The notes under the pieces were generated by a model. The model did not search any database and was not told the origin of the DNA. It saw nothing but the letters and a program-made list of their open reading frames with translations. A DNA stretch of 64,000 nucleotides, taken from Thermohalobacter berrensis. GTDB lineage: Bacteria > Bacillota > Clostridia > Tissierellales > Thermohalobacteraceae. Position 1 is the stretch's first letter, and each line of letters starts with the position of its first letter. The position numbers were made by a program, and so were the translations under genes. The stretch lies in NCBI RefSeq assembly GCF_003609645.1, contig NZ_MCIB01000001.1, forward strand, positions 186,001 through 250,000, read 5' to 3'. Positions 1 through 64,000 of this stretch are shown piece after piece.

Positions 1-179
1 ATAGAGAGTCAGAGGATTTAATAAACATAGGAGCATACAAAAAAGGAAATAATAAAAAGCTTGACAAGGCTGTTGAATCAATAGATAGAATTAACAGTTT
101 CTTGAGACAAGGCATAATGGAAAGTTTTAAAATGGAAGATACTTTAAGTTTATTAGAAGATATCTCTAAGGATATCTAA
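1..179 (+). CDS. fliI: Flagellar export ATPase FliI, C-terminal fragment
   Basis: This is the last 58 or so codons of a gene that begins before the window; the reading frame runs from base 3 and stops at TAA 177-179. The translated tail (REESEDLINIGAYKKG...SINRF-type helix then LLEDISKDI) resembles the C-terminal helical domain of the F1-like ATPase that powers flagellar type III export. The domain with the nucleotide-binding motifs is outside the window, so the call rests on this tail and on position directly before fliJ, which is the usual order in Firmicutes fla/che operons. The next gene starts 14 bases later. Confidence 0.85.
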   Translation, partial: RESEDLINIGAYKKGNNKKLDKAVESIDRINSFLRQGIMESFKMEDTLSLLEDISKDI

Positions 180-193
180 TGGGGTGATACTCT

Positions 194-631
194 GTGAAGA
201 AATTCATATTTAAAATGAACAACCTATTAGAATTTAAAGAACAAATTGAAAATAATAAAAAGGCTCATTATGTACAAGCTCTAAAGAAATATAGAACAGA
301 AAAACAAAAACTGGATAACTACATTATAAACAAAAAAAAGATTATCAATCAAAAAAATAAAGTCTCTGAAAATTCAACAATACTTGATTTGAAACATTAT
401 AGTTTATTTTTAACCCATGTAAATAAAAAAATAGAGAAACAAAAAGAAGTTGTTTTTACATATCAACAGGAATTAGATAACAGAAAAAAAGAACTTATAG
501 AGGCTTCAAAGGAAAAAAGAATGTTAGAAAAATTAAAGGAAAGACACTATGAAAATTATCTATATGAGGTTAAAAAAGAAGAGGATAAAATTACAGATGA
601 ATTAGTATCTTTTAAAAATAGTAAAAATTAG
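194..631 (+). CDS. fliJ: FliJ, flagellar export chaperone
   Basis: A 145-residue protein, almost entirely charged heptad-rich helix (KQ/EK-rich coiled coil) with no membrane segment, as expected for FliJ, the central stalk that couples the FliI ATPase hexamer to FlhA and escorts export chaperones. Length agrees with the family (about 145-150). I chose the GTG at 194 because GGGGTGAT lies just 5 bases upstream; an ATG seven codons in lacks such a site. It sits between fliI and the ylxF-like gene. FliJ is poorly conserved in sequence, so the identification depends on length, coiled coil and operon position. Confidence 0.88.
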   Translation: MKKFIFKMNNLLEFKEQIENNKKAHYVQALKKYRTEKQKLDNYIINKKKIINQKNKVSENSTILDLKHYSLFLTHVNKKIEKQKEVVFTYQQELDNRKKELIEASKEKRMLEKLKERHYENYLYEVKKEEDKITDELVSFKNSKN

Positions 632-643
632 TGGGGGTATATC

Positions 644-1876
644 ATGGTAAAAGAACAAAAACAAAACAATGTATTTAAAATAATAATAATCCTTTTTATA
701 GTTTTTATTTTAGTCCCCATAGGAATTATTTCTTTAATTTATTACAGTAATGATGCTTTTAGAACTTCTGCTAATAATTATTTAAGGAAAGTACCTGGTT
801 TTATAGGAGATCATTTTAAAAAGTATCCAACAGAGGAAGAAAGGGAAAGCAAAAAGCAATATTTGGCCCAATATTACTTATCCCTTAATGAAAAAAATGC
901 AGCAGATAAAATGTATATTATAAAACAGGAAGATGAATTATTGTATAACGATATAGTAAAATACATGGCAAATTACTCATCTAATAAGACTAAAAAAATA
1001 GTAGAACAGGTTAGAAATATTGAGTTAAGAAAGGATTTGCTTTTTTCCATCTATGAAGAAGTAATAAATGAAAAAGAATCTAAAATAAAAAATGAGGCTG
1101 AAACTCTGGAAAATTTACAATTATATTTAGCAGTAAATGAAATAGAGAATATATTAGCAGAAAGTGAAGATGGATTAAATTATATATTATCTCTAATCCA
1201 TTTAATGGATGAACAAATAGTGGCCGACATTCTTTATTATCTAGATCAAAATAAGAGGATGCAAATAATATCATCTATTAATAATGTTAATAAACGTCAA
1301 CAACTTGATATTCTACTTCTACAAAAAGAAATAAGAAATAATGAACTAAAGAAAATAGCTAAAGAATATGAACAAAAAGACCCTTATGAAGCATTTAGAG
1401 AATTAGGTAATACAGAAATTTATTCAATGGAAGAACTAGCAATAATATTTATGAATTTACATGTAAAAAATGCTGCAGAAATACTTAAATTTAGTACAGA
1501 TAATCAATTTCTGGATGAACTTTTTACAGAAATAAGAGAAGAAGAAAGACTATTAGGAGTTAAAGATTCCTATACAATAAAAATTAATAAAGCAATAAAT
1601 GCAATAAAAGATTATGAGAGTAAAGTAGACAAACTTGTAAACATTTATGAAAAAATGAATCCTCAGGAAGTGGCAAATATTGTAGAAAAAATGATGATAA
1701 ATGATAATAGGGTTACATTATTCGAAATTGGACCCGATTTTCAATATCAAATTTCAGATTCAACAATAATTTTAGACATATTAAGTAGAATAAAAAGGAA
1801 TAATCTATCTGAGATATTAAATTATTTAGACACAAGAAAGGCAGCTGAAATAACAAAAAGGCTTGCCATTGAATAA
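644..1876 (+). CDS. YlxF/MotE-like flagellar membrane protein, unusually long
   Basis: A 410-residue protein in the ylxF slot between fliJ and fliK. It has one N-terminal membrane segment (about residues 12-33, IIIILFIVFILVPIGIISLI) followed by a long charged helical region. The C-terminal part has helix-pair segments like MgtE-N/FliG folds: about residues 336-350 (EKMNPQEVANIVEKM) and 382-407 (LSEILNYLDTRKAAEITKRL). Similar-looking segments occur near 184-215 and 261-282. YlxF and its relative MotE are usually around 200 residues, so this copy is about twice the usual length. A role at the motor/export base is inferred from position; the molecular function is not known. The ribosome-binding site is weak (GGGGGTATATC). 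Confidence 0.75.
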   Translation: MVKEQKQNNVFKIIIILFIVFILVPIGIISLIYYSNDAFRTSANNYLRKVPGFIGDHFKKYPTEEERESKKQYLAQYYLSLNEKNAADKMYIIKQEDELLYNDIVKYMANYSSNKTKKIVEQVRNIELRKDLLFSIYEEVINEKESKIKNEAETLENLQLYLAVNEIENILAESEDGLNYILSLIHLMDEQIVADILYYLDQNKRMQIISSINNVNKRQQLDILLLQKEIRNNELKKIAKEYEQKDPYEAFRELGNTEIYSMEELAIIFMNLHVKNAAEILKFSTDNQFLDELFTEIREEERLLGVKDSYTIKINKAINAIKDYESKVDKLVNIYEKMNPQEVANIVEKMMINDNRVTLFEIGPDFQYQISDSTIILDILSRIKRNNLSEILNYLDTRKAAEITKRLAIE

Positions 1877-1907
1877 AAAAATAACTTCATAGAAAGGAGG
1901 TGAAAAG

Positions 1908-3338
1908 ATGAGAAATGGTGGTAATGTTTTAGCAGTTAACCAATTTAATAATTTTCTTAATGATGAAAAGATAAATAAACAAAATAAAGGTAATAAAACA
2001 TCTTTTGAATCAATATTAGATTTAGCAAATAAAACCCATAATGATAAAAAATATAGGAATAAATCAAAGGACAATAAAATCAAACAAAATATTAATAAAG
2101 AAACAAAAGTAAATGATAGTAAAAAAGATAATAGAAATATAAAAACAAGTAGCAAGAATAGTATAAAAGAAATAACAAAAAATAAAACATCAGAAAATGA
2201 AATAAAAAAACCAACTAAAAAAAATGATACAAAAATGGAGAATACAAAGAATAAAACTAAAGAGGAAGATACTAAGCTCATTGTTTTAAATGAAGAATTA
2301 AAAAGACTAATGTTAATGTTAGATAAAGTCTTAAAAAATAAGCCAGAAAAAGAATCATCTATTAATATTAAGTTAACAAAAAAAGCCTATAATTTAATTA
2401 ATGAAATTAAAAAACTACTACAAGCATTAAAATCTACCAATGATTTTAATAATTTAAAAATTAAGTCTAATATAGAGATAATGGATAATATTGAAGATAT
2501 ACTAGTAATGTTAGAAAAAACAAAAGAAGGGAAACAAATTAAGCTTTCTAAGGAAAATTTGGAAAATATTAAAAATGATTTAAAAAATAATATCTATAAA
2601 CTTAATTACAATATACAAGAAAATGAGAAGAAAAATAATGTTACTTTTGAAAAAAGAATACTAAATAGTAAAGATACTGAATTAATCCAAAACAATATAA
2701 AAAATAGTAGAGAAAAATTAGAGTTAAAAAATGAAAATAATAATTTTAATAAACTAGTAAAAATAAGTACGAATTCAACAAATGATTCTAAAAACATACA
2801 GAATTTAGAAGCACAGATAGTAACTAGAACAAATTCTCAAATATTAAAGAATACTCAAGCTACTATTCCTAATCAAGAGAATTTAAATAAAGCGTCTGTA
2901 ACTGATAAATATAATCTTATAAATCAAATTATTAAACAGGCAAAAGTAAATGTAAATGGTAATGAATCACAAGTTAAAATAAAACTAAAGCCTGATATAT
3001 TAGGTGAAATGACACTTAAAGTTACAATGGAAAAAGGGCTAGCAACTGCTAAAGCTGTTGTAGAAAGCTATTATGTAAAAGAGGTGCTAGAGTCAAATTT
3101 ACATCAGTTAAAAGAAAGTCTTAAAGAACAGGGAGTTAAAATTGAAACCTTCGAAGTTACTGTAGGTAAGGATACAAGCTTTAGTAATAATAATTCAAAT
3201 AATTGGAATATGGGAAGAAATAGACAGTTTAAAGGAAAGTCAAAAATTATTAAAGAAGAAAACCTATATGAAGATGCAGTAATAATTGAGCAAGAGAAAA
3301 GCAATTTTGGCTTGGGAAGGATTGATTTAATTATTTAG
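1908..3338 (+). CDS. fliK: FliK, flagellar hook-length control protein
   Basis: A 476-residue protein with the two-part FliK layout. The first ~340 residues are low-complexity, very rich in Lys and Asn and probably disordered, serving as the secreted ruler. The C-terminal Flg_hook domain spans about residues 345-425, with the family core VKIKLKPDILGEMTLKVTME and then GVKIETFEVTVG. That domain binds FlhB and switches export from hook to filament substrates. The ATG at 1908 follows a near-perfect AAAGGAGGTGA. flgD starts 11 bases after the stop. The extreme Lys/Asn bias follows the AT-rich genome and is not evidence of transfer. Confidence 0.93.
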   Translation: MRNGGNVLAVNQFNNFLNDEKINKQNKGNKTSFESILDLANKTHNDKKYRNKSKDNKIKQNINKETKVNDSKKDNRNIKTSSKNSIKEITKNKTSENEIKKPTKKNDTKMENTKNKTKEEDTKLIVLNEELKRLMLMLDKVLKNKPEKESSINIKLTKKAYNLINEIKKLLQALKSTNDFNNLKIKSNIEIMDNIEDILVMLEKTKEGKQIKLSKENLENIKNDLKNNIYKLNYNIQENEKKNNVTFEKRILNSKDTELIQNNIKNSREKLELKNENNNFNKLVKISTNSTNDSKNIQNLEAQIVTRTNSQILKNTQATIPNQENLNKASVTDKYNLINQIIKQAKVNVNGNESQVKIKLKPDILGEMTLKVTMEKGLATAKAVVESYYVKEVLESNLHQLKESLKEQGVKIETFEVTVGKDTSFSNNNSNNWNMGRNRQFKGKSKIIKEENLYEDAVIIEQEKSNFGLGRIDLII

Positions 3339-3349
3339 GAGGTAAAGGA

Positions 3350-3808
3350 ATGGCAATAGAAAGCACCCAAAATGATACTTTATGGTATAACTTTGAAAAA
3401 ACACAAAAAAAATCAACAACAGATAAAAAAGAAAATAAAAATAAAGGTGTTTTAGGCAAAGATGCTTTTTTAAGATTATTAGTTACACAAATGAAGAACC
3501 AAGATCCTTTAAGTCCTATGGATAATAAAGAGGTTATTTCACAAATGGCTCAGTTTAGCACTCTAGAACAGTTACAAAATATAGATAAAAACCTACAAAA
3601 ATCTCAAGAAGAAATAAAAAATAGTATTGAAAATTTAAATAATACATATAAAGAAAATCAACAAAGCATAAAAGAATTGATTGAAAATGCATACAATTCT
3701 TATACAACTAATCATGATACTTTAATCAAAAAGCAAGAAGAGATCATAAATAGTTTAGACACAATTAGTGATTCTTTAAATTCTAACAGCGAGAATGGAA
3801 GCCAATAA
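3350..3808 (+). CDS. flgD: FlgD, hook-cap / hook assembly scaffold
   Basis: 152 residues. The conserved N-terminal FlgD signature is clear at about residues 35-83: LGKDAFLRLLVTQMKNQDP, then MDNKEVISQMAQFSTLEQ. FlgD caps the growing hook and lets FlgE subunits polymerise. This is the short Firmicutes form, which lacks the Tudor/Fn3-like domains of the ~230-residue enteric protein; the remainder here is a charged coiled-coil tail. The start has a good AGGAGGTAAAGG site. It lies between fliK and the TIGR02530-type gene, the standard order in this operon. Confidence 0.93.
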   Translation: MAIESTQNDTLWYNFEKTQKKSTTDKKENKNKGVLGKDAFLRLLVTQMKNQDPLSPMDNKEVISQMAQFSTLEQLQNIDKNLQKSQEEIKNSIENLNNTYKENQQSIKELIENAYNSYTTNHDTLIKKQEEIINSLDTISDSLNSNSENGSQ

Positions 3809-3821
3809 TGGAGTGGTCTTT

Positions 3822-4199
3822 ATGGACAAGCTAAATTTAAATAAAATAAATAATAATATCATAAAAAATAGGTATTCAGTTGCTAACAATAATGTTAAAT
3901 ATAAAAAAAGTTTTGAAGAAGTTTTTAATCAAATAAAAAATAATAATAGTGTTAAATTTTCAAAACATGCTCAAGAGAGAATGAAGTTAAGAAATATTAA
4001 CTTAAACAGTGAACAGATAAAATCTATAGAAAAGGCCATAGATAAAGCTGCAAACAAAGGTGTAAAAGAAGCTTTAATACTAATGAATAATACAGCTTTT
4101 ATTGCAAGTATAAACAATAGAACTATAATTACTACTGCAACTGAAGACCAGTTAAAAGAAAATGTGTTTACAAATATAGATGGAGCCGTAATAATATAG
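3822..4199 (+). CDS. Flagellar operon protein of the TIGR02530 (flg_new) type
   Basis: 125 residues from the ATG at 3822, which has GGAGTGG upstream; a longer in-frame start at 3795 would overlap flgD and has no ribosome-binding site. The C-terminal two thirds fits the small family found beside flgD/flgE in Firmicutes and spirochaetes: VKFSKHAQERMKLRNI, then AANKGVKEALILMNNTAFIA, and the ending ENVFTNIDGAVII. No enzyme motif or membrane segment is visible. Biochemical function is unknown to me; co-location with hook genes suggests a hook-assembly role, which is inference. Confidence 0.85.
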   Translation: MDKLNLNKINNNIIKNRYSVANNNVKYKKSFEEVFNQIKNNNSVKFSKHAQERMKLRNINLNSEQIKSIEKAIDKAANKGVKEALILMNNTAFIASINNRTIITTATEDQLKENVFTNIDGAVII

Positions 4200-4275
4200 C
4201 TGGACCTTTTAAAGGAGGCTATTTATGCTTGACTGACAGATGGCATAATACGGCTTAAAAAGGAGGTCATTTATT
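4200..4275 (+). promoter_or_regulatory. flgE leader with a duplicated ribosome-binding site and tiny ORF
   Basis: The gap holds two similar start signals: AAAGGAGGCTATTTATG (SD at 4211-4219, ATG 4225) and AAAGGAGGTCATTTATTATG for flgE itself. The first would translate only Met-Leu-Asp before TGA at 4234-4236; another ATG-GCA-TAA follows at 4240-4248. TTATGC (4223-4228) can pair with GCATAA (4243-4248). Whether ribosomes use the first site is unknown. Confidence 0.5.
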
Positions 4276-5709
4276 ATGATGAGGTCAATGTATTCAGGTG
4301 TTTCAGGTTTAAAAGTACATCAATTAAAAATGGATGTAATAGGCAATAATATAGCCAATGTAAATACAGTTGGATACAAAAAGGGACAAGTTACCTTTCA
4401 AGAGGTATTTAGTCAAGTAGTTAAAGGTGCAGGTGCTCCACAAGGGGGAAGAGGAGGAACGAACCCTCAACAAATTGGTTTAGGATTAAAAGTTGGAGCA
4501 ATAAATACTGTACATACAAAAGGGTCAACCCAAAGGACTGATAATCCTACGGATTTAATGATAGATGGTGAAGGATTTTTTATTGTCTCAGATGATCCCA
4601 ATGCTGAAAATAGATATTATACAAGGGCTGGGAATTTTGCATTAGATAAAGAGGGTTACCTTGTAACCCCTGATGGATATAAGGTTTTAGGTTATAAGTA
4701 TGATGAAAATGGAAATTGGACAAGCGAAATCACACCTATTAAAATAAATAGATCAGAAACTGTAGCACCAACTACAACAAAGAATATAGAAATAAGAGAT
4801 AATTTAGATTCAACGGCTGAACTTCCTTTTAAAGTAATTGAAGATAGTACATCTCCTGGTACTTACAAACTTGTTAGAGATGATGAGGGAGTTTATGTAA
4901 CCGATACTATTATAAAAGACAGTCATGGAAATTCTTATACAGTTAAAGTTGAATTTATGAAAGCTATAACTGTTGATGGTACATCATTAAATCCAGCAGA
5001 TTATAAAAATGATGAATTTGGAAGCTATGCTACACAACCAACTATTGATTGGAGTTCCAATAAATGGATAATGAATATAAAAAGTATAGAAGGATTACCT
5101 TCAGGAGCTAGTTTTCAAATATCACCAACGGATGAACCTCAAGAAATAACATTTGATAATAATGGAGAGTTAGCTTCAGGTGGTAATTTAACAATAGAAT
5201 TTACAGGAAGTCCTGATTTACCAGTTGGATTTGGAGAATATGATGAAACTAGTGGTACCTATAGTAATGAAATAAGTATTGATTATACTCAGTTAACACA
5301 ATATGCTAATGAATTTGATGCAAAGCCATATGCTATAGAGGGTAATAGTGCTGGCAGCTTAGACAGTTTTGCAATAGGAGCTAATGGAGTGATAACAGGT
5401 AGCTTTACTAATGGAGAAAAGAAAGCTTTAGGGCAAATAGCATTAGCTAAATTTGACAATCCTATGGGACTTCAAAAAGTAGGAAATAACTTTTTTGAAA
5501 ACACACCAAACTCAGGTGAACCACAGGTTGGTAAACCTGCAAATAGTGGCTTTGGATCGATAAATCCTGGAACCTTAGAAATGTCAAATGTAGATTTATC
5601 TATGGAGTTTACAGAAATGATAAAAACCCAGAGAGGCTTTCAAGCTAACTCAAGGGTAATAACTACTACTGATGAAATGTTACAAGAATTAGTAAATATG
5701 AAAAGATAA
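4276..5709 (+). CDS. flgE: FlgE, flagellar hook protein
   Basis: 477 residues with both ends of the axial-protein fold. The N-terminal D0/D1 motif is SMYSGVSGLKVHQLKMDVIG then NNIANVNTVGYKK, and the C-terminal return helix is MEFTEMIKTQRGFQANSRVI. The middle, about residues 130-400, is the variable surface domain. FlgE polymerises into the hook that joins rod and filament. Export is by the type III apparatus, so no signal peptide is expected or seen. Two adjacent ATGs follow a strong AAAAAGGAGGTCAT; I use the first. A perfect hairpin follows the gene, and the flbD/swrD gene usually found next in Firmicutes is absent. Confidence 0.95.
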   Translation: MMRSMYSGVSGLKVHQLKMDVIGNNIANVNTVGYKKGQVTFQEVFSQVVKGAGAPQGGRGGTNPQQIGLGLKVGAINTVHTKGSTQRTDNPTDLMIDGEGFFIVSDDPNAENRYYTRAGNFALDKEGYLVTPDGYKVLGYKYDENGNWTSEITPIKINRSETVAPTTTKNIEIRDNLDSTAELPFKVIEDSTSPGTYKLVRDDEGVYVTDTIIKDSHGNSYTVKVEFMKAITVDGTSLNPADYKNDEFGSYATQPTIDWSSNKWIMNIKSIEGLPSGASFQISPTDEPQEITFDNNGELASGGNLTIEFTGSPDLPVGFGEYDETSGTYSNEISIDYTQLTQYANEFDAKPYAIEGNSAGSLDSFAIGANGVITGSFTNGEKKALGQIALAKFDNPMGLQKVGNNFFENTPNSGEPQVGKPANSGFGSINPGTLEMSNVDLSMEFTEMIKTQRGFQANSRVITTTDEMLQELVNMKR

Positions 5710-5714
5710 TATTT

Positions 5715-5744
5715 AGTTGGGTAGACTTTTAAGTCTACCCAACT
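5715..5744 (+). other. Perfect hairpin after flgE, without a U-tract
   Basis: AGTTGGGTAGACTT (5715-5728) is the exact reverse complement of AAGTCTACCCAACT (5731-5744), giving about 13 pairs with a 4-base loop. It is not followed by a run of T on either strand (next bases AGAATGTACT), so it does not fit a standard intrinsic terminator. It could be an mRNA stability or processing element between the hook and motor genes. The rest of the gap up to motA (5745-5824) is AT-rich with no gene. Confidence 0.7.
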
Positions 5745-5824
5745 AGAATGTACTAACATATGATGCAAGCTTAATATTCAATTAAATAATATAAAACTAT
5801 AGTACAAGAAATGAGGTGTAGTTA

Positions 5825-6610
5825 TTGGATTTAGCAACTGCTATAGGTTTTATTATAGGCATTGGTTTTATGATATGGGGAATTACTCTTACCGGTGAGG
5901 TTACTACATTCTTTCATATACCTTCTATAGTAATTGTTTTAGGTGGAACTGTTGCAGCAACCTTTATAAGTTTTCCATTAAAAAAGGTATTTAAAACTAT
6001 AAAGGTTGTTAAAAATGCTTTTATTGAAAAGACTATAGAGCCAGTTGAAATAATACAAAATATTATAGAATTATCAAATGTTGCAAGAAGGGAAGGGCTT
6101 CTAGCTTTAGAGGAAGCTGCAGAAAGTATTGATGATGAGTTTTTAAAAAAAGGAATTATTTTAATAGTTGATGGAACAGACCCTGAGCTAGTAAGAAATA
6201 TTTTGGAAACAGAAGTAGCATTCCTTGAAGAAAGACATGGTGAAGGTCAAAACATATTTCAGACTATGGGAGGTTTTTCTCCTGCTTTTGGTATGATAGG
6301 AACATTAATTGGACTAATTAATATGTTAAAAGACTTAGATGATCCTTCAGGTATAGGTCCTAATATGTCAGTTGCATTGATTACTACTTTTTATGGATCC
6401 CTTTTTGCCAATTTAATATTTTTACCACTAGCTAATAAATTAAAAGGCAGAAGCAGAGAAGAAATTCTTGTTAAAGAGTTGATATTAGAAGGACTTCTTT
6501 CGATACAAGCTGGTGAAAACCCTAGGATAATAGAGGAAAAATTAAAAACATTTTTATCTCCCGAGCAAAGGAAAAATATGAAATTAGAAGCTGAAAGTGA
6601 GGGAGCTTAA
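5825..6610 (+). CDS. motA: MotA, flagellar stator channel subunit
   Basis: 261 residues, TTG start at 5825 behind ATGAGGTGTAG. Four membrane segments in the MotA pattern: two near the N terminus (about 3-22 and 32-52), a cytoplasmic loop with charged torque-generating residues, and two near 150-200. The conserved prolines of the channel are seen in GGFSPAFGMIGTLIG and in the stretch ending FLPLANKLKGRSREE. MotA pentamers surround a MotB dimer and turn ion flow into torque on FliG. motB follows with no gap. Sequence alone does not settle whether protons or sodium drive it. Confidence 0.94.
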   Translation: MDLATAIGFIIGIGFMIWGITLTGEVTTFFHIPSIVIVLGGTVAATFISFPLKKVFKTIKVVKNAFIEKTIEPVEIIQNIIELSNVARREGLLALEEAAESIDDEFLKKGIILIVDGTDPELVRNILETEVAFLEERHGEGQNIFQTMGGFSPAFGMIGTLIGLINMLKDLDDPSGIGPNMSVALITTFYGSLFANLIFLPLANKLKGRSREEILVKELILEGLLSIQAGENPRIIEEKLKTFLSPEQRKNMKLEAESEGA

Positions 6611-7360
6611 TTGAATAGAAAGAGAAGAAGTAGCACAAATAATGAAACAAAAAATGATTGGATGCTTACATATAGTGATATGGTAACTTTACTCCTTTGC
6701 TTTTTTGTTTTACTTTTTTCCTTTTCAAAAATAGATGCTCAAAAATTTCAAGCTATAATTAGATCATTCCAAGGTTCTTTAGGAGTATTAGAAGGTGGAA
6801 AAACAATAGAAGAAATTCCCTATATCAATAATGGTAATTTACCAAGTGATTTAACTACTGTTGAAAGGGAAGAGTTAGAGGACTTTAGGGTGTTAAAGGC
6901 TCATATTGAAGAGTATGCAAAGGAAAAGGGAATAGAAAATAAAATAATTGTAGAGATAGAGGAAAGAGGTTTAATAATAAGGGTACTTGATAATCTTTTC
7001 TTTGACTCTGGAAAGGCTGATATTAAACATCAAGCTAAAGAGGTTTTATTATATATTGGAGATGTTTTAAAAGAGGATAAGTTTAAAGATAAACATATAA
7101 AAATAGAAGGACATACTGATACTGACCCTATTAATACTTACAGGTTTCCTTCAAACTGGGAACTTTCTGCTATTAGAGCAACAAATGTTTTAAGATTTCT
7201 TATCGAAAAAAAGGATATAGATGGTAGTAGGATATCCTCGGCAGGATATGCTTACTATAGACCTGTTGCTTCAAATGATACTCCTGAAAACAAAGCTAAA
7301 AATAGAAGGGTAGATATAGTTATACTTAAATCTTCATATGGAGAATGGGAACCAGAATAA
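6611..7360 (+). CDS. motB: MotB, flagellar stator plug/peptidoglycan anchor
   Basis: 249 residues with a TTG start immediately after the motA stop and AGGGAG 5 bases upstream. A single membrane segment at about 24-41 carries the essential ion-binding aspartate, D23, in LTYSDMVTLLLCFF. The OmpA-like peptidoglycan-binding domain covers about 115-245, with FFDSGKADIKHQAKE, IKIEGHTDTDPI and NRRVDIVIL. The motif after the aspartate (FFVLLFSFSKID) looks closer to MotS-type sodium stators than to B. subtilis MotB, but that is a resemblance noted by eye. Works with MotA at the cell wall to hold the stator. Confidence 0.94.
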   Translation: MNRKRRSSTNNETKNDWMLTYSDMVTLLLCFFVLLFSFSKIDAQKFQAIIRSFQGSLGVLEGGKTIEEIPYINNGNLPSDLTTVEREELEDFRVLKAHIEEYAKEKGIENKIIVEIEERGLIIRVLDNLFFDSGKADIKHQAKEVLLYIGDVLKEDKFKDKHIKIEGHTDTDPINTYRFPSNWELSAIRATNVLRFLIEKKDIDGSRISSAGYAYYRPVASNDTPENKAKNRRVDIVILKSSYGEWEPE

Positions 7361-7379
7361 ATAGAAGGAGTTGACTATA

Positions 7380-7799
7380 TTGAGTACAAAAAAAATTATA
7401 ATTATTTCAGCAGTTTCTTTTTTTCTATTACTGCTAATTGCAGCAATAGTTTTTGGTATTTTTTATTTAAATGGGACTAATCCACCAAAAGAATCACCTG
7501 CTGAAAAGTATTACTTTGATGTAGGAGAAATGTATTGTAATTTAAAGGATACAGGCAGAATTGCGAAACTAAATATAACAATAGAAGTTACAGATGAAGA
7601 ATTAATTGAGGTATTTACTAATAAAGACTTTTTAATTAAAGATGAAATAAATAAGATTATAAGAAGTAAAAATGAAGAAGACATTGAAGGAAGTAATGGA
7701 CAAATTATGTTGCAAGAAGAAATAACAAAAACATTAAAAGAGATTTTTCAAAATGATAAAATAAATAACATATATTTCAAAGAATTTATTGTTCAGTAG
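7380..7799 (+). CDS. fliL: FliL, basal-body-associated stator protein
   Basis: 139 residues from the TTG at 7380. An upstream in-frame TTG at 7371 directly abuts the AAGGAG site, whereas 7380 is 9 bases from it, so the later start is preferred. A single N-terminal membrane anchor (about residues 5-28) is followed by a periplasmic/extracellular domain with KYYFDVGEMYCNLKD and, near the end, a TLKEIFQNDKINNIYFKEFI segment typical of FliL. FliL surrounds the stator and supports torque under load. It lies between motB and fliM as usual. Confidence 0.88.
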   Translation: MSTKKIIIISAVSFFLLLLIAAIVFGIFYLNGTNPPKESPAEKYYFDVGEMYCNLKDTGRIAKLNITIEVTDEELIEVFTNKDFLIKDEINKIIRSKNEEDIEGSNGQIMLQEEITKTLKEIFQNDKINNIYFKEFIVQ

Positions 7800-7812
7800 G
7801 GAGGTATAGCTA

Positions 7813-8811
7813 TTGTCTGAAGTTTTATCACAAAACGAAATAGATGCCCTACTTCAAGCCCTTAATTCAGGTGAAGTGGATGTACAAGAAATAAAGGAAG
7901 AGAGTGAAGAAAGAAAAGTAAAAAAATATGATTTTAGAAATCCTCAAAAGATTGCTAAAGATCAGCTGAGGACTTTAGAAATTATTTATGATAATTTTGG
8001 TAGGCTGACACAAACATTCTTATCAGGCTATTTGAGGTCACCAGTTAATATTGAAATATTAACAGTTGACCAATATGCCTATAGTGAGTTTAGCAATGCT
8101 ATTTCAAATCCAGCTTTTTTATCTATTATCGATTTTAAACCTTTGTCAGGTCAAATAATTATGGATATTTCAACTAAAACTGCTTTTGCAATGATAGATC
8201 GTTTATTAGGAGGAAAAGGAAAGGGCATAACAGCACAAAGGAGCTTTACAGAAATTGAGCTTGTACTTCTTAAAAAAATAGTAAATAGGCTGTTAAACTT
8301 AATGGCACAAGCATGGGAAAATGTAATTGACATTAGACCTACTTTAGATAAAGTTGAAACAAATCCACAATTTGCTCAAATAATTTCACCTAATGAAACA
8401 ATTGCTTTAGTAACAATGAATATAACTATAGAAGATGTAGAAGGAATGATAAATATATGTATACCCCATATAACAATAGAAACAATACTTGACAAGTTAA
8501 GCACAAAACTTTGGTTTTCTGCAGCCCAACAGGAAGTTACTAAGGATGATATAAAAGCTATAGAAAATAGGCTAAAAAAAGCTAAAGTAACCCTTAAGGC
8601 TGAAATAGGCGCTGCTAAACTTACAATAGGAGAATTATTAGATTTAGATATTGGAGATGTAATAAAGCTTGATAGTAAATATGGAGATGAGATAAAAATT
8701 AAATTAGGTTCAAATGTAAAATATTTTGGTACACCAGGTAAAAAGAATAATAAATTAGCCGTAAAAATTTCTAGAATTAAGAAGGACGGTGAGGACATAG
8801 ATGAACAATGA
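7813..8811 (+). CDS. fliM: FliM, flagellar C-ring switch protein
   Basis: 332 residues, TTG start with GGGAGGTATAG upstream. The N-terminal CheY-phosphate docking peptide is plain (LSQNEIDALLQAL), followed by the CheC-like middle domain (about 45-225) that contacts FliG, and a C-terminal SpoA/FliN-like domain (about 250-325, LGELLDLDIGDVIKLDSK-type pattern seen as IGELLDLDIGDVIKLDSKYG). FliM transmits chemotaxis signals to rotor direction. The end overlaps fliY by 11 bases, implying translational coupling. TTG is also the start of the three preceding genes. Confidence 0.95.
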   Translation: MSEVLSQNEIDALLQALNSGEVDVQEIKEESEERKVKKYDFRNPQKIAKDQLRTLEIIYDNFGRLTQTFLSGYLRSPVNIEILTVDQYAYSEFSNAISNPAFLSIIDFKPLSGQIIMDISTKTAFAMIDRLLGGKGKGITAQRSFTEIELVLLKKIVNRLLNLMAQAWENVIDIRPTLDKVETNPQFAQIISPNETIALVTMNITIEDVEGMINICIPHITIETILDKLSTKLWFSAAQQEVTKDDIKAIENRLKKAKVTLKAEIGAAKLTIGELLDLDIGDVIKLDSKYGDEIKIKLGSNVKYFGTPGKKNNKLAVKISRIKKDGEDIDEQ

Positions 8812-9955
8812 TATGCTCTCTCAAGAGGAAATAGATGCCCTTTTAAAAGGGAATCTAGGTGATATAGGAAATACAAGTGAATCAGACTCTCAAGATGCAC
8901 TAAATGACGTAGAAAAAGATGCCCTAGGAGAAATAGGAAATATAAGTATGGGGACAGCAGCTACAACATTATATACACTATTAAATCAACCAGTTAAAAT
9001 AACAACACCAAAAGTAAAAATTACTACAATGGAAGAATTAAGTTCTGAATATCAAATTCCATTTGTAGCTGTACAGGTTAAATATAAATTAGGCTTAAGA
9101 GGAACAAATTTATTAATTCTAAAAACGGACGATGTTAAAGTTATTGCTGATTTAATGATGGGTGGTGATGGAACCAATATTGATAGAGACTTAAATGAAA
9201 TGGATTTAAGCGCTATAAGCGAAGCTATGAATCAGATGGTAGGTTCTTCATGCACATCACTATCAGAAATGTTTTCTTATACAATAGATATAGAACCACC
9301 AGAAGCTTTTGAAATAGATTTTTCAAGTGAAGATATACCACTGCTTTTTGATAAAAATGAAGAGATTGTAAAAGTATCTTTTAGAATGATTATAGGTGAT
9401 TTAATTGATAGTGAAATAATGCAACTAATACCTTTAGAATTTGCTCAAGATATGGTAAAGAAATTAATGGGAGATTCTTCAGATAACTCCCAACCTATCC
9501 AGCCAAAAGAAATGGAAAATGAAGCAAAGATAAGTGAAGAAACGATAAGCAAAGAAATAGCAACATCTAATAAGGATAATTTTGAAACTAAAGAAAAAAA
9601 TATCGAAAAACCTCAATATGATAAAAAGAAAGAAGAAAAAGCTGTAAATATTCAAAAAGCTCAGTTTCGATCCTTTGATAATGAAGAAAAAATAGAATAT
9701 AATGAAAGTATAAATCTAATACAGGAAATACCTGTAGAAATTACTGTAGAATTAGGTAGAACAACAAGGAAAATTCAAGAAATTCTTGAATATGGTCCTG
9801 GAACAATAATTGAACTTGACAAATTAGTTGGTGAACCCCTTGAAATTTTCGCCAATGGAAAGTTTATTGCTAAAGGGGAAGTTGTGGTTATTGATGATAA
9901 TTTTGGAGTTAGAATAACTGATATTATAAGTCCATCAAAACGTATTAAAAAATAA
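8801..9955 (+). CDS. fliY: FliY, C-ring protein and CheY-phosphate phosphatase
   Basis: 384 residues. It begins with a CheY-phosphate binding peptide (MLSQEEIDALLKG). A CheC-type phosphatase domain at about 30-220 carries both active-site helices: DALGEIGNISMGTAA and LSAISEAMNQMVGSS. A charged linker (about 225-300) leads to a FliN/SpoA domain that starts at IQEIPVEITVELGRTTRKI. FliY replaces FliN in Firmicutes, forming part of the C-ring while hydrolysing CheY-P at the switch. Because both E-x2-N sites are intact, I expect it to be active. It overlaps fliM and is followed by cheY. Confidence 0.95.
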   Translation: MNNDMLSQEEIDALLKGNLGDIGNTSESDSQDALNDVEKDALGEIGNISMGTAATTLYTLLNQPVKITTPKVKITTMEELSSEYQIPFVAVQVKYKLGLRGTNLLILKTDDVKVIADLMMGGDGTNIDRDLNEMDLSAISEAMNQMVGSSCTSLSEMFSYTIDIEPPEAFEIDFSSEDIPLLFDKNEEIVKVSFRMIIGDLIDSEIMQLIPLEFAQDMVKKLMGDSSDNSQPIQPKEMENEAKISEETISKEIATSNKDNFETKEKNIEKPQYDKKKEEKAVNIQKAQFRSFDNEEKIEYNESINLIQEIPVEITVELGRTTRKIQEILEYGPGTIIELDKLVGEPLEIFANGKFIAKGEVVVIDDNFGVRITDIISPSKRIKK

Positions 9956-9975
9956 AGAATAAGGAGGAATTTAAA

Positions 9976-10338
9976 ATGAGTAAAAAAGTTTTAGTTGTTG
10001 ATGATGCAGCATTTATGAGAATGATGGTAAAGGATATTTTAACAAAAAACGGATATGAAGTAGTGGGAGAAGCAGAAAATGGTGCACAAGCAATAGAAAA
10101 GTATAAAGAATTAAATCCTGACCTAGTAATTATGGATATAACTATGCCTGAAGTTGATGGGATTCAAGCTGTAAAAGAAATAAAAGGTATGGATAATAAT
10201 GCAAATATAGTTATGTGTTCTGCTATGGGACAGCAAGCTATGGTTATAGAATCAATACAGGCTGGAGCAAAAGACTTTATTGTTAAGCCCTTCCAAGCTG
10301 ATAGGGTACTAGAAGCTGTAAAGAAAGTATTAGGATAA
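9976..10338 (+). CDS. cheY: CheY, chemotaxis response regulator
   Basis: A 120-residue stand-alone receiver domain. The acidic pocket is D9-D10 (KVLVVDDAAFMRMM), the phospho-acceptor is D54 (LVIMDITMPEVDG), and the conserved Ser and Lys are in NIVMCSAMGQ and FIVKPF. There is no output domain, as in CheY. Phosphorylated by CheA, it binds FliM/FliY to set motor rotation. It lies inside the C-ring/export gene block, as in B. subtilis, and has a strong AAGGAGGAAT site. Confidence 0.96.
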   Translation: MSKKVLVVDDAAFMRMMVKDILTKNGYEVVGEAENGAQAIEKYKELNPDLVIMDITMPEVDGIQAVKEIKGMDNNANIVMCSAMGQQAMVIESIQAGAKDFIVKPFQADRVLEAVKKVLG

Positions 10339-10354
10339 TTAAACATTTTAGATA

Positions 10355-10891
10355 ATGGACATGCCTATTAGTTATATAAGCTTATATGCTAATATTTTAG
10401 AAGACTCCAGCCTAAAAAAAATAGGAGATACTTCTATATTAGTATCTACTTTTGTTTATTTATTATCTTTTATAGTAGTTGTTGTATTAGCATATTATTT
10501 TACTAAATTTATGGCAAAAAAGGCTACTAATTATGGTAGTACAAGCAATATAAAAGTTATTGACTATATTTCATTGGATAATAGCCATAAAATTGTTATA
10601 GTAAAAATATTTAACAATGTTTATATTCTTTCATTAAATAACAATGATACTACAGTTGTAGACAAAATAAATGAAACTAATATAAATATTAAGACTAACG
10701 AAACTTATTTATCTAATAATAAGTTTCAAAACTATCTAGAAAATATAATAGAAAAGTTTAAAACTAGTAAAATAGATTTATATGAAACTGATAGTACTAG
10801 TAATGATAAACTAATGAGTCTTAAAAATAAAATAAGGATACTAAACAAAGACCAGCAAAATGGCTTAGACAAGGATGAAAGTTATGACTAA
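10355..10891 (+). CDS. fliO: FliO (FliZ-type), export gate assembly protein
   Basis: 178 residues with a membrane segment at about 23-47 (ILVSTFVYLLSFIVVVVLAYYF) and a cytoplasmic stretch like the FliO fold (NIKVIDYISLDNSHKIVIVK, then NVYILSLNN). FliO helps the FliP5-FliR core assemble. Identification rests on this pattern plus its slot between cheY and fliP. The start has almost no Shine-Dalgarno match (TTTAGATA), so translation may be weak or coupled. The end overlaps or abuts the fliP start region. Confidence 0.85.
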   Translation: MDMPISYISLYANILEDSSLKKIGDTSILVSTFVYLLSFIVVVVLAYYFTKFMAKKATNYGSTSNIKVIDYISLDNSHKIVIVKIFNNVYILSLNNNDTTVVDKINETNINIKTNETYLSNNKFQNYLENIIEKFKTSKIDLYETDSTSNDKLMSLKNKIRILNKDQQNGLDKDESYD

Positions 10892-11648
10892 TATATTTAA
10901 AATAACTCTTCTTACGTTAGCAGTTATTGTTCTGCTTTCGTCTAATATATATGCTGATCCAGAGATATCTATTTTAGGTAAAACAGTAACACTTAATGAT
11001 ACTGAAAATCCTGACGACTATGTTTTTAGTATACAACTGCTAGTTTTACTTACTATTTTAACCCTAGCACCAGCAATTTTAATAATGATGACTAGCTTTA
11101 CCAGGATAATTATAGTTCTATCTTTAATAAGAAATGCGTTAGCAACTCAACAAACACCGCCAAATCAGGTTTTAATAGGATTAGCATTATTTTTAACGTT
11201 TTTTATAATGTCACCTATTGCTAGTGAAATTAACGAAGATGCTATACAGCCTTATTTAAATGAAGAAATAAATCAAAGAGAAGCTATTGATAAAGCCATA
11301 AAACCACTTAGAGAGTTTATGTTTAAACAGACTAGAAAAAAAGATTTGGCACTGTTTATGGATATATCAAACACAAATTTAGAGGATAAAGATGATTTAG
11401 ACGGCATACCAACAAGGGTATTAATTCCAGCTTTTATTATTAGTGAATTAAAAACAGCTTTTCAAATTGGATTTATACTTTTTATTCCATTTTTAGTTAT
11501 AGATATGGTTGTTGCTAGTACCTTAATGTCAATGGGTATGATGATGTTACCTCCAGTTATGATTTCATTACCTTTTAAAATATTACTATTTGTAATGGTA
11601 GATGGATGGCATTTAATAGTAAAAGCATTACTATTAGGTTTTAGATAA
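10884..11648 (+). CDS. fliP: FliP, flagellar type III export gate
   Basis: 254 residues from the ATG at 10884, which is 8 bases past AAGGA; an ATG at 10875 abuts that site. An N-terminal signal-peptide-like segment (KITLLTLAVIVLLSSNIYA) is typical of FliP. Conserved stretches include MTSFTRIIIVLSLIRNALAT, TPPNQVLIGLALFLTFFIMS and the final MMMLPPVMISLPFKILLFVM. FliP forms the pentameric core of the export channel with FliQ and FliR, which follow. It overlaps the end of fliO. Confidence 0.96.
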   Translation: MTNIFKITLLTLAVIVLLSSNIYADPEISILGKTVTLNDTENPDDYVFSIQLLVLLTILTLAPAILIMMTSFTRIIIVLSLIRNALATQQTPPNQVLIGLALFLTFFIMSPIASEINEDAIQPYLNEEINQREAIDKAIKPLREFMFKQTRKKDLALFMDISNTNLEDKDDLDGIPTRVLIPAFIISELKTAFQIGFILFIPFLVIDMVVASTLMSMGMMMLPPVMISLPFKILLFVMVDGWHLIVKALLLGFR

Positions 11649-11664
11649 TATTAGGAGTGATAAA

Positions 11665-11934
11665 ATGACGCAAGGTGATATAATTACCTTAGCACAGCAA
11701 GCTATGATGACAGTTTTGATTCTTGCTGCCCCAATGCTGGGGTTTGGACTTTTAGTAGGTTTACTAGTGAGTATTTTTCAAGCGACTACTCAAATTCAAG
11801 AGGCAACTTTAGCTTTTATACCTAAAATAGTTGCTGTGCTACTTTCTTTTTTAATTTTTTCTCCTTGGCTGATAAATGTAATCACAGATTTTACTAGAAA
11901 TTTATTTACTAATATTAATCTTTACATTAAATAA
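11665..11934 (+). CDS. fliQ: FliQ, export gate subunit
   Basis: 89 residues, two membrane helices with the family motif at the loop, LVSIFQATTQIQEATLAFIP, and PWLINVITDF near the end of helix two. FliQ subunits wrap the FliP5R1 core to complete the export gate. Size and sequence are typical. The start follows TAGGAGTGATAAA, 16 bases after fliP. Confidence 0.96.
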   Translation: MTQGDIITLAQQAMMTVLILAAPMLGFGLLVGLLVSIFQATTQIQEATLAFIPKIVAVLLSFLIFSPWLINVITDFTRNLFTNINLYIK

Positions 11935-11950
11935 ATATTAGGTGAAATGA

Positions 11951-12736
11951 ATGATTGATATATTAAATTATATTTTACAAAAATATGATGTTTTTTTAAT
12001 CATCTTTATTAGAATGTCAGGAATATTTATTATAAGTCCACTTTTTAGTAGAAGAAATATTCCTAATATAACCAAAATAGGCTTTACATTGATAATCTCA
12101 ATTTTACTTATTTATTCTGTGAATGGAGAAAATTTAATTACCTTAAATGGATTAGAAATATTTATTGTTTTAGTTAAAGAGCTTATACTAGGTTTTTTAA
12201 TAGGATTTATATGTTATATTACACTGATGTCTCTATACATTGCTGGACAAATAGTTGATATGCAAATAGGCTTCGGAATGGTTAATGTATTTGATCCTCT
12301 AAATAATTCGCAAGTTCCTATTGTAGGTAATTTTTATTATATTATTGCAATATTAACTTTTCTTACTATTAATGGACACCATATATTAATTAAGCAACTT
12401 GTAAATTCTTTCAATATTGTTCCACTTGGTCAAATTGGTTTTAGTGACTCCATATTTCAGCAGTTTATTTTTATTTTTTCTCAAATATTTGTTATTGGTT
12501 TTAAAATAAGTGCTCCAATATTAGCCACAATTTTTTTGACTAATGTCCTTTTAGCTATTTTAGCTAGAACGATGCCTCAGATGAATGTATTTATTGTAGG
12601 TATGCCTTTAAAAATTCTTATAGGTATTTTAACTATTGTTATTATGATTCCATTATATAGTGTTGTGTTTCAGCATATATTTGATTTCATGTTTTCATCA
12701 GTAGTTGACTTTTTAAAGGCTGTAAATAAGGGATGA
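11951..12736 (+). CDS. fliR: FliR, export gate subunit
   Basis: 261 residues with six or so membrane segments. Recognisable FliR features are the N-terminal FIRMSGIFIISPLFSRRNIP, the AGQIVDMQIGFGMVNVFDP loop, and the C-terminal ARTMPQMNVFIVGMPLKILI. One FliR per gate closes the FliP ring. Start with AGGTGAAATGA upstream; flhB begins 4 bases after the stop. In some Clostridia fliR and flhB are fused, but here they are separate genes. Confidence 0.95.
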   Translation: MIDILNYILQKYDVFLIIFIRMSGIFIISPLFSRRNIPNITKIGFTLIISILLIYSVNGENLITLNGLEIFIVLVKELILGFLIGFICYITLMSLYIAGQIVDMQIGFGMVNVFDPLNNSQVPIVGNFYYIIAILTFLTINGHHILIKQLVNSFNIVPLGQIGFSDSIFQQFIFIFSQIFVIGFKISAPILATIFLTNVLLAILARTMPQMNVFIVGMPLKILIGILTIVIMIPLYSVVFQHIFDFMFSSVVDFLKAVNKG

Positions 12737-12740
12737 TTTT

Positions 12741-13829
12741 ATGACATTAGATTATAAGATTGACTTACAACTATTTGCTGGTGAAGAAAAAACGGAGAAA
12801 GCTACACCTAAAAAAAGACGTGAAGCTAGAAAAAAAGGACAGGTACTTCAAAGTAGAGAAGTAAATTCTGCATTTGTGTTAATAGCCACTTTTCTAGGAT
12901 TAAAAATATTTGGTGGATATATGTTAGAGAAAATGATTGAGTTTTGTAGATTTGTATTTACTGAATATGTACAATCAGATACTACATTTACAGTAAAAGG
13001 TCTTAATAATTTATTTTTAAACATGTTTTTTGCCACAGGAAAAACTGTACTGCCTATTAGTGCAATTGCTTTCATTATTGGTATAGGAGTGAGTTATGTT
13101 CAGGTCGGTTTTTTATTTACTACAGAAACATTAAAGCCTGACATTAAAAAATTAAACCCAATAGAGGGCTTTAAAAGAATAATATCTAAAAAGGCATTAA
13201 TAGAATTGTTAAAATCAGTTATAAAAGTTTTTGTTGCAGGTTATGTAGTTTACATTTATGGCTTAAAAGAGATTCAAAATACTTTTAAGCTTATGGATAT
13301 GAATATCGAGTCAATAGTTAATTATATTGCTAATATTTCATTTCAAGTAGCTATGAGGGTAGGGGCAGTACTTCTTGTGATTGCAATAATAGATTATATT
13401 TATCAGTGGTGGGAACATGAAAAAAATCTAAAAATGAGTAAGCAGGAAGTGAAAGAAGAGCATAAGCAGACTGAAGGAGACCCCCAGATTAAATCTAAAA
13501 TTAAAGAAAAACAGCGACAAATTGCTATGAGAAGAATGATGCAGGATGTACCGAAAGCAGATGTAATTATAACAAACCCAACTCATTACGCAATAGCAAT
13601 TAAGTATGATAAGGATAAATATGATGCTCCATATGTGTTGGCAAAGGGTAAAGATAAAGTTGCAGAAAAAATAAAAGAAATAGGTGAAGAAGAAGATATA
13701 CCTATTGTGGAAAACAAGCCAGTTGCTCAAATGTTATATAAAATGGTCGATATTGGTGATGTTATTCCAGAAGAATTATATCAAGCAGTAGCTGAAATTC
13801 TTGCTTATGTGTATAGTTTAAGGAGTTAA
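12741..13829 (+). CDS. flhB: FlhB, export switch protein
   Basis: 362 residues. After a charged N-terminal segment (KTEKATPKKRREARKKGQVL) come four membrane segments. The self-cleaving cytoplasmic domain has the NPTH motif at about residue 278 (VIITNPTHYAIAI), where autocleavage between Asn and Pro allows FliK to switch export from hook to filament proteins. All motif residues are intact. The usual downstream PVAQMLYKMVDIGDVIP stretch is also present. The start has GGGATGAT upstream. Confidence 0.96.
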   Translation: MTLDYKIDLQLFAGEEKTEKATPKKRREARKKGQVLQSREVNSAFVLIATFLGLKIFGGYMLEKMIEFCRFVFTEYVQSDTTFTVKGLNNLFLNMFFATGKTVLPISAIAFIIGIGVSYVQVGFLFTTETLKPDIKKLNPIEGFKRIISKKALIELLKSVIKVFVAGYVVYIYGLKEIQNTFKLMDMNIESIVNYIANISFQVAMRVGAVLLVIAIIDYIYQWWEHEKNLKMSKQEVKEEHKQTEGDPQIKSKIKEKQRQIAMRRMMQDVPKADVIITNPTHYAIAIKYDKDKYDAPYVLAKGKDKVAEKIKEIGEEEDIPIVENKPVAQMLYKMVDIGDVIPEELYQAVAEILAYVYSLRS

Positions 13830-13844
13830 GATAGGAGGACAATT

Positions 13845-15878
13845 ATGAAGTTTGGTGATATCATAGTAGCAATGTCTATAATTGCCATAGTAATAATTAT
13901 AATAATACCGGTACCAAAAAGTGCTCTAGACATACTTTTAAGCTTTAATATTTCTTTGGCTTTATTAATTCTATTAATTTCTATGTATATTGAGGATTCC
14001 CTTCAAATTTCTATATTTCCTTCACTTTTACTGATTACTACATTATTCAGATTATCATTAAACATTTCTACTACAAGATATATTCTATCAGAGGCAGATG
14101 CAGGTAAGGTAATTGAGGCTTTTGGAGAATTTGTGATAAGAGGGAATGCTGTAGTTGGTTTTATTATATTTCTTATAATTGTTATTATACAATTTATTGT
14201 TATAACAAAGGGTGCAGAAAGGGTAGCAGAAGTTGCAGCAAGATTCACATTAGATGCTATGCCAGGAAAACAGATGGCTATAGATGCTGACTTAAACTCA
14301 GGATTAATCTCTGAAGAAGAGGCACGACAAAGAAGAAAAGAAATACAAAGAGAAGCAGACTTTTATGGTGCCATGGATGGTGCCAGTAAGTTTGTAAAAG
14401 GTGATGCTATTGCATCAATAGTTATTACCATTATAAATATAGCAGCTGGTTTTACAATTGGAATAATAATTAATAATATGTCTTTTTTAGAAGCTCTAAA
14501 TAAATATGTTTTATTAACAGTTGGAGATGGTTTAGTAAGCCAGATACCAGCTCTTTTAATATCTACGGCTACTGGAATTGTAGTTACTAGAGCTGCTTCT
14601 GACACAAATATGGGAAATGATGTTTTAAAACAGCTTTTTGCTTATCATAGAGTTATGTTCATCATAGGAAGTGTTTTATTAGTATTAGGATTACTAACTC
14701 CTTTACCTAATATACCTTATATTATATTATCTTCATCATTCTTTCTAATTGGATATCAAATTCATTCAAGATTAAAAATTTCCACAGAAGAGGAAAAAGA
14801 AATTGCTGAAGAAGCTGAAGTAGAGGAAGTTAAGAGTCCAGAAAATGTTATGTCTTTACTAAAAGTAGAAGATATAGAACTAGAATTTGGTTATGGAATA
14901 ATACCTTTGGCAGATGCAAATCAAGGTGGAGACCTATTAGATAGAATAGTAATGATAAGAAGACAGATTGCCCTTGAGTTAGGAATTATAGTACCTATGG
15001 TTAGATTAAGAGATAATATACAACTAAATCCAAATGAATATGTAGTAAAAATAAAGGGTATAGAAATATCTAAAGGAGAAGTTTTATTTGATCATTATTT
15101 AGCAATGAATCCAGGTACAGCTGAAGGCGATATTGAGGGGGTTGAAACAACAGAACCTGCATTTGGCCTTCCAGCTAAATGGATTACTGAAGAAGAAAGA
15201 GAAAAAGCAGAGGTATTAGGATATACAGTTGTTGATCCACCTTCTGTAATATCTACCCATTTAACCGAAATAATAAAAAGGCATGCTCATGAATTACTAA
15301 ATAGACAGGATGTTAAAAAGCTAATTGATAACGTAAAAGAAGAACATCCTGCATTAGTTGATGAGGTTGTACCGAATGTTCTTTCGATTGGAGAAATACA
15401 AAAGGTGCTTGCCAATTTATTAAAAGAGAATATTTCAATAAGGGATATGGTTACTATATTAGAAACTCTTGCAGATAACGCACCTATAACTAGAGATCCT
15501 GATATATTGACAGAACATGTACGACAAAGCATGTCTAGATATATTACAAAGAAATATACTCAAGGGAATAAAATTAATGTAATAACTTTAGATGGTGAAC
15601 TTGAACAACTTATAATGGAATCTATTAATCAAACAGAAACTGGAACTCATTTAACGTTAGATCCTAATACAATACAAAGAATTTTAAATAGCCTTTCTAT
15701 GAACGTAGAAAAGTTTACTTCCATCGGAGAACAACCTATAGTTTTAACTGCGCCAATTGTTAGAATATATTTTAAACGAATTACTGAACATGCAATAAAA
15801 GACCTAATTGTATTGTCTTATAATGAATTAGAACCTTCAGTTGAAATTCAATCCTTAGGGATGGTGACATTAAAATGA
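13845..15878 (+). CDS. flhA: FlhA, export apparatus membrane protein
   Basis: 677 residues. The N-terminal half contains about eight membrane segments and the FHIPEP signature region (RFTLDAMPGKQMAIDADLNS, then GLISEEEARQRRKE). The C-terminal cytoplasmic half (about 330-677) docks chaperone-substrate complexes. FlhA forms the nonameric ring that uses proton motive force for export. The TGA stop overlaps the flhF ATG (ATGA), so the two are probably translationally coupled. Length is normal for Firmicutes. Confidence 0.97.
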   Translation: MKFGDIIVAMSIIAIVIIIIIPVPKSALDILLSFNISLALLILLISMYIEDSLQISIFPSLLLITTLFRLSLNISTTRYILSEADAGKVIEAFGEFVIRGNAVVGFIIFLIIVIIQFIVITKGAERVAEVAARFTLDAMPGKQMAIDADLNSGLISEEEARQRRKEIQREADFYGAMDGASKFVKGDAIASIVITIINIAAGFTIGIIINNMSFLEALNKYVLLTVGDGLVSQIPALLISTATGIVVTRAASDTNMGNDVLKQLFAYHRVMFIIGSVLLVLGLLTPLPNIPYIILSSSFFLIGYQIHSRLKISTEEEKEIAEEAEVEEVKSPENVMSLLKVEDIELEFGYGIIPLADANQGGDLLDRIVMIRRQIALELGIIVPMVRLRDNIQLNPNEYVVKIKGIEISKGEVLFDHYLAMNPGTAEGDIEGVETTEPAFGLPAKWITEEEREKAEVLGYTVVDPPSVISTHLTEIIKRHAHELLNRQDVKKLIDNVKEEHPALVDEVVPNVLSIGEIQKVLANLLKENISIRDMVTILETLADNAPITRDPDILTEHVRQSMSRYITKKYTQGNKINVITLDGELEQLIMESINQTETGTHLTLDPNTIQRILNSLSMNVEKFTSIGEQPIVLTAPIVRIYFKRITEHAIKDLIVLSYNELEPSVEIQSLGMVTLK

Positions 15879-17014
15879 AAATAAAAAGGTTTATAGGGAA
15901 GACAAATCAAGAAGCAATGTATAAGCTAAAAAAAGAATTAGGAGAAAATGCTGTTATCCTCCACACAAGGAAAATTAGAAAGCCAGGAATAATGGGGTTT
16001 ATAAAGAAACCTATTATTGAGATAGTTGCAGCAGTAGATGACAACAAGGCTAAAGAAGAGTATATGAAGAAGGAAATAAAGACTAAACAATTGAATGATA
16101 ATATAATAATTAATAAGCAAAATAATAATCTATCTAATATAGATTTAGAAATTAAACGTTTAAGAAATGAGATGAAGTTTTTCATGAGTCAGATCGGTAA
16201 AAATGAACAGTCATTACCATCTAAACTGGAAAAGTATAGAGAAATTATGGAACAAAATGGCATTGAAGACAATATAGCTATAAAGATATTAAAAGATATA
16301 AATGATAAGGTAAACATTAATATAATGGATGAGAAAACAATTAAGGATGTAATACTATACAACATAAATGAATATTTAGGAAAGTCTTATCCTTTAGTTC
16401 CAGCTAATAATCAAAAAGTAATATTTTTTATAGGTCCAACTGGTGTTGGTAAAACTACAACTTTGGCGAAAATTGCTGCACAATTATGTATAAAGAACCA
16501 GAATGAAGTCGGTCTAATTACAACAGATACTTATAGAATAGCAGCAGTGGACCAGTTAAAAGCATATAGTGAAATATTAAGCATACCATTAAAAGTTGTA
16601 TATGATTTAAAGGAAATTTATAAAGTTTTGGCGAATTTAAAAGATAAGAGATTTATTTTAGTCGATACTGCTGGAAGAAACCACAAGGATAAAAACAAAT
16701 TAAATGAAATTAAGGAACTTTTACAAACTGTAAATAACAAAGAGGTTTATCTAGTGTTAAGTGCAACTACTGATTTTAACAATATTAAAACAATTTTAGA
16801 TAGATATAGTTTTATAAAAGATTATAAAATAATATTTACAAAGCTAGATGAAGCTGATAATTTAGGAATTATTTTAAATACAAAATTTTATGCTAATAAA
16901 CCACTCTCATATGTTACGATGGGACAAAATGTTCCTGAGGATATAGAATTAGCAAACATACAAAAATTAAGCAAAACATTGATTGGAGAGTTAGGATATG
17001 AGAGACCAAGCTGA
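15875..17014 (+). CDS. flhF: FlhF, SRP-type GTPase for flagellar placement
   Basis: 379 residues. A short basic N-terminal B-domain (AMYKLKKELGENAVILHTRK) precedes an SRP-family N-G domain: P-loop FFIGPTGVGKTTTLAKIAA, LITTDTYRIAAVDQLKAYS, the G3 motif LVDTAGR and G4 FTKLDEAD. FlhF dimerises on GTP at the membrane and specifies where basal bodies form. It overlaps flhG by 17 bases; FlhG stimulates its GTPase, and the pairing is the usual one. Confidence 0.96.
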   Translation: MKIKRFIGKTNQEAMYKLKKELGENAVILHTRKIRKPGIMGFIKKPIIEIVAAVDDNKAKEEYMKKEIKTKQLNDNIIINKQNNNLSNIDLEIKRLRNEMKFFMSQIGKNEQSLPSKLEKYREIMEQNGIEDNIAIKILKDINDKVNINIMDEKTIKDVILYNINEYLGKSYPLVPANNQKVIFFIGPTGVGKTTTLAKIAAQLCIKNQNEVGLITTDTYRIAAVDQLKAYSEILSIPLKVVYDLKEIYKVLANLKDKRFILVDTAGRNHKDKNKLNEIKELLQTVNNKEVYLVLSATTDFNNIKTILDRYSFIKDYKIIFTKLDEADNLGIILNTKFYANKPLSYVTMGQNVPEDIELANIQKLSKTLIGELGYERPS

Positions 17015-17900
17015 AAAGTTAAGAGAGATTATGAGGGATCTAAAATTTAGTAATAATATTAATAACAATAGGAAAAGAACAAAAAATACTAGGGTTTTAG
17101 CCATTACAAGTGGTAAGGGAGGAGTAGGTAAAACTAATTTTACTGTCAACCTTGCCATTTCCCTAAGTAATCTTGGATATAAGGTTGTTATATTCGATGC
17201 TGATATAGGACTAGCTAATATTGATGTATTATTTGGTATATATCCAAAATACACTTTAGCTGATATTATAAATGGTAGAAAAAATATTTTAGATATAATT
17301 ACAGATGGGCCCAATGGAATCAAAATTATAGCTGGAGGTTCTGGTATAACAGAATTAATGAATGTTGATAGAATAATGTTAGACAAACTTTCTAATCAAT
17401 TAGAAAAGTTAGAAAGTATGGCAGATTTTATATTAATTGATACTGGTGCTGGAGTTGCTAATACAGTATTAAATTTCGTAAAAGCTGCTGATGAAGTTAT
17501 ACTAGTAACTACTCCAGAACCAACTTCACTTACTGATGCATATGCTATGATAAAAGTTTTAACTATGATGGATGAAGATAATAAAATACAATTAGTTATA
17601 AACAGAGTTAAAAATAGTAAAGAGGCCAATGATATATATGAAAAGATTGAAAAGGTGTCTAGTAGATTTTTAAATGTTAATGTAGAATATCTAGGATATT
17701 TATATAATAGTAAATTATTAACTGATTCAGTCATAAAACAAAATCCACTTTTATTAATGTATCCTAATTCACCAATAGCTAAAAAAATTAATGGAATAGC
17801 TTTAAAAATATTAGGAGATCAGAAAAGCTATGAAGATAGTTCGGGTATTAAAAAATTTGTGAATGTTTTTAAAAGCTTTTTAGATAAAGGGGGAAACTAG
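16998..17900 (+). CDS. flhG: FlhG (YlxH), MinD-like ATPase for flagellar number
   Basis: 300 residues. The deviant Walker A of the MinD/ParA class is SGKGGVGKTNFTVNLA (about 38-53), followed by VVIFDADIGLANIDVLFG and ILIDTGAGVA (Walker B). The N terminus (MRDQAEKLREIMR) is the activator helix seen in FlhG, which binds FlhF and the C-ring. It limits flagellar number with FlhF. Start overlaps flhF, consistent with coupling. It is followed 4 bases later by the PilZ gene. Confidence 0.95.
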   Translation: MRDQAEKLREIMRDLKFSNNINNNRKRTKNTRVLAITSGKGGVGKTNFTVNLAISLSNLGYKVVIFDADIGLANIDVLFGIYPKYTLADIINGRKNILDIITDGPNGIKIIAGGSGITELMNVDRIMLDKLSNQLEKLESMADFILIDTGAGVANTVLNFVKAADEVILVTTPEPTSLTDAYAMIKVLTMMDEDNKIQLVINRVKNSKEANDIYEKIEKVSSRFLNVNVEYLGYLYNSKLLTDSVIKQNPLLLMYPNSPIAKKINGIALKILGDQKSYEDSSGIKKFVNVFKSFLDKGGN

Positions 17901-17904
17901 CTTA

Positions 17905-18564
17905 ATGGCATCTAAATTCAGCTTACCTAAGGTAGGAGATAAAGTTGATATAAAAGTTTTGGATCCATCATATAAAGAAAAATATGTTAGTCAAATATTG
18001 AATGTTTTAGATGAATATACCTATGAAATAAGCGGTCCTATCCATAAAAGAAATATTGTACCTTTATCATTGGGATTACAAATAAAAGTAATGTATTGTA
18101 AGGAACAAAAAGGTCGGTTTATGTTTAAGGCTAAAATTATTGAAAGAGAGAAAAAACCAATATATAAGATAAAAATTGAGAGGTTAAACAAGATAAAAAG
18201 ATTGCAAGAAAGAAATTTTTATCGATTACCAATAATGATTAAAGTAATAAAACAATTTCAGAACATGAAAAACAAAGAAATAGAGAAAGAAGAGTGTATA
18301 ACTGAAGATATTAGTGGTGGTGGTTTAAGAATTTTATGTAACAAAAAGCATAATCTTGATGACATAGTATTATGTAAATTTACTATGAATGGGATTGAAT
18401 TAAGCTTAAAATGTCAAGTTGTTAGAACTGAAGATTGTGATAATAAAAATTATAAGTACTCCTTAGGAATGAAGTTTATAGATATAACAGATTATCAACG
18501 TGAAAAGATAATAAAGTTTATCTTTGATGAACAGAGAAAACTTAGACAAAAAGGATTGATATAA
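17905..18564 (+). CDS. ycgR: YcgR-type PilZ protein, cyclic-di-GMP motor brake
   Basis: 219 residues with an N-terminal YcgR-like barrel (about 1-90) and a C-terminal PilZ domain. The c-di-GMP contacts are visible: an RxxxR motif in QERNFYRLP (about residue 100) and DISGGGLRIL (D/NxSxxG). In relatives, the c-di-GMP-loaded protein binds the stator or rotor and slows swimming. Position between flhG and cheB supports a motility role. The motif set is complete, so ligand binding is likely. GGGGGAAACTAGCTT lies before the ATG. Confidence 0.9.
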   Translation: MASKFSLPKVGDKVDIKVLDPSYKEKYVSQILNVLDEYTYEISGPIHKRNIVPLSLGLQIKVMYCKEQKGRFMFKAKIIEREKKPIYKIKIERLNKIKRLQERNFYRLPIMIKVIKQFQNMKNKEIEKEECITEDISGGGLRILCNKKHNLDDIVLCKFTMNGIELSLKCQVVRTEDCDNKNYKYSLGMKFIDITDYQREKIIKFIFDEQRKLRQKGLI

Positions 18565-19611
18565 ATGGCCATTAAGGTTCTCGTTGTTGATGATTCAGTT
18601 TTTATGAGAAAACTTATTTCAGATATATTAAATGAAGATGAAATATTAGAGGTAGTAGATACTGCAAAAAATGGGAAAGAGGCATTAGGAAAAATTAAAG
18701 AATTATCACCAGATGTAATTACCTTAGACATTGAGATGCCAATCATGGATGGTATAACAACCTTGAAACATATAGTGAATGATTTTAAAAAACCAGTTGT
18801 GATGCTAAGTAGCTTAACAAAAGAAGGAGCTGAAGCAACACTTAAAGCTTTAGAAATAGGTGCTGTTGATTTTATCACAAAACCTACTAACATATTTAAA
18901 GTTGGTGCTGATGAAAAAAAGAAAGAAATTATTCAAAAAGTGAAAATTTCATCTAAAGTGAAAATTTTAAACGGTAAACTTAACAGTCAACATAAAATAA
19001 TTAGGATGAATAACTATAAAAAAAACAGAGGAGAATTCTCAAACTTAATAGCTATAGGTACTTCAACAGGTGGACCAAAAGCCTTACAAGCAATAATACC
19101 ACATATACCTAAGAATATAAATGGGAGTATTGTTGTTGTTCAGCATATGCCACCAGGATTCACTAAATCTTTAGCCAAACGATTAGATTCCCTTTCGGAG
19201 ATAACCGTTAAAGAGGCAGAGAATAATGAAAGGATAAAAAAAGGATATTGTTATATTGCTCCAGGGGATTATCATATGACTATTGATGAAGTAAATGGAA
19301 AAGAGTTATATATAAGACTAAACAAAGATAGGCCAGTTTCAGGCCATAGGCCTTCAGTAGATGTACTAATGAAGTCAGTTTCAAAAGTTAAATCCATGAA
19401 AAAAATAGGTATTATCCTTACAGGGATGGGATCAGATGGAGCTAAAGGCATAAAAAGCGTTAAAGATAATAATGGATTTACTATAGCACAAAATGAAGAA
19501 ACCTGTGTTGTTTATGGTATGCCTAAATCAGCAGTTGAAATTGAAGGTATTAACAAAATACTACCATTAGAAAAAATAGCTCAAGAAATAATGAATAGAG
19601 TGGGGGTGTAA
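18565..19611 (+). CDS. cheB: CheB, receptor methylesterase/deamidase
   Basis: 348 residues: receiver domain (about 1-120; VLVVDDSVFMRKLI, phospho-acceptor in VITLDIEMPIMDG) and methylesterase domain with the Ser-His-Asp triad, seen in GTSTGGPKALQ, VVQHMPPGFTKSLA and LTGMGSDGAKG. It removes methyl groups from chemoreceptors for adaptation and deamidates glutamines. cheR, its opposing methyltransferase, is not in this window. The ATG follows the previous stop directly, with a weak AAAGGATTG site, suggesting coupling. Confidence 0.97.
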   Translation: MAIKVLVVDDSVFMRKLISDILNEDEILEVVDTAKNGKEALGKIKELSPDVITLDIEMPIMDGITTLKHIVNDFKKPVVMLSSLTKEGAEATLKALEIGAVDFITKPTNIFKVGADEKKKEIIQKVKISSKVKILNGKLNSQHKIIRMNNYKKNRGEFSNLIAIGTSTGGPKALQAIIPHIPKNINGSIVVVQHMPPGFTKSLAKRLDSLSEITVKEAENNERIKKGYCYIAPGDYHMTIDEVNGKELYIRLNKDRPVSGHRPSVDVLMKSVSKVKSMKKIGIILTGMGSDGAKGIKSVKDNNGFTIAQNEETCVVYGMPKSAVEIEGINKILPLEKIAQEIMNRVGV

Positions 19612-19614
19612 AAA

Positions 19615-21633
19615 ATGGATGTAAATCAGTATTTAGAAATTTTTATAGAAGAAGCTAAGGAACATTTACAAAATATGAATGAAAATTTATTAAACCTAGA
19701 AAAAAACCCAGATGATATGGAATTAATCAATGAAATATTTAGAGTTGCCCATACATTAAAAGGAATGGCAGGTACTATGGGTTTTGAAAAGGTGCAGAGT
19801 TTGACACACCAAATGGAAAATCTATTAGATGAAATTAGAAGTAGTAAAATTGAAATTAATGTAGATATTATAGATACATTGTTTGAATGTTTTGATGTCT
19901 TAGAAGAATACATAACTTCAATAAGTATAAGTGGAGAAGAAGGAAATATAGATAGTTCAGGGCTTGTAAACAGATTAAATGCTTTATTAGGTAATTCAAA
20001 AAATGAAGAAGTAAATGAAGAACAAAATGAAGAAAATTTTGATGACCAAATTAGAGATTTAGAAGACCATGTTATCAATATATTAAGTAAAGCTAAAGAA
20101 GATGGATATAAAGCTTATAGTATAAAAATAAGACTTGATGAAAATTGCATGTTAAAATCTGCAAGAGCTTTTATTTTATTTAACAAATTAGAAGCTATTT
20201 CTGAAATCATAAAATCTGAACCATCTGTTGAAGATATTGAAGATGAAAAGTTTGATTTTGAGATATCACTAATAGTATTAACAAAAGAAGAAAAAAGTTT
20301 AATTGAAAAGGAAATAAATTCTGTTTCAGAAATTGAGAAAGTAGAAGTAGCTGAAATAAATATTGGGAAAATAATAAAAGACCAAAAAGAATCTCTTGGT
20401 AAAAAAGAAGGCAATAAAGCATTTGTTAAAAAAAATAAGTCAAAAACACCTTCGACAACAACTAATATTAAGAAAAAGAAAAATAATATTGTAGGAAAAA
20501 CTGTAAGGGTAGATATAGATAGACTTGATAATTTAATGAATCTTGTAAGTGAGCTTATCATTATAAAAACAAGGATGGAAGATATAGGGGATGATTCTAA
20601 AAGACAAAATATGAATGAAGCTATTGAATACTTAGAAAGAATCACAACTAATTTACATGATGCTGTTATGAAAGTTAGAATGGTACCAATCGAAAGGGTT
20701 TTTAATAGATTTCCGAGAATGGTAAGGGATTTATCAAAGGAACTAGGTAAAAAAGTTAATTTAGAGATGACTGGAAAAGAAACAGAAGTTGATAGAACAG
20801 TAATAGATGAAATAGGAGACCCTTTAGTACACCTTATAAGAAATTCTATAGATCACGGAATTGAAAGTCCTGATGAAAGAAATAAGCTTGGAAAAGATGA
20901 AACTGGTACATTAAAATTGAAAGCATATCCTGATGGAAACCATGTTGTTATAGAGGTAGAAGATGATGGTAGAGGTATTGATATTGAAAAAGTTAGAAAA
21001 AAGGCTATAGAGAGGGGTATAGTTTCAGAGGATAGGGCTAAGGATTTACCAAAAGAAGAAATTATCGAGTTTTTATTTGAAGCTGGATTTAGTACTGCCA
21101 ATGAAATATCAGATGTTTCCGGTAGAGGTGTAGGATTAGACGTAGTTAAAACAAAAATTGAATCTATAGGTGGAATTATAGAAACTAAAACAGAATCAAA
21201 CAAAGGGACAAAATTTTCAATTAGAATACCTCTAACTTTAGCAATCATTCAAGCATTACTTATTAAATTAAAAGAAGAAATTTATGCTATACCTTTAAGT
21301 TCAATTAAAGAAATAAGTACTATTAATAGTGAAAAAATTAGAAAAGTCCAAAACCAAGAAGTTATATTATTTAGAAATAAAACTTTGCCTATCATCCGAT
21401 TAAATCGTATAGTTGGTATTGAAGATAACATTAATAAAAAAGAACTAGTCATTGTTATTGTTAAAAAAGGCGAAAAAGAAGCAGGTTTAATTGTTGATGA
21501 ACTTATTGGTCAACAAGAAATAGTAATTAAATCATTAGGGAAATTTTTATCAGGAATAAAACATATAGCTGGAGCAACTATCTTAGGTAATGGTAGTATT
21601 TCTTTAATATTAGATGTAAATTCACTTCTATAA
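19615..21633 (+). CDS. cheA: CheA, chemotaxis histidine kinase
   Basis: 672 residues in the standard five-domain order. P1/Hpt with phospho-accepting H46 (RVAHTLKGMAGTMGF), a P2 docking domain (about 145-235), a Lys-rich linker, the P3 dimerisation helices, and the ATP-binding P4 with N box HLIRNSIDHGIE, DDGRGID and SGRGVGLDVVK. The last ~135 residues are a CheW-like P5. It phosphorylates CheY and CheB in response to receptors. Site GGGGGTG precedes the ATG. Confidence 0.97.
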   Translation: MDVNQYLEIFIEEAKEHLQNMNENLLNLEKNPDDMELINEIFRVAHTLKGMAGTMGFEKVQSLTHQMENLLDEIRSSKIEINVDIIDTLFECFDVLEEYITSISISGEEGNIDSSGLVNRLNALLGNSKNEEVNEEQNEENFDDQIRDLEDHVINILSKAKEDGYKAYSIKIRLDENCMLKSARAFILFNKLEAISEIIKSEPSVEDIEDEKFDFEISLIVLTKEEKSLIEKEINSVSEIEKVEVAEINIGKIIKDQKESLGKKEGNKAFVKKNKSKTPSTTTNIKKKKNNIVGKTVRVDIDRLDNLMNLVSELIIIKTRMEDIGDDSKRQNMNEAIEYLERITTNLHDAVMKVRMVPIERVFNRFPRMVRDLSKELGKKVNLEMTGKETEVDRTVIDEIGDPLVHLIRNSIDHGIESPDERNKLGKDETGTLKLKAYPDGNHVVIEVEDDGRGIDIEKVRKKAIERGIVSEDRAKDLPKEEIIEFLFEAGFSTANEISDVSGRGVGLDVVKTKIESIGGIIETKTESNKGTKFSIRIPLTLAIIQALLIKLKEEIYAIPLSSIKEISTINSEKIRKVQNQEVILFRNKTLPIIRLNRIVGIEDNINKKELVIVIVKKGEKEAGLIVDELIGQQEIVIKSLGKFLSGIKHIAGATILGNGSISLILDVNSLL

Positions 21634-21649
21634 AAGGAAGGTGAGAAAA

Positions 21650-22102
21650 ATGAGTAATATAAACAGCGCACAATATGTTTTGTTTAAACTCAATGATGAA
21701 TATTATGGAATAGATATTTCAAAGGTTAAAACGATAGAAAAAATACAAAACTTTACTAGGGTACCTAATGCTCCAAACTATGTAAAGGGTGTTATAAATT
21801 TAAGAGGAGAAGTTGTTCCAGTTATAGATTTAAGAAAAAGATTTAATTTACCAAATAAAAATGATTATAGTAATTCAAGGATAATAATAGTTACAGTTAA
21901 TGATATAGATGTTGGTTTAATTGTTGATTCATCATCTGAAGTTTTACAATTGACAGCTGAAAATTTGGACAACCCACCTCATGTTGAGGGGAATGTTACT
22001 GAAGATTTTATTAAACATATTGGTAAAGATGGTGAAAGATTAATAATGATATTAGATATTGAAAAAGTATTAGGTATTAAAACCAATATTGAAGAAAGTT
22101 AG
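21650..22102 (+). CDS. cheW: CheW, receptor-kinase coupling protein
   Basis: 150 residues from the ATG at 21650, 7 bases from AAGGAAGGTGA; a GTG at 21641 lies inside that site and is rejected. The CheW double barrel is recognised from EYYGIDISKVKTIEKI, VPNAPNYVKGVINLRGEVVP and VIDLRKRFNLP. It links CheA to chemoreceptors. It follows cheA and precedes cheC. Confidence 0.96.
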   Translation: MSNINSAQYVLFKLNDEYYGIDISKVKTIEKIQNFTRVPNAPNYVKGVINLRGEVVPVIDLRKRFNLPNKNDYSNSRIIIVTVNDIDVGLIVDSSSEVLQLTAENLDNPPHVEGNVTEDFIKHIGKDGERLIMILDIEKVLGIKTNIEES

Positions 22103-22112
22103 AGGTGTAAAC

Positions 22113-22724
22113 ATGGGTTTAGACATAGATAATTTAAATTCAAATATGATAGATGTTTTGAAAGAGTTAGGTAATATAGGTTCTGGAAATGCAGCAACTG
22201 CCTTAGCAAAAATGATAAATAAAAAGGTTGATATGTCTGTACCACAGGTAAAAATATTAGACTATAAAGATGTATCAGACGTCTTGGGGGGACCAGAAAA
22301 TGTAATTGTAGGAATATATTTTCATTTTGAGGGTGATGCTGCTGGCAATATTCTATTTGCTCTAAGCCAAAAATCTGCAAAAAATTTAGTTAATATATTA
22401 TTTAATAGAGATAATGGAAAACAATTAGATGAAATGGATATTTCTGCATTATCTGAGGTTGGAAATATCCTTTCTGCATCTTATATTAATTCCTTAAGTA
22501 CTTTAACTGGTCTAAAGCTAAAGATTTCAGTGCCATCTATATCAATAGATATGGCAGGCGCAATATTAAGTGTACCAGCTATTCAGTTTGGAGTTATGGG
22601 AGATAAAGTATTATTTATAGAAACAGAGTTTCAAGAAGGTAAAAACCAAGTGACAGGAGACTTGTTTTTGATACCAGATATTGATTCATTTAATACAATA
22701 CTAAATAAATTAGGGGTAGTATAA
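22113..22724 (+). CDS. cheC: CheC, CheY-phosphate phosphatase
   Basis: 203 residues from ATG 22113, which has AGAGGTG upstream; an in-frame start at 22089 would overlap cheW and lacks a site. Both CheC active-site helices are intact: DVLKELGNIGSGNAATALAK and ISALSEVGNILSASYI. CheC removes phosphate from CheY-P and is stimulated by CheD, which is the next gene. Together with FliY this gives two CheY-P phosphatases in the operon, as in B. subtilis. Confidence 0.95.
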   Translation: MGLDIDNLNSNMIDVLKELGNIGSGNAATALAKMINKKVDMSVPQVKILDYKDVSDVLGGPENVIVGIYFHFEGDAAGNILFALSQKSAKNLVNILFNRDNGKQLDEMDISALSEVGNILSASYINSLSTLTGLKLKISVPSISIDMAGAILSVPAIQFGVMGDKVLFIETEFQEGKNQVTGDLFLIPDIDSFNTILNKLGVV

Positions 22725-22726
22725 CC

Positions 22727-23209
22727 ATGAAAATAATAAAAGTAGGAATGGCGGATTTAGCAGTAGTTAAATCACCAGGTAAATTAATTACTTTAGGATT
22801 AGGTTCATGTGTTGGGATTGCATTATATGATAAAAGAACCAAAATTGCAGGATTAGCTCACATAATGCTCCCAAACAGCAAAGAAATTAAAAATAATTCT
22901 AATAAAGCTAAATTTGCAGATACAGCAATAGAAATTCTATTAGAAAAAATGGAGTCGTTAGGTTCAAATAAATGGAACATTGTTGCTAAACTTTCTGGTG
23001 GAGCTCAAATGTTCTCATTTAATACAAAGAATGATATCCTAAAAATTGGAGAGAGGAATGTCCTTGCCAGTAAAAAGAAATTAAATCAGTTAGGAATTAA
23101 AATTATATCGGAAGATACAGGAGGAAATTATGGAAGGACAATTGAATTAGATTCATCTAATGGAGATTTGCTAGTTAAAACAATAGGACATGGAACAAAA
23201 GTAATATAA
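22727..23209 (+). CDS. cheD: CheD, receptor glutamine deamidase
   Basis: 160 residues. The catalytic Cys is in LGLGSCVGIALYD and the His in GLAHIMLPNS; the later IISEDTGGNYGRTIELDSSN is also typical. CheD deamidates receptor glutamines and is sequestered by CheC, linking CheY-P to adaptation. The ATG is 2 bases past the cheC stop, supporting the CheC-CheD partnership. Length is normal (about 160). Confidence 0.95.
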   Translation: MKIIKVGMADLAVVKSPGKLITLGLGSCVGIALYDKRTKIAGLAHIMLPNSKEIKNNSNKAKFADTAIEILLEKMESLGSNKWNIVAKLSGGAQMFSFNTKNDILKIGERNVLASKKKLNQLGIKIISEDTGGNYGRTIELDSSNGDLLVKTIGHGTKVI

Positions 23210-23220
23210 GGAAATTTTAT

Positions 23221-23241
23221 TTACATAAAAGTTTTATGTAA
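23221..23241 (+). other. Inverted repeat between cheD and sigD
   Basis: TTACATAAAA (23221-23230) and TTTTATGTAA (23232-23241) are exact reverse complements around one G, able to form an 8-9 pair AU-rich hairpin just before the sigD ribosome-binding site. No T-run follows directly, so a terminator is unlikely. A role in tuning sigD expression is only a suggestion. Confidence 0.5.
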
Positions 23242-23264
23242 CCCAATTTTAGGGGGTACTCTTT

Positions 23265-24011
23265 ATGACAAAAGATGAATTATGGAAAAAATATAAAGAT
23301 AGCAATGATATAGAACTTAAAAAAAGACTTATTGAAGAGTATATTGATTTAGTAAAGATAGTAGCTGGGAGAATGTATAATTATTATGGTGGGAATGTAG
23401 AATATGATGATTTATTAAGTTATGGTGTATTTGGATTAATAGATGCAATTGAAAAATTTGATATCAATAGAAATTTAAAATTTGAAACATATGCTCAAAT
23501 TAGGATAAGAGGTGCAATAGTAGATAATTTAAGAAAATTAGATTGGATTCCTAGGTCTTTAAGACAAAAAACTAAGGAAATTGAGAAGGCAATTAATAAA
23601 TTAGAAAATAAATTACAAAGAAATGTTACAATAAAAGATATTGCAGAAGAATTAGATAAAGATGAAAGTGAAATTAAGACAATTTTAGGACAAACTTCAA
23701 CTTTTAATTTAGTATCATTAGAAGAAATCCTTACAGAAAGAGGAGAATATAATATTTATAGCAAATCCTATGATACACCAGAAACTATTTACCAAAATAA
23801 AGAGATTAAGAAAATTTTAAAAGAAGTTATTGATTCTCTACCTGAGAGAGAAAAACTTATTATTTCACTTTACTATTATGATGAATTAACCTATAAAGAG
23901 ATTGGGGAAGTATTAAACCTTTCTGAATCGAGGATTTCTCAACTTCATAGCAAGATTATACTTCAAATAAAAAATAATTTGAATAAAATAGGTGTTAATA
24001 ATTATAATTAA
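23265..24011 (+). CDS. sigD: Flagellar sigma factor SigD/FliA
   Basis: 248 residues with sigma regions in order: region 2 (about 20-95, including YDDLLSYGVFGLIDAIEKFD and FETYAQIRIRGAIVDNLRK), region 3 (about 105-150) and region 4 with the -35-binding helix-turn-helix (LTYKEIGEVLNLSESRISQL). The RGAIVDNLRKLDW segment marks the flagellar/FliA branch of sigma-70. It directs late flagellar and chemotaxis genes. The position at the end of the che genes is as in B. subtilis. AGGGGGT precedes the ATG. Confidence 0.96.
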   Translation: MTKDELWKKYKDSNDIELKKRLIEEYIDLVKIVAGRMYNYYGGNVEYDDLLSYGVFGLIDAIEKFDINRNLKFETYAQIRIRGAIVDNLRKLDWIPRSLRQKTKEIEKAINKLENKLQRNVTIKDIAEELDKDESEIKTILGQTSTFNLVSLEEILTERGEYNIYSKSYDTPETIYQNKEIKKILKEVIDSLPEREKLIISLYYYDELTYKEIGEVLNLSESRISQLHSKIILQIKNNLNKIGVNNYN

Positions 24012-24038
24012 TTTGTTTAAGATAAAGGTGGTGACATC

Positions 24039-25853
24039 ATGGGGGGAAACCACATTATTGTTGAAGGAACAAGCTTGGATGATTTAATTAAGGAAGGATT
24101 AGAAAAATTAAATATAACAGAAGAAAACGCTAATGTTAAAATTTTACAAGAAGGAAAAAAGGTTTTGGGGGTTTGGGTAAAAAAATATAAGGTTAAAATT
24201 TCAAGAAAAAAAAATGATAACATTATTGACAATGAGATAATTAAAGAAATTGATAACATGAACTTTAAATTAAAAACATATTCTATTGACTATTTAGATG
24301 ATGGTGTTTATCTAAATGTTATTAGGAATAATAAGGACTCTAATGCTCTCTATGAAGAAATCTTAGATACTATAAAGAGAAAGAGAATAGAAGATTATAG
24401 TGAGAATAAAATTATAAAGGCCATTAAAGAAAATGTTGAACAGCCTGTTAAAATTGCACCTAAACAAGAAAAGAAAAAGATAGATGCTGATATTATTATA
24501 GAAATAGAAGACAATGATATGAAAGCTTATATGACATTAATTCCACCTGAAGATGGTGAGGATTTAAGTTATGATAATGCTTTAAAAATAGTTGAGCAAA
24601 AGATTAAATTTGGTATAAATTATAATCATATGAAAGACATTATAAATAAAAAACAATACTATAAAAGAACATTAATAGCTGAAGGTAAACTTCCTATTGA
24701 TGGAAAAGATGGCTATATAAAATATTTTTTTGATACAGAAAAAAAATACATACCCAAAGAATTAGAAGATGGATCTGTTGATTTTAAAAATCTACAGCTT
24801 ATTAACAACGTAAAGAAAGGAGATATATTAGCAGAAATAGTCCCTCCTACAGAAGGAGATGCTGGCTACACAGTTACAGGTAAAGTATTAAAACATAAAA
24901 AAGGCAAATCTAAAAAGGTAAAATTAGGTAAGAATGTAGAGTATTCTGAAGATGGAAATAAAGTTATTTCATTAATAGATGGTGAGGTTATACTGAAAAA
25001 TGGCAGGGTACATGTAGAAAAGATACATAAAATAAATGAAGATGTTGATAATTCTACTGGCAATATTCAATTTAATGGTAGTATTAAGATAAATGGTAAT
25101 GTAAAAACGGGTTTTAAAGTAAAGGCAATTGGTGATATTGAAATACAAGGTGTTGTAGAGGGAGCTTTAATTGAAAGTGAAGGTAATATTATTTTAAAAA
25201 GAGGAATACAAGGTCATCATAAAGGAAAATTAAATTCTAAAGGAAATATTATAGCTAAATATGTTGAAAATGCTTTTATAGAATGTAATGGGTTAGTACA
25301 AGCTGATGCAATAATGCATAGTGATATTTCTAGTAATGATACAGTTGAGGCTTTAGGAAGAAAGGGGCTAATTGTAGGAGGGACCTGTAGAGCAGCAAAA
25401 GAAGTAAGGGCTAAAACTATTGGTTCTAGTATGTCAACATTAACTACTATAGAAGTTGGAATAGACCCAAATCTAAAGACTAAATACGAGAATTTAAAAG
25501 AAGAGAATAAAAAAATAAAAAATAATATAGATAAGGTAAATAAGTCTATCCTTTTATTAAAAAGATTAAATGATAATAATAGGCTTACTAAGGATAAAAA
25601 AGAATTACTAATAAAATTTATTAAAACTAAAAAGGTTTTAGATGAACAATATAAGAAAGTGAAAAAAGAATTAGAAGAAATTGAGTATAGAATAGAATGT
25701 TTATCTAAAGGAAAAATTAAAGTAAGTAATGTAGTATATCCAGGGGTAAAAATAGTAATTGGGAACAGTACAATGCATGTAAAAGAAGAGGTTAAAGCAT
25801 GCACTATATATAGGGAAGATGGGGAGATAAAAATAGCTCATTATAAGGAGTAA
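24039..25853 (+). CDS. fapA: FapA/DUF342 flagellar-assembly protein with Jag-N-like head
   Basis: 604 residues. Residues ~5-55 (IIVEGTSLDDLIKEGLEKLN, then EENANVKILQEGKKVLGVWV) resemble the Jag-N module of the KhpB/Jag RNA-binding protein. A middle domain (about 150-275) and a Gly-rich beta-helix (about 330-480; KINGNVKTGFKVKAIGDIEI) match FapA/DUF342. A Lys/Glu coiled coil fills ~485-560. FapA of Vibrio is linked to polar flagellum assembly, and DUF342 beta-helices recall bactofilins and MinC; the role here is inferred. No signal peptide or membrane segment is seen. It has GGTGGTGACATC before the ATG. Confidence 0.85.
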   Translation: MGGNHIIVEGTSLDDLIKEGLEKLNITEENANVKILQEGKKVLGVWVKKYKVKISRKKNDNIIDNEIIKEIDNMNFKLKTYSIDYLDDGVYLNVIRNNKDSNALYEEILDTIKRKRIEDYSENKIIKAIKENVEQPVKIAPKQEKKKIDADIIIEIEDNDMKAYMTLIPPEDGEDLSYDNALKIVEQKIKFGINYNHMKDIINKKQYYKRTLIAEGKLPIDGKDGYIKYFFDTEKKYIPKELEDGSVDFKNLQLINNVKKGDILAEIVPPTEGDAGYTVTGKVLKHKKGKSKKVKLGKNVEYSEDGNKVISLIDGEVILKNGRVHVEKIHKINEDVDNSTGNIQFNGSIKINGNVKTGFKVKAIGDIEIQGVVEGALIESEGNIILKRGIQGHHKGKLNSKGNIIAKYVENAFIECNGLVQADAIMHSDISSNDTVEALGRKGLIVGGTCRAAKEVRAKTIGSSMSTLTTIEVGIDPNLKTKYENLKEENKKIKNNIDKVNKSILLLKRLNDNNRLTKDKKELLIKFIKTKKVLDEQYKKVKKELEEIEYRIECLSKGKIKVSNVVYPGVKIVIGNSTMHVKEEVKACTIYREDGEIKIAHYKE

Positions 25854-25866
25854 ATGGGGGAAAGTT

Positions 25867-26184
25867 ATGTCTATCAAACCAATTGATTTACAGGTTAATA
25901 TTTCTAAAACCCAAGAAGCTGCTAAAACTAAGCAACAGGAACAGTTTAAGCATAATAATTATATACATAGTGAGAGGACTAACCTTAATCAAAAAATAAA
26001 AAGAGAACAAAAACAAGTAAATAATACCGATAAGCCTTACAAAATGAGAGCGAACAAAGATAAGGGGAAAGGGAGTAATAATAGGAATAATAAAAAAAGA
26101 AATAAAAATAAGAATAAAAAAAATCAAAAAGAACAAGAAAAGCTTCTAACAGAACTGGGGAACCATATTGATATAAAAATATAA
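25867..26184 (+). CDS. Small highly basic protein of unknown function
   Basis: 105 residues, roughly a third Lys/Arg. The N terminus (MSIKPIDLQVNISKTQEAA) and the C terminus (GNHIDIKI) look constrained, while the middle is a run of Lys, Asn and Arg (RNNKKRNKNKNKKNQKEQ) that is probably disordered. No domain is recognised. A good GGGGGAAAGTT-type site and tight placement between fapA and the SwrB-like gene support it being real. I recall similar short proteins in this slot in other Clostridia, from memory only. It could bind nucleic acid, FapA, or the membrane surface; none is shown. Confidence 0.7.
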   Translation: MSIKPIDLQVNISKTQEAAKTKQQEQFKHNNYIHSERTNLNQKIKREQKQVNNTDKPYKMRANKDKGKGSNNRNNKKRNKNKNKKNQKEQEKLLTELGNHIDIKI

Positions 26185-26198
26185 TTAAGGAGGCAACA

Positions 26199-26657
26199 AT
26201 GTTCGGTATAATATTAATGATAATTGGTATTATTTGTATTACTTTTTCAGTTTTACTCTTTCTTAAGGAAGAAAGAGAACAAGATGAAAAATATAATGAA
26301 ATAAAAAAAATTTATAAAGATATAAATGATTATGCCTTAATCATTGAGGAGATAGCAGACAAGCTAAATGATAAATTAGATTTATATTTATCTAATAACA
26401 ATAAAACGGATGATTCGAATTACAAACATGATTATCCTGATAATCATAATAACCATATAACTAATGAAGATTACATAATAACCAATAACAAAGATATTAA
26501 TAATGTGGAAATAGATGAACATGATAACATTTATAATGAAATAATAAATTTAATGAAATTAGGACTTAATAAACATGAAATAGCCAAAAAATTAGGAAAA
26601 AGCATTAGGGAAATAGATATTATTTTAAAATTAGAAAATAGTAAGAGAAAAAAATAA
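26199..26657 (+). CDS. SwrB/YlxL-like membrane protein (DUF6115-like C terminus)
   Basis: 152 residues. One N-terminal membrane segment (about 2-24, FGIILMIIGIICITFSVLLF) leads to an amphipathic helix, a His/Asn-rich linker (about 65-110), and a C-terminal helix-turn-helix-like tail, NLMKLGLNKHEIAKKLGKSI followed by REIDIILKLE. This layout and the location between sigD and rpsB match SwrB (YlxL) of B. subtilis, which helps activate the flagellar export gate. Overall sequence similarity is low, so the name is by layout and synteny. AAGGAGGCAAC precedes the ATG. Confidence 0.75.
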   Translation: MFGIILMIIGIICITFSVLLFLKEEREQDEKYNEIKKIYKDINDYALIIEEIADKLNDKLDLYLSNNNKTDDSNYKHDYPDNHNNHITNEDYIITNNKDINNVEIDEHDNIYNEIINLMKLGLNKHEIAKKLGKSIREIDIILKLENSKRKK

Positions 26658-26728
26658 AGTTAATTATGGATTCTTTTGTATATAATTTATGATTAAGGAA
26701 AATATATTAAATAAGTTAAAAAAAAATA

Positions 26729-26757
26729 TTGTCAAATACTAAAAGGTATGATATACT
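26729..26757 (+). promoter_or_regulatory. Promoter for rpsB operon (TTGTCA-N17-TATACT)
   Basis: -35 TTGTCA at 26729-26734, 17-base spacer, -10 TATACT at 26752-26757, with an extended -10 TG at 26749-26750. Start of transcription would be near 26764. It separates the ribosomal genes from the fla/che operon, after which I see no terminator. Confidence 0.85.
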
Positions 26758-26763
26758 ACTTAC

Positions 26764-26849
26764 GGTGAAATCACACACACTTAACGATTCCTAAAGGTGT
26801 GCCTAAATTTAGGTCTTTTAGGAAGATGAGTTGAGTGGAGGAATAACAA
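26764..26849 (+). ncRNA. Structured rpsB 5' leader, possible pseudoknot
   Basis: CACAC (26776-26780) can pair with GTGTG (26797-26801). The enclosed CCTAAA (26790-26795) can pair with TTTAGG (26817-26822), which together give an H-type pseudoknot. A palindrome CCTAAATTTAGG (26802-26813) offers a competing pairing. Position suggests autoregulation by S2, as r-protein leaders often do; that is inference. I do not recognise it as a named RNA family. Confidence 0.5.
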
Positions 26850-26864
26850 AGAGGAGGTGCCATA

Positions 26865-27563
26865 ATGTCAGTACTTAATATGAAACAGCTATTAGAAGCA
26901 GGGGTTCACTTTGGCCATCAAACTAGAAGATGGAATCCTAAGATGGCTCAATACATTTTTACTGAAAGAAATGGAATTTATATTATCGATCTGCAAAAAA
27001 CAGTTCAAAAAGTTGATGAAGCTTATAAGTTTGTAAAAGAACTTATTGAAAATGGTGGACAAATTCTTTTTGTAGGTACAAAAAAACAAGCTCAAGAGTC
27101 TATTGAAAAAGAAGCTAAAAGATGTGGAATGCACTATGTAAATCAAAGATGGCTTGGTGGTATGTTAACAAACTTTAAAACTATAAAAACAAGAATCGAT
27201 AGACTACGTGAATTAGAAAAAATGGAAGAAGACGGAGTTTTTGATGTTTTACCTAAGAAAGAAGTTATTAAGCTAAGACATGAAAGAGAAAGATTAGAGA
27301 AATTCTTAGGTGGAATAAAAGATATGAATAAACTTCCAGATGCAATTTATATAGTGGACCCAAGAAAAGAGAAAATAGCTGTAAAAGAAGCACAGAAGTT
27401 AGGAATTCCAATTGTTGCAATAGTTGATACTAACTGCGATCCTGATGAGGTGGACCATGTTATACCAGGAAATGACGATGCAATAAGAGCAGTTAAGCTA
27501 TTAACAGAAACTATGGCAAACGCTGTGCTTGAAGGTAAACAAGGCGAACAAATGGAAGAATAA
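26865..27563 (+). CDS. rpsB: 30S ribosomal protein S2
   Basis: 232 residues. Typical uS2 sequence from the start ([20 protein letters not shown]), through [14 protein letters not shown], to [20 protein letters not shown] and [13 protein letters not shown]2 bridges head and body of the small subunit and helps bind S1 or mRNA. It opens the rpsB-tsf-pyrH-frr cluster, with its own promoter and leader. The site AGAGGAGGTG is strong. A terminator-like hairpin separates it from tsf. Confidence 0.98.
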
Positions 27564-27570
27564 AAACTGC

Positions 27571-27617
27571 GGTAAGGGTTATAAGGGAGTTTTATCCCTT
27601 ACTACTCTTACCTTTTT
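27571..27617 (+). terminator. Intrinsic terminator/attenuator between rpsB and tsf
   Basis: GGTAAG (27571-27576) pairs with CTTACC (27607-27612), and AAGGGA (27583-27588) with TCCCTT (27595-27600), followed by TTTTTATTT. With only 27 bases from its end to tsf and no new promoter visible, partial read-through is likely, giving less EF-Ts than S2. Confidence 0.85.
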
Positions 27618-27644
27618 ATTTACAATAAACATAGGAGGGATAAA

Positions 27645-28292
27645 ATGGCTATAAAAGCTTCAATGGTAAAAGAGTTAAGAGAAAAGACAGGAGCTGGAAT
27701 GCTTGATTGTAAAAAAGCCTTAGAAGAGACTAATGGAGATATAGAAAAGGCAGTAGAGATCTTAAGGAAAAAAGGTTTATCAAAAGCAGCTAAAAAAGCT
27801 GACAGAATAGCTGCTGAAGGTATTGTAGATGCATATATTCACGGAGGAAGAATAGGTGTTTTAGTAGAAGTTAATAGTGAGACAGATTTTGTTGCTAAAA
27901 ATGAAGAGTTTAAGCAATTTGTAAAGGATATAGCTATGCAAATAGCTGCTCAAAATCCTAAATACATATCAAGAGAAGAAGTACCTGAGAAAGAACTTGA
28001 AAAGGAAAAAAATATTCTAAGAGAACAGGCTAAAAACGAAGGAAAACCAGATCATATAGTTGAAAAAATTGTTGAGGGAAGAATCGAAAAATATTTTGAG
28101 CAAGTTTGTCTACTAGAACAACCATTTATTAAAGATACTGATATTACTATAAAAGAACTATTAACTCAAAAAATAGCTAAAATTGGAGAAAATCTTAAAA
28201 TAAGAAGATTTGTTAGATTTGAAGTAGGCGAAGGGTTAGAAAAGAAAGAGGAAAACTTTGCTGAAGAAGTTGCTAAACAAATGAACCAATAA
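27645..28292 (+). CDS. tsf: Elongation factor Ts
   Basis: 215 residues. The N-terminal UBA-like module and catalytic motif are clear: [20 protein letters not shown], then [20 protein letters not shown]. This is the short single-subdomain-type EF-Ts found in many Firmicutes and Thermus relatives (about 200-220) rather than the ~283-residue enteric form. It recycles EF-Tu-GDP. Site AGGAGGGATAAA. A hairpin at 28302-28323 follows the gene. Confidence 0.97.
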
Positions 28293-28301
28293 ATTCTTAT
28301 A

Positions 28302-28328
28302 GGAGAACACTTTTGTGTTCTCCATTTA
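28302..28328 (+). terminator. Hairpin after tsf
   Basis: GGAGAACAC (28302-28310), TTTT loop, GTGTTCTCC (28315-28323), then ATTTAAAT. The stem is strong but the T-run is short and interrupted, so termination may be partial. The rest of the gap to pyrH is AT-rich with no promoter that I can support. Confidence 0.7.
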
Positions 28329-28393
28329 AATAATAGTAAAATTTTATTTTATGTAAATTAAAAGGATTTTTAATAATATTGTAGAATTAATGA

Positions 28394-29146
<753 letters not shown>

Positions 29147-29148
29147 GT

Positions 29149-29706
29149 ATGTATTTAGATGTTCATAAGGAAGCAGAAGAAAAAATGAAAAAAACAATAA
29201 AGGTTTATAGTGAAGAACTTGCAGGTATTAGAGCTGGAAGAGCAAATCCAGCTATGCTTGATAAGATTGTTGTAGATTATTACGGTACTCCAACTCCACT
29301 AAAACAAATAGCGAGTATAACAGCACCAGAACCAAGACAGCTTCTTATACAAGCATGGGATGCAAATGTGATACCTAACATTGAAAAAGCTATAATGCAA
29401 TCTGATTTAGGACTAAATCCTTCAACAGATGGGAAAAACATAAGATTAATTATACCTCAATTAACTGAAGAAAGAAGGAAAGAACTAACAAAATATTTAA
29501 AGAAAACAACAGAAAATGCCAAAGTTGCAATAAGAAATGAAAGAAGAGACGCAAACGATAAACTGAAGAAAATGGAAAAAAATGGAGAATTGACAGAAGA
29601 TGATTTAAAAAGGGCAGAAGATAAAGTACAAGAATTAACTGATAGATATATTGAAGAAATTGATAAAATGATGGAAAGAAAAGAAAAGGAATTAATGGAG
29701 GTATAA
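29149..29706 (+). CDS. frr: Ribosome recycling factor
   Basis: 185 residues, the normal length. Family features: [20 protein letters not shown], the loop [14 protein letters not shown], and the C-terminal three-helix bundle with [16 protein letters not shown]. It splits post-termination ribosomes with EF-G. The start has AAAGGAGGAATAAGT overlapping the pyrH end. Confidence 0.97.
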
Positions 29707-29711
29707 TTTAG

Positions 29712-29900
29712 TTGGAAAACTATGATGTACTTGGACTAGAGCTTGAAGAGGGTTTAAAGATTTTAAAAGATAAGTTAGATAATTTTCATATTAACATTAC
29801 TGAAACTTATGTTAATAAAGAGGTAGATAATAGTCAAAGAAGGATTCTAAGAGTAAAAAAGGAAAATAATACAGTAAACATAGTTATAGGATATTTTTAA
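29712..29900 (+). CDS. Small conserved-looking protein of unknown function
   Basis: 62 residues, TTG start at 29712 with ATGGAGGTATAATTTA (GGAGGT nine bases upstream). The sequence begins ENYDVLGLELEEGLKILKDK and ends RRILRVKKENNTVNIVIGYF, suggesting a small alpha/beta fold with alternating hydrophobic strands at the end. No membrane segment or known motif. A strong terminator directly follows the stop. The good site, tight spacing after frr, and protein-like composition argue it is real; function unknown. Confidence 0.7.
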   Translation: MENYDVLGLELEEGLKILKDKLDNFHINITETYVNKEVDNSQRRILRVKKENNTVNIVIGYF

Positions 29901-29901
29901 T

Positions 29902-29931
29902 CCCCTTCTTTTTAAGAGAAGGGGTTTTTAA
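29902..29931 (+). terminator. Intrinsic terminator after the 62-codon gene
   Basis: CCCCTTCT (29902-29909) pairs with AGAAGGGG (29917-29924), then TTTTTA. It ends the rpsB-frr transcript. uppS begins 26 bases later without an obvious new promoter, so read-through or a promoter inside this region is needed. Confidence 0.88.
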
Positions 29932-29956
29932 TGATTATTGCAATGGAGGTTTAAAA

Positions 29957-30715
29957 ATGGAATCAATGGCTAAAAATACAGATATAGAAAGAAAATTAAT
30001 CAAGGAAATAGATAAAACAAATTTACCAAATCATATCGCTATAATAATGGATGGCAACGGTAGATGGGCTAAAAAAAGATTCTTACCCCGTACAGCAGGT
30101 CATAGAGAGGGAGTAAAAAGAGTAAGAGAAATAGTTAAAGCATGTGGTGATTTAGGAATCAAGTATTTAACTTTATATGCATTTTCAACGGAAAATTGGA
30201 AAAGACCTAAAGATGAGATAGATTCTTTAATGAAATTACTAGTAGAATACTTAAAAAAAGAGTTAAATACTTTACATAAAAATAATGTAAAAATAAACAT
30301 CCTTGGAGATTTAGAAAAATTACCTTCATTACCTAAACAAGAAGTCTTTAATGCAATTGAAAAAACAAGAAATAATAATAAATTAATATTAAATATAGCC
30401 TTAAATTATGGAGGCAGAGATGAAATTATTAGGGCTATTAAATTATTGGCTAAAAATGTTAAGGATAATAAGATTCAATTAGAAGACATAAATGAAGAAT
30501 TATTTAAGGAATTTTTATATACTGGCAGTCAACCTGATCCTGATTTGTTAATAAGGACTAGTGGGGAGTTAAGAATTAGTAATTTTTTAATATATCAAAT
30601 TGCATATACAGAGTTTTATTTTACAGATATTTATTGGCCTCAATTTACTAAAGAGCATTTATTTAAGGCTATATTAGATTATCAAAATAGGAATAGAAGA
30701 TTTGGCGGTATATAG
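29957..30715 (+). CDS. uppS: Undecaprenyl diphosphate synthase (isoprenyl transferase)
   Basis: 252 residues. The catalytic Asp and diphosphate-binding motif is HIAIIMDGNGRWAKKR, followed by GHREGVKRVREIV, YLTLYAFSTENWKRP and the C-terminal PDPDLLIRTSGELRISNFLI plus YTEFYFTDIYWP. It condenses isopentenyl diphosphates in cis to make the C55 carrier lipid of cell-wall synthesis. A later uppP gene in the window recycles that carrier. Site ATGGAGGTTTAAA. Confidence 0.97.
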   Translation: MESMAKNTDIERKLIKEIDKTNLPNHIAIIMDGNGRWAKKRFLPRTAGHREGVKRVREIVKACGDLGIKYLTLYAFSTENWKRPKDEIDSLMKLLVEYLKKELNTLHKNNVKINILGDLEKLPSLPKQEVFNAIEKTRNNNKLILNIALNYGGRDEIIRAIKLLAKNVKDNKIQLEDINEELFKEFLYTGSQPDPDLLIRTSGELRISNFLIYQIAYTEFYFTDIYWPQFTKEHLFKAILDYQNRNRRFGGI

Positions 30716-30728
30716 GGATGGTGAAAAA

Positions 30729-31505
30729 GTGAAAAAGAGAATTATAAGTGGAGTATTAGGCTTAATAATTTTAGTATATATTGTAATAAATAAAGGAATT
30801 TTATTTGATTTTTCTGTTTTAACTATATCTTTAATTGGATTATATGAATTTTTTACAGCAATTAAAAAATATAATATAAGACCTCTAAGTATTATCGGGT
30901 ATTTATTTACAATAGGTCTTTTTATTTTATTTTTATATGACAAGCTTAACCTTTTACCTTTTTTATTATTTATTTATGTTTTTTCACTTCTAGTTTGTTT
31001 TGTTTTTGCTAGAAGTATAAAACCAGTAGACCTAGGTATTACTCTTTTAGGTGGTATGTATATATCTTTTTTTCTTTTTCATTTAGTCTTACTTAAAACT
31101 ACAATTTTGATTTGGTTAGTTTTCATTAGTTCATGGGCAACTGATACATTTGCTTATTTTAGTGGAAGATTTTTTGGTAAAAGAAAACTGTGTCCAAAGT
31201 TAAGCCCTAAAAAAACAGTAGAAGGAGCTATAGGTGGGGTTATTGGAACATTGATTGTGACTATAATATTTTTAATAGTTTTAAATCAACAACATATTTT
31301 ACAATTATCAATTCTAAGTGTCATATCATCAATAATAGCTCAAATAGGAGATTTAACTGCTTCAAAGTTTAAAAGATTAGCCAATATTAAAGATTATGGA
31401 TATATAATGCCAGGACATGGTGGGATTTTAGATAGATTTGATAGCATACTTTTAACTTCACCTATAATATATTATTATTTAGATATAGTATTAAAAATAA
31501 TTTAG
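30729..31505 (+). CDS. cdsA: Phosphatidate cytidylyltransferase
   Basis: 258 residues from the GTG at 30729 (MKKRIISG), preceded by GGGATGGTGA; an in-frame TTG at 30702 lies inside uppS and is less likely. About seven membrane segments. The family signature is complete near the C terminus: SKFKRLANIKDYGYIMPGHG then GILDRFDS. It converts phosphatidic acid and CTP to CDP-diacylglycerol, the substrate of PgsA later in the window. Located between uppS and dxr as usual. Confidence 0.95.
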   Translation: MKKRIISGVLGLIILVYIVINKGILFDFSVLTISLIGLYEFFTAIKKYNIRPLSIIGYLFTIGLFILFLYDKLNLLPFLLFIYVFSLLVCFVFARSIKPVDLGITLLGGMYISFFLFHLVLLKTTILIWLVFISSWATDTFAYFSGRFFGKRKLCPKLSPKKTVEGAIGGVIGTLIVTIIFLIVLNQQHILQLSILSVISSIIAQIGDLTASKFKRLANIKDYGYIMPGHGGILDRFDSILLTSPIIYYYLDIVLKII

Positions 31506-31516
31506 GAGTGATAATA

Positions 31517-32665
31517 TTGAAAAGAGTAAGCATATTAGGTTCAACAGGTTCAATAGGGACTCAAGCACTTGATGTAATAGAAAAAAATCCTGAATTTAAT
31601 GTAGTTGCCTTATCAGCTAATAGAAATATAGAACTTCTTGAAGAACAAGCTTTAAAGTTTAAACCTAGAGTTGTTGCTGTATATAATAAAAATAAAGCAA
31701 AAATACTAAAAGATAAGCTTAAGATGTATGATATAAAAGTAGTTAGTGGTTTAGATGGATTAATTGAAGTAGCTACTCAATCATCTGCAGATATTTTACT
31801 AACATCTGTAGTAGGAATGATTGGATTAATTCCAACCCTTGAAGGAATTAAGGCTGGAAAAACTATAGCTTTAGCTAACAAAGAAACTTTAGTTACTGCT
31901 GGCAAATTAGTTATGGATGAAGTAAAAAAACATAATGTACATATAATTCCTGTTGATAGTGAACATTCAGCTATATTCCAATGTTTAAATGGAGAAAATT
32001 ATAATGAAATATCAAAACTAATATTAACTGCATCAGGAGGACCATTTAGAGGGAAAACAAAAGAGGATTTGAAAAATGTCACACTAGAAGAAGCATTAAA
32101 TCATCCAAATTGGTCAATGGGTAAAAAAATTACTGTTGACTCTGCAACTTTAATGAATAAGGGACTAGAAGTAATTGAAGCTAAATGGATTTTTGATGTA
32201 GATATAAATGATATTGAGGTAGTAGTACATCCTCAAAGTATCATTCATTCAATGGTTGAGTTTGTTGATGGAAGTGTAATTGCACATATGGGTATACCAG
32301 ACATGAGAATTCCTATACAATATGCTTTAACTTATCCTAAAAGGAAAACAAATGAATTAAAAAGGTTAAATTTAGTTGAAGTAGGAAAACTTGATTTTGA
32401 AGCTCCTGATATAGATACTTTTCCATGCTTAAAACTTGCTTTTAAATCTATAAAGATAGGAGGAACTATGCCTACGGTACTAAATGCTGCTAACGAGGTT
32501 GCGGTTAATTTATTTTTAAAGAAAGAAATTAAATTTATTGAAATACCATATATAATAGAAGAAATAATGAATCAACATAAAATTATAGAAAATCCGTCAT
32601 TAGATGATATTTTAAATACAGACAGTTGGGCTAGGGAACTAGTGAAGTCAAAATTTAGTAGATAG
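31517..32665 (+). CDS. dxr: 1-deoxy-D-xylulose 5-phosphate reductoisomerase
   Basis: 382 residues from TTG 31517, 8 bases past GGAG (31505-31508). NADPH-binding SILGSTGSIGTQALDV at the N terminus; metal and substrate residues in VDSEHSAIFQCL, LTASGGPFRGKT and VDSATLMNKGLEVIEA. It makes MEP from DOXP, the committed step of the non-mevalonate isoprenoid pathway. ispG of the same pathway is two genes downstream and uppS uses the products, so this cluster feeds undecaprenyl synthesis. Confidence 0.97.
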   Translation: MKRVSILGSTGSIGTQALDVIEKNPEFNVVALSANRNIELLEEQALKFKPRVVAVYNKNKAKILKDKLKMYDIKVVSGLDGLIEVATQSSADILLTSVVGMIGLIPTLEGIKAGKTIALANKETLVTAGKLVMDEVKKHNVHIIPVDSEHSAIFQCLNGENYNEISKLILTASGGPFRGKTKEDLKNVTLEEALNHPNWSMGKKITVDSATLMNKGLEVIEAKWIFDVDINDIEVVVHPQSIIHSMVEFVDGSVIAHMGIPDMRIPIQYALTYPKRKTNELKRLNLVEVGKLDFEAPDIDTFPCLKLAFKSIKIGGTMPTVLNAANEVAVNLFLKKEIKFIEIPYIIEEIMNQHKIIENPSLDDILNTDSWARELVKSKFSR

Positions 32666-32678
32666 GTGGTGTAATATC

Positions 32679-33683
32679 ATGACAGCACTTGCTGCAATTT
32701 TTGTTTTTTTTCTTGTTGTAGTTTTTCATGAATTTGGACACTTTATAGTTGCTAAACTAGTTGATATAAAAGTACATGAATTTTCAATTGGAATGGGACC
32801 AAGAATTTTTAAAGTAAAAAAAGGCGAAACGGATTATTCTCTAAGGGCTTTACCTATTGGTGGATATGTAAAAATGGAAGGTGAAGATGAAAAATCTGAT
32901 GACATAAGGAGTTTTAGTAATAAACCAGTATTAGCAAGAATGGCTGTAATTGCTGCTGGAGCAATTATGAATTTTATATTAGCTTTATTAGTTTTTAGTT
33001 TGATTTCTTATATTATTGGTGCGCCTACTACAACAATTATGGAAACTACAAAAGACATGCCAGCTTATAATGCAGGTATAAAAAGTGGTGACAAAATTAT
33101 TAGTGTTAATAATATAGATATAGATACTTGGGATGAATTAGTTAGTGTAATAAGTAAATCGGAAGGAAAAGAACTAAAAGTAACAGTTTTAAGGAACAAT
33201 AAAAAGATAGATTTTTATGTAGATCCAGTGATTGAAAAAGATACAGGAAGAGCCATAATAGGAATAGTTCCCGAAATGAAAAAATCTATATTGTATTCAA
33301 TAAAAAATGGTTTTGATAGAATGATTTTTATGCTAAGTATGATGTTTAGATTTCTTCGAATGCTTTTAACTGGAAATGTTAATACTACTGATGTGATTGG
33401 TCCAGTGGGAATTATTCATTTAGTTGGAGAAGCTGCTAAATTAGGTTTTTTGAATGTCTTATCACTTGCAGGATTAATAAGTGTTAACTTAGGTTTTTTT
33501 AACTTATTACCTATACCTGCTTTAGATGGTAGTAGATTAATGTTTTTAATAATAGAGTTATTTAGAGGAAAGCCAATTGACCCGGAAAAAGAAGGCTTTA
33601 TTCATTTTGTCGGTTTTGTTTTCTTAATGCTCCTTATGATATTCATTGCATATAAGGATCTAATAAGATTCAATGTATTTTAG
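32679..33683 (+). CDS. rseP: RseP-type site-2 zinc metalloprotease
   Basis: 334 residues, four membrane segments. The zinc motif HEFGH is at residues 17-21 in the first segment, and the third zinc ligand is in the NLLPIPALDGSRL stretch near residue 280. One PDZ domain is at about 115-185 (PAYNAGIKSGDKIISVNNID). It cuts membrane-embedded substrates such as anti-sigma factors and signal-peptide remnants. Size and domain order match RasP/RseP. Located between dxr and ispG. Confidence 0.96.
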   Translation: MTALAAIFVFFLVVVFHEFGHFIVAKLVDIKVHEFSIGMGPRIFKVKKGETDYSLRALPIGGYVKMEGEDEKSDDIRSFSNKPVLARMAVIAAGAIMNFILALLVFSLISYIIGAPTTTIMETTKDMPAYNAGIKSGDKIISVNNIDIDTWDELVSVISKSEGKELKVTVLRNNKKIDFYVDPVIEKDTGRAIIGIVPEMKKSILYSIKNGFDRMIFMLSMMFRFLRMLLTGNVNTTDVIGPVGIIHLVGEAAKLGFLNVLSLAGLISVNLGFFNLLPIPALDGSRLMFLIIELFRGKPIDPEKEGFIHFVGFVFLMLLMIFIAYKDLIRFNVF

Positions 33684-33692
33684 GTAGGTGAA

Positions 33693-34745
33693 ATGATGGA
33701 AAGAAGAAGTAGCAGAAAAATTTATTATGATAAAGTAGGAGTAGGTGGAGATGCGCCAATTACCGTTCAATCTATGACTAATACACATACAGCAAATTTA
33801 AATGAAACTATTAAACAGATTAGAATGCTAGAAAAAGAGGGCTGCGATATTATAAGGGTAGCAGTTAGAAATATAGATGATGCTAAAGCTTTAAAAAGAT
33901 TAAAAAAAGAGATAAAAATTCCTTTAATTGCAGATATACATTTTGACTATAAACTAGCGTTAGAATCTGTTAAGAATGGAGTTGACGGACTAAGAATTAA
34001 TCCAGGAAACATTGGTGCTGAAGATAGAGTAAGAGAAGTTGTAAAAGCTTGTAAAGAATATCAAGTACCTATAAGAATAGGAGTAAACTCAGGTTCAATC
34101 AAAAAGGCTTATCTTGAGAAATATGGTGGGGTAAATACAGAATCTATGGTTTATAGTGCTTTAGAACATGTAAAGATTTTAGAAGATATGGATTTTAAGG
34201 ATATTGTAATATCACTTAAAGCAACAGATATTGAACTTACAGTTAAAGCCTATGAAAAAATGGCAAAATTAGTTGATTATCCTTTTCATCTAGGTATTAC
34301 AGAGGCTGGTACTACTTGGAGTGGAACTATTAAATCAGCAATAGGTATAGGTGCATTGTTATTAAAAGGAATAGGTGATACGATCAGGGTTTCTTTAACA
34401 GGCGACCCAATCGAAGAGGTTAGAGTAGGAAAACAAATTTTAAGGTCCTTGGGACTATTAAAAGATAAAATTGAAATAATATCCTGTCCTACTTGCGGAC
34501 GTACACAAATAGACCTTATTAAATTAGTGAAGAAAGCTGAAGATAAGCTAAAAAATATAGATAAGCCTATAAAAATTGCTATTATGGGATGTGCAGTTAA
34601 TGGTCCGGGGGAAGCAAAGGAAGCAGATATTGGAATTGCTGGGGGAAAAGAAAGTGGATTGCTATTTAAAAAAGGAAAGATATTAAAAAAGGTTAAGGAA
34701 GAAGATTTATTGAATGAACTCATAAAAGAAATAGAAAAAATGTAA
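33693..34745 (+). CDS. ispG: 4-hydroxy-3-methylbut-2-en-1-yl diphosphate synthase
   Basis: 350 residues; the [4Fe-4S] cysteine ligands are in ISCPTCGRTQIDL and IMGCAVNGPGEAKEADIGIA. The TIM-barrel N-terminal part has the usual APITVQSMTNT and PLIADIHFDY. It makes HMBPP from MEcPP in the MEP isoprenoid pathway, using reduced flavodoxin or ferredoxin, which fits an anaerobe. Two adjacent ATGs follow GGTAGGTGAA. It completes the dxr-rseP-ispG run. Confidence 0.97.
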   Translation: MMERRSSRKIYYDKVGVGGDAPITVQSMTNTHTANLNETIKQIRMLEKEGCDIIRVAVRNIDDAKALKRLKKEIKIPLIADIHFDYKLALESVKNGVDGLRINPGNIGAEDRVREVVKACKEYQVPIRIGVNSGSIKKAYLEKYGGVNTESMVYSALEHVKILEDMDFKDIVISLKATDIELTVKAYEKMAKLVDYPFHLGITEAGTTWSGTIKSAIGIGALLLKGIGDTIRVSLTGDPIEEVRVGKQILRSLGLLKDKIEIISCPTCGRTQIDLIKLVKKAEDKLKNIDKPIKIAIMGCAVNGPGEAKEADIGIAGGKESGLLFKKGKILKKVKEEDLLNELIKEIEKM

Positions 34746-34768
34746 AGTTTCAAGGGGGAGTAGCTTAT

Positions 34769-35404
34769 ATGAATTATATAACAACTATAATACCTGCCTA
34801 TAATGAAGAAAAAACTATAGGCGATGTTCTTAATGTTGTTAAACAAGCAGAACTTATAAATGAGATCATAGTTGTAAGTGATGGTTCAAAAGATAGTACT
34901 GTTGAGATATCTCAATCTTATGGTGTTAGAGTAATCGATTTAAAAGAAAATGTTGGTAAAGGTGGAGCTTTAAAAAAGGGTGTAGAGAATTCAGAAGGTG
35001 ATATAGTTTTATTTTTAGATGCTGACCTTATTGGCCTTAGGGTTGACCATATCAATAGTTTACTTTTACCAGTTATAAATAAAGAATGTGATATGACTAT
35101 TGGAATTTTTAGTAATGGTAGATTTGCTACAGATTTAGCTCAAAAAGTAGCACCTTATTTATCAGGCCAAAGAGCAGTAAGAAAAAATGTTATTAAGGAA
35201 ATATCCAATATGGATATCACAAGATATGGAGTTGAAGTTGCTTTAACTAGATACGCTTCACAAAATCATATTTCAACAAAGGAAGTTGTATTAGATAATC
35301 TGACACATGTAATGAAAGAAGAGAAACTAGGTGTTGTTAAAGGATTCACTGAGAGATTAAAAATGTATAGGGATATTGCAAAGTTTATAAACTTCAAAAG
35401 TTAG
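34769..35404 (+). CDS. Family 2 glycosyltransferase
   Basis: 211 residues. GT2 fold signatures: TTIIPAYNEEKTIGDVL, NEIIVVSDGSKDSTVEIS, LKENVGKGGALKKGV and the metal-binding DAD in VLFLDADLIGL. There are no membrane segments, unlike dolichyl-P-type transferases. It resembles glucosyl-3-phosphoglycerate synthase-like cytosolic enzymes, but the acceptor cannot be told. It sits between ispG and an MgtC-type gene and abuts the latter, implying co-expression. GGGGGAGTAGC precedes the ATG. Confidence 0.88.
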   Translation: MNYITTIIPAYNEEKTIGDVLNVVKQAELINEIIVVSDGSKDSTVEISQSYGVRVIDLKENVGKGGALKKGVENSEGDIVLFLDADLIGLRVDHINSLLLPVINKECDMTIGIFSNGRFATDLAQKVAPYLSGQRAVRKNVIKEISNMDITRYGVEVALTRYASQNHISTKEVVLDNLTHVMKEEKLGVVKGFTERLKMYRDIAKFINFKS

Positions 35405-35413
35405 GTGTTGAAG

Positions 35414-36076
35414 ATGTTATCAGTTGAACAGATTATTTTTAGACTATTATTATCTATAATCCTTTCTGGGTTAATTGGACTAGAAAGGGAAAGTATAAAA
35501 AGACCAGCTGGTTTTAGAACACATATTTTAGTTTGTGTTGGTTCTACTTTAGCTATGCTAGTTGGTATTCATCTAGTTAATACTTTTAAGTATGAGTCAG
35601 ACCTTGATGTAGCACGTTTAGGAGCTCAAGTAATAAGTGGAATAGGTTTTTTAGGGGCTGGAACAATAATAAAAGAAGGTACAACAGTTAAAGGACTTAC
35701 AACAGCAGCGGGATTATGGGCAGTAGCATGTATTGGGTTAGCTGTTGGTGCAGGGTTCTATGTTGGGGCTATATTTACTACATTTTTTGTAATTATTACT
35801 TTATACCTATTCTCAAAAGTGGATAAACGTATTAAGACAAGAAGAAATTACATTAACTTAAGAATAGTTTCTATAAATAAACCTGGCCAATTAGGGAAGA
35901 TTGGAAAAGTAATGGGAGATATGGGTGCTAATATAAAAAATATAGAATTAGATTCTCGGGAAGAGGATTTAGTAATTGTTTATATAACTGCATTATTGCC
36001 AGATAAATCAGTAAAATTAGAGTTAATAACTAATCTAGGGAATATTGAAGGCATAAATGAAGTAACCGAAAAATAG
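35414..36076 (+). CDS. MgtC/SapB family membrane protein with ACT-like tail
   Basis: 220 residues from ATG 35414 (AGGTG six bases upstream; a GTG at 35405 also in frame). Four membrane segments in the MgtC pattern: LSGLIGLERESIKRPAGFRT, VGSTLAMLVGIH, GIGFLGAGTIIKEG and TTAAGLWAVACIGLAVGAGF. The last ~75 residues look like an ACT domain (NKPGQLGKIGKVMGDMGANI). MgtC relatives affect magnesium limitation and membrane ATP synthase in pathogens; in free-living Firmicutes the role is unclear. No ligand can be named. Confidence 0.88.
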   Translation: MLSVEQIIFRLLLSIILSGLIGLERESIKRPAGFRTHILVCVGSTLAMLVGIHLVNTFKYESDLDVARLGAQVISGIGFLGAGTIIKEGTTVKGLTTAAGLWAVACIGLAVGAGFYVGAIFTTFFVIITLYLFSKVDKRIKTRRNYINLRIVSINKPGQLGKIGKVMGDMGANIKNIELDSREEDLVIVYITALLPDKSVKLELITNLGNIEGINEVTEK

Positions 36077-36094
36077 AGGGAGGATTTTATCTAC

Positions 36095-39000
36095 ATGTCT
36101 TTATCAAATGTTAAAGTGTTTGGTGAATTATTAAAAGCTGTAGATATAAGTATTACAGATAAGGTATTATTTGATTCAGAAGTAGAAAGAGTATATGTTA
36201 ATCCACAAAATAAAAAAATGAAAATAAAATTGAATAGTTATGATGTTGTAGATTATAGCAATATAGATAAAATAAGAGAAGAACTTAAAAGCAGATTAAA
36301 AAAATTTAATGATGTAAATTTTGATATTACCTATTGCAATATAGATTGTCCCAAAGACCATGTTATTAAAAAAATATGGCCTAATATAGTATATTTATTT
36401 AAGAAGAAAATACCTTCTAGTTCTGCTTGGATAAAAACCCTTAAATATCATTTAGAAGATAATACTTTTATTGTTGAAGTTGGAAGTGAAATTGCTTTAT
36501 TTACTATTCAAAATAAAAAATTAGACAAACAGGTTAAAAGTATAATTAATGAGAAATTTAAATTAAAGTTAGATGTAATTTTTACAAATTCTAAGAATAA
36601 AGAATTAGAATTAAGAAAAGATAAATATAATAAGTTAAAGGAAAAAGAAGAATTAAATCTTATTAATAAGATGAAAATAACCCAGAAAACTGAAAAGGAT
36701 AGTCAAGGAAATCGCAATAAAAATGAGAAAAAGAATAATAACGGACTTTTATATGGAAAACAAATTGATAATGATGTAATTAAAATATCAGAAATTCATA
36801 CAGAAACTGGCACCGCTATAATAGAGGGAGAAATATTTGATGTTGAGGTTAAAAATTTGAAAAAAGGCAATAAAAAGCTATATATATTCAACATCACAGA
36901 CTTTACAAATTCTATCACTGTAAAAGTATTTGCTAATAAAAAGTCTCAAGAAGTTTTAGACTCTAATTTGAAGGATGGTTTATATGTTAGAGTGCAAGGG
37001 AATGTTGTATATGATAACTTTATAAAACAATTAATTGTAATGTGTAAAGCAATAAAAATTGTTAATAAGCCTTTAAGAGTAGATGATTGTAATGAAAAAA
37101 GGGTTGAATTACATGTACATACACAAATGAGCTCTATGGATGGTGTTTCAAGTTTCAAAGATATTGCTAAAAGAGCTTCAGAATGGGGACATAAAGCAAT
37201 TGCTATTACTGACCACGGAGTTGTTCAGAGTTTTCCTGAAGGAATGGAAGCTGGAAAAAAATATGGTATTAAGGTCCTTTATGGGGTTGAAGGTTATGTA
37301 GTAAATGATAGTAAACCTATTGTAATTAATTACAATGATGAGCCATTAAATTGTGAATATGTAGTATTTGATATTGAAACTACCGGGCTTTCACCTACTA
37401 ATGACAAAATTACAGAGATTGGAGCAGTAAAAATAAGAAACAATGAAATTGTTGATAGATTCAATCAACTCATTAATCCAGAAGTAGAAATCCCTGAAAA
37501 AATTGTGAAACTTACTGGTATAACTAATGAATTAGTTAAGGACAAGCCTACTATAGAAGAGGTGTTACCAAAGTTTATTGATTTCATTGGTGACTCTGTT
37601 ATAGTTGCACATAATGCAAATTTTGATACAAGCTTTATAAAAGAGAATTGTAGAAGATTAGACTTAAACTTAAACAATCCGATTCTAGATACCTTAGAAC
37701 TTACTAGAGCATTGTTTCCTAAATTAAAGAGTCATAGGCTCAATAAAGTCTGTGAACATTTAAATGTTAAACTTGAAAACCATCATAGAGCTGTAGATGA
37801 TTCTGAAGCTACAGCTAAAGTTCTATTGAAATGTTTTACACTTTTACAACAAAAAGAAGTCGAAAAATTAGAAGATTTAAATAAAATCTTTACTGACAAG
37901 AAAATTAATAAGTCAGACAAAGCTTACCATATTGTTATATTTGCAAAAAACTATAGAGGACTTAAAAATCTTTATAAAATAGTATCAGAATCACATCTTA
38001 AATACTTTTATAGAAAACCAAGAATACCTAAATCTTTAATTGCCAAATATAAAGAAGATTTAATTTTAGGTACAGCATGTGAAGCTGGTGAATTATATAA
38101 AGCAATATTAGAAAATAAAGGTTATAATGAAATAAGGGATATCGTTAATTTTTATGATTACCTAGAAATACAACCAATTGATAATAACTTACATTTAATA
38201 GAGAAAGGATTCGTAAAGGATAAAGAGGGGTTAAGACAAATCAATAGAAAAATTGTTTCCCTTGGGAATAAGTTTAATAAACCAGTTGTTGCCACGGGAG
38301 ATGTTCATTTTCTAGATCCACAAGACGAAGCTTTCAGAAGGATATTAATGCATGGTCAAGGGTTTGCTGATGCTGATAACCAAGCACCTTTATATTTTAA
38401 AACAACTAACGAAATGCTAGAAGAATTTAGTTATTTAGGTAAAGAAAAAGCAAAGGAAGTAGTCATAAAAAATCCTAACTTTATAGCAAATATGATTGAG
38501 GATATGTTACCAATCCCTGAAGGTACTTTTCCACCGAAGATTGAAGGATCTGAAGAAGAATTAAGAAAAATGACCTATAGAAAAGCAAAAAGTATATATG
38601 GAGACCCATTACCTGAGATTGTAGAGGATAGACTTGAAAGAGAGTTAAATTCTATAATAAAAAATGGTTATGCAGTTTTATATATAATTGCTCAAAAGCT
38701 TGTTACTAAATCGTTAAAAGATGGATATTTAGTTGGGTCAAGAGGATCTGTTGGTTCTTCTTTTGTTGCAACTATGAGCGACATTACAGAAGTTAATCCA
38801 TTACCACCTCACTATGTTTGTCCTAAATGTAAGAACAGTGAATTTATTACAGATGGTTCTATAGGGTCAGGTGTAGACCTTCCTGATAAAGATTGTCCTA
38901 AATGTGGAACTAAATATGAAAAAGATGGTCATGATATACCTTTTGAGGTTTTCTTAGGATTTGAAGGAGACAAAGAACCAGATATTGATTTAAACTTTGC

Positions 39001-40405
39001 AGGTGAATATCAACCTGTAGCTCACAAATATACAGAAACTTTGTTTGGAAAAGGACATGTTTTTAGGGCTGGTACAATAGGTACAATTGCAGAAAAAACT
39101 GCTTATGGATTTGTAAAGAAGTATTTTGATGAAAAGAAAGTTGCAGTAAATAATGCGGAAATTAATAGATTAGTAAAGGGATGTACGGGAGTTAAAAGAA
39201 CTTCTGGTCAACATCCAGGAGGATTAATGGTAGTTCCTCAAGATAAAGAAATATTTGATTTTACACCAATACAATATCCAGCCAATGATAAGAGCTCTGG
39301 AGTAATAACTACTCATTTTGATTACCATTCAATAAGTGGTAGGATATTAAAACTTGATATATTAGGTCATGATGTTCCTACTATTATAAAAATGCTAGAA
39401 GATTTAACAGGAGTTGATCCTCAACAAATACCATTAGATGATAAACAAACACTAAAGATTTTTACTTCAACAGAACCTTTAGGTATTAGTAAAGAAGATA
39501 TAAACTGTGAAGTAGGCACTTTAGGAATACCTGAATTTGGAACAAAATTTGTAAGACAAATGCTTATTGATACAAAGCCAAATTCATTTGCAGGTCTTGT
39601 TAGAATAAGTGGTTTATCCCATGGTACTGATGTTTGGTTAAATAATGCACAAGATTTAGTTAAAAATGGAGTAGCCACTTTGGAAGAGGTTATTTCTACA
39701 AGAGATGATATTATGTTATATCTTATTTATAATGGTTTAAATAAAAAGAAATCCTTCAAAATTATGGAGAAAGTAAGAAAAGGTAAGGGGTTAACAGAAG
39801 AGGAAGAACAATACATGAGGGAAAATAATATTCCTGATTGGTATATTGAATCATGTAAAAAGATTAAGTATATGTTCCCTAAAGCACATGCTGTTGCTTA
39901 TACAATGATGTCATTTAGAATAGCCTATTTTAAAGTTTACTATCCAGAAGCATTTTATGCTACGTATTTTACTTCAAAAGCAATGGATTTTGATGCAGAT
40001 TTAATAACTAAAGGGGAAGAAACTGTAAAAGAAAAAATTAAAGAATTAGAATCATTGGGGAATAACAAAACAGCAAAAGAGAAAAATTTACTAACCGTTC
40101 TAGAGGTTGCTTTAGAAATGTACAAAAGGGGTCTAAAGTTTGAAAAAGTAGACTTATATAAATCAGATAGTGATAAATTCTTAATAGGCAAAAATGGAAT
40201 TATACCACCTCTAAAATCCCTTCAAGGAGTTGGTGAAAATGCAGCTAAAAGTATTGCAAAAGAAAGGGAAAACGGTCAATTTCTATCTATAGAAGACTTG
40301 GTAAATAGGGCTAAGGTTACTAAAACAGTAATTGAGGCTTTAAAAGGACATGGTTGTCTAGACGGAATGCCAGAAAGCAACCAATTAAGCCTATTTAGTA
40401 TTTGA
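36095..40405 (+). CDS. polC: DNA polymerase III PolC
   Basis: 1436 residues, the Firmicutes replicative polymerase with built-in proofreading. An N-terminal region and OB fold (about 235-330), then PHP motif VELHVHTQMSSMDGV from ~336, which is split by the DEDD exonuclease (YVVFDIETTGLSPTNDKITE, ~422). The catalytic core follows from ~800, including a zinc-finger pair (CPKCKNSEF, CPKCGTKYE, ~908-935) and GSRGSVGSSFVATM. A helix-hairpin-helix lies near the C terminus (SLQGVGENAAKSIA). Length is typical. It follows mgtC-like by 18 bases. Confidence 0.98.
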   Translation: MSLSNVKVFGELLKAVDISITDKVLFDSEVERVYVNPQNKKMKIKLNSYDVVDYSNIDKIREELKSRLKKFNDVNFDITYCNIDCPKDHVIKKIWPNIVYLFKKKIPSSSAWIKTLKYHLEDNTFIVEVGSEIALFTIQNKKLDKQVKSIINEKFKLKLDVIFTNSKNKELELRKDKYNKLKEKEELNLINKMKITQKTEKDSQGNRNKNEKKNNNGLLYGKQIDNDVIKISEIHTETGTAIIEGEIFDVEVKNLKKGNKKLYIFNITDFTNSITVKVFANKKSQEVLDSNLKDGLYVRVQGNVVYDNFIKQLIVMCKAIKIVNKPLRVDDCNEKRVELHVHTQMSSMDGVSSFKDIAKRASEWGHKAIAITDHGVVQSFPEGMEAGKKYGIKVLYGVEGYVVNDSKPIVINYNDEPLNCEYVVFDIETTGLSPTNDKITEIGAVKIRNNEIVDRFNQLINPEVEIPEKIVKLTGITNELVKDKPTIEEVLPKFIDFIGDSVIVAHNANFDTSFIKENCRRLDLNLNNPILDTLELTRALFPKLKSHRLNKVCEHLNVKLENHHRAVDDSEATAKVLLKCFTLLQQKEVEKLEDLNKIFTDKKINKSDKAYHIVIFAKNYRGLKNLYKIVSESHLKYFYRKPRIPKSLIAKYKEDLILGTACEAGELYKAILENKGYNEIRDIVNFYDYLEIQPIDNNLHLIEKGFVKDKEGLRQINRKIVSLGNKFNKPVVATGDVHFLDPQDEAFRRILMHGQGFADADNQAPLYFKTTNEMLEEFSYLGKEKAKEVVIKNPNFIANMIEDMLPIPEGTFPPKIEGSEEELRKMTYRKAKSIYGDPLPEIVEDRLERELNSIIKNGYAVLYIIAQKLVTKSLKDGYLVGSRGSVGSSFVATMSDITEVNPLPPHYVCPKCKNSEFITDGSIGSGVDLPDKDCPKCGTKYEKDGHDIPFEVFLGFEGDKEPDIDLNFAGEYQPVAHKYTETLFGKGHVFRAGTIGTIAEKTAYGFVKKYFDEKKVAVNNAEINRLVKGCTGVKRTSGQHPGGLMVVPQDKEIFDFTPIQYPANDKSSGVITTHFDYHSISGRILKLDILGHDVPTIIKMLEDLTGVDPQQIPLDDKQTLKIFTSTEPLGISKEDINCEVGTLGIPEFGTKFVRQMLIDTKPNSFAGLVRISGLSHGTDVWLNNAQDLVKNGVATLEEVISTRDDIMLYLIYNGLNKKKSFKIMEKVRKGKGLTEEEEQYMRENNIPDWYIESCKKIKYMFPKAHAVAYTMMSFRIAYFKVYYPEAFYATYFTSKAMDFDADLITKGEETVKEKIKELESLGNNKTAKEKNLLTVLEVALEMYKRGLKFEKVDLYKSDSDKFLIGKNGIIPPLKSLQGVGENAAKSIAKERENGQFLSIEDLVNRAKVTKTVIEALKGHGCLDGMPESNQLSLFSI

Positions 40406-40430
40406 TTTTTTGAAAAGAATGTGTTATATT
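40402..40430 (+). promoter_or_regulatory. Promoter at the polC end (TTGATT-N17-TATATT)
   Basis: -35 TTGATT (40402-40407, overlapping the polC stop), 17-base spacer and -10 TATATT (40425-40430). Transcription would begin near 40437, about 30 bases before the hairpin at 40464. It probably drives rimP-nusA through that attenuator. Confidence 0.65.
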
Positions 40431-40463
40431 TAAAAGTAAACAACGAGATAATTAAGTAAGGAA

Positions 40464-40495
40464 AAAGAGTGGGTTTGTCCCACTCTTTAGTTTTT
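40464..40495 (+). terminator. Intrinsic terminator/attenuator before rimP
   Basis: AAAGAGTGGG (40464-40473) pairs with CCCACTCTTT (40479-40488), then AGTTTTT. It can end polC transcription and also lies just after the promoter at 40402, so it may act as an attenuator for the rimP operon. From memory, similar GAGTGGG hairpins occur before rimP in other Firmicutes. The rest of the gap to rimP holds no gene. Confidence 0.8.
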
Positions 40496-40569
40496 CAAGA
40501 AAAGACTTAGTATAAGAAAAAATTTTTATGAAAAAATAAAAATAAATGTAATAAAATGGAGGTGAGATA

Positions 40570-41040
40570 ATGAGTACTAAAAAAGAAATAGAAAAAATAG
40601 TAAAAGATATAACAATACCAATTTTAGATGATTATGACTTTGAACTTGTAGATGTAGAATATGTAAAAGAGGGCTCTCAAAAATTTTTAAGGGTTTACAT
40701 AGATAAGCCTGGTGGGATTACTATAGATGACTGCCAAAAAGTGAGTGAAAGATTAAGTGACAAACTTGATGAAATTGATCCTATAGAAGAAAGATACTTT
40801 TTAGAAGTTTCTTCTCCAGGAATAGACAGACCATTAAAAACAGATAGAGATTTGGAACGTAATCTTAACAAAGATGTTGAAGTAAGTCTATATAAGCCAA
40901 TTGATGGAAAAAGAAAGTTTATGGGTAAATTAATTAAATTTGATGATGATAAAATTCAAATTGAAGATGAAAGTGTTGGTACTTTAGATATTGAGAAGAA
41001 AATTATAGCTAAAATTAACTTGGCTGTTAAATTTGAATAG
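40570..41040 (+). CDS. rimP: Ribosome maturation factor RimP
   Basis: 156 residues. Recognised by DYDFELVDVEYVKEGSQKFL, RVYIDKPGGITIDDCQKVSE and FLEVSSPGIDRPLKTDRDL. RimP helps assemble the 30S subunit. It starts the rimP-nusA-ylxR-ylxQ-infB-rbfA cluster, conserved across Firmicutes. Site TGGAGGTGAG. Alpha/beta N-domain then Sm-like C-domain. Confidence 0.96.
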   Translation: MSTKKEIEKIVKDITIPILDDYDFELVDVEYVKEGSQKFLRVYIDKPGGITIDDCQKVSERLSDKLDEIDPIEERYFLEVSSPGIDRPLKTDRDLERNLNKDVEVSLYKPIDGKRKFMGKLIKFDDDKIQIEDESVGTLDIEKKIIAKINLAVKFE

Positions 41041-41049
41041 GGAGGTATA

Positions 41050-42165
41050 ATGATGAGAGCCGAGTTCTTAGATGCTTTAGAAGAAATAGTAAAGGATAAG
41101 GGAATTTCAAAAGATATACTGTATGATGCTTTAGAGGCTGCACTAAAAACTGCTTATAAGAAAAATTTTGGTTCAGCACAAAATGTTGAAATAGAAATAG
41201 ATAAAGAAAATGGAGACGCTAAAGTTTATGCTAAGAAAACTGTAGTAGAAGAGGTTGAAAATGATTTATTAGAGTTGAATATTGAGGAAGCGAGAAAAAT
41301 AAATCCTAAGTATGAGATTGGAGATATTGTAAGGGTAGAGGTTACACCTAAAAATTTTGGAAGAATAGCAGCCCAAACTGCTAAACAAGTTGTTCTTCAG
41401 CGTATAAGAGAGGCAGAAAGAGAAATAGTTTATGAAGAATTTGTTAATAGAGAATCAGAGATTGTAACAGGTTTAGTGCAAAGAGTAAGTAAGTCTAATA
41501 TATTAGTAAATCTAGGTAGAACAGAAGGTATATTACCAAATAGTGAACAAATTCAAGGGGAAATTTATAATCAAGGTGATAGAATAAAATCGTATATATT
41601 AGAAGTTAAAAAGACTACTAAAGGACCTCAGATTATTTTATCTAGGACCCATCCAGGTCTTGTAAAAAGATTATTTGAATTAGAAGTACCTGAAATTCAT
41701 GATGGTATAGTAGATATTTTTAGTATTGCTAGAGAACCTGGCTCAAGAACTAAAATAGCAGTTTATTCAAATGACCAAAACGTGGACCCAGTAGGAGCAT
41801 GTGTTGGCTATAAAGGTAGTAGGGTTAAAGCCATTGTTGATGAATTAAATGGTGAGAAAATAGATATAGTTACATGGAATAAAAACATCGAAGAATTTAT
41901 TTCAAATAGTTTAAGTCCTGCTAAAGTACTTAGTGTTGAAGTCAATGAAGAAGAGAAAACTGCAAAAGTAATAGTTCCTGACTATCAACTATCTCTAGCT
42001 ATAGGAAAAGAAGGGCAAAACGCTCGACTTGCAGCTAAACTAACAAATTGGAAGATTGATATAAAAAGTGAAAGTCAAGCAAAAGCTGAAGAGGTAAATG
42101 AAAATATAACTAAAGAAGAATCTTTAGATGATGTTGAATCAGAAAATATTGAATTAATAGATTAA
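41050..42165 (+). CDS. nusA: Transcription elongation/termination factor NusA
   Basis: 371 residues: N-terminal RNA polymerase-binding domain (about 1-125), S1 domain (about 135-200), and two KH domains (about 210-345; KH motifs GACVGYKGSRVKAIVDELNG and LAIGKEGQNARLAAKLTNWK). The acidic C-terminal repeats of enterics are absent, replaced by a short acidic tail, as is normal in Firmicutes. It stimulates pausing and intrinsic termination. Follows rimP by 9 bases with GGGAGGTATA. Confidence 0.97.
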   Translation: MMRAEFLDALEEIVKDKGISKDILYDALEAALKTAYKKNFGSAQNVEIEIDKENGDAKVYAKKTVVEEVENDLLELNIEEARKINPKYEIGDIVRVEVTPKNFGRIAAQTAKQVVLQRIREAEREIVYEEFVNRESEIVTGLVQRVSKSNILVNLGRTEGILPNSEQIQGEIYNQGDRIKSYILEVKKTTKGPQIILSRTHPGLVKRLFELEVPEIHDGIVDIFSIAREPGSRTKIAVYSNDQNVDPVGACVGYKGSRVKAIVDELNGEKIDIVTWNKNIEEFISNSLSPAKVLSVEVNEEEKTAKVIVPDYQLSLAIGKEGQNARLAAKLTNWKIDIKSESQAKAEEVNENITKEESLDDVESENIELID

Positions 42166-42181
42166 TAAGGGGTGGTATAAT

Positions 42182-42451
42182 ATGAAAAAGAAAAGAATAC
42201 CACTTAGAAAATGTGTAGGTTGCGGTGAGAGCAAACCAAAAAAGGAACTCATAAGAGTTGTTAGAAATAAAGAAGGTCAAGTGAATATTGACCAAACAGG
42301 TAAAGCTAAAGGTAGAGGAGCATATATATGTAAAGGTGAAGAATGTATAAATAAAGCTATAAAAGAAAAAAAGCTAAATAGATCTTTAAAGATTGATATA
42401 CCAAAGGAAATATATGAAGAAATAAAAAAGGTGATATTGGAAAATGAGTAA
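42182..42451 (+). CDS. rnpM: YlxR / RnpM, RNA-binding regulator of RNase P
   Basis: 89 residues. Matches the YlxR fold (DUF448): RKCVGCGESKPKKELIRVVR with the conserved GCGESKPK, and GKAKGRGAYICKGEECINKA. In B. subtilis this protein (YlxR, renamed RnpM) binds RNase P RNA and lowers its activity. Position between nusA and ylxQ is standard. It overlaps ylxQ by 8 bases. GGGGTGGTATAAT precedes the ATG. Confidence 0.94.
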   Translation: MKKKRIPLRKCVGCGESKPKKELIRVVRNKEGQVNIDQTGKAKGRGAYICKGEECINKAIKEKKLNRSLKIDIPKEIYEEIKKVILENE

Positions 42452-42740
42452 AGCCTATACTATGCTTGGATTTGCACAAAAAGCTAGAAAAATAAAATAT
42501 GGTGAAATAGGTTGTACTCTATCAGTAAAAAAGAAAAAGTGTAAACTATTAATAATAGCAAAAGATGCTTCTAAAAACACTAAAGAAAAATTTATAAAAT
42601 TATGTAATAAGTATAATGTTAAATATATAGAATTTGGACAAAAAGATAGCTTAGGAAATGCTATAGGTAAAGGTTTAATTTCAGTTATAGCTATTTGTGA
42701 TAATAATTTTGCTGCAACATTAGAAGATATTTTAATATAA
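42444..42740 (+). CDS. ylxQ: YlxQ, L7Ae/L30e-family RNA-binding protein
   Basis: 98 residues. L7Ae-like core: MLGFAQKARKIKYGEIGCTL, KCKLLIIAKDASKNTKEKFI and GNAIGKGLISVIAICDNNFA. Family members bind kink-turn RNAs; the target of YlxQ in Firmicutes is unsettled. Start inside the end of rnpM (AAGGTGATATTGG upstream), indicating coupling. Confidence 0.93.
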   Translation: MSKAYTMLGFAQKARKIKYGEIGCTLSVKKKKCKLLIIAKDASKNTKEKFIKLCNKYNVKYIEFGQKDSLGNAIGKGLISVIAICDNNFAATLEDILI

Positions 42741-42744
42741 TTTA

Positions 42745-42769
42745 TCACCTGTAAAAAAATAGGGGGTGA
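42745..42769 (+). promoter_or_regulatory. Possible SD-masking hairpin before infB
   Basis: TCACCT (42745-42750) can pair with GGGTGA (42764-42769), which contains part of the infB Shine-Dalgarno AGGGGGTGA. A 13-base loop separates them. It may reduce infB translation when folded; the pairing is short and might be chance. Confidence 0.35.
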
Positions 42770-42774
42770 AGAAA

Positions 42775-44814
42775 TTGTCAAAAAAGAGAGTATATCAACT
42801 AGCAAAGGAATTGGGGATTACCAGTAAGGAGTTAATGTCTAAACTAAGAGAATTAGATATAAATGTTGAATCTCATATGAATACTTTAGAGGAAGATGAA
42901 GCAGAACTATTAAAAGAATTATTCAAAGAAGAGGAAAATAATAAGAACAATCATCAAAAACAAAATAAATCAAAATCTAATAATAATAATAAGAATAAGT
43001 CAAAAAATGATGAGAATAAAAAAGATAAGAACGAAAGCAAAAAAGAAAATTCAAATAAAGAGGAAAATAAAATTATTGAAATTGAAGAAAAGATAGTTGT
43101 TAAAGAGTTAGCAGAAAAAATTAATGTGAATCCAAATGAAGTTATTACAAAGCTAATTGGTTTAGGTGTTATGGCTAATATTAATCAAGAAATAGATTTT
43201 GATACTGCTAGTATAATAGCAGAAGAATTTAATTATGAAGTTAAAGCAGCTGAAATAGAAGAAGATAACGAAGATGAAGGATTAGATTTTGAAGATAAGC
43301 CAGAAGACTTAGCCCCAAGAGCACCAATTGTAACTGTAATGGGACATGTTGACCATGGAAAAACATCATTATTAGATGCAATAAGAAAAACTAATTTAAC
43401 AGAAAAAGAAGCAGGAGGAATTACTCAACATATAGGTGCTTCAGTAGTAAATGTTAATGATAAGAAGATAGTTTTCTTAGATACACCGGGACATGAGGCA
43501 TTTACTGCGATGAGAGCTAGAGGAGCTCAGGTAACAGATATAGCTATATTAGTAGTAGCTGCAGACGATGGTGTAATGCCTCAAACTGTAGAAGCTATAA
43601 ACCATGCAAAAGCTGCAGATGTTCCTATAATTGTAGCTGTTAATAAGATAGATAAACCAAATGCAAACCCCGAAAGAGTTAAACAAGAACTTACAGAACA
43701 TGGATTAGTACCTGAAGAATGGGGTGGAGATACAATTTTTGTACCTATATCAGCCCTAAAAAAACAGGGTATTGATGAACTTTTAGAAATGATAATTCTA
43801 GTTTCAGAAATGCAGGAGCTAAAGGCAAACCCAGATAGAAAAGCTAAAGGTACAATTATAGAAGCACAGCTTGATAAAGGTAGAGGAGCTGTGGCAACTG
43901 TAATAGTACAAAAAGGTACATTAAAAGTAGGAGATGCAGTTGTAGCTGGAACTTCTTATGGAAGAATTAGAGCAATGATTGATGATAAAGGAAAACGAGT
44001 TAAAAAAGTAGGTCCATCTACTCCAGTAGAAATATTAGGTTTATCTGAAGTTCCAGATGCAGGTGAAATCCTATATGCTGTTGATGATGATAAAAAGGCT
44101 AGAACTATAGCAGAAAATAGACAAGAAAAATTAAGAAGAGAACAACTTAAAGCAAAACAAAAAATAACATTAGATGACCTTTTTGATCAGATTCAGAAAG
44201 GAGAAGTAAAAGACTTAAATGTGATTATAAAAGCTGATGTTAGAGGATCTATAGAAGCAGTAAAACAAGCAATAGAAAAGTTAAGTAATGAGGAAGTAAA
44301 AGTAAATACAATACATGGTGGTGTTGGTGCTATTACTGAAAGTGACGTAATGCTAGCTTCAGCTTCAAATGCAATTATAGTTGGTTTTAATGTAAGACCA
44401 ACATCTCCAGCTAGGGATTTAGGAAAGCGAGAAAAGGTAGATATTAGAACATATAGAATAATTTACAATGCTATTGAGGATATTGAAGCTGCGATTAAAG
44501 GTATGCTTGAACCTGAGTATAAAGAAGTTGTGCTAGGTAGAGCGGAGGTTAGAGCTACATTTAAAATACCTAACGTAGGTGTTGTAGCAGGTATATATGT
44601 TCAAGAGGGTAAAATTACTAGAAATTCAAAAGTTAGATTATTAAGAGACAATGTTGTAATACATGAAGGAGAAATTTCCTCACTTAAGAGATTCAAAGAT
44701 GATGTTAGAGAGATTATGACAGGTTACGAGGGTGGTTTAGGAATAGAAAATTATAATGATATAAAAGAAGGAGATATAATCGAAGCTTATATAATGGAAG
44801 AAGTTAAAAAATAA
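42775..44814 (+). CDS. infB: Translation initiation factor IF-2
   Basis: 679 residues from TTG 42775; a GTG at 42766 falls in the AGGGGGTGA site itself. Two IF2-N modules (about 3-42 and 104-150) surround a Lys/Asn/Glu-rich linker. The G domain starts at ~188: [34 protein letters not shown] and [10 protein letters not shown]. Domains II-IV with initiator-tRNA binding complete it. GTPase that delivers fMet-tRNA to the 30S and promotes subunit joining. Short linker relative to enteric IF2. Confidence 0.97.
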
Positions 44815-44840
44815 ATATTATAGAGGAAGGTGAGCTTTAT

Positions 44841-45224
44841 ATGGGCTCAAATAGAATTGCAAGAATTTCAGAAGAAGTAAAAAAGATAGTGAGTAAATTA
44901 ATAAAACATCAGTTAAAAGATCCTAGAATTTCACCACTAACTAGTATTACTGAAGTAGAAGTAACAAATGATTTAAGATATGCAAAAATTTATATTAGTG
45001 TATTAGGTAGCAATAAAGAAAAAGAAAATACTATAAAAGGTTTAGAGAATGCAAAAGGATATATAAGAAAAGAGATTGGGAAAAATTTGAAAATTAGATA
45101 TACGCCAGAACCAATCTTTGAGTTAGACAGATCAATTGAAAGAGGAGTATATATATCAAAATTAATAGATAAAGTTAGTAAAAGAGATAAAGAAAAAGAA
45201 GAGGAAAATGATCATGAACAGTAA
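44841..45224 (+). CDS. rbfA: Ribosome-binding factor A
   Basis: 127 residues. KH-like fold with LKDPRISPLTSITEVEVTND, AKIYISVLGS, ENAKGYIRKEIGKNLKIRYT and PEPIFELDRSIERG. It matures the 3' end of 16S rRNA region of the 30S subunit. The charged C-terminal tail (KRDKEKEEENDHEQ) overlaps the start of nrnA. Strong GAGGAAGGTGAGC site. Confidence 0.96.
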   Translation: MGSNRIARISEEVKKIVSKLIKHQLKDPRISPLTSITEVEVTNDLRYAKIYISVLGSNKEKENTIKGLENAKGYIRKEIGKNLKIRYTPEPIFELDRSIERGVYISKLIDKVSKRDKEKEEENDHEQ

Positions 45225-46197
45225 AGTAAAAAATGAAGTTAATAAGCTCATTAATTTTGTAAATACTTCTAACAATATATATATAGCTTCACACGTGAAT
45301 CCAGATGGAGATAGTATAGGTTCTGAATTAGCACTTGGTTTAGCTTTGAGAAAAATAAAAAGGGACAAAGATAAAGTAAAGTTATTAGCTATTGACAAAA
45401 CACCTCAAAACTTAAAATTTCTACCAGGGATAAAACTTATAGAAGAAGTTAATTTAGAGGAAAATATTGACTTACTTATAACAGTAGACTGTAGTGACCC
45501 TGACCGTTTGAATGATTATAGAGAAATGATTGATAAAGCAGAAAATGTTATTAATATTGACCACCATAAAAGTAATAATTATTTTGGAGATGTTAATATA
45601 GTTGACCCTAAAGCAAGTTCAACTGGTGAAATTATATACTTTATATTAGAATACCTAGGACTAGAAATAGATGAGGATATTGCAACTTGTCTTTATGTTT
45701 CTTTATCAACAGATACAGGTAGTTTTAAATACGATAATACTACTTCTATTACTCATAATATAGCATCTAAATTAATTGATAAGGGTATAAATATAAATGA
45801 TATTACTGTAAATGTTTATCAAAATAGACCTTTAGTAAAAACAAAACTTTTTATAGAAAGTTTAAATTCACTGGAATTACATCATAATAATAAAGTTGCT
45901 ATTATTTGTGTAACTCAAGAAATGATAAAAAAATGTAATGCCCAAATTGAAGATATTGATGGGTTTGTTGAATTTATAAGGGATATTGATACAGTAGAAG
46001 TAGCATGTATTTTAAAAGAATTAAGTAACAATGAAATTAAAATAGGGTTAAGGTCAAAAAAGTTTGTTGATGTAGCTTATATTGCAAGTAAGTTTGGCGG
46101 TGGGGGACACACTAAAGCTTCAGGGTGTACTATATATGAAAAAATTGAGATAGCAAAAGAAAAAATATTAGAAGAAATTAAAAATAATTTAAGGTGA
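45214..46197 (+). CDS. nrnA: NrnA, DHH/DHHA1 nanoRNase and pAp phosphatase
   Basis: 327 residues from ATG 45214 (GAGG nine bases upstream; an ATG at 45208 is too close). Metal motifs of the DHH family: IASHVNPDGDSIGSELAL, LITVDCSDPDRL, INIDHHKSNNYFGDVN and the DHHA1 motif FGGGGHTKASGC. It degrades 2-5 nt RNAs and dephosphorylates pAp. Standard slot between rbfA and truB; overlaps rbfA by 11 bases. Confidence 0.95.
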   Translation: MNSKVKNEVNKLINFVNTSNNIYIASHVNPDGDSIGSELALGLALRKIKRDKDKVKLLAIDKTPQNLKFLPGIKLIEEVNLEENIDLLITVDCSDPDRLNDYREMIDKAENVINIDHHKSNNYFGDVNIVDPKASSTGEIIYFILEYLGLEIDEDIATCLYVSLSTDTGSFKYDNTTSITHNIASKLIDKGININDITVNVYQNRPLVKTKLFIESLNSLELHHNNKVAIICVTQEMIKKCNAQIEDIDGFVEFIRDIDTVEVACILKELSNNEIKIGLRSKKFVDVAYIASKFGGGGHTKASGCTIYEKIEIAKEKILEEIKNNLR

Positions 46198-46201
46198 TAC
46201 T

Positions 46202-47101
46202 ATGAATGGGTTTATTAATGTTTTAAAACCACCTGGAATGACATCACATGATGTTGTTGATTTTATAAGAAAAGAATTAAAAATTAAAAAGGTAGGCCAC
46301 ACCGGAACTCTGGACCCATATGCTTCAGGTGTCCTACCTATTTGTATTGGCAAAGCAACGAAATTAACACAGTATTTAATTGAAAAAAAGAAAAAATATA
46401 GAGCAGAACTTGTATTAGGCAAAGAAACTGATACCCAAGACAAATATGGAAAAATAATAAATGAATCAGATTTTATACCCACTGAAAGTGATATTATATC
46501 TGTTATTAATTCTTTTAAAGGAAATATTAAACAAATTCCTCCAATGTTTTCAGCTATAAGACATAAAGGAAAAAGGCTTTATGAGTTGGCAAGAAAAGGC
46601 AAAAAAGTAGACAGGCCATCAAGAGAAGTAACTATATATGAAATTTCTATCATTAAAATAGATAAAAACAAAAAAATATTATTTGACGTAGAGTGTTCAA
46701 AGGGTACCTATATTAGAACACTTTGTAATGATATAGGGAAAGAATTAAAAACATATGGATATATGAATTTTTTACTTAGAACATGTGTGGATATATTTAA
46801 AATTGAAGATTCATTTACAATTGACGAAATAAAGAAATTTAAAGAACTTGAAAAAGTTCACGAGTTAATACAACCTATAGATTATCCTTTATATAATTAT
46901 AAGAGAGTAGATGCAATTGATAATTCATTTAAAATTCTCTCAAATGGAGGGAAAATCTCTTTAAATAAGATAAAGGGAGTAAAGAAATTAAAAGAAAATG
47001 AAATGTTAAGAGTATATTGTAAAGATAAGTTTATAGGAATTGGAACAATTAAGAGAATTAATAATAATAAATTTCTAAAAATAGAAAAAGTTTTATTATA
47101 A
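46202..47101 (+). CDS. truB: tRNA pseudouridine-55 synthase
   Basis: 299 residues. Catalytic Asp in VGHTGTLDPYASGVLPICIG; other signatures GFINVLKPPGMTSHDVVDFI, QIPPMFSAIRHKGKRLYELA, and CSKGTYIRTLCNDIGKEL. It makes Psi55 in the T-loop of tRNAs. AAGGTGATACT lies before the ATG, 4 bases after nrnA. C-terminal PUA-like part is short, as usual in Firmicutes. Confidence 0.96.
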   Translation: MNGFINVLKPPGMTSHDVVDFIRKELKIKKVGHTGTLDPYASGVLPICIGKATKLTQYLIEKKKKYRAELVLGKETDTQDKYGKIINESDFIPTESDIISVINSFKGNIKQIPPMFSAIRHKGKRLYELARKGKKVDRPSREVTIYEISIIKIDKNKKILFDVECSKGTYIRTLCNDIGKELKTYGYMNFLLRTCVDIFKIEDSFTIDEIKKFKELEKVHELIQPIDYPLYNYKRVDAIDNSFKILSNGGKISLNKIKGVKKLKENEMLRVYCKDKFIGIGTIKRINNNKFLKIEKVLL

Positions 47102-47112
47102 AGGTGATACAA

Positions 47113-48018
47113 ATGGAAGTTATAACCAATATAGAAAGTAAATATCCAAAACCAACAGCAGTGGCTCTAGGAAACTTTGATGGCCTTCATATAGGCCATC
47201 AAGCTCTAATAAAAAAAATGATAAAAGAATCAAAAAAGATGGGGCTTCCTAGTGTTGTCTATACCTTTAAAAATCATCCTACTAGCTTAATTGCTAATAA
47301 AAAAACTCCTAAAACTATAATGAATAATAAACAAAAATTTGAAATTTTAAAAAGCTTAGGAATTGATATTCTATATATGATAGAATTTAATAATCAAATT
47401 ATGAATATGAATCCTAAAGCATTTATAAAGAAATTACTCATTGATAGATTAAATATCAAATTGGTTGTTGTTGGATTTAACTATAGGTTTGGATATAAAG
47501 CTAAAGGAGATTGTTCTCTTTTAAAGCAAATGGGAGATGATTTAGGATTTAAGGTAATAGTTGTACCACCAGTAACAAAAAATGAACAAGTAGTTAGTAG
47601 TACTTTAATAAGGAAATTAATTAAAGAAGGTAAAATAAAAAAAGCTAATAATTTACTTGGAAGGCATTATACTTTACAAGGCAAAGTTATACAGGGTAAA
47701 GGAAGAGGAAAAAAAATAGGTTTTCCAACTGCTAACCTTCTTTTAAATGACAATTATGTTATTCCTAAAAAAGGTGTTTATAAAACTATAACAACTGTAA
47801 ATAATAAAAAATATATAAGTATTACTAATGTTGGGACAAATCCAACCTTTACTAATGAAAACAAGCTAAATATTGAAACACATATAATTAATTTCAATGA
47901 TTCTTTATATGGAAAAGAAATAGAGGTTAGTTTTAAAAAATATATAAGGGAAGAAAAAAAATTTCAAAACGCAGAACAGTTAATTAAACAGTTAAAAGAA
48001 GATATTAAAAGTTTTTAA
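47113..48018 (+). CDS. ribF: RibF, bifunctional riboflavin kinase / FAD synthetase
   Basis: 301 residues from ATG 47113; an in-frame GTG at 47104 lies inside AAGGTGAT. N-terminal nucleotidyltransferase (AVALGNFDGLHIGHQALIKK, VVSSTLIRKLIKEGKIKKAN) and C-terminal flavokinase (GKGRGKKIGFPTANL, KGVYKTITTVNNKKYISITN). It turns riboflavin into FMN then FAD. Located between truB and rpsO, as in B. subtilis. Confidence 0.96.
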   Translation: MEVITNIESKYPKPTAVALGNFDGLHIGHQALIKKMIKESKKMGLPSVVYTFKNHPTSLIANKKTPKTIMNNKQKFEILKSLGIDILYMIEFNNQIMNMNPKAFIKKLLIDRLNIKLVVVGFNYRFGYKAKGDCSLLKQMGDDLGFKVIVVPPVTKNEQVVSSTLIRKLIKEGKIKKANNLLGRHYTLQGKVIQGKGRGKKIGFPTANLLLNDNYVIPKKGVYKTITTVNNKKYISITNVGTNPTFTNENKLNIETHIINFNDSLYGKEIEVSFKKYIREEKKFQNAEQLIKQLKEDIKSF

Positions 48019-48032
48019 ACTATAAATTAATA

Positions 48033-48061
48033 TTTACAAAGTTTTTGGTTTATGATAAAAT
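48033..48061 (+). promoter_or_regulatory. Promoter for rpsO (TTTACA-N17-TAAAAT, extended -10)
   Basis: -35 TTTACA (48033-48038), 17-base spacer, -10 TAAAAT (48056-48061) with TG at 48053-48054 one base upstream. Transcription should start near 48068, giving a leader of ~85 bases. Confidence 0.75.
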
Positions 48062-48076
48062 AGCCACTGTGGATTT

Positions 48077-48125
48077 ACCTTATGCTATGTTGATCGTATC
48101 TCCGACGATATACATGGCTTAAGGT
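48077..48125 (+). ncRNA. Long hairpin in the rpsO 5' leader
   Basis: Three stacked stems fold into one hairpin: ACCTTA (48077-48082) with TAAGGT (48120-48125), GCTATGT (48084-48090) with ACATGGC (48112-48118, one G-U), and ATCGT (48093-48097) with ACGAT (48105-48109), closing on ATCTCCG. Placement suggests autoregulation by S15, which controls its own mRNA in several bacteria. I cannot match it to a named leader. Confidence 0.65.
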
Positions 48126-48152
48126 GAACTAATAATAAAAGGAGGGTTAAAT

Positions 48153-48422
48153 ATGTCAATAAAAAAAGAAGAAAAACAAAGAATAATTGAGGAGTACAAG
48201 GTACATGATGGTGATACTGGTTCACCAGAAGTTCAAGTTGCTTTATTAACTCATAAAATTAACAACTTAAATGAGCATTTAAAGAAACATAAAAAAGACC
48301 ATCACTCTAGAAGAGGATTACTTAAAATGGTAGGTAAAAGAAGAGGATTACTTAATTATTTAAAAAGAAAAGATATAAATAGATACCGTGAACTTATTAA
48401 AAGATTAGGTCTTAGAAAATAA
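48153..48422 (+). CDS. rpsO: 30S ribosomal protein S15
   Basis: 89 residues, typical uS15: [40 protein letters not shown] and [18 protein letters not shown]. It binds 16S rRNA helices 20-22 early in 30S assembly. AAAGGAGGGTTAAAT precedes the ATG. It has its own promoter, leader and terminator, so it is likely monocistronic with some read-through to pnp. Confidence 0.98.
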
Positions 48423-48456
48423 CAATTGAGCGGGATATCCCCGCTCAATTGTTTTA
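48421..48456 (+). terminator. Intrinsic terminator after rpsO
   Basis: AACAATTGAGCGGG (48421-48434) pairs with CCCGCTCAATTGTT (48440-48453), then a short TTAT. A 14-pair stem overlapping the rpsO stop; the T-run is short. Confidence 0.85.
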
Positions 48457-48504
48457 TAATAATAAAATAACTGCTAATTTCATATTTAGTATATTCAATA
48501 AAAC

Positions 48505-48533
48505 TGGATTTTTATTTAATTTAAGGATATAAT
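48505..48533 (+). promoter_or_regulatory. Likely pnp promoter (weak -35)
   Basis: A perfect -10 TATAAT at 48528-48533 is preceded at 17 bases by TGGATT (48505-48510), which matches the -35 consensus at three positions. Following the rpsO terminator, pnp needs some promoter, which supports it. Confidence 0.45.
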
Positions 48534-48571
48534 ATAAAAATATCAGGAGTTTTATGAAAAGGAGGTAGATT

Positions 48572-50704
48572 ATGGAGGAAAAAACTTATGAGTATACCTT
48601 GGCTGGGAGAAAATTAAGTATAACAATAGGAAAAGTTGCTGAACAAGCCAATGGAGCCTGCTTAGTAAGGTATGGAGATACAGTAGTATTAGTTACAGCT
48701 ACTGCAGCTAAAGAACCAAGAGAGGGTATAGACTTTTTCCCTTTAAGTGTTGATTATGAGGAAAGGCTTTATTCCATTGGTAAAATACCTGGAGGATTTA
48801 TTAAAAGAGAAGGAAAACCTAGTGAAAAAGCAATTTTGACTGCTAGACTTATTGATAGACCTATTAGACCACTTTTCCCTAAAGGATTTAGAAATGATGT
48901 TCAAATTATAGCAACAGTACTTTCTGTAGACCAAGATTGTCCTCCAGATATTGTTGCAATGATTGGTTCTTCAATTGCATTAACTATTTCAGATATTCCA
49001 TTTGATGGTCCTACTGGTTCAGTTGCTGTAGGCTTAGTTGATGGAGAATTTGTAATAAATCCAAGGAGCTCAGAAAGAGAGAAATCAGAATTACATTTAG
49101 TAGTATCTGGGACAGAGGATGCTATAATGATGGTCGAAGCTGGGGCTAATGAAGTTCCAGAAGATAAGATGTTAGATGGAATAATGACAGCACATGAAGA
49201 AATTAAAAAAATATGCAAATTTATCAAAGAAATAAGAGAAAAAGTTGGTAAAGAAAAGAAAGAATTTGAAGAATTTAAAGTTGACCAAGACATTGAAAAA
49301 GTAGTAAGAGAATATGCAACTGAAAAACTTATAGAAGCAATTCAAACAGAAGATAAACAACAAAGACAAGAAAATATTGATAAAGTTAACGAAGAAACAC
49401 TTGAGCATTTCCTTGAAATGTATCCAGAAAATGAGAAAGAAATTAAAGAAACATTGTACAACATTACAAAAGAACAAGTTAGAAAACTTATTTTAGAAAA
49501 AGGAATAAGACCAGACAATAGAAAAATAGATGAGATAAGACCTATATCATCTGAGGTTGGATTGCTACCAAGAACTCACGGTTCAGGCTTATTTACTAGA
49601 GGGCAAACTCAAGTATTAACTGTAGCAACTTTAGGTGCAGCTAGTGATGTACAGCTATTAGATGGACTAACCGATGAAGAATTTAAAAGATATATGCATC
49701 ATTATAACTTTCCTCCTTACAGCGTTGGAGAAACAAGATTTTTAAGAGGACCAGGTAGGAGAGAGATTGGACATGGTGCTTTAGCAGAAAGGGCCTTAGA
49801 GCCAGTATTACCTTCAGAAGAAGAATTTCCATATACAATTAGATTAGTATCAGAGGTTTTAAGTTCAAATGGTTCAACTTCACAAGCTAGTGTATGTGGA
49901 AGCACATTAGCTTTATTAGATGCGGGTGTTCCAATCAAATCAATGGTTTCAGGTATTGCTATGGGATTAATTAAAGAAGAAGATAATGTTGTTGTATTAT
50001 CAGATATACAAGGTATGGAAGATTTCTTAGGAGATATGGATTTTAAAGTTGCTGGGACAGAAAAAGGAATTACAGCAATTCAAATGGACATTAAAATACC
50101 GGGTATTGGTAGGGAAATTTTAGAAGAGGCTTTAAGAAGGGCTAGAGAAGGTAGAATATATATATTAAATAAAATGAGAGAAGCAATCTCTGAACCTAGA
50201 CCAGAACTATCACCATATGCACCAAGAATATTATCAATTAATGTAGATCCAGAAAAGGTTAGAGATATAATTGGCCCTGGTGGAAAAACTATTAATAAAA
50301 TTATAGATGAAACAGATGTAAAAATTGATATTAATGATGATGGTAAAGTATTAGTTGCAGCAGAAAATATGGAAAAAGGGCAAAAAGCATTAGGAATGAT
50401 TAAAGAGATAACAAAAGATATTGAAGTTGGAGAAATAGTTACTGGAAAGGTATTAAGAATAGTTCCTTTTGGTGCATTTGTAGAAATTTCACCTGGCAAA
50501 GAGGGACTAGTACACATATCAAATGTATCTAAGAAAAGAATAGATAAAGTTGAAGATGTTTTATCAATTGGAGATGAAGTAACTGTTAAAGTAATAGGAA
50601 TTGATGGTCAAGGGAGAATAAACCTATCTAGAAAAGATGCTATGAAGCAAGATAGTAAAGAAGAAAAGAAATACAAAAAATATAAAAATGATAAACGAAA
50701 TTAA
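48572..50704 (+). CDS. pnp: Polynucleotide phosphorylase
   Basis: 710 residues in the PNPase order: two RNase PH cores (about 10-215 and 310-540, with [20 protein letters not shown] and [14 protein letters not shown]), KH domain ([20 protein letters not shown]) and S1 domain ([20 protein letters not shown]). It degrades RNA 3' to 5' phosphorolytically. The tail is Lys-rich. Site AAAGGAGGTAGATT. An intrinsic terminator follows. Confidence 0.98.
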
Positions 50705-50707
50705 AAG

Positions 50708-50739
50708 GCATGAACCTTAATACGGTTTATGCTTTTTTT
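50708..50739 (+). terminator. Intrinsic terminator after pnp
   Basis: GCATGAACC (50708-50716) pairs with GGTTTATGC (50724-50732, one G-U), followed by TTTTTTT. Confidence 0.9.
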
Positions 50740-50810
50740 AATTTATACAGAGTATATTTAATATATATTTGAATATTAATAGTAGTAAATAATATTTAGG
50801 GGGGAGATTT

Positions 50811-51524
50811 GTGCAAATATATTATATTAAATATAAAACTATTTACAAATTATTAATTATTGTTGTTTTGGTTTTACTAATATTAAGTATAGCCCTAACT
50901 TATAAAAATAAAGCAATAAATACGTTTAAAAATGATGACGTTTACTATAAAGGAAATATAGACAAAGAAGTTATAGCTTTTACATGCAATGTTGATTGGG
51001 GTAATGAATATATTAAACCTATGCTTAAAATTTTTAAGGAGAACAGTATAAAAATTACATTTTTTGTAACAGGAAGATGGGCAGAAAAAAATGAAAAGCT
51101 TATTAAACTTATATATAATGAAGGACATGAAATTGGAAATCATGGATATTTACATAGAGATTATAGTAAATTAAGTTATGAATTAAACAAAAAAGAAATA
51201 CTAAAGACACAGCAAATAGTTAAGGATATATTAGGTGTAAAAACAAAATATTTTGCACCCCCTGCTGGTGCTTATAGTGATAAAACAGTAAGAGCGGCTA
51301 AAGACTTAAATCATGAAGTTATTATGTGGAGCATAGATACTATTGACTGGAGAAAAGATAGTACAAAAGATAAAATTATAAATAGAGTTATTAGTAAAGC
51401 ACATAATTCGGCAATTGTTTTAATGCATCCAAAAAAAGAGACGGTTAAGGCTTTACCTATAATTATAAATAAATTAAAGGAAAAAGGGTATAAAGTTGGT
51501 AGGGTTAGTGATATTATAAAATAA
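50811..51524 (+). CDS. ylxY: YlxY-type polysaccharide deacetylase-like protein
   Basis: 237 residues, GTG start with GGGGGGAGATTT. One membrane anchor (about 10-30) puts the NodB-like domain outside the cell. Motif 2 is intact (GHEIGNHGYLHRDYSKL) and APPAGAYSD and VLMHP are also seen. Motif 1, usually TFDDG, reads AFTCNVDWGNEY, so the first catalytic Asp seems replaced. This is like my memory of B. subtilis YlxY, which sits after pnpA. Deacetylase activity is therefore doubtful. It may be sporulation- or wall-related by synteny. Confidence 0.85.
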   Translation: MQIYYIKYKTIYKLLIIVVLVLLILSIALTYKNKAINTFKNDDVYYKGNIDKEVIAFTCNVDWGNEYIKPMLKIFKENSIKITFFVTGRWAEKNEKLIKLIYNEGHEIGNHGYLHRDYSKLSYELNKKEILKTQQIVKDILGVKTKYFAPPAGAYSDKTVRAAKDLNHEVIMWSIDTIDWRKDSTKDKIINRVISKAHNSAIVLMHPKKETVKALPIIINKLKEKGYKVGRVSDIIK

Positions 51525-51527
51525 CTA

Positions 51528-51556
51528 TTGAAATATTTTATATTCTATCCTATAAT
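51528..51556 (+). promoter_or_regulatory. Promoter for mlpA (TTGAAA-N17-TATAAT)
   Basis: -35 TTGAAA (51528-51533), 17-base spacer, -10 TATAAT (51551-51556). Near-consensus sigma-A type, 48 bases before the mlpA start. Confidence 0.82.
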
Positions 51557-51603
51557 AGACTAGGTAAAAAGATTAATGTTATGGGAGGAAAAATTTTAAG
51601 GAA

Positions 51604-52878
51604 ATGTATAATAAACATATTTTATCAAATGGCTTGAGGGTTGTTACTGAATATATACCTTATGTGAAATCAGTTTCTATTGGAATATGGGTAGAGAGTG
51701 GTTCAAGGAAGGAAAATGAAACTAATAATGGAATTTCACACTTTATAGAGCATATGCTGTTTAAAGGGACAAAAACTAGAAATGCTAGGGAGATTGCAGA
51801 AAGTATTGATAGCGTAGGTGGGCAGTTAAATGCTTTTACAACTAAAGAATGTACTTGTTTTTATGCGAAAGTACTTGATAACCATTTACCTATAGCTATA
51901 GATATTTTAGCTGATATGTTATTTAATTCTAAATTTAGTGAAGAAGATATAGAAAAAGAAAAAAATGTTGTAATAGAAGAGATAAATATGTATGAGGATT
52001 CCCCTGAAGATTTAGTACATGATTTACTATCCCAAACAATTTATGATGGGCATTCATTAGCATTACCTATATTAGGAAAAGCCGAAGTTTTAAAGGAATT
52101 GACACAAAAAGATATAATTAAATATTTCCAGAAACATTATACACCTCACAATACTGTAATTTCCATTGCTGGAAACTTTAATGAAGATAAAATCATGCAA
52201 TTAATAGAAAAATATTTTAGCAAATGGAACTCTGAAAAACCTGTAGAAAATACTTTAAAACCTCCTATCTTATATCAAAGGTTGATCAATAAAAGAAAAA
52301 TAACTGAGCAATTACATTTATGTATTGGTATGGAAGGAATTGCACAGGATAGGGATGAATTGTATTCACTTTTAATTTTAAATAATGTTTTTGGTGGTAG
52401 TATGAGTTCAAGACTATTTCAAAAGATTAGAGAAGAAAAGGGGTTAGTATATTCAATATATTCTTATCCGTCATCATATAAAGATACAGGTATATTTACT
52501 ATATACGCTGGTCTTAACCCAAATCAAATCACAAATGTAAGTAGATTAATAATAAATGAAATTAAAGATATTAAAGTGAATAAGTTAAGAAAAGAAGAGA
52601 TAAAAAAGGCAAAGGAACAATTAAAAGGAAATTTTATATTAGGTTTAGAAAGTACATCTAGTAGAATGTCTTCTATTGGAAAATCTGAACTATTACTAGG
52701 TAAAATACATTCTCCAAAAGAAATTATTAATAGAATCGATAGTATAACATATGATGATATAAACAATATTATTCAAAAAGTTTTTGATTTTAAAAAATTA
52801 AATTTGGCATTTGTAGGTAATATCGAAAATGAAGAAAGTGTTAAAAAAAGGTTAAAAAATATATGTTTTCAAAAATAA
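51604..52878 (+). CDS. mlpA: M16-family zinc peptidase (MlpA/YmxG-like)
   Basis: 424 residues. The inverted zinc motif HxxEH is H46-F-I-E49-H50 in GISHFIEHMLFKGT; the distal Glu is in the NVVIEEINMYEDSPEDLVHD stretch. Both M16 halves are present, the second with the R/Y substrate motif (SRLFQKIREEKGLVYSIYSY). In B. subtilis mlpA follows ylxY and its peptidase was linked to control of exoprotease expression. The start ATG follows GGGAGG. An intrinsic terminator follows the stop. Confidence 0.93.
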   Translation: MYNKHILSNGLRVVTEYIPYVKSVSIGIWVESGSRKENETNNGISHFIEHMLFKGTKTRNAREIAESIDSVGGQLNAFTTKECTCFYAKVLDNHLPIAIDILADMLFNSKFSEEDIEKEKNVVIEEINMYEDSPEDLVHDLLSQTIYDGHSLALPILGKAEVLKELTQKDIIKYFQKHYTPHNTVISIAGNFNEDKIMQLIEKYFSKWNSEKPVENTLKPPILYQRLINKRKITEQLHLCIGMEGIAQDRDELYSLLILNNVFGGSMSSRLFQKIREEKGLVYSIYSYPSSYKDTGIFTIYAGLNPNQITNVSRLIINEIKDIKVNKLRKEEIKKAKEQLKGNFILGLESTSSRMSSIGKSELLLGKIHSPKEIINRIDSITYDDINNIIQKVFDFKKLNLAFVGNIENEESVKKRLKNICFQK

Positions 52879-52911
52879 AGATTACTATAATTATAGTAAT
52901 CTTTATTTTTA
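52877..52911 (+). terminator. Intrinsic terminator after mlpA
   Basis: AAAGATTACTATAA (52877-52890) is an exact reverse complement of TTATAGTAATCTTT (52891-52904), followed by ATTTTTAT. Stem begins within the mlpA stop codon. Confidence 0.85.
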
Positions 52912-52942
52912 TAATAAAAAAGAACAGATAGGAGTGATTTCA

Positions 52943-53374
52943 TTGAAAATAAAGATAGTAAACAAGAGCAATTTACCTTTACCTAATTATAAAACAGAAG
53001 GAGCTTCAGGAATAGATCTATATGCTAACATTGAAAAAGAAATAACACTAAAACCAATGGAAAGAAAATTAATTCCTACAGGAGTACATGTTTCAATTCC
53101 GAAAGGTTATGAAGGACAAGTAAGGGCAAGAAGTGGACTAGCTTATAAACATGGCATTGGGCTTGTTAATGGTATTGGAACAATAGATAGTGATTATAGA
53201 GGAGAAATAAAGGTTATATTAATTAATTTTGGTGACGAAGAGTTTACTATTAAAAAGGGAGATAGAATAGCACAGCTTGTATTCGTAAAATATGAAAAAG
53301 TTAAATTGGAAGAAGTAGAGGTATTAGATGATACCCAAAGGGGAAAAGGTGGATTTGGTCATACAGGAATTTAA
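52943..53374 (+). CDS. dut: dUTP diphosphatase
   Basis: 143 residues from TTG 52943 (ATAGGAGTGATT upstream; a GTG at 52934 is inside that site). All five trimeric dUTPase motifs are present: GASGIDLYA, RARSGLAYKHGI, GTIDSDYRGEI, GDRIAQLVF and the P-loop-like RGKGGFGHTG, where Ser is replaced by His relative to the common GFGSTG. It hydrolyses dUTP to keep uracil out of DNA. It interrupts the B. subtilis mlpA-ymxH order. Confidence 0.95.
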   Translation: MKIKIVNKSNLPLPNYKTEGASGIDLYANIEKEITLKPMERKLIPTGVHVSIPKGYEGQVRARSGLAYKHGIGLVNGIGTIDSDYRGEIKVILINFGDEEFTIKKGDRIAQLVFVKYEKVKLEEVEVLDDTQRGKGGFGHTGI

Positions 53375-53387
53375 TATCATAAATAAT

Positions 53388-53405
53388 CTTATCATAAATG
53401 ATAAG
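53388..53405 (+). other. AT-rich hairpin after dut
   Basis: CTTATCAT (53388-53395) pairs with ATGATAAG (53398-53405), followed by TTATATATA. A weak terminator is possible but the tail is alternating T/A. The rest of the 177-base gap to the next gene is very AT-rich; no gene or convincing promoter is seen in it. Confidence 0.4.
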
Positions 53406-53551
53406 TTATATATATAAATATAATTACATAATATATTATATAAATAATATTGTTTGTCTAAATAGAAAAACAAAGTTACTATAATTAATAATCTCATAAT
53501 ATTTTCAATGGATTTAGAATTATTCACTATAAATATAAAAGGGGGATATTT

Positions 53552-53788
53552 GTGAAGTTAAGTCAATTAGGTGGTAAAGAAATTGTTAATTTAAATGATG
53601 GTACTAGACTAGGTATAATTGCTGATTCAGACTTAGTAATTGATGAAAAAACTGGCAAAATAATATCATTATTAGTTCCTGATAAAAAATCTCAATTTAA
53701 ATTATTCTCAACAGATAGAATGGATATAGAAATTCCATGGGATTCTATTAGAAAAATTGGAGATGATATGATTATAATTGAAATATAA
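53552..53788 (+). CDS. ymxH: YlmC/YmxH-family PRC-barrel protein
   Basis: 78 residues, GTG start with GGGGGATATTT. One PRC-barrel: LSQLGGKEIVNLNDGTRLGI, then SDLVIDEKTGKIISLLVPDK and IPWDSIRKIGDDMIIIE. YlmC/YmxH proteins are widespread in spore-formers and linked to sporulation by distribution; the biochemical role is unknown. In B. subtilis ymxH follows mlpA, and here only dut intervenes. Confidence 0.9.
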   Translation: MKLSQLGGKEIVNLNDGTRLGIIADSDLVIDEKTGKIISLLVPDKKSQFKLFSTDRMDIEIPWDSIRKIGDDMIIIEI

Positions 53789-53885
53789 TTTAGCACTACT
53801 ACAAACTTTATGGCATAATATATAATAGAACTTACAATGATTTTATATGATACAATTAACCATGCATAAGTTTTGAGGTGAAATT

Positions 53886-55103
53886 ATGAAAATAATTATT
53901 CAAAAATTTGGAGGAACTTCTGTTGCAACTGTTGAAAACAGAGAAAGAGTATCACAAAAAATTATTAATAAGTATAATTCAGGATATGGCGTAGTTGTAG
54001 TAGTTTCAGCAATTGGAAGAAAAGGTGACCCATATGCAACTGATACTCTATTAAGTTTAGTAGATAGAAATACATTAAATAAAAGAGAGTTGGATATACT
54101 TATGTCCTGTGGGGAAGTAATATCTGCAGTAGTTTTATGCAATTTATTAAACAAAAAAGGATATGATGCTGTAGTGCTTAATGGGGCTCAAGCAGGAATA
54201 AGAACTAACAAAGTATTTGGGAATGCAGAGGTATTAAATGTTACAAGTAATAATATTACTACTTATTTAAAAGAAAGAAAAATAGTAATAGTTACAGGTT
54301 TTCAAGGAGTAACAGAAGATGGAGAAATAACAACTTTAGGTAGAGGTGGAAGTGACACAACAGCAGTTGTTTTAGGTGAAGCCTTAGGGTGTGAATATGT
54401 TGAAATATATACTGATGTCGATGGAATTATGACTGCTGACCCAAGAATAGTACCAGAGGCAAAAGTTATTGATAAAATGTGTTATTCAGAAGTATTTCAA
54501 TTAGCTGAAAATGGTGCTAAAGTAATACATCCAAAGGCTGTGGAAATCGCTGAAAGAAGTAATATAAAGGTAATAATAAAAAATACTCTTAAAGATTGCC
54601 AAGGTACACTAATTACTAATAATGAAGATTCTAATTATTACCAAAGAAAAAAAAGAACTTATAATGACAATATTATTAATGCCATTACCTATAAAGATAA
54701 ACGTGTTCAAGTTATAGTCAATGTATCAGATAAACAAGCTACAGAAAAATTAATGGAAGAGATTACCAACGCTAATATTAGTTTAGATTTAATTAATTTT
54801 TTTATTGATAAGAAAATTTTTACTATTGATGAAGACGATTTACAATCATTAGAGTCTATCTTGGATTCTGGAAACTACAACTACAATGTAGTAAATAAGT
54901 GTACTAAATTATGTGTAATTGGGCATAGAATGAGAGGAATTCCTGGAGTAATGGCGAGGATAGTTAATGCTCTATCTAAGGAAAATATAGAGATATTACA
55001 GTCTTCAGATTCTCATACTACCATATGGTGTTTAGTAAAATCAGAAGATGCTGATAAAGCAGTTAGAATTCTTCATAAGGAATTTGACATGGATAAAAAG
55101 TAG
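53886..55103 (+). CDS. dapG: Aspartate kinase
   Basis: 405 residues. Kinase domain: IIIQKFGGTSVATVENRERV, TLGRGGSDTTAVVLGEALGC and YTDVDGIMTADPRIV; two ACT domains follow from ~270, with VIGHRMRGIPGVMARIVNAL. It phosphorylates aspartate to start lysine, diaminopimelate, threonine and methionine synthesis. The length and ACT layout match the DapG (diaminopimelate-sensitive) type, and the pnp-ylxY-mlpA-ymxH-dapG synteny supports it; feedback specificity is not visible. Confidence 0.93.
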   Translation: MKIIIQKFGGTSVATVENRERVSQKIINKYNSGYGVVVVVSAIGRKGDPYATDTLLSLVDRNTLNKRELDILMSCGEVISAVVLCNLLNKKGYDAVVLNGAQAGIRTNKVFGNAEVLNVTSNNITTYLKERKIVIVTGFQGVTEDGEITTLGRGGSDTTAVVLGEALGCEYVEIYTDVDGIMTADPRIVPEAKVIDKMCYSEVFQLAENGAKVIHPKAVEIAERSNIKVIIKNTLKDCQGTLITNNEDSNYYQRKKRTYNDNIINAITYKDKRVQVIVNVSDKQATEKLMEEITNANISLDLINFFIDKKIFTIDEDDLQSLESILDSGNYNYNVVNKCTKLCVIGHRMRGIPGVMARIVNALSKENIEILQSSDSHTTIWCLVKSEDADKAVRILHKEFDMDKK

Positions 55104-55127
55104 GCTATATGCCTACTTTTTCTTTTT
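55096..55127 (+). terminator. Intrinsic terminator after dapG
   Basis: AAAAGTAGGC (55096-55105) pairs with GCCTACTTTT (55111-55120), then TCTTTTT. The stem includes the dapG stop codon. Confidence 0.9.
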
Positions 55128-55198
55128 GATAAGCATATAATTTAGATATTAGTAAACAATATATATAGAAATCATAGCTATAGAAAGGAGTAATAAGA

Positions 55199-55969
55199 TT
55201 GGATAAATTTGAAAATGAAAATAATGTTAACATTAATACTGATGAAAAGATAACATTACCTAATAATCCGACAAAAGAAAAAAATAACTCTAAGATACCT
55301 GTAAATACAAAGCTTAATAATATTCAAGCAATTGGGACACCAACAATACCGAGCTCTCCAAAGGATATCCACTTCCTATCCATTATAGGACAAGTGGAAG
55401 GACATAATGTTTCTCCCCCCCAAAAGAAAGCTACTAAATATGAACATATAATGCCACAACTTGTAAATGTTCAGCAAAATCCTCAAGTAAAAGGTTTACT
55501 TGTGATTTTAAATACAATGGGTGGAGATGTAGAAGCTGGATTAGCTTTAGCTGAAATGATAAATAGTATTGATAAACCAAAGGTATCTTTAGTATTAGGG
55601 GGCAGCCATAGTATTGGTGTTCCATTAGCTACATCAAGTGATTATTCTTTTATTGTTCCTACAGCAACAATGACAATTCATCCTGTAAGAATGACAGGAT
55701 TAGTAATTGGAGTTCCTCAGACTTTCAGATATTTTCAGAAAATGCAAGAAAGGATAATAGATTTTATTCTCAGAACTTCTAAGATTGATAGAGAAAGTTT
55801 AATGAATTTTATGTATGATACAGATGAAATTGCAAATGATGTAGGGACTATATTAGTTGGTAAAGAGGCAGTTAAATATGGCTTGATTGATGAGGTTGGA
55901 GGTTTAAATAAAGCATTAAATAAATTAAGAGAAATGATTAAAATAAATAATAAAATAGAAAGCGAATAG
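55199..55969 (+). CDS. tepA: TepA-type ClpP-class serine protease
   Basis: 256 residues, TTG start behind AGAAAGGAGTAATAAG. A ~55-residue polar N-terminal extension precedes the ClpP/SppA-like crotonase fold. Nucleophile Ser is in [14 protein letters not shown] and the His in [28 protein letters not shown] forms the oxyanion region. B. subtilis TepA lies in the same region before spoIIIE/ftsK and was reported to aid protein translocation and signal-peptide removal. No signal peptide is seen, so it is likely cytoplasmic. A terminator follows. Confidence 0.92.
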
Positions 55970-56004
55970 TATTAGAAAATAAATTGTGTTATAATTACTT
56001 CAGA

Positions 56005-56041
56005 AAAGTGTTAATGTTAGTATCATTAACACTTTATTTTT
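56005..56041 (+). terminator. Intrinsic terminator after tepA
   Basis: AAAGTGTTAATG (56005-56016) pairs with CATTAACACTTT (56024-56035), then ATTTTTG. An extended -10 (TGTTATAAT, 55987-55995) sits just before it without a good -35, which is not claimed as a promoter. Confidence 0.88.
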
Positions 56042-56117
56042 GTTTAATATATTTATTTAACGATAAGAGTTATATATTACATTATTACTTATTTCTATAT
56101 TATAAGGGGGTTTTAAA

Positions 56118-56951
56118 ATGGACTTATTTAAGGTAATTATACTTGCAATTTTTCAAGGAATAACTGAATTTCTTCCAATCAGTAGTTCAGGTCATCTAGT
56201 GTTGCTTCAAGATTTATTAGGAATTAAAGAAGGCAACCTTTTTATTGCAGTAATGTTACATTTTGGAACTTTAATCTCAATTTTAATAGTTTATTTTAAA
56301 GATATAGTCGGTATAATTAATGAATTTTTTATTATGATTATAGAATTTTTAAAGTATAAAAAAATTAATATTGATAATGAATATAAAATGTTATCTATTC
56401 TAATTATTATTGGTTCTATCCCTACAGGATTAATGGGAATTTTTTTAGGAGATGTTTTTGAAAGTTTTTATAATTCTACTTTAATTGTTGGATTTGCTCT
56501 TATTATTACAGGTCTACTTTTATGGATAGCTGAAAAAAGTAGTTCAGGTATAAAAAATGTTAAAGATATGAATATACTAGATGCTTTATTAATAGGTATA
56601 TTTCAAGGACTAGCTATAACTCCAGGTATTTCGAGGTCTGGTTCTACTATCGTTGGAGGATTGTTTAGGGGACTAAATAAAAAATTAGCTACTAGATTTT
56701 CATTTTTATTAGCTATACCAGCTATTTTAGGTGCGTCTTTAATAGAATTTTATAAGGCAATATCTGTACAGACAAGTGTTGTACTTAGCAACTTATTGGT
56801 TCCAGCTATTATAGGAATATTTGTATCAGCTATTACAGGAGTTTTTGCTATTAAGCTTTTAATAAGAGTTCTAGAAAAAGGAAAATTATATTATTTTTCT
56901 GTATATGTTTGGATATTAGGAATAATGATAATACTTGTAGAAAACCTCTAA
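56118..56951 (+). CDS. uppP: Undecaprenyl-diphosphatase UppP/BacA
   Basis: 277 residues, about eight membrane segments. Active-site motifs of the BacA family: GITEFLPISSSGHLVLLQDL (Glu and His) and ITPGISRSGSTIVGGLFRGL (Arg). It removes a phosphate from undecaprenyl diphosphate so the carrier can be reused in peptidoglycan synthesis, complementing uppS earlier in the window. Site AAGGGGGTTTTAAA. Confidence 0.96.
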   Translation: MDLFKVIILAIFQGITEFLPISSSGHLVLLQDLLGIKEGNLFIAVMLHFGTLISILIVYFKDIVGIINEFFIMIIEFLKYKKINIDNEYKMLSILIIIGSIPTGLMGIFLGDVFESFYNSTLIVGFALIITGLLLWIAEKSSSGIKNVKDMNILDALLIGIFQGLAITPGISRSGSTIVGGLFRGLNKKLATRFSFLLAIPAILGASLIEFYKAISVQTSVVLSNLLVPAIIGIFVSAITGVFAIKLLIRVLEKGKLYYFSVYVWILGIMIILVENL

Positions 56952-57013
56952 AAGTGTTTTTACTAAAAGGATTTTTATATGTTATATAGAATTACTTTTA
57001 TGAGGTGATTAGA

Positions 57014-59314
57014 TTGGCAAAATTTAAAAAGAAATCAAAAAGAAAAAGAAAAAAAAATAGAAATAAAGAAATTAATAAAGAAGTTGTAGGGATATCCATA
57101 ATTTCAGCAGGTATTTTAGCCCTAGTAAGTATGCATAGTCAATCTACTGGTTTTATTGGAATTATAATTAGAAACAAATTTATGGAATTAGCAGGTATTG
57201 GAGGATATATTATACCTTATCTAATTCTTTTAACGGGAATACTTGTTATTTTAGATAGATTAGATCTTTATAAAAGCAATAAAGTTGTAAATTTATTTAT
57301 TATCTTTTCTGGTATTCTAACTATTATGCATATTAGATTATTTCCAGATAATTTAGAAATAAATTTTATTGATAAAGTTAAATTATCTATTGAATATGGT
57401 AAAGAGGCCCTTGGTGGCGGATTAATTGGTGCTATCTTTTCCCATGGACTTTTAAGGCTGTTTGGCAAAATAGGTTCATATATAATAGTTTTATCAGCAA
57501 TATTAATTTCTTTTTTAGTATTTACAGGTATTAGTATAGTGGATATTCTAAAAAATATATCTATGAGACTAGTAGAAATATTAAAAATAGGATTTGAAGC
57601 AGTAAAAGAGTTTATTTACATTGATACAGAAAATAATCAAAAAAAGGATAAACCTAAGAAGAAAAAAAGAAAAAATAAAAATCAACTTGAAAATAAGGAT
57701 GAAACCAATACTGAATTGGATGAAAAGATAAAAATACTTGACTTTACAAAGGATATTAATAAAAATGAAGATACTGATAATAAAGAAAATACAGAAATTA
57801 ACTTTCAAAAAATAAATAAATCTGATAGTAAAATAAGTAAAGAGTCAAAAAAAGAAGCTTCAATAACAAGTATTCAAATTGTTAATGAAGGAAATATGGA
57901 AAATTATGAACTTCCAAATTTAGAGCTTTTAGATAAAACTGAAAAAAAATCTAATAAAAATGAAAAGAAACATATCCTTAATAATGCTAAAAAACTTGAA
58001 CAAACTTTTAGTAACTTTGGTATTAAAGCAAAAGTAATTCAAATTAGTAAAGGTCCAACTATTACTAGATATGAACTTCAACCAGCTCCTGGTGTTAAAG
58101 TTAGTAAAATTGTTAATTTAGCAGATGATATTGCTTTAAGTTTAGCAGCTTCTGATATTAGAATTGAAGCACCTATACCTGGTAAATCTGCTATTGGTAT
58201 TGAAGTACCAAATAAGGAAAAGTTAACAGTTAGTTTAAGGGAAGTTTTAGAATCAAAAGAGTACATGAATATTGATAGTAAAATCCCTTTTGCACTTGGA
58301 AAAGATATTGCTGGACAATCTATGGTAGCAAATATAGAAAAGATGCCTCATCTTTTAATTGCAGGGGCTACAGGTTCAGGAAAGAGTGTATGTATTAATA
58401 CTTTAATTACTAGTATTCTTTATAAAGCAAGACCTAATGAAGTAAAACTTTTAATGATTGATCCTAAGGTTGTTGAATTAAGTATATATAATGGAATACC
58501 TCATCTTTTAATACCTGTTGTTACAGACCCTAGAAAGGCTGCAAGTGCGTTGAATTGGGCTGTACAAGAAATGACTAGAAGATATAAATTGTTTGCAGAT
58601 AATGGTGTGAGAGATATTTCTAGTTTTAATTCTAATATAGCTAGTAATTCGGATGTAGAAAGACTACCTCAAATTGTATTAATTATAGATGAATTAGCAG
58701 ACCTTATGATGGTATCGCCAGGGGAAGTAGAAGATAGTATATGTAGATTAGCACAAATGGCAAGAGCAGCAGGAATACATCTTATAATAGCGACACAAAG
58801 GCCTTCAGTAGATGTTATTACTGGAACTATTAAAGCGAATATTCCTTCTAGAATATCATTTGCAGTTTCATCTTTAGCTGATTCACGTACTATTCTAGAC
58901 ATGGGTGGTGCTGAGAAATTATTAGGTAAAGGTGATATGCTTTATTATCCAGTAGGTGCATCTAAGCCAAAAAGAATTCAGGGGGCTTTTATAAGTGAGA
59001 AAGAAGTAGAAAAGATTGTAAACTTCTTAAAAGCTCAAGGAAATACTAAGTATGAAGAAGAAGTAATTGATAATATTGAAAAAAATGTTAATACAGATAA
59101 TGAAGATTGTGATGAATTATTATCTAAAGCAATAGAACTTGTAGTAGAAGAGGGGCAAGCATCAATATCTTACCTACAAAGAAAATTAAGAATTGGATAT
59201 GCTAGAGCAGCGCGTCTTATGGATGAGATGGAAGAAAGAGGTATTGTTGGAGGACATGAGGGAAGTAAGCCAAGAAAAGTTTTAGTTACTAAAGAAGATA
59301 TAGGCATTTCTTAA
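57014..59314 (+). CDS. ftsK: FtsK/SpoIIIE-family DNA translocase
   Basis: 766 residues from TTG 57014 (GAGGTGATTAG upstream; a GTG at 57005 lies inside it). Basic N-terminal tail, four or so membrane segments (about 25-185), a charged linker (about 190-325), then the RecA-like motor: IAGATGSGKSVCINTLITSI (Walker A ~451), RLPQIVLIIDELADLMMV (Walker B), and the C-terminal winged-helix gamma domain (about 703-748, SYLQRKLRIGYARAARLMDE). It pumps DNA across the septum during division or sporulation. FtsK or SpoIIIE cannot be separated from sequence. Confidence 0.96.
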   Translation: MAKFKKKSKRKRKKNRNKEINKEVVGISIISAGILALVSMHSQSTGFIGIIIRNKFMELAGIGGYIIPYLILLTGILVILDRLDLYKSNKVVNLFIIFSGILTIMHIRLFPDNLEINFIDKVKLSIEYGKEALGGGLIGAIFSHGLLRLFGKIGSYIIVLSAILISFLVFTGISIVDILKNISMRLVEILKIGFEAVKEFIYIDTENNQKKDKPKKKKRKNKNQLENKDETNTELDEKIKILDFTKDINKNEDTDNKENTEINFQKINKSDSKISKESKKEASITSIQIVNEGNMENYELPNLELLDKTEKKSNKNEKKHILNNAKKLEQTFSNFGIKAKVIQISKGPTITRYELQPAPGVKVSKIVNLADDIALSLAASDIRIEAPIPGKSAIGIEVPNKEKLTVSLREVLESKEYMNIDSKIPFALGKDIAGQSMVANIEKMPHLLIAGATGSGKSVCINTLITSILYKARPNEVKLLMIDPKVVELSIYNGIPHLLIPVVTDPRKAASALNWAVQEMTRRYKLFADNGVRDISSFNSNIASNSDVERLPQIVLIIDELADLMMVSPGEVEDSICRLAQMARAAGIHLIIATQRPSVDVITGTIKANIPSRISFAVSSLADSRTILDMGGAEKLLGKGDMLYYPVGASKPKRIQGAFISEKEVEKIVNFLKAQGNTKYEEEVIDNIEKNVNTDNEDCDELLSKAIELVVEEGQASISYLQRKLRIGYARAARLMDEMEERGIVGGHEGSKPRKVLVTKEDIGIS

Positions 59315-59358
59315 ATAATATCTACATGCTTTAATATTAAAAATAGGGTGTGATACTA

Positions 59359-60402
59359 ATGAAAAGAGTAATAGAAATTCCAGATATAATAACAAAGAAT
59401 AATATTGTTTTTATCGATGTAAGAAGTCCTAAAGAATTTGAGGAAGGAACTATTCCAGGGGCAATAAACATACCTATTCTTACTAATGAGGAAAGAGAGC
59501 ATGTAGGTTATCTTTATAAGCAAGTTGACGTAGAAGTTGCAAAGGAAAAAGGTTTAGAATATGCTTCACAGAAACTTGTAAATATATATAAAAGGATAAA
59601 AGACATAAAAAAGAAAAACAGAGAGGTTGCTTTATTTTGTTATAGAGGTGGTATGAGAAGTAATTCTATTGCCTCAATATTAAATTTAATGAATATAGAC
59701 GTCTATGTAATTAATGGAGGATATAAAAGTTATAGGCAATATGTTCTTCAAGAGCTTAGTAAATATAAAGATAAATTTAAATTTATAGTATTACATGGAT
59801 ATACTGGAGTAGGCAAAACTAAAATAATTAGGAAACTTAAAAATAAAAAAGTTCCAGTATTAGACCTCGAACTATTAGCTAGAAACAGTGGGTCAGTATT
59901 TGGCAATCTTTCTTTTGGTAAATCAAACACGCAAAAAAATTTTGATGCTTTATTATTTAAAGAGCTAAAAAAAATTAATAAAAATTATATTTTTATAGAA
60001 AGTGAAAGTAGAAGAATAGGGAAAGTAATACTTCCTGATTTAATATATGATAATATGAAAAATGGATACCACATTTTAATAAAAACTAATATGGAAAAAA
60101 GAATTAATAATATTTTAGATGAATATGTTACTGTAAGGTTGGAGAACAAAGAAGAGAAGTTAATTAATTGTATAAAAAAATTAAAAAAGAGGATAGGACA
60201 ACAAAAGACTAATATATTAATAGAAAGAATAAGGGAAAAAAACTATAATTACGTAATAAAAAATTTAATGATAGAATACTATGATCCTTTGTATGATCAT
60301 TCTTTAGATAAGATACAAAAATATGATAAAATAATTGAGTATGATAGTATAGATAGTTGTGTAGATCAACTTATTGACTTTGCAAATGAATACTGCAAAT
60401 GA
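59359..60402 (+). CDS. mnmH: tRNA 2-selenouridine synthase
   Basis: 347 residues from ATG 59359 (AGGGTGTGAT upstream; GTG at 59350 also in frame). N-terminal rhodanese domain (FIDVRSPKEFEEGTIPGAIN) with active Cys near residue 94 in FCYRGGMRSNSIA; then a P-loop (HGYTGVGKTKII, ~148-156). This two-domain layout is that of SelU/MnmH, which replaces sulfur with selenium at the wobble uridine of Lys, Glu and Gln tRNAs, using selenophosphate. It implies selD elsewhere in the genome. Sits between ftsK and rimO. Confidence 0.93.
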   Translation: MKRVIEIPDIITKNNIVFIDVRSPKEFEEGTIPGAINIPILTNEEREHVGYLYKQVDVEVAKEKGLEYASQKLVNIYKRIKDIKKKNREVALFCYRGGMRSNSIASILNLMNIDVYVINGGYKSYRQYVLQELSKYKDKFKFIVLHGYTGVGKTKIIRKLKNKKVPVLDLELLARNSGSVFGNLSFGKSNTQKNFDALLFKELKKINKNYIFIESESRRIGKVILPDLIYDNMKNGYHILIKTNMEKRINNILDEYVTVRLENKEEKLINCIKKLKKRIGQQKTNILIERIREKNYNYVIKNLMIEYYDPLYDHSLDKIQKYDKIIEYDSIDSCVDQLIDFANEYCK

Positions 60403-60415
60403 AAGGAGTTTTCGA

Positions 60416-61759
60416 ATGGATAAGAATGTAGCAATAATTTCACTTGGATGCTCTAAAAACCTTGTAGATTCTGAAATAATAATGGGTATTTTAAATAAAA
60501 ATGGATATACCCTTACTAATGATGCTAGTGAAGCAAATATTATTGTTGTTAATACTTGTGGTTTTATTGATTCAGCTAAAGAAGAATCAATAGATACAAT
60601 AATTGAAGTAGGTGAATATAAAAAAAATGGTAAGTGTAAATTTTTAATTGTATGTGGCTGTTTAGGCGAAAGATATAAAGATGAGCTTATAAAAGAAATG
60701 CCTGAAATTGATGCTGTAATTGGAACAGGGAATATTACTGAGATTATTAAAGTTATTAATGAACTATCAAATCAAAAGAAAATAATCAAAGTTGGACAAA
60801 CCAATTATTTACCTAATGAAAATGAACCAAGGATTATTTCAACTCAAAAGCCAACAGCCTATGTAAAAATTGCTGAAGGCTGTGATAATTTCTGCACATA
60901 TTGTATTATTCCTAAGTTAAGAGGGAGATATAGAAGTAGAAAGATAGAATCAATAGAAAAAGAGGTAAAAGAATTGGCTCGACAAGGTATTAAAGAGATT
61001 ATCTTAATAGCTCAAGATACGACTAGATATGGAATAGATATATACGATGAATACAGACTACCTGAATTACTTGATAGGTTAAATAAAATAGAGGAAATAG
61101 AATGGATAAGAGTTTTATATATGTACCCAGATGCTTTTACTGATGAATTAATAGAAAGTATTAGAGAAAATGAAAAAGTAGTAAATTATGTGGATATTCC
61201 TATACAACATATTAATAATAATATACTAAAAAGAATGAATAGAAGAGCAACAAAAGAAGATATATTAAAGCTTATTAATAAATTAAGAGATAATATTCCA
61301 AATATAATTATAAGGACAACATTAATTGTAGGATTCCCTGGTGAAACAGAAGAAGATTTTAATGAATTATATGATTTTATTAAAGATAAAGAATTTGATA
61401 GGCTAGGAGTATTTACTTATTCTAAAGAAGAAGGAACACCAGCTGCAAAATTCAAAGACCAAATAGAAGAAAGTATAAAAAAAGAAAGACAAAATAAAAT
61501 AATGGAAATACAAAGGAAAATATCATATGAAAAAAATCTACAAAAATTAGACAAACAATATAAAGTACTTTTAGAAGAAAAAATAGAAGATGATAATGTT
61601 TATGTTGGTAGAACATATATGGATGTTCCTGAAATTGATGGGGTGGTCTATGTTCATAGTGACAAAGATTTAGAATTAGGTACATTCATAAATGTAAAGA
61701 TTGTAGATGCATTAGAATATGATTTGATAGGGGAGATTATAGATGAATTTAGCCAATAA
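60416..61759 (+). CDS. rimO: RimO, ribosomal S12 methylthiotransferase
   Basis: 447 residues from ATG 60416, 5 bases from AAAGGAG; an in-frame start at 60374 would overlap mnmH. N-terminal cluster cysteines in ISLGCSKNLVDSE, VNTCGFID and VCGCLGERY. Radical-SAM CxxxCxxC in AEGCDNFCTYCIIPKLRGRY. TRAM domain at the C terminus. It adds a methylthio group to Asp of ribosomal protein S12. RimO rather than MiaB is supported by SLGCSKNLVDSE and the pgsA-cinA neighbours. Confidence 0.95.
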   Translation: MDKNVAIISLGCSKNLVDSEIIMGILNKNGYTLTNDASEANIIVVNTCGFIDSAKEESIDTIIEVGEYKKNGKCKFLIVCGCLGERYKDELIKEMPEIDAVIGTGNITEIIKVINELSNQKKIIKVGQTNYLPNENEPRIISTQKPTAYVKIAEGCDNFCTYCIIPKLRGRYRSRKIESIEKEVKELARQGIKEIILIAQDTTRYGIDIYDEYRLPELLDRLNKIEEIEWIRVLYMYPDAFTDELIESIRENEKVVNYVDIPIQHINNNILKRMNRRATKEDILKLINKLRDNIPNIIIRTTLIVGFPGETEEDFNELYDFIKDKEFDRLGVFTYSKEEGTPAAKFKDQIEESIKKERQNKIMEIQRKISYEKNLQKLDKQYKVLLEEKIEDDNVYVGRTYMDVPEIDGVVYVHSDKDLELGTFINVKIVDALEYDLIGEIIDEFSQ

Positions 61760-62288
61760 GTTAACTTTAGTAAGAATTTTCTTAGTGCCTGTTTTTATGT
61801 TTTTTTTACTTGTTAAAATTCCCTATGGAGAGTATATTGCCGCAGGGATTTTTGTATTAGCTGCTTTAACAGATAGTTTAGATGGATATATTGCAAGAAG
61901 TAGAAATCAAATAACTAAATTTGGAAAATTTATGGACCCGTTAGCTGATAAGCTTCTTGTTTCAGCTGCTCTTATTTCGTTAATAGAAATGGGCAAAATA
62001 TCAGCATGGATTGTTGTAATAATAATAGCTAGAGAATTTGCTATTACAGGTCTTAGAGTTTTGGCAGCGTCAGAAGGTATAACAATTGCTGCAAGCTTTT
62101 GGGGAAAATTAAAAACTATAACGCAAATAATTGCAATTGTTTCACTTTTAATTAATAATTTCCCATTTAGTCTTATTAATGTACCTTTTGATAAAATAGC
62201 TATAACTTTAGCAGTAATATTTACATTAATATCAGGCTTTGATTACTTGTATATTAATAGAAAAGTATTTCATTCAGGGTCAAAATAA
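61743..62288 (+). CDS. pgsA: Phosphatidylglycerophosphate synthase
   Basis: 181 residues, about five membrane segments. The CDP-alcohol phosphotransferase motif is complete: TDSLDGYIARSRNQITKFGK then FMDPLADK (DxxDG..AR..G..D..D). It joins CDP-diacylglycerol (from CdsA) with glycerol-3-phosphate on the way to phosphatidylglycerol. The start lies inside the rimO end (17-base overlap), after GGGGAG. Followed by cinA, as in many Firmicutes. Confidence 0.96.
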   Translation: MNLANKLTLVRIFLVPVFMFFLLVKIPYGEYIAAGIFVLAALTDSLDGYIARSRNQITKFGKFMDPLADKLLVSAALISLIEMGKISAWIVVIIIAREFAITGLRVLAASEGITIAASFWGKLKTITQIIAIVSLLINNFPFSLINVPFDKIAITLAVIFTLISGFDYLYINRKVFHSGSK

Positions 62289-62302
62289 TTTGAGGTGTTT
62301 AT

Positions 62303-63547
62303 ATGAAGGCTGAAATAATAACTATTGGAACTGAATTACTTTTGGGAAACATAGTAAATACCAATTCAAGATACCTTGCTGAAAAATTAGCTGAATTAGG
62401 AATAGATGTATATTACCATACCACAGTAGGAGATAATGAGGTTAGGATTAAAGAAATTGTTATTAATTCATTAAACAGATCGGATATTTTAATTCTTACT
62501 GGTGGTCTAGGACCTACAGGAGACGATATAACTAAAGAAGTAGTAAGTGAGGTTTTTGATGCAAAGTTGACATTAGACGATAAAGTATTAACTAAAATTC
62601 AAAATTTTTTTAACCAAAAAGGTAAATCTATGAGTAAAAACAATATTAAACAAGCTTATATACCTGAAAATAGTATAGTATTAGACAATGATGTAGGAAC
62701 TGCTCCAGGGATATATATAGAAAAAAATGATAAAATTGCGATTCTTTTACCAGGTCCACCAAAAGAGCTTAAAGTAATGTTTCAAAATTATGTAGTACCT
62801 TTGTTAAGTAAAAAATCTAGATATATTATAAAATCAAAGGTAATTAAAACTTTTGGCATAGGCGAATCAAAGTTAGAATCCATAATAAGTAATATTATAA
62901 ATGATAAAAAGAACCCAACAATAGCAACCTATGCAAAAAAAGGACAAGTTGAAATTAGAATAACTGCCAAAGCAGAAAGTGAAAGTAAAACAGATTGTTT
63001 GATAGAGAGTGCTGTAAAACAACTAAAACCTTTAATAAAAGATTATGTTTACAGTTATAACAATGAAACTTTGGAAGAAGTAGTATTTAATCTTCTTAAG
63101 AGAAATGGCCTTAAAATAGGATTTTGTGAATCTTGCACAGGTGGCTTGATATCAAGTCGTTTTACTAAATTACCTGGAGTATCAGAAGTTTTTGAGCGTG
63201 GTATTGTAACTTATAGTAATAAGTCAAAAATTGAAGAAGTAGGAGTTAAGGATACTACCCTTAAAAGATATGGTGCAGTAAGTAGTTATACTGCATTAGA
63301 AATGGCGAAAGGATTAATGGATAAAGGAAATATAGATATTGCAGTATCAGTTACAGGAATAGCAGGTCCAACAGGTGATACTAATAAAAAACCAGTAGGA
63401 TTAGTCTATATTGGTTTTGCTAGTAAAGATTCAGCTTTTACAAAGAAAATAAACTTAACTGGAGATAGAATACAAATACAAAATAAAACTGCTGACATTG
63501 TTTTTAGCGAAATAAGGAAATATTTATTAAAATTAAACGACATATGA
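62303..63547 (+). CDS. cinA: CinA, competence/damage-inducible protein (NMN amidase)
   Basis: 414 residues. N-terminal MoCF/COG1058 domain (ITIGTELLLGNIVNTNSRYL, LTGGLGPTGDDITKEVVSEV) and C-terminal nicotinamide-mononucleotide deamidase domain (GFCESCTGGLISSRFTKLPG, VSVTGIAGPTGDTNKKPVGL). It acts in pyridine-nucleotide salvage and is often cotranscribed with recA, which follows. The recA promoter begins right after the cinA stop, so the two may be separately controlled. Site TGAGGTGTTT. Confidence 0.95.
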   Translation: MKAEIITIGTELLLGNIVNTNSRYLAEKLAELGIDVYYHTTVGDNEVRIKEIVINSLNRSDILILTGGLGPTGDDITKEVVSEVFDAKLTLDDKVLTKIQNFFNQKGKSMSKNNIKQAYIPENSIVLDNDVGTAPGIYIEKNDKIAILLPGPPKELKVMFQNYVVPLLSKKSRYIIKSKVIKTFGIGESKLESIISNIINDKKNPTIATYAKKGQVEIRITAKAESESKTDCLIESAVKQLKPLIKDYVYSYNNETLEEVVFNLLKRNGLKIGFCESCTGGLISSRFTKLPGVSEVFERGIVTYSNKSKIEEVGVKDTTLKRYGAVSSYTALEMAKGLMDKGNIDIAVSVTGIAGPTGDTNKKPVGLVYIGFASKDSAFTKKINLTGDRIQIQNKTADIVFSEIRKYLLKLNDI

Positions 63548-63576
63548 TTGACCTAAAGCTGGAAATATTATATAAT
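63548..63576 (+). promoter_or_regulatory. recA promoter (TTGACC-N17-TATAAT)
   Basis: -35 TTGACC (63548-63553) directly after the cinA stop, 17-base spacer, perfect -10 TATAAT (63571-63576). Expected start near 63583, one base before the LexA box. Confidence 0.9.
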
Positions 63577-63583
63577 AGCATTA

Positions 63584-63595
63584 GAACATACGTTC
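63584..63595 (+). promoter_or_regulatory. LexA/DinR SOS box for recA
   Basis: GAACATACGTTC fits GAAC-N4-GTTC, the Gram-positive LexA (DinR) operator core. It overlaps the transcription start, where bound LexA would block RNA polymerase; DNA damage would relieve it. Confidence 0.9.
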
Positions 63596-63602
63596 GAATC
63601 AA

Positions 63603-63644
63603 ATGGAAAGGTGGGTGAATCCAGGAGATCCTGGGAAATTATGA
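63603..63644 (+). other. Small ORF in the recA leader ending over the recA start
   Basis: A 13-codon frame ([13 protein letters not shown]) whose TGA at 63642-63644 overlaps the recA ATGATG. It has no clear Shine-Dalgarno. Inside it, CCAGG (63621-63625) can pair with CCTGG (63630-63634) and would cover the AGGAG site (63623-63627). Whether it is translated is unknown. Confidence 0.3.
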
Positions 63645-64000
63645 TGGAAAAGAAAAAAGCGTTAGAAATGGCTATTAACCAGATTGAAAAACAATTTGGA
63701 AAAGGTTCAATAATGAAATTAGGTGAAGATTCTAAGCTTAATGTTGATGCTATATCAACTGGTTCTTTAGAACTAGATATAGCATTAGGAATAGGTGGAG
63801 TGCCTAGAGGAAGAATAGTTGAAATATATGGTCCTGAATCTTCAGGTAAAACTACTGTTGCTTTACATGTAATTGCTGAAGCTCAAAAAAATGGTGGTGC
63901 AGCAGCTTTTATAGATGCTGAGCATGCATTAGATCCTAGTTATGCAAAAAAACTGGGAGTAGATATTGAGAATCTTATTGTTTCCCAACCTGATACAGGG
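63641..64000 (+). CDS. recA: RecA recombinase, N-terminal part
   Basis: The first 120 codons; the gene runs off the window. RecA signatures: [40 protein letters not shown] followed by SGKTT (Walker A), and [19 protein letters not shown]. It coats single-stranded DNA, drives strand exchange and triggers LexA cleavage. Two adjacent ATGs; I use the first. The nearest strong site AGGAG is 13 bases away, longer than normal, and a weaker GGGA lies closer. SOS-controlled by the box just upstream. Confidence 0.96.

Follow-up and report, generated by a model that had tools for sequence, protein, structure and literature searches.

SwrB activates the export gate protein FliP in Bacillus subtilis, SwrB suppressors work through the level of FliP and through FliG, and in the available portions of the paper that describes this the protein is called conserved only in Bacillus (PMC4526659). 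In gamma-proteobacteria, FlhF is anchored by FipA, which combines a single membrane helix and a coiled coil with a DUF2802 domain. FlhF binding by this domain requires G110 and L129, and E126 is likewise invariant; the accessible text reports FipA as absent from Bacillus and spirochetes (PMC11620751). A sigma28 sub-module of FapA, 'YjfB' and a 'TM+HTH' protein is also in print, its small protein labelled 'YjfB (an uncharacterized small protein)', and SwrB has 0 occurrences in the available text (Zamba-Campero et al. 2024, PMC11607428). According to the accessible sections of a 2025 review, it is still unclear which spatial cues guide FlhF and FlhG, and with which partners they act, in peritrichous B. 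subtilis (PMC12826062).

The window analyzed here, a stretch of 64,000 nucleotides from Thermohalobacter berrensis (G000:C1:186001-250000), is part of a 2.76 Mb assembly. Between sigD and rpsB it encodes FapA, a small protein (SBP) and a SwrB-family protein (SWB). The open reading frames confirmed the three tightly spaced genes of a preliminary description of the region, with sigD, FapA, SBP and SWB all on the plus strand and separated by successive gaps of 27, 13 and 14 nt. The features are as follows.

15875..17014, plus strand: FlhF, the proposed partner (SRP54 GTPase domain, E=2.4e-42; named from its place after flhA)
23265..24011, plus strand: sigD (sigma28), upstream neighbour (Pfam Sigma70_r2/r3/r4 matches)
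24039..25853, plus strand: FapA, 604 aa, with Jag_N, FapA_N and FapA beta-solenoid (Pfam, above cut-offs)
24060..24203, plus strand: Jag_N domain, FapA residues 8-55 (PF14804, E=4.4e-8)
25867..26184, plus strand: SBP, 105 aa, with an N-terminal helix, a polar linker and a C-terminal IDIKI peptide
26158..26181, plus strand: SBP C-terminal peptide G98-x-x-I-D-I-K-I, common to YjfB (hhalign; YjfB C-termini)
26199..26657, plus strand: SWB, 152 aa, with an N-terminal membrane helix, a coiled coil and an HTH-like tail
26517..26651, plus strand: HTH-like tail, SWB residues 107-151, including G122, E138 and I141
26729..26757, plus strand: promoter-like TTGTCA-17-TATACT ahead of rpsB (promoter-like sites in the region are at chance level in number)
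26865..27563, plus strand: rpsB, downstream neighbour (PF00318, E=1.6e-106)

The first product is a full-length DUF342 (FapA) protein, as had been proposed, with both domains above their Pfam gathering scores (PF03961, 265.9 bits against a cut-off of 31, E=6e-79; PF20250, 168.2 bits against 27, E=1.5e-49) and an additional Jag_N domain that had been overlooked. The rpsB leader (26729-26860) contains, besides the promoter-like site, a short inverted repeat, and a search of Rfam gave no family match anywhere in the window, this leader included. A YcgR-like PilZ protein (17905-18564) is encoded after flhG, the spot where other lineages have FlgV; being of the PilZ/YcgR type, this product was rejected as a FlgV between flhG and sigD.

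Across 199 genomes of the order, FapA is present in 83 and FlhA in 94; FlhA occurs without FapA in 13 genomes and FapA without FlhA in two (G105, G113). The SBP profile finds one gene each in 54 of the 199, with an extra weak second match in G104, and G105 alone among these 54 is without FlhA. The 105 genomes without FlhA thus contain FapA twice and SBP once. G105 is 78% complete, FapA of G113 is interrupted by a contig end, and at both loci cheD and sigD still stand beside the trio genes, which makes a missing flhA contig likelier than retention in a non-motile organism. The preliminary description had considered that the trio might fail to co-occur in other genomes or might be kept in non-motile species; instead it is widespread in the order and the phylum and tracks FlhA, and the exceptional loci retain cheD and sigD. 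The trio is real, conserved and flagellar.

All 86 places at which FapA occurs in the order were read. At 57 of them FapA occupies the sigD slot and the downstream region could be read; SBP is the next gene in 52 of the 57 and SWB is present in all, so the arrangement of the trio is not a matter of chance. The five sigD-slot places without SBP are L023 and L061-L064. The other places comprise one upstream half of a split gene (L073, with L093), one cut gene (L092), six places away from sigD, 19 with a different order and two second copies. Those of the different-order places that were read fully show flhA-sigD and then FapA-cheC-cheD, with no SBP and no SWB. The second copies (L094 in G008, L095 in G013) lie away from the flagellar genes. 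Among order genomes without FapA, two have kept SBP and SWB (L105, L108) and two SWB alone (L097, L098).

Of 398 phylum genomes, 159 contain SBP, and 40 of these loci, picked to span families, were read. There, sigD adjoins SBP in 40, FapA in 34 and SWB in 32, not counting L158, where the next gene resembles SWB by eye. The neighbourhood survey suggested in the preliminary description has returned a conserved sigD-FapA-SBP-SWB order in both samples. The SWB profile has matches in 272 of the 398 genomes, a count that is an upper bound only, because unrelated HTH proteins match the profile too. In many genomes SWB is followed by a further small membrane protein, which may be a fourth member of the module. 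Its N-terminal helix is rich in glycine, and several of these proteins carry an 'RA..LGM'-like motif; it is encoded right after SWB at L183-L189, L193, L199 and L200, and at most 400 nt after sigD at L096 and L101.

The relationship of SWB to SwrB was examined with profile A2 (46 rows, 155 positions), which includes none of the named Bacillaceae loci. Eighty such loci were fetched with a SigD query, and their 4406 ORFs were searched with A2. The gene before rpsB matches in 80 of 80 loci, and SwrB of B. spizizenii does so with E=4e-16 among the 4406 ORFs, in an alignment that spans positions 12-150 of the 155 in the profile. SWB also lies in the slot of the SwrB family, downstream of sigD and upstream of rpsB. 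By this profile evidence SWB, described earlier as SwrB-like, is a SwrB homologue, and the SwrB family reaches beyond Bacillus; no statement on a wider SwrB family was found in the available text of PMC4526659, PMC12153297, PMC13344023, PMC11620751 and PMC10746217. The Pfam family DUF6115 (PF19610) is matched at E<=0.01 by 46 of 46 A2 rows and its cut-off is exceeded in 42 of the 199 order genomes; SWB of the window (20.7 bits) and B. spizizenii SwrB (26.3 bits) fall below its gathering score of 27 bits. The AlphaFold2 model of SWB (pLDDT 85.7) has an N-terminal helix at residues 2-71 and a confident three-helix tail at 107-151, in line with the HTH-like tail noted before.

The Bacillaceae loci differ in what precedes swrB. 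Forty-six of the 80, including those of B. spizizenii, B. tequilensis and B. inaquosorum, read sigD-swrB-rpsB, 20 read sigD-SBP-swrB-rpsB, 13 hold the full trio, and one has FapA and swrB without SBP. On a quick tree of SigD and RpsB (89 rows, 30 of 82 inner branches unresolved), FapA changes at least six times and SBP at least nine times, counts that alone give no direction, and full-trio rows are found among the Bacillaceae and in every outgroup row; a paired test of FapA against SBP had too few independent changes. At L234 a 620-nt gap between sigD and swrB contains stop-broken SBP-like fragments, and L275 holds a remnant ORF of the SBP gene, as would be expected of an ongoing loss. We read this pattern as repeated loss of FapA and SBP in the relatives of B. 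subtilis. That swrB alone fills the B. subtilis slot, as had been stated, agrees with these relatives, but it is the trio that is widespread, and the B. subtilis slot is the reduced form.

These partial slots bear on whether the three genes work together at all. If they were mere neighbours in a long flagellar operon, with their order resulting from co-expression with sigD and no joint work, one or another would be expected to occur alone, as is the case for SBP without FapA (L105, L108 and 20 of 80 Bacillaceae), FapA without SBP (L023, L061-L064 and L275), SWB alone (46 of 80 Bacillaceae) and SBP without SWB (7 of 40 phylum loci, L158 left out). Nevertheless, the sigD-FapA-SBP-SWB order is held across the phylum despite differing surrounding genes, and among Bacillaceae it is rare for FapA to occur without SBP (1 of 80), so that we hold mere adjacency to be unlikely, although it keeps appreciable weight. 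The three genes are not an obligate unit, given that FapA and SBP each occur without the other and SBP without SWB; that they jointly serve to mature or place the basal body, as first suggested, remains plausible.

The tail of SWB shows a likeness to FipA. Of the 46 A2 rows, 44 have the spacing G-x15-E, and 39 of these 44 have L, I, V or M at E+3; the Bacillaceae rows (53 of the 80 loci) have G-x15-E in 53 of 53 and L at E+3 in 53 of 53. In the window, G122, E138 and I141 of SWB correspond to G110, E126 and L129 of FipA. DUF2802 (PF10975) is matched at E<=0.01 by 22 of 46 A2 rows, while SWB of the window (18.2 bits) and the best of ten proteins (25.0 bits) remain below the gathering score of 33.5 bits, and plain HTH families also match SWB-family tails. 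SWB may thus be a Gram-positive cousin of FipA. A literature search for SwrB together with FipA gave the FipA paper alone (PMC11620751); its three mentions of SwrB fall outside the main text and may belong to review material, where the two proteins may already have been compared.

An HTH-like tail could also bind DNA, making SWB a membrane-tethered regulator of flagellar promoters or a DNA anchor near basal bodies. Foldseek matched the HTH part of SWB alone and found nothing at E<0.001, its best tail matches being DNA-binding HTHs (NarL, RcsB, KorB), and some SWB members match HTH_7, HTH_23 or HTH_38. However, the most conserved tail residues (G122, I128, A129, E138) include the pair spaced as in the FlhF-binding domain of FipA, and SwrB suppressors, as described in the available part of PMC4526659, act via the FliP level and FliG and not via a DNA target. 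DNA binding is hence quite improbable in our estimation, and a protein-docking tail remains the preferred reading.

If SWB docks FlhF, the two might be expected together. The slot after flhA was readable in 88 of the 94 FlhA-bearing order genomes, and FlhF was scored there: both proteins are present in 63 genomes, both are absent in 24, and FlhF is alone in one, G037, where the protein in the slot matches the SWB family weakly (E=0.003). This co-occurrence is not significant by itself, because FlhF changed only three times on the SigD tree (SWB four times), and the paired test on supported branches was unable to reach significance because it had two pairs only. In the flhF-less genomes that were read, sigD follows flhA immediately, and in three of the 24 no FlhF was found in the 17 kb upstream of flhA. 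At L068-L091, L100, L103, L104, L106, L107 and L315, sigD lies directly after flhA with no flhF or flhG between, and there is no SWB and no SBP. Two observations speak against the link: at L161, L170 and L176, flhF, flhG and SBP are present and SWB is absent, and in B. subtilis mutation of swrB but not of flhF raises basal-body mobility, according to the accessible part of PMC12153297.

SBP had no match over cut-off in Pfam or NCBIfam. AlphaFold2 predicts one confident helix at residues 5-66 (best at 11-50) and low confidence for the remainder, and the conserved positions are P5, D7, V51 and, at the C-terminus, G98, D102 and I103, whereas neither the linker nor its charge is conserved. The Lys/Arg-rich composition noted earlier holds for SBP of the window, with a net charge of +16, but not for the family, since this charge is zero or below in 9 of 48 relatives; a nucleic-acid-binding role, considered on grounds of basicity, was rejected because the charge is not conserved. 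The view that the protein has no assigned role agrees with 'uncharacterized' in print, although it is already mentioned there as 'YjfB' (PMC11607428, in its available text).

YjfB (PF14070, YjfB_motility) is, like SBP, small and ends in a peptide of the G-x-x-I-D-I-K-I type. No N-terminal homology to YjfB was found, and PF14070 is not among the families hit by the 48 SBP rows at E<=0.1. The Pfam model instead finds a separate YjfB gene in the same genome (L038, G000:C12:122105-122278) that has the same C-terminal peptide. SBP bears the G..ID.. peptide of the YjfB C-terminus, other YjfB proteins ending alike, and hhalign of SBP against the YjfB profile covers the last 20 columns only (probability 76%, E=2.3e-5). 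We therefore rejected SBP as plain YjfB; with the alignment confined to these columns, the profiles indicate that SBP and YjfB share a C-terminal peptide (G..IDIKI). The corresponding DNA pattern has two hits in its own genome (SBP and YjfB) and one control hit, and is weak evidence alone because control columns hit 0-6 times per genome in 150 genomes. Being small, helical and disordered, encoded among flagellar genes and endowed with YjfB's C-terminal peptide, SBP could be a flagellar substrate (exported, or of the rod stage) or the chaperone of one, rather than an adaptor, which we consider improbable as no known substrate family in Pfam or NCBIfam matches it.

We propose, with confidence evenly divided for and against, that the trio is a sigma28-linked module for basal-body maturation in which SWB docks FlhF, SBP is an adaptor and FapA a scaffold. 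SWB would be a coiled coil anchored in the membrane, with a C-terminal HTH-like domain that serves in protein docking, most likely of the placement GTPase FlhF, by analogy with its look-alike FipA in gamma-proteobacteria. It would thereby connect the nascent basal body placed by FlhF with the step that SwrB carries out in B. subtilis, activation of the FliP export gate. SBP would be a short adaptor whose N-terminal helix binds one partner, while its C-terminal IDIKI peptide would occupy a docking site that YjfB also uses, and FapA would be a cytoplasmic scaffold that can be lost.

A broader proposal, which we advance tentatively and regard as somewhat less than even in probability, is that SwrB, the Firmicutes TM+HTH proteins and FipA form one family of FlhF anchors that couples FlhF to the FliP gate and so licenses the placed basal body, with SBP and YjfB competing for or sharing a docking site via their C-terminal peptide. 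In the available texts, SwrB (PMC4526659) and FipA (PMC11620751) are each described as limited to one lineage. Should they be one family, point mutants of the G and L residues would test the contact between SwrB and FlhF in B. subtilis. This Gram-positive model is without two parts, FapA and SBP, of a phylum-wide module, and these parts therefore need study elsewhere, for example in Cytobacillus-type Bacillaceae.

Compared with SwrB of B. subtilis as described in the accessible parts of PMC4526659, SWB shares the sigD-rpsB slot, the N-terminal membrane helix and the HTH-like tail, and the profile match spans nearly the whole length; the difference is that FapA and SBP stand alongside here, whereas the B. 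subtilis group is without both at this slot. With FipA (PMC11620751, as far as available) it has in common one membrane helix, a coiled coil, a C-terminal G-x15-E-x2-L and a gene near flhF, flhG and a sigma gene, while SWB falls below the Pfam cut-off for DUF2802. The sub-module of PMC11607428 has, per its accessible text, the same three kinds of protein beside sigma28; in contrast to it, CheD is encoded ahead of sigD here, a PilZ protein follows flhG, and the small protein fails the Pfam YjfB model. The trio itself was already known, and what is new is its link to SwrB, the reduced slot of B. subtilis, the distinction of the small protein from Pfam YjfB, and a possible link to FipA and FlhF.
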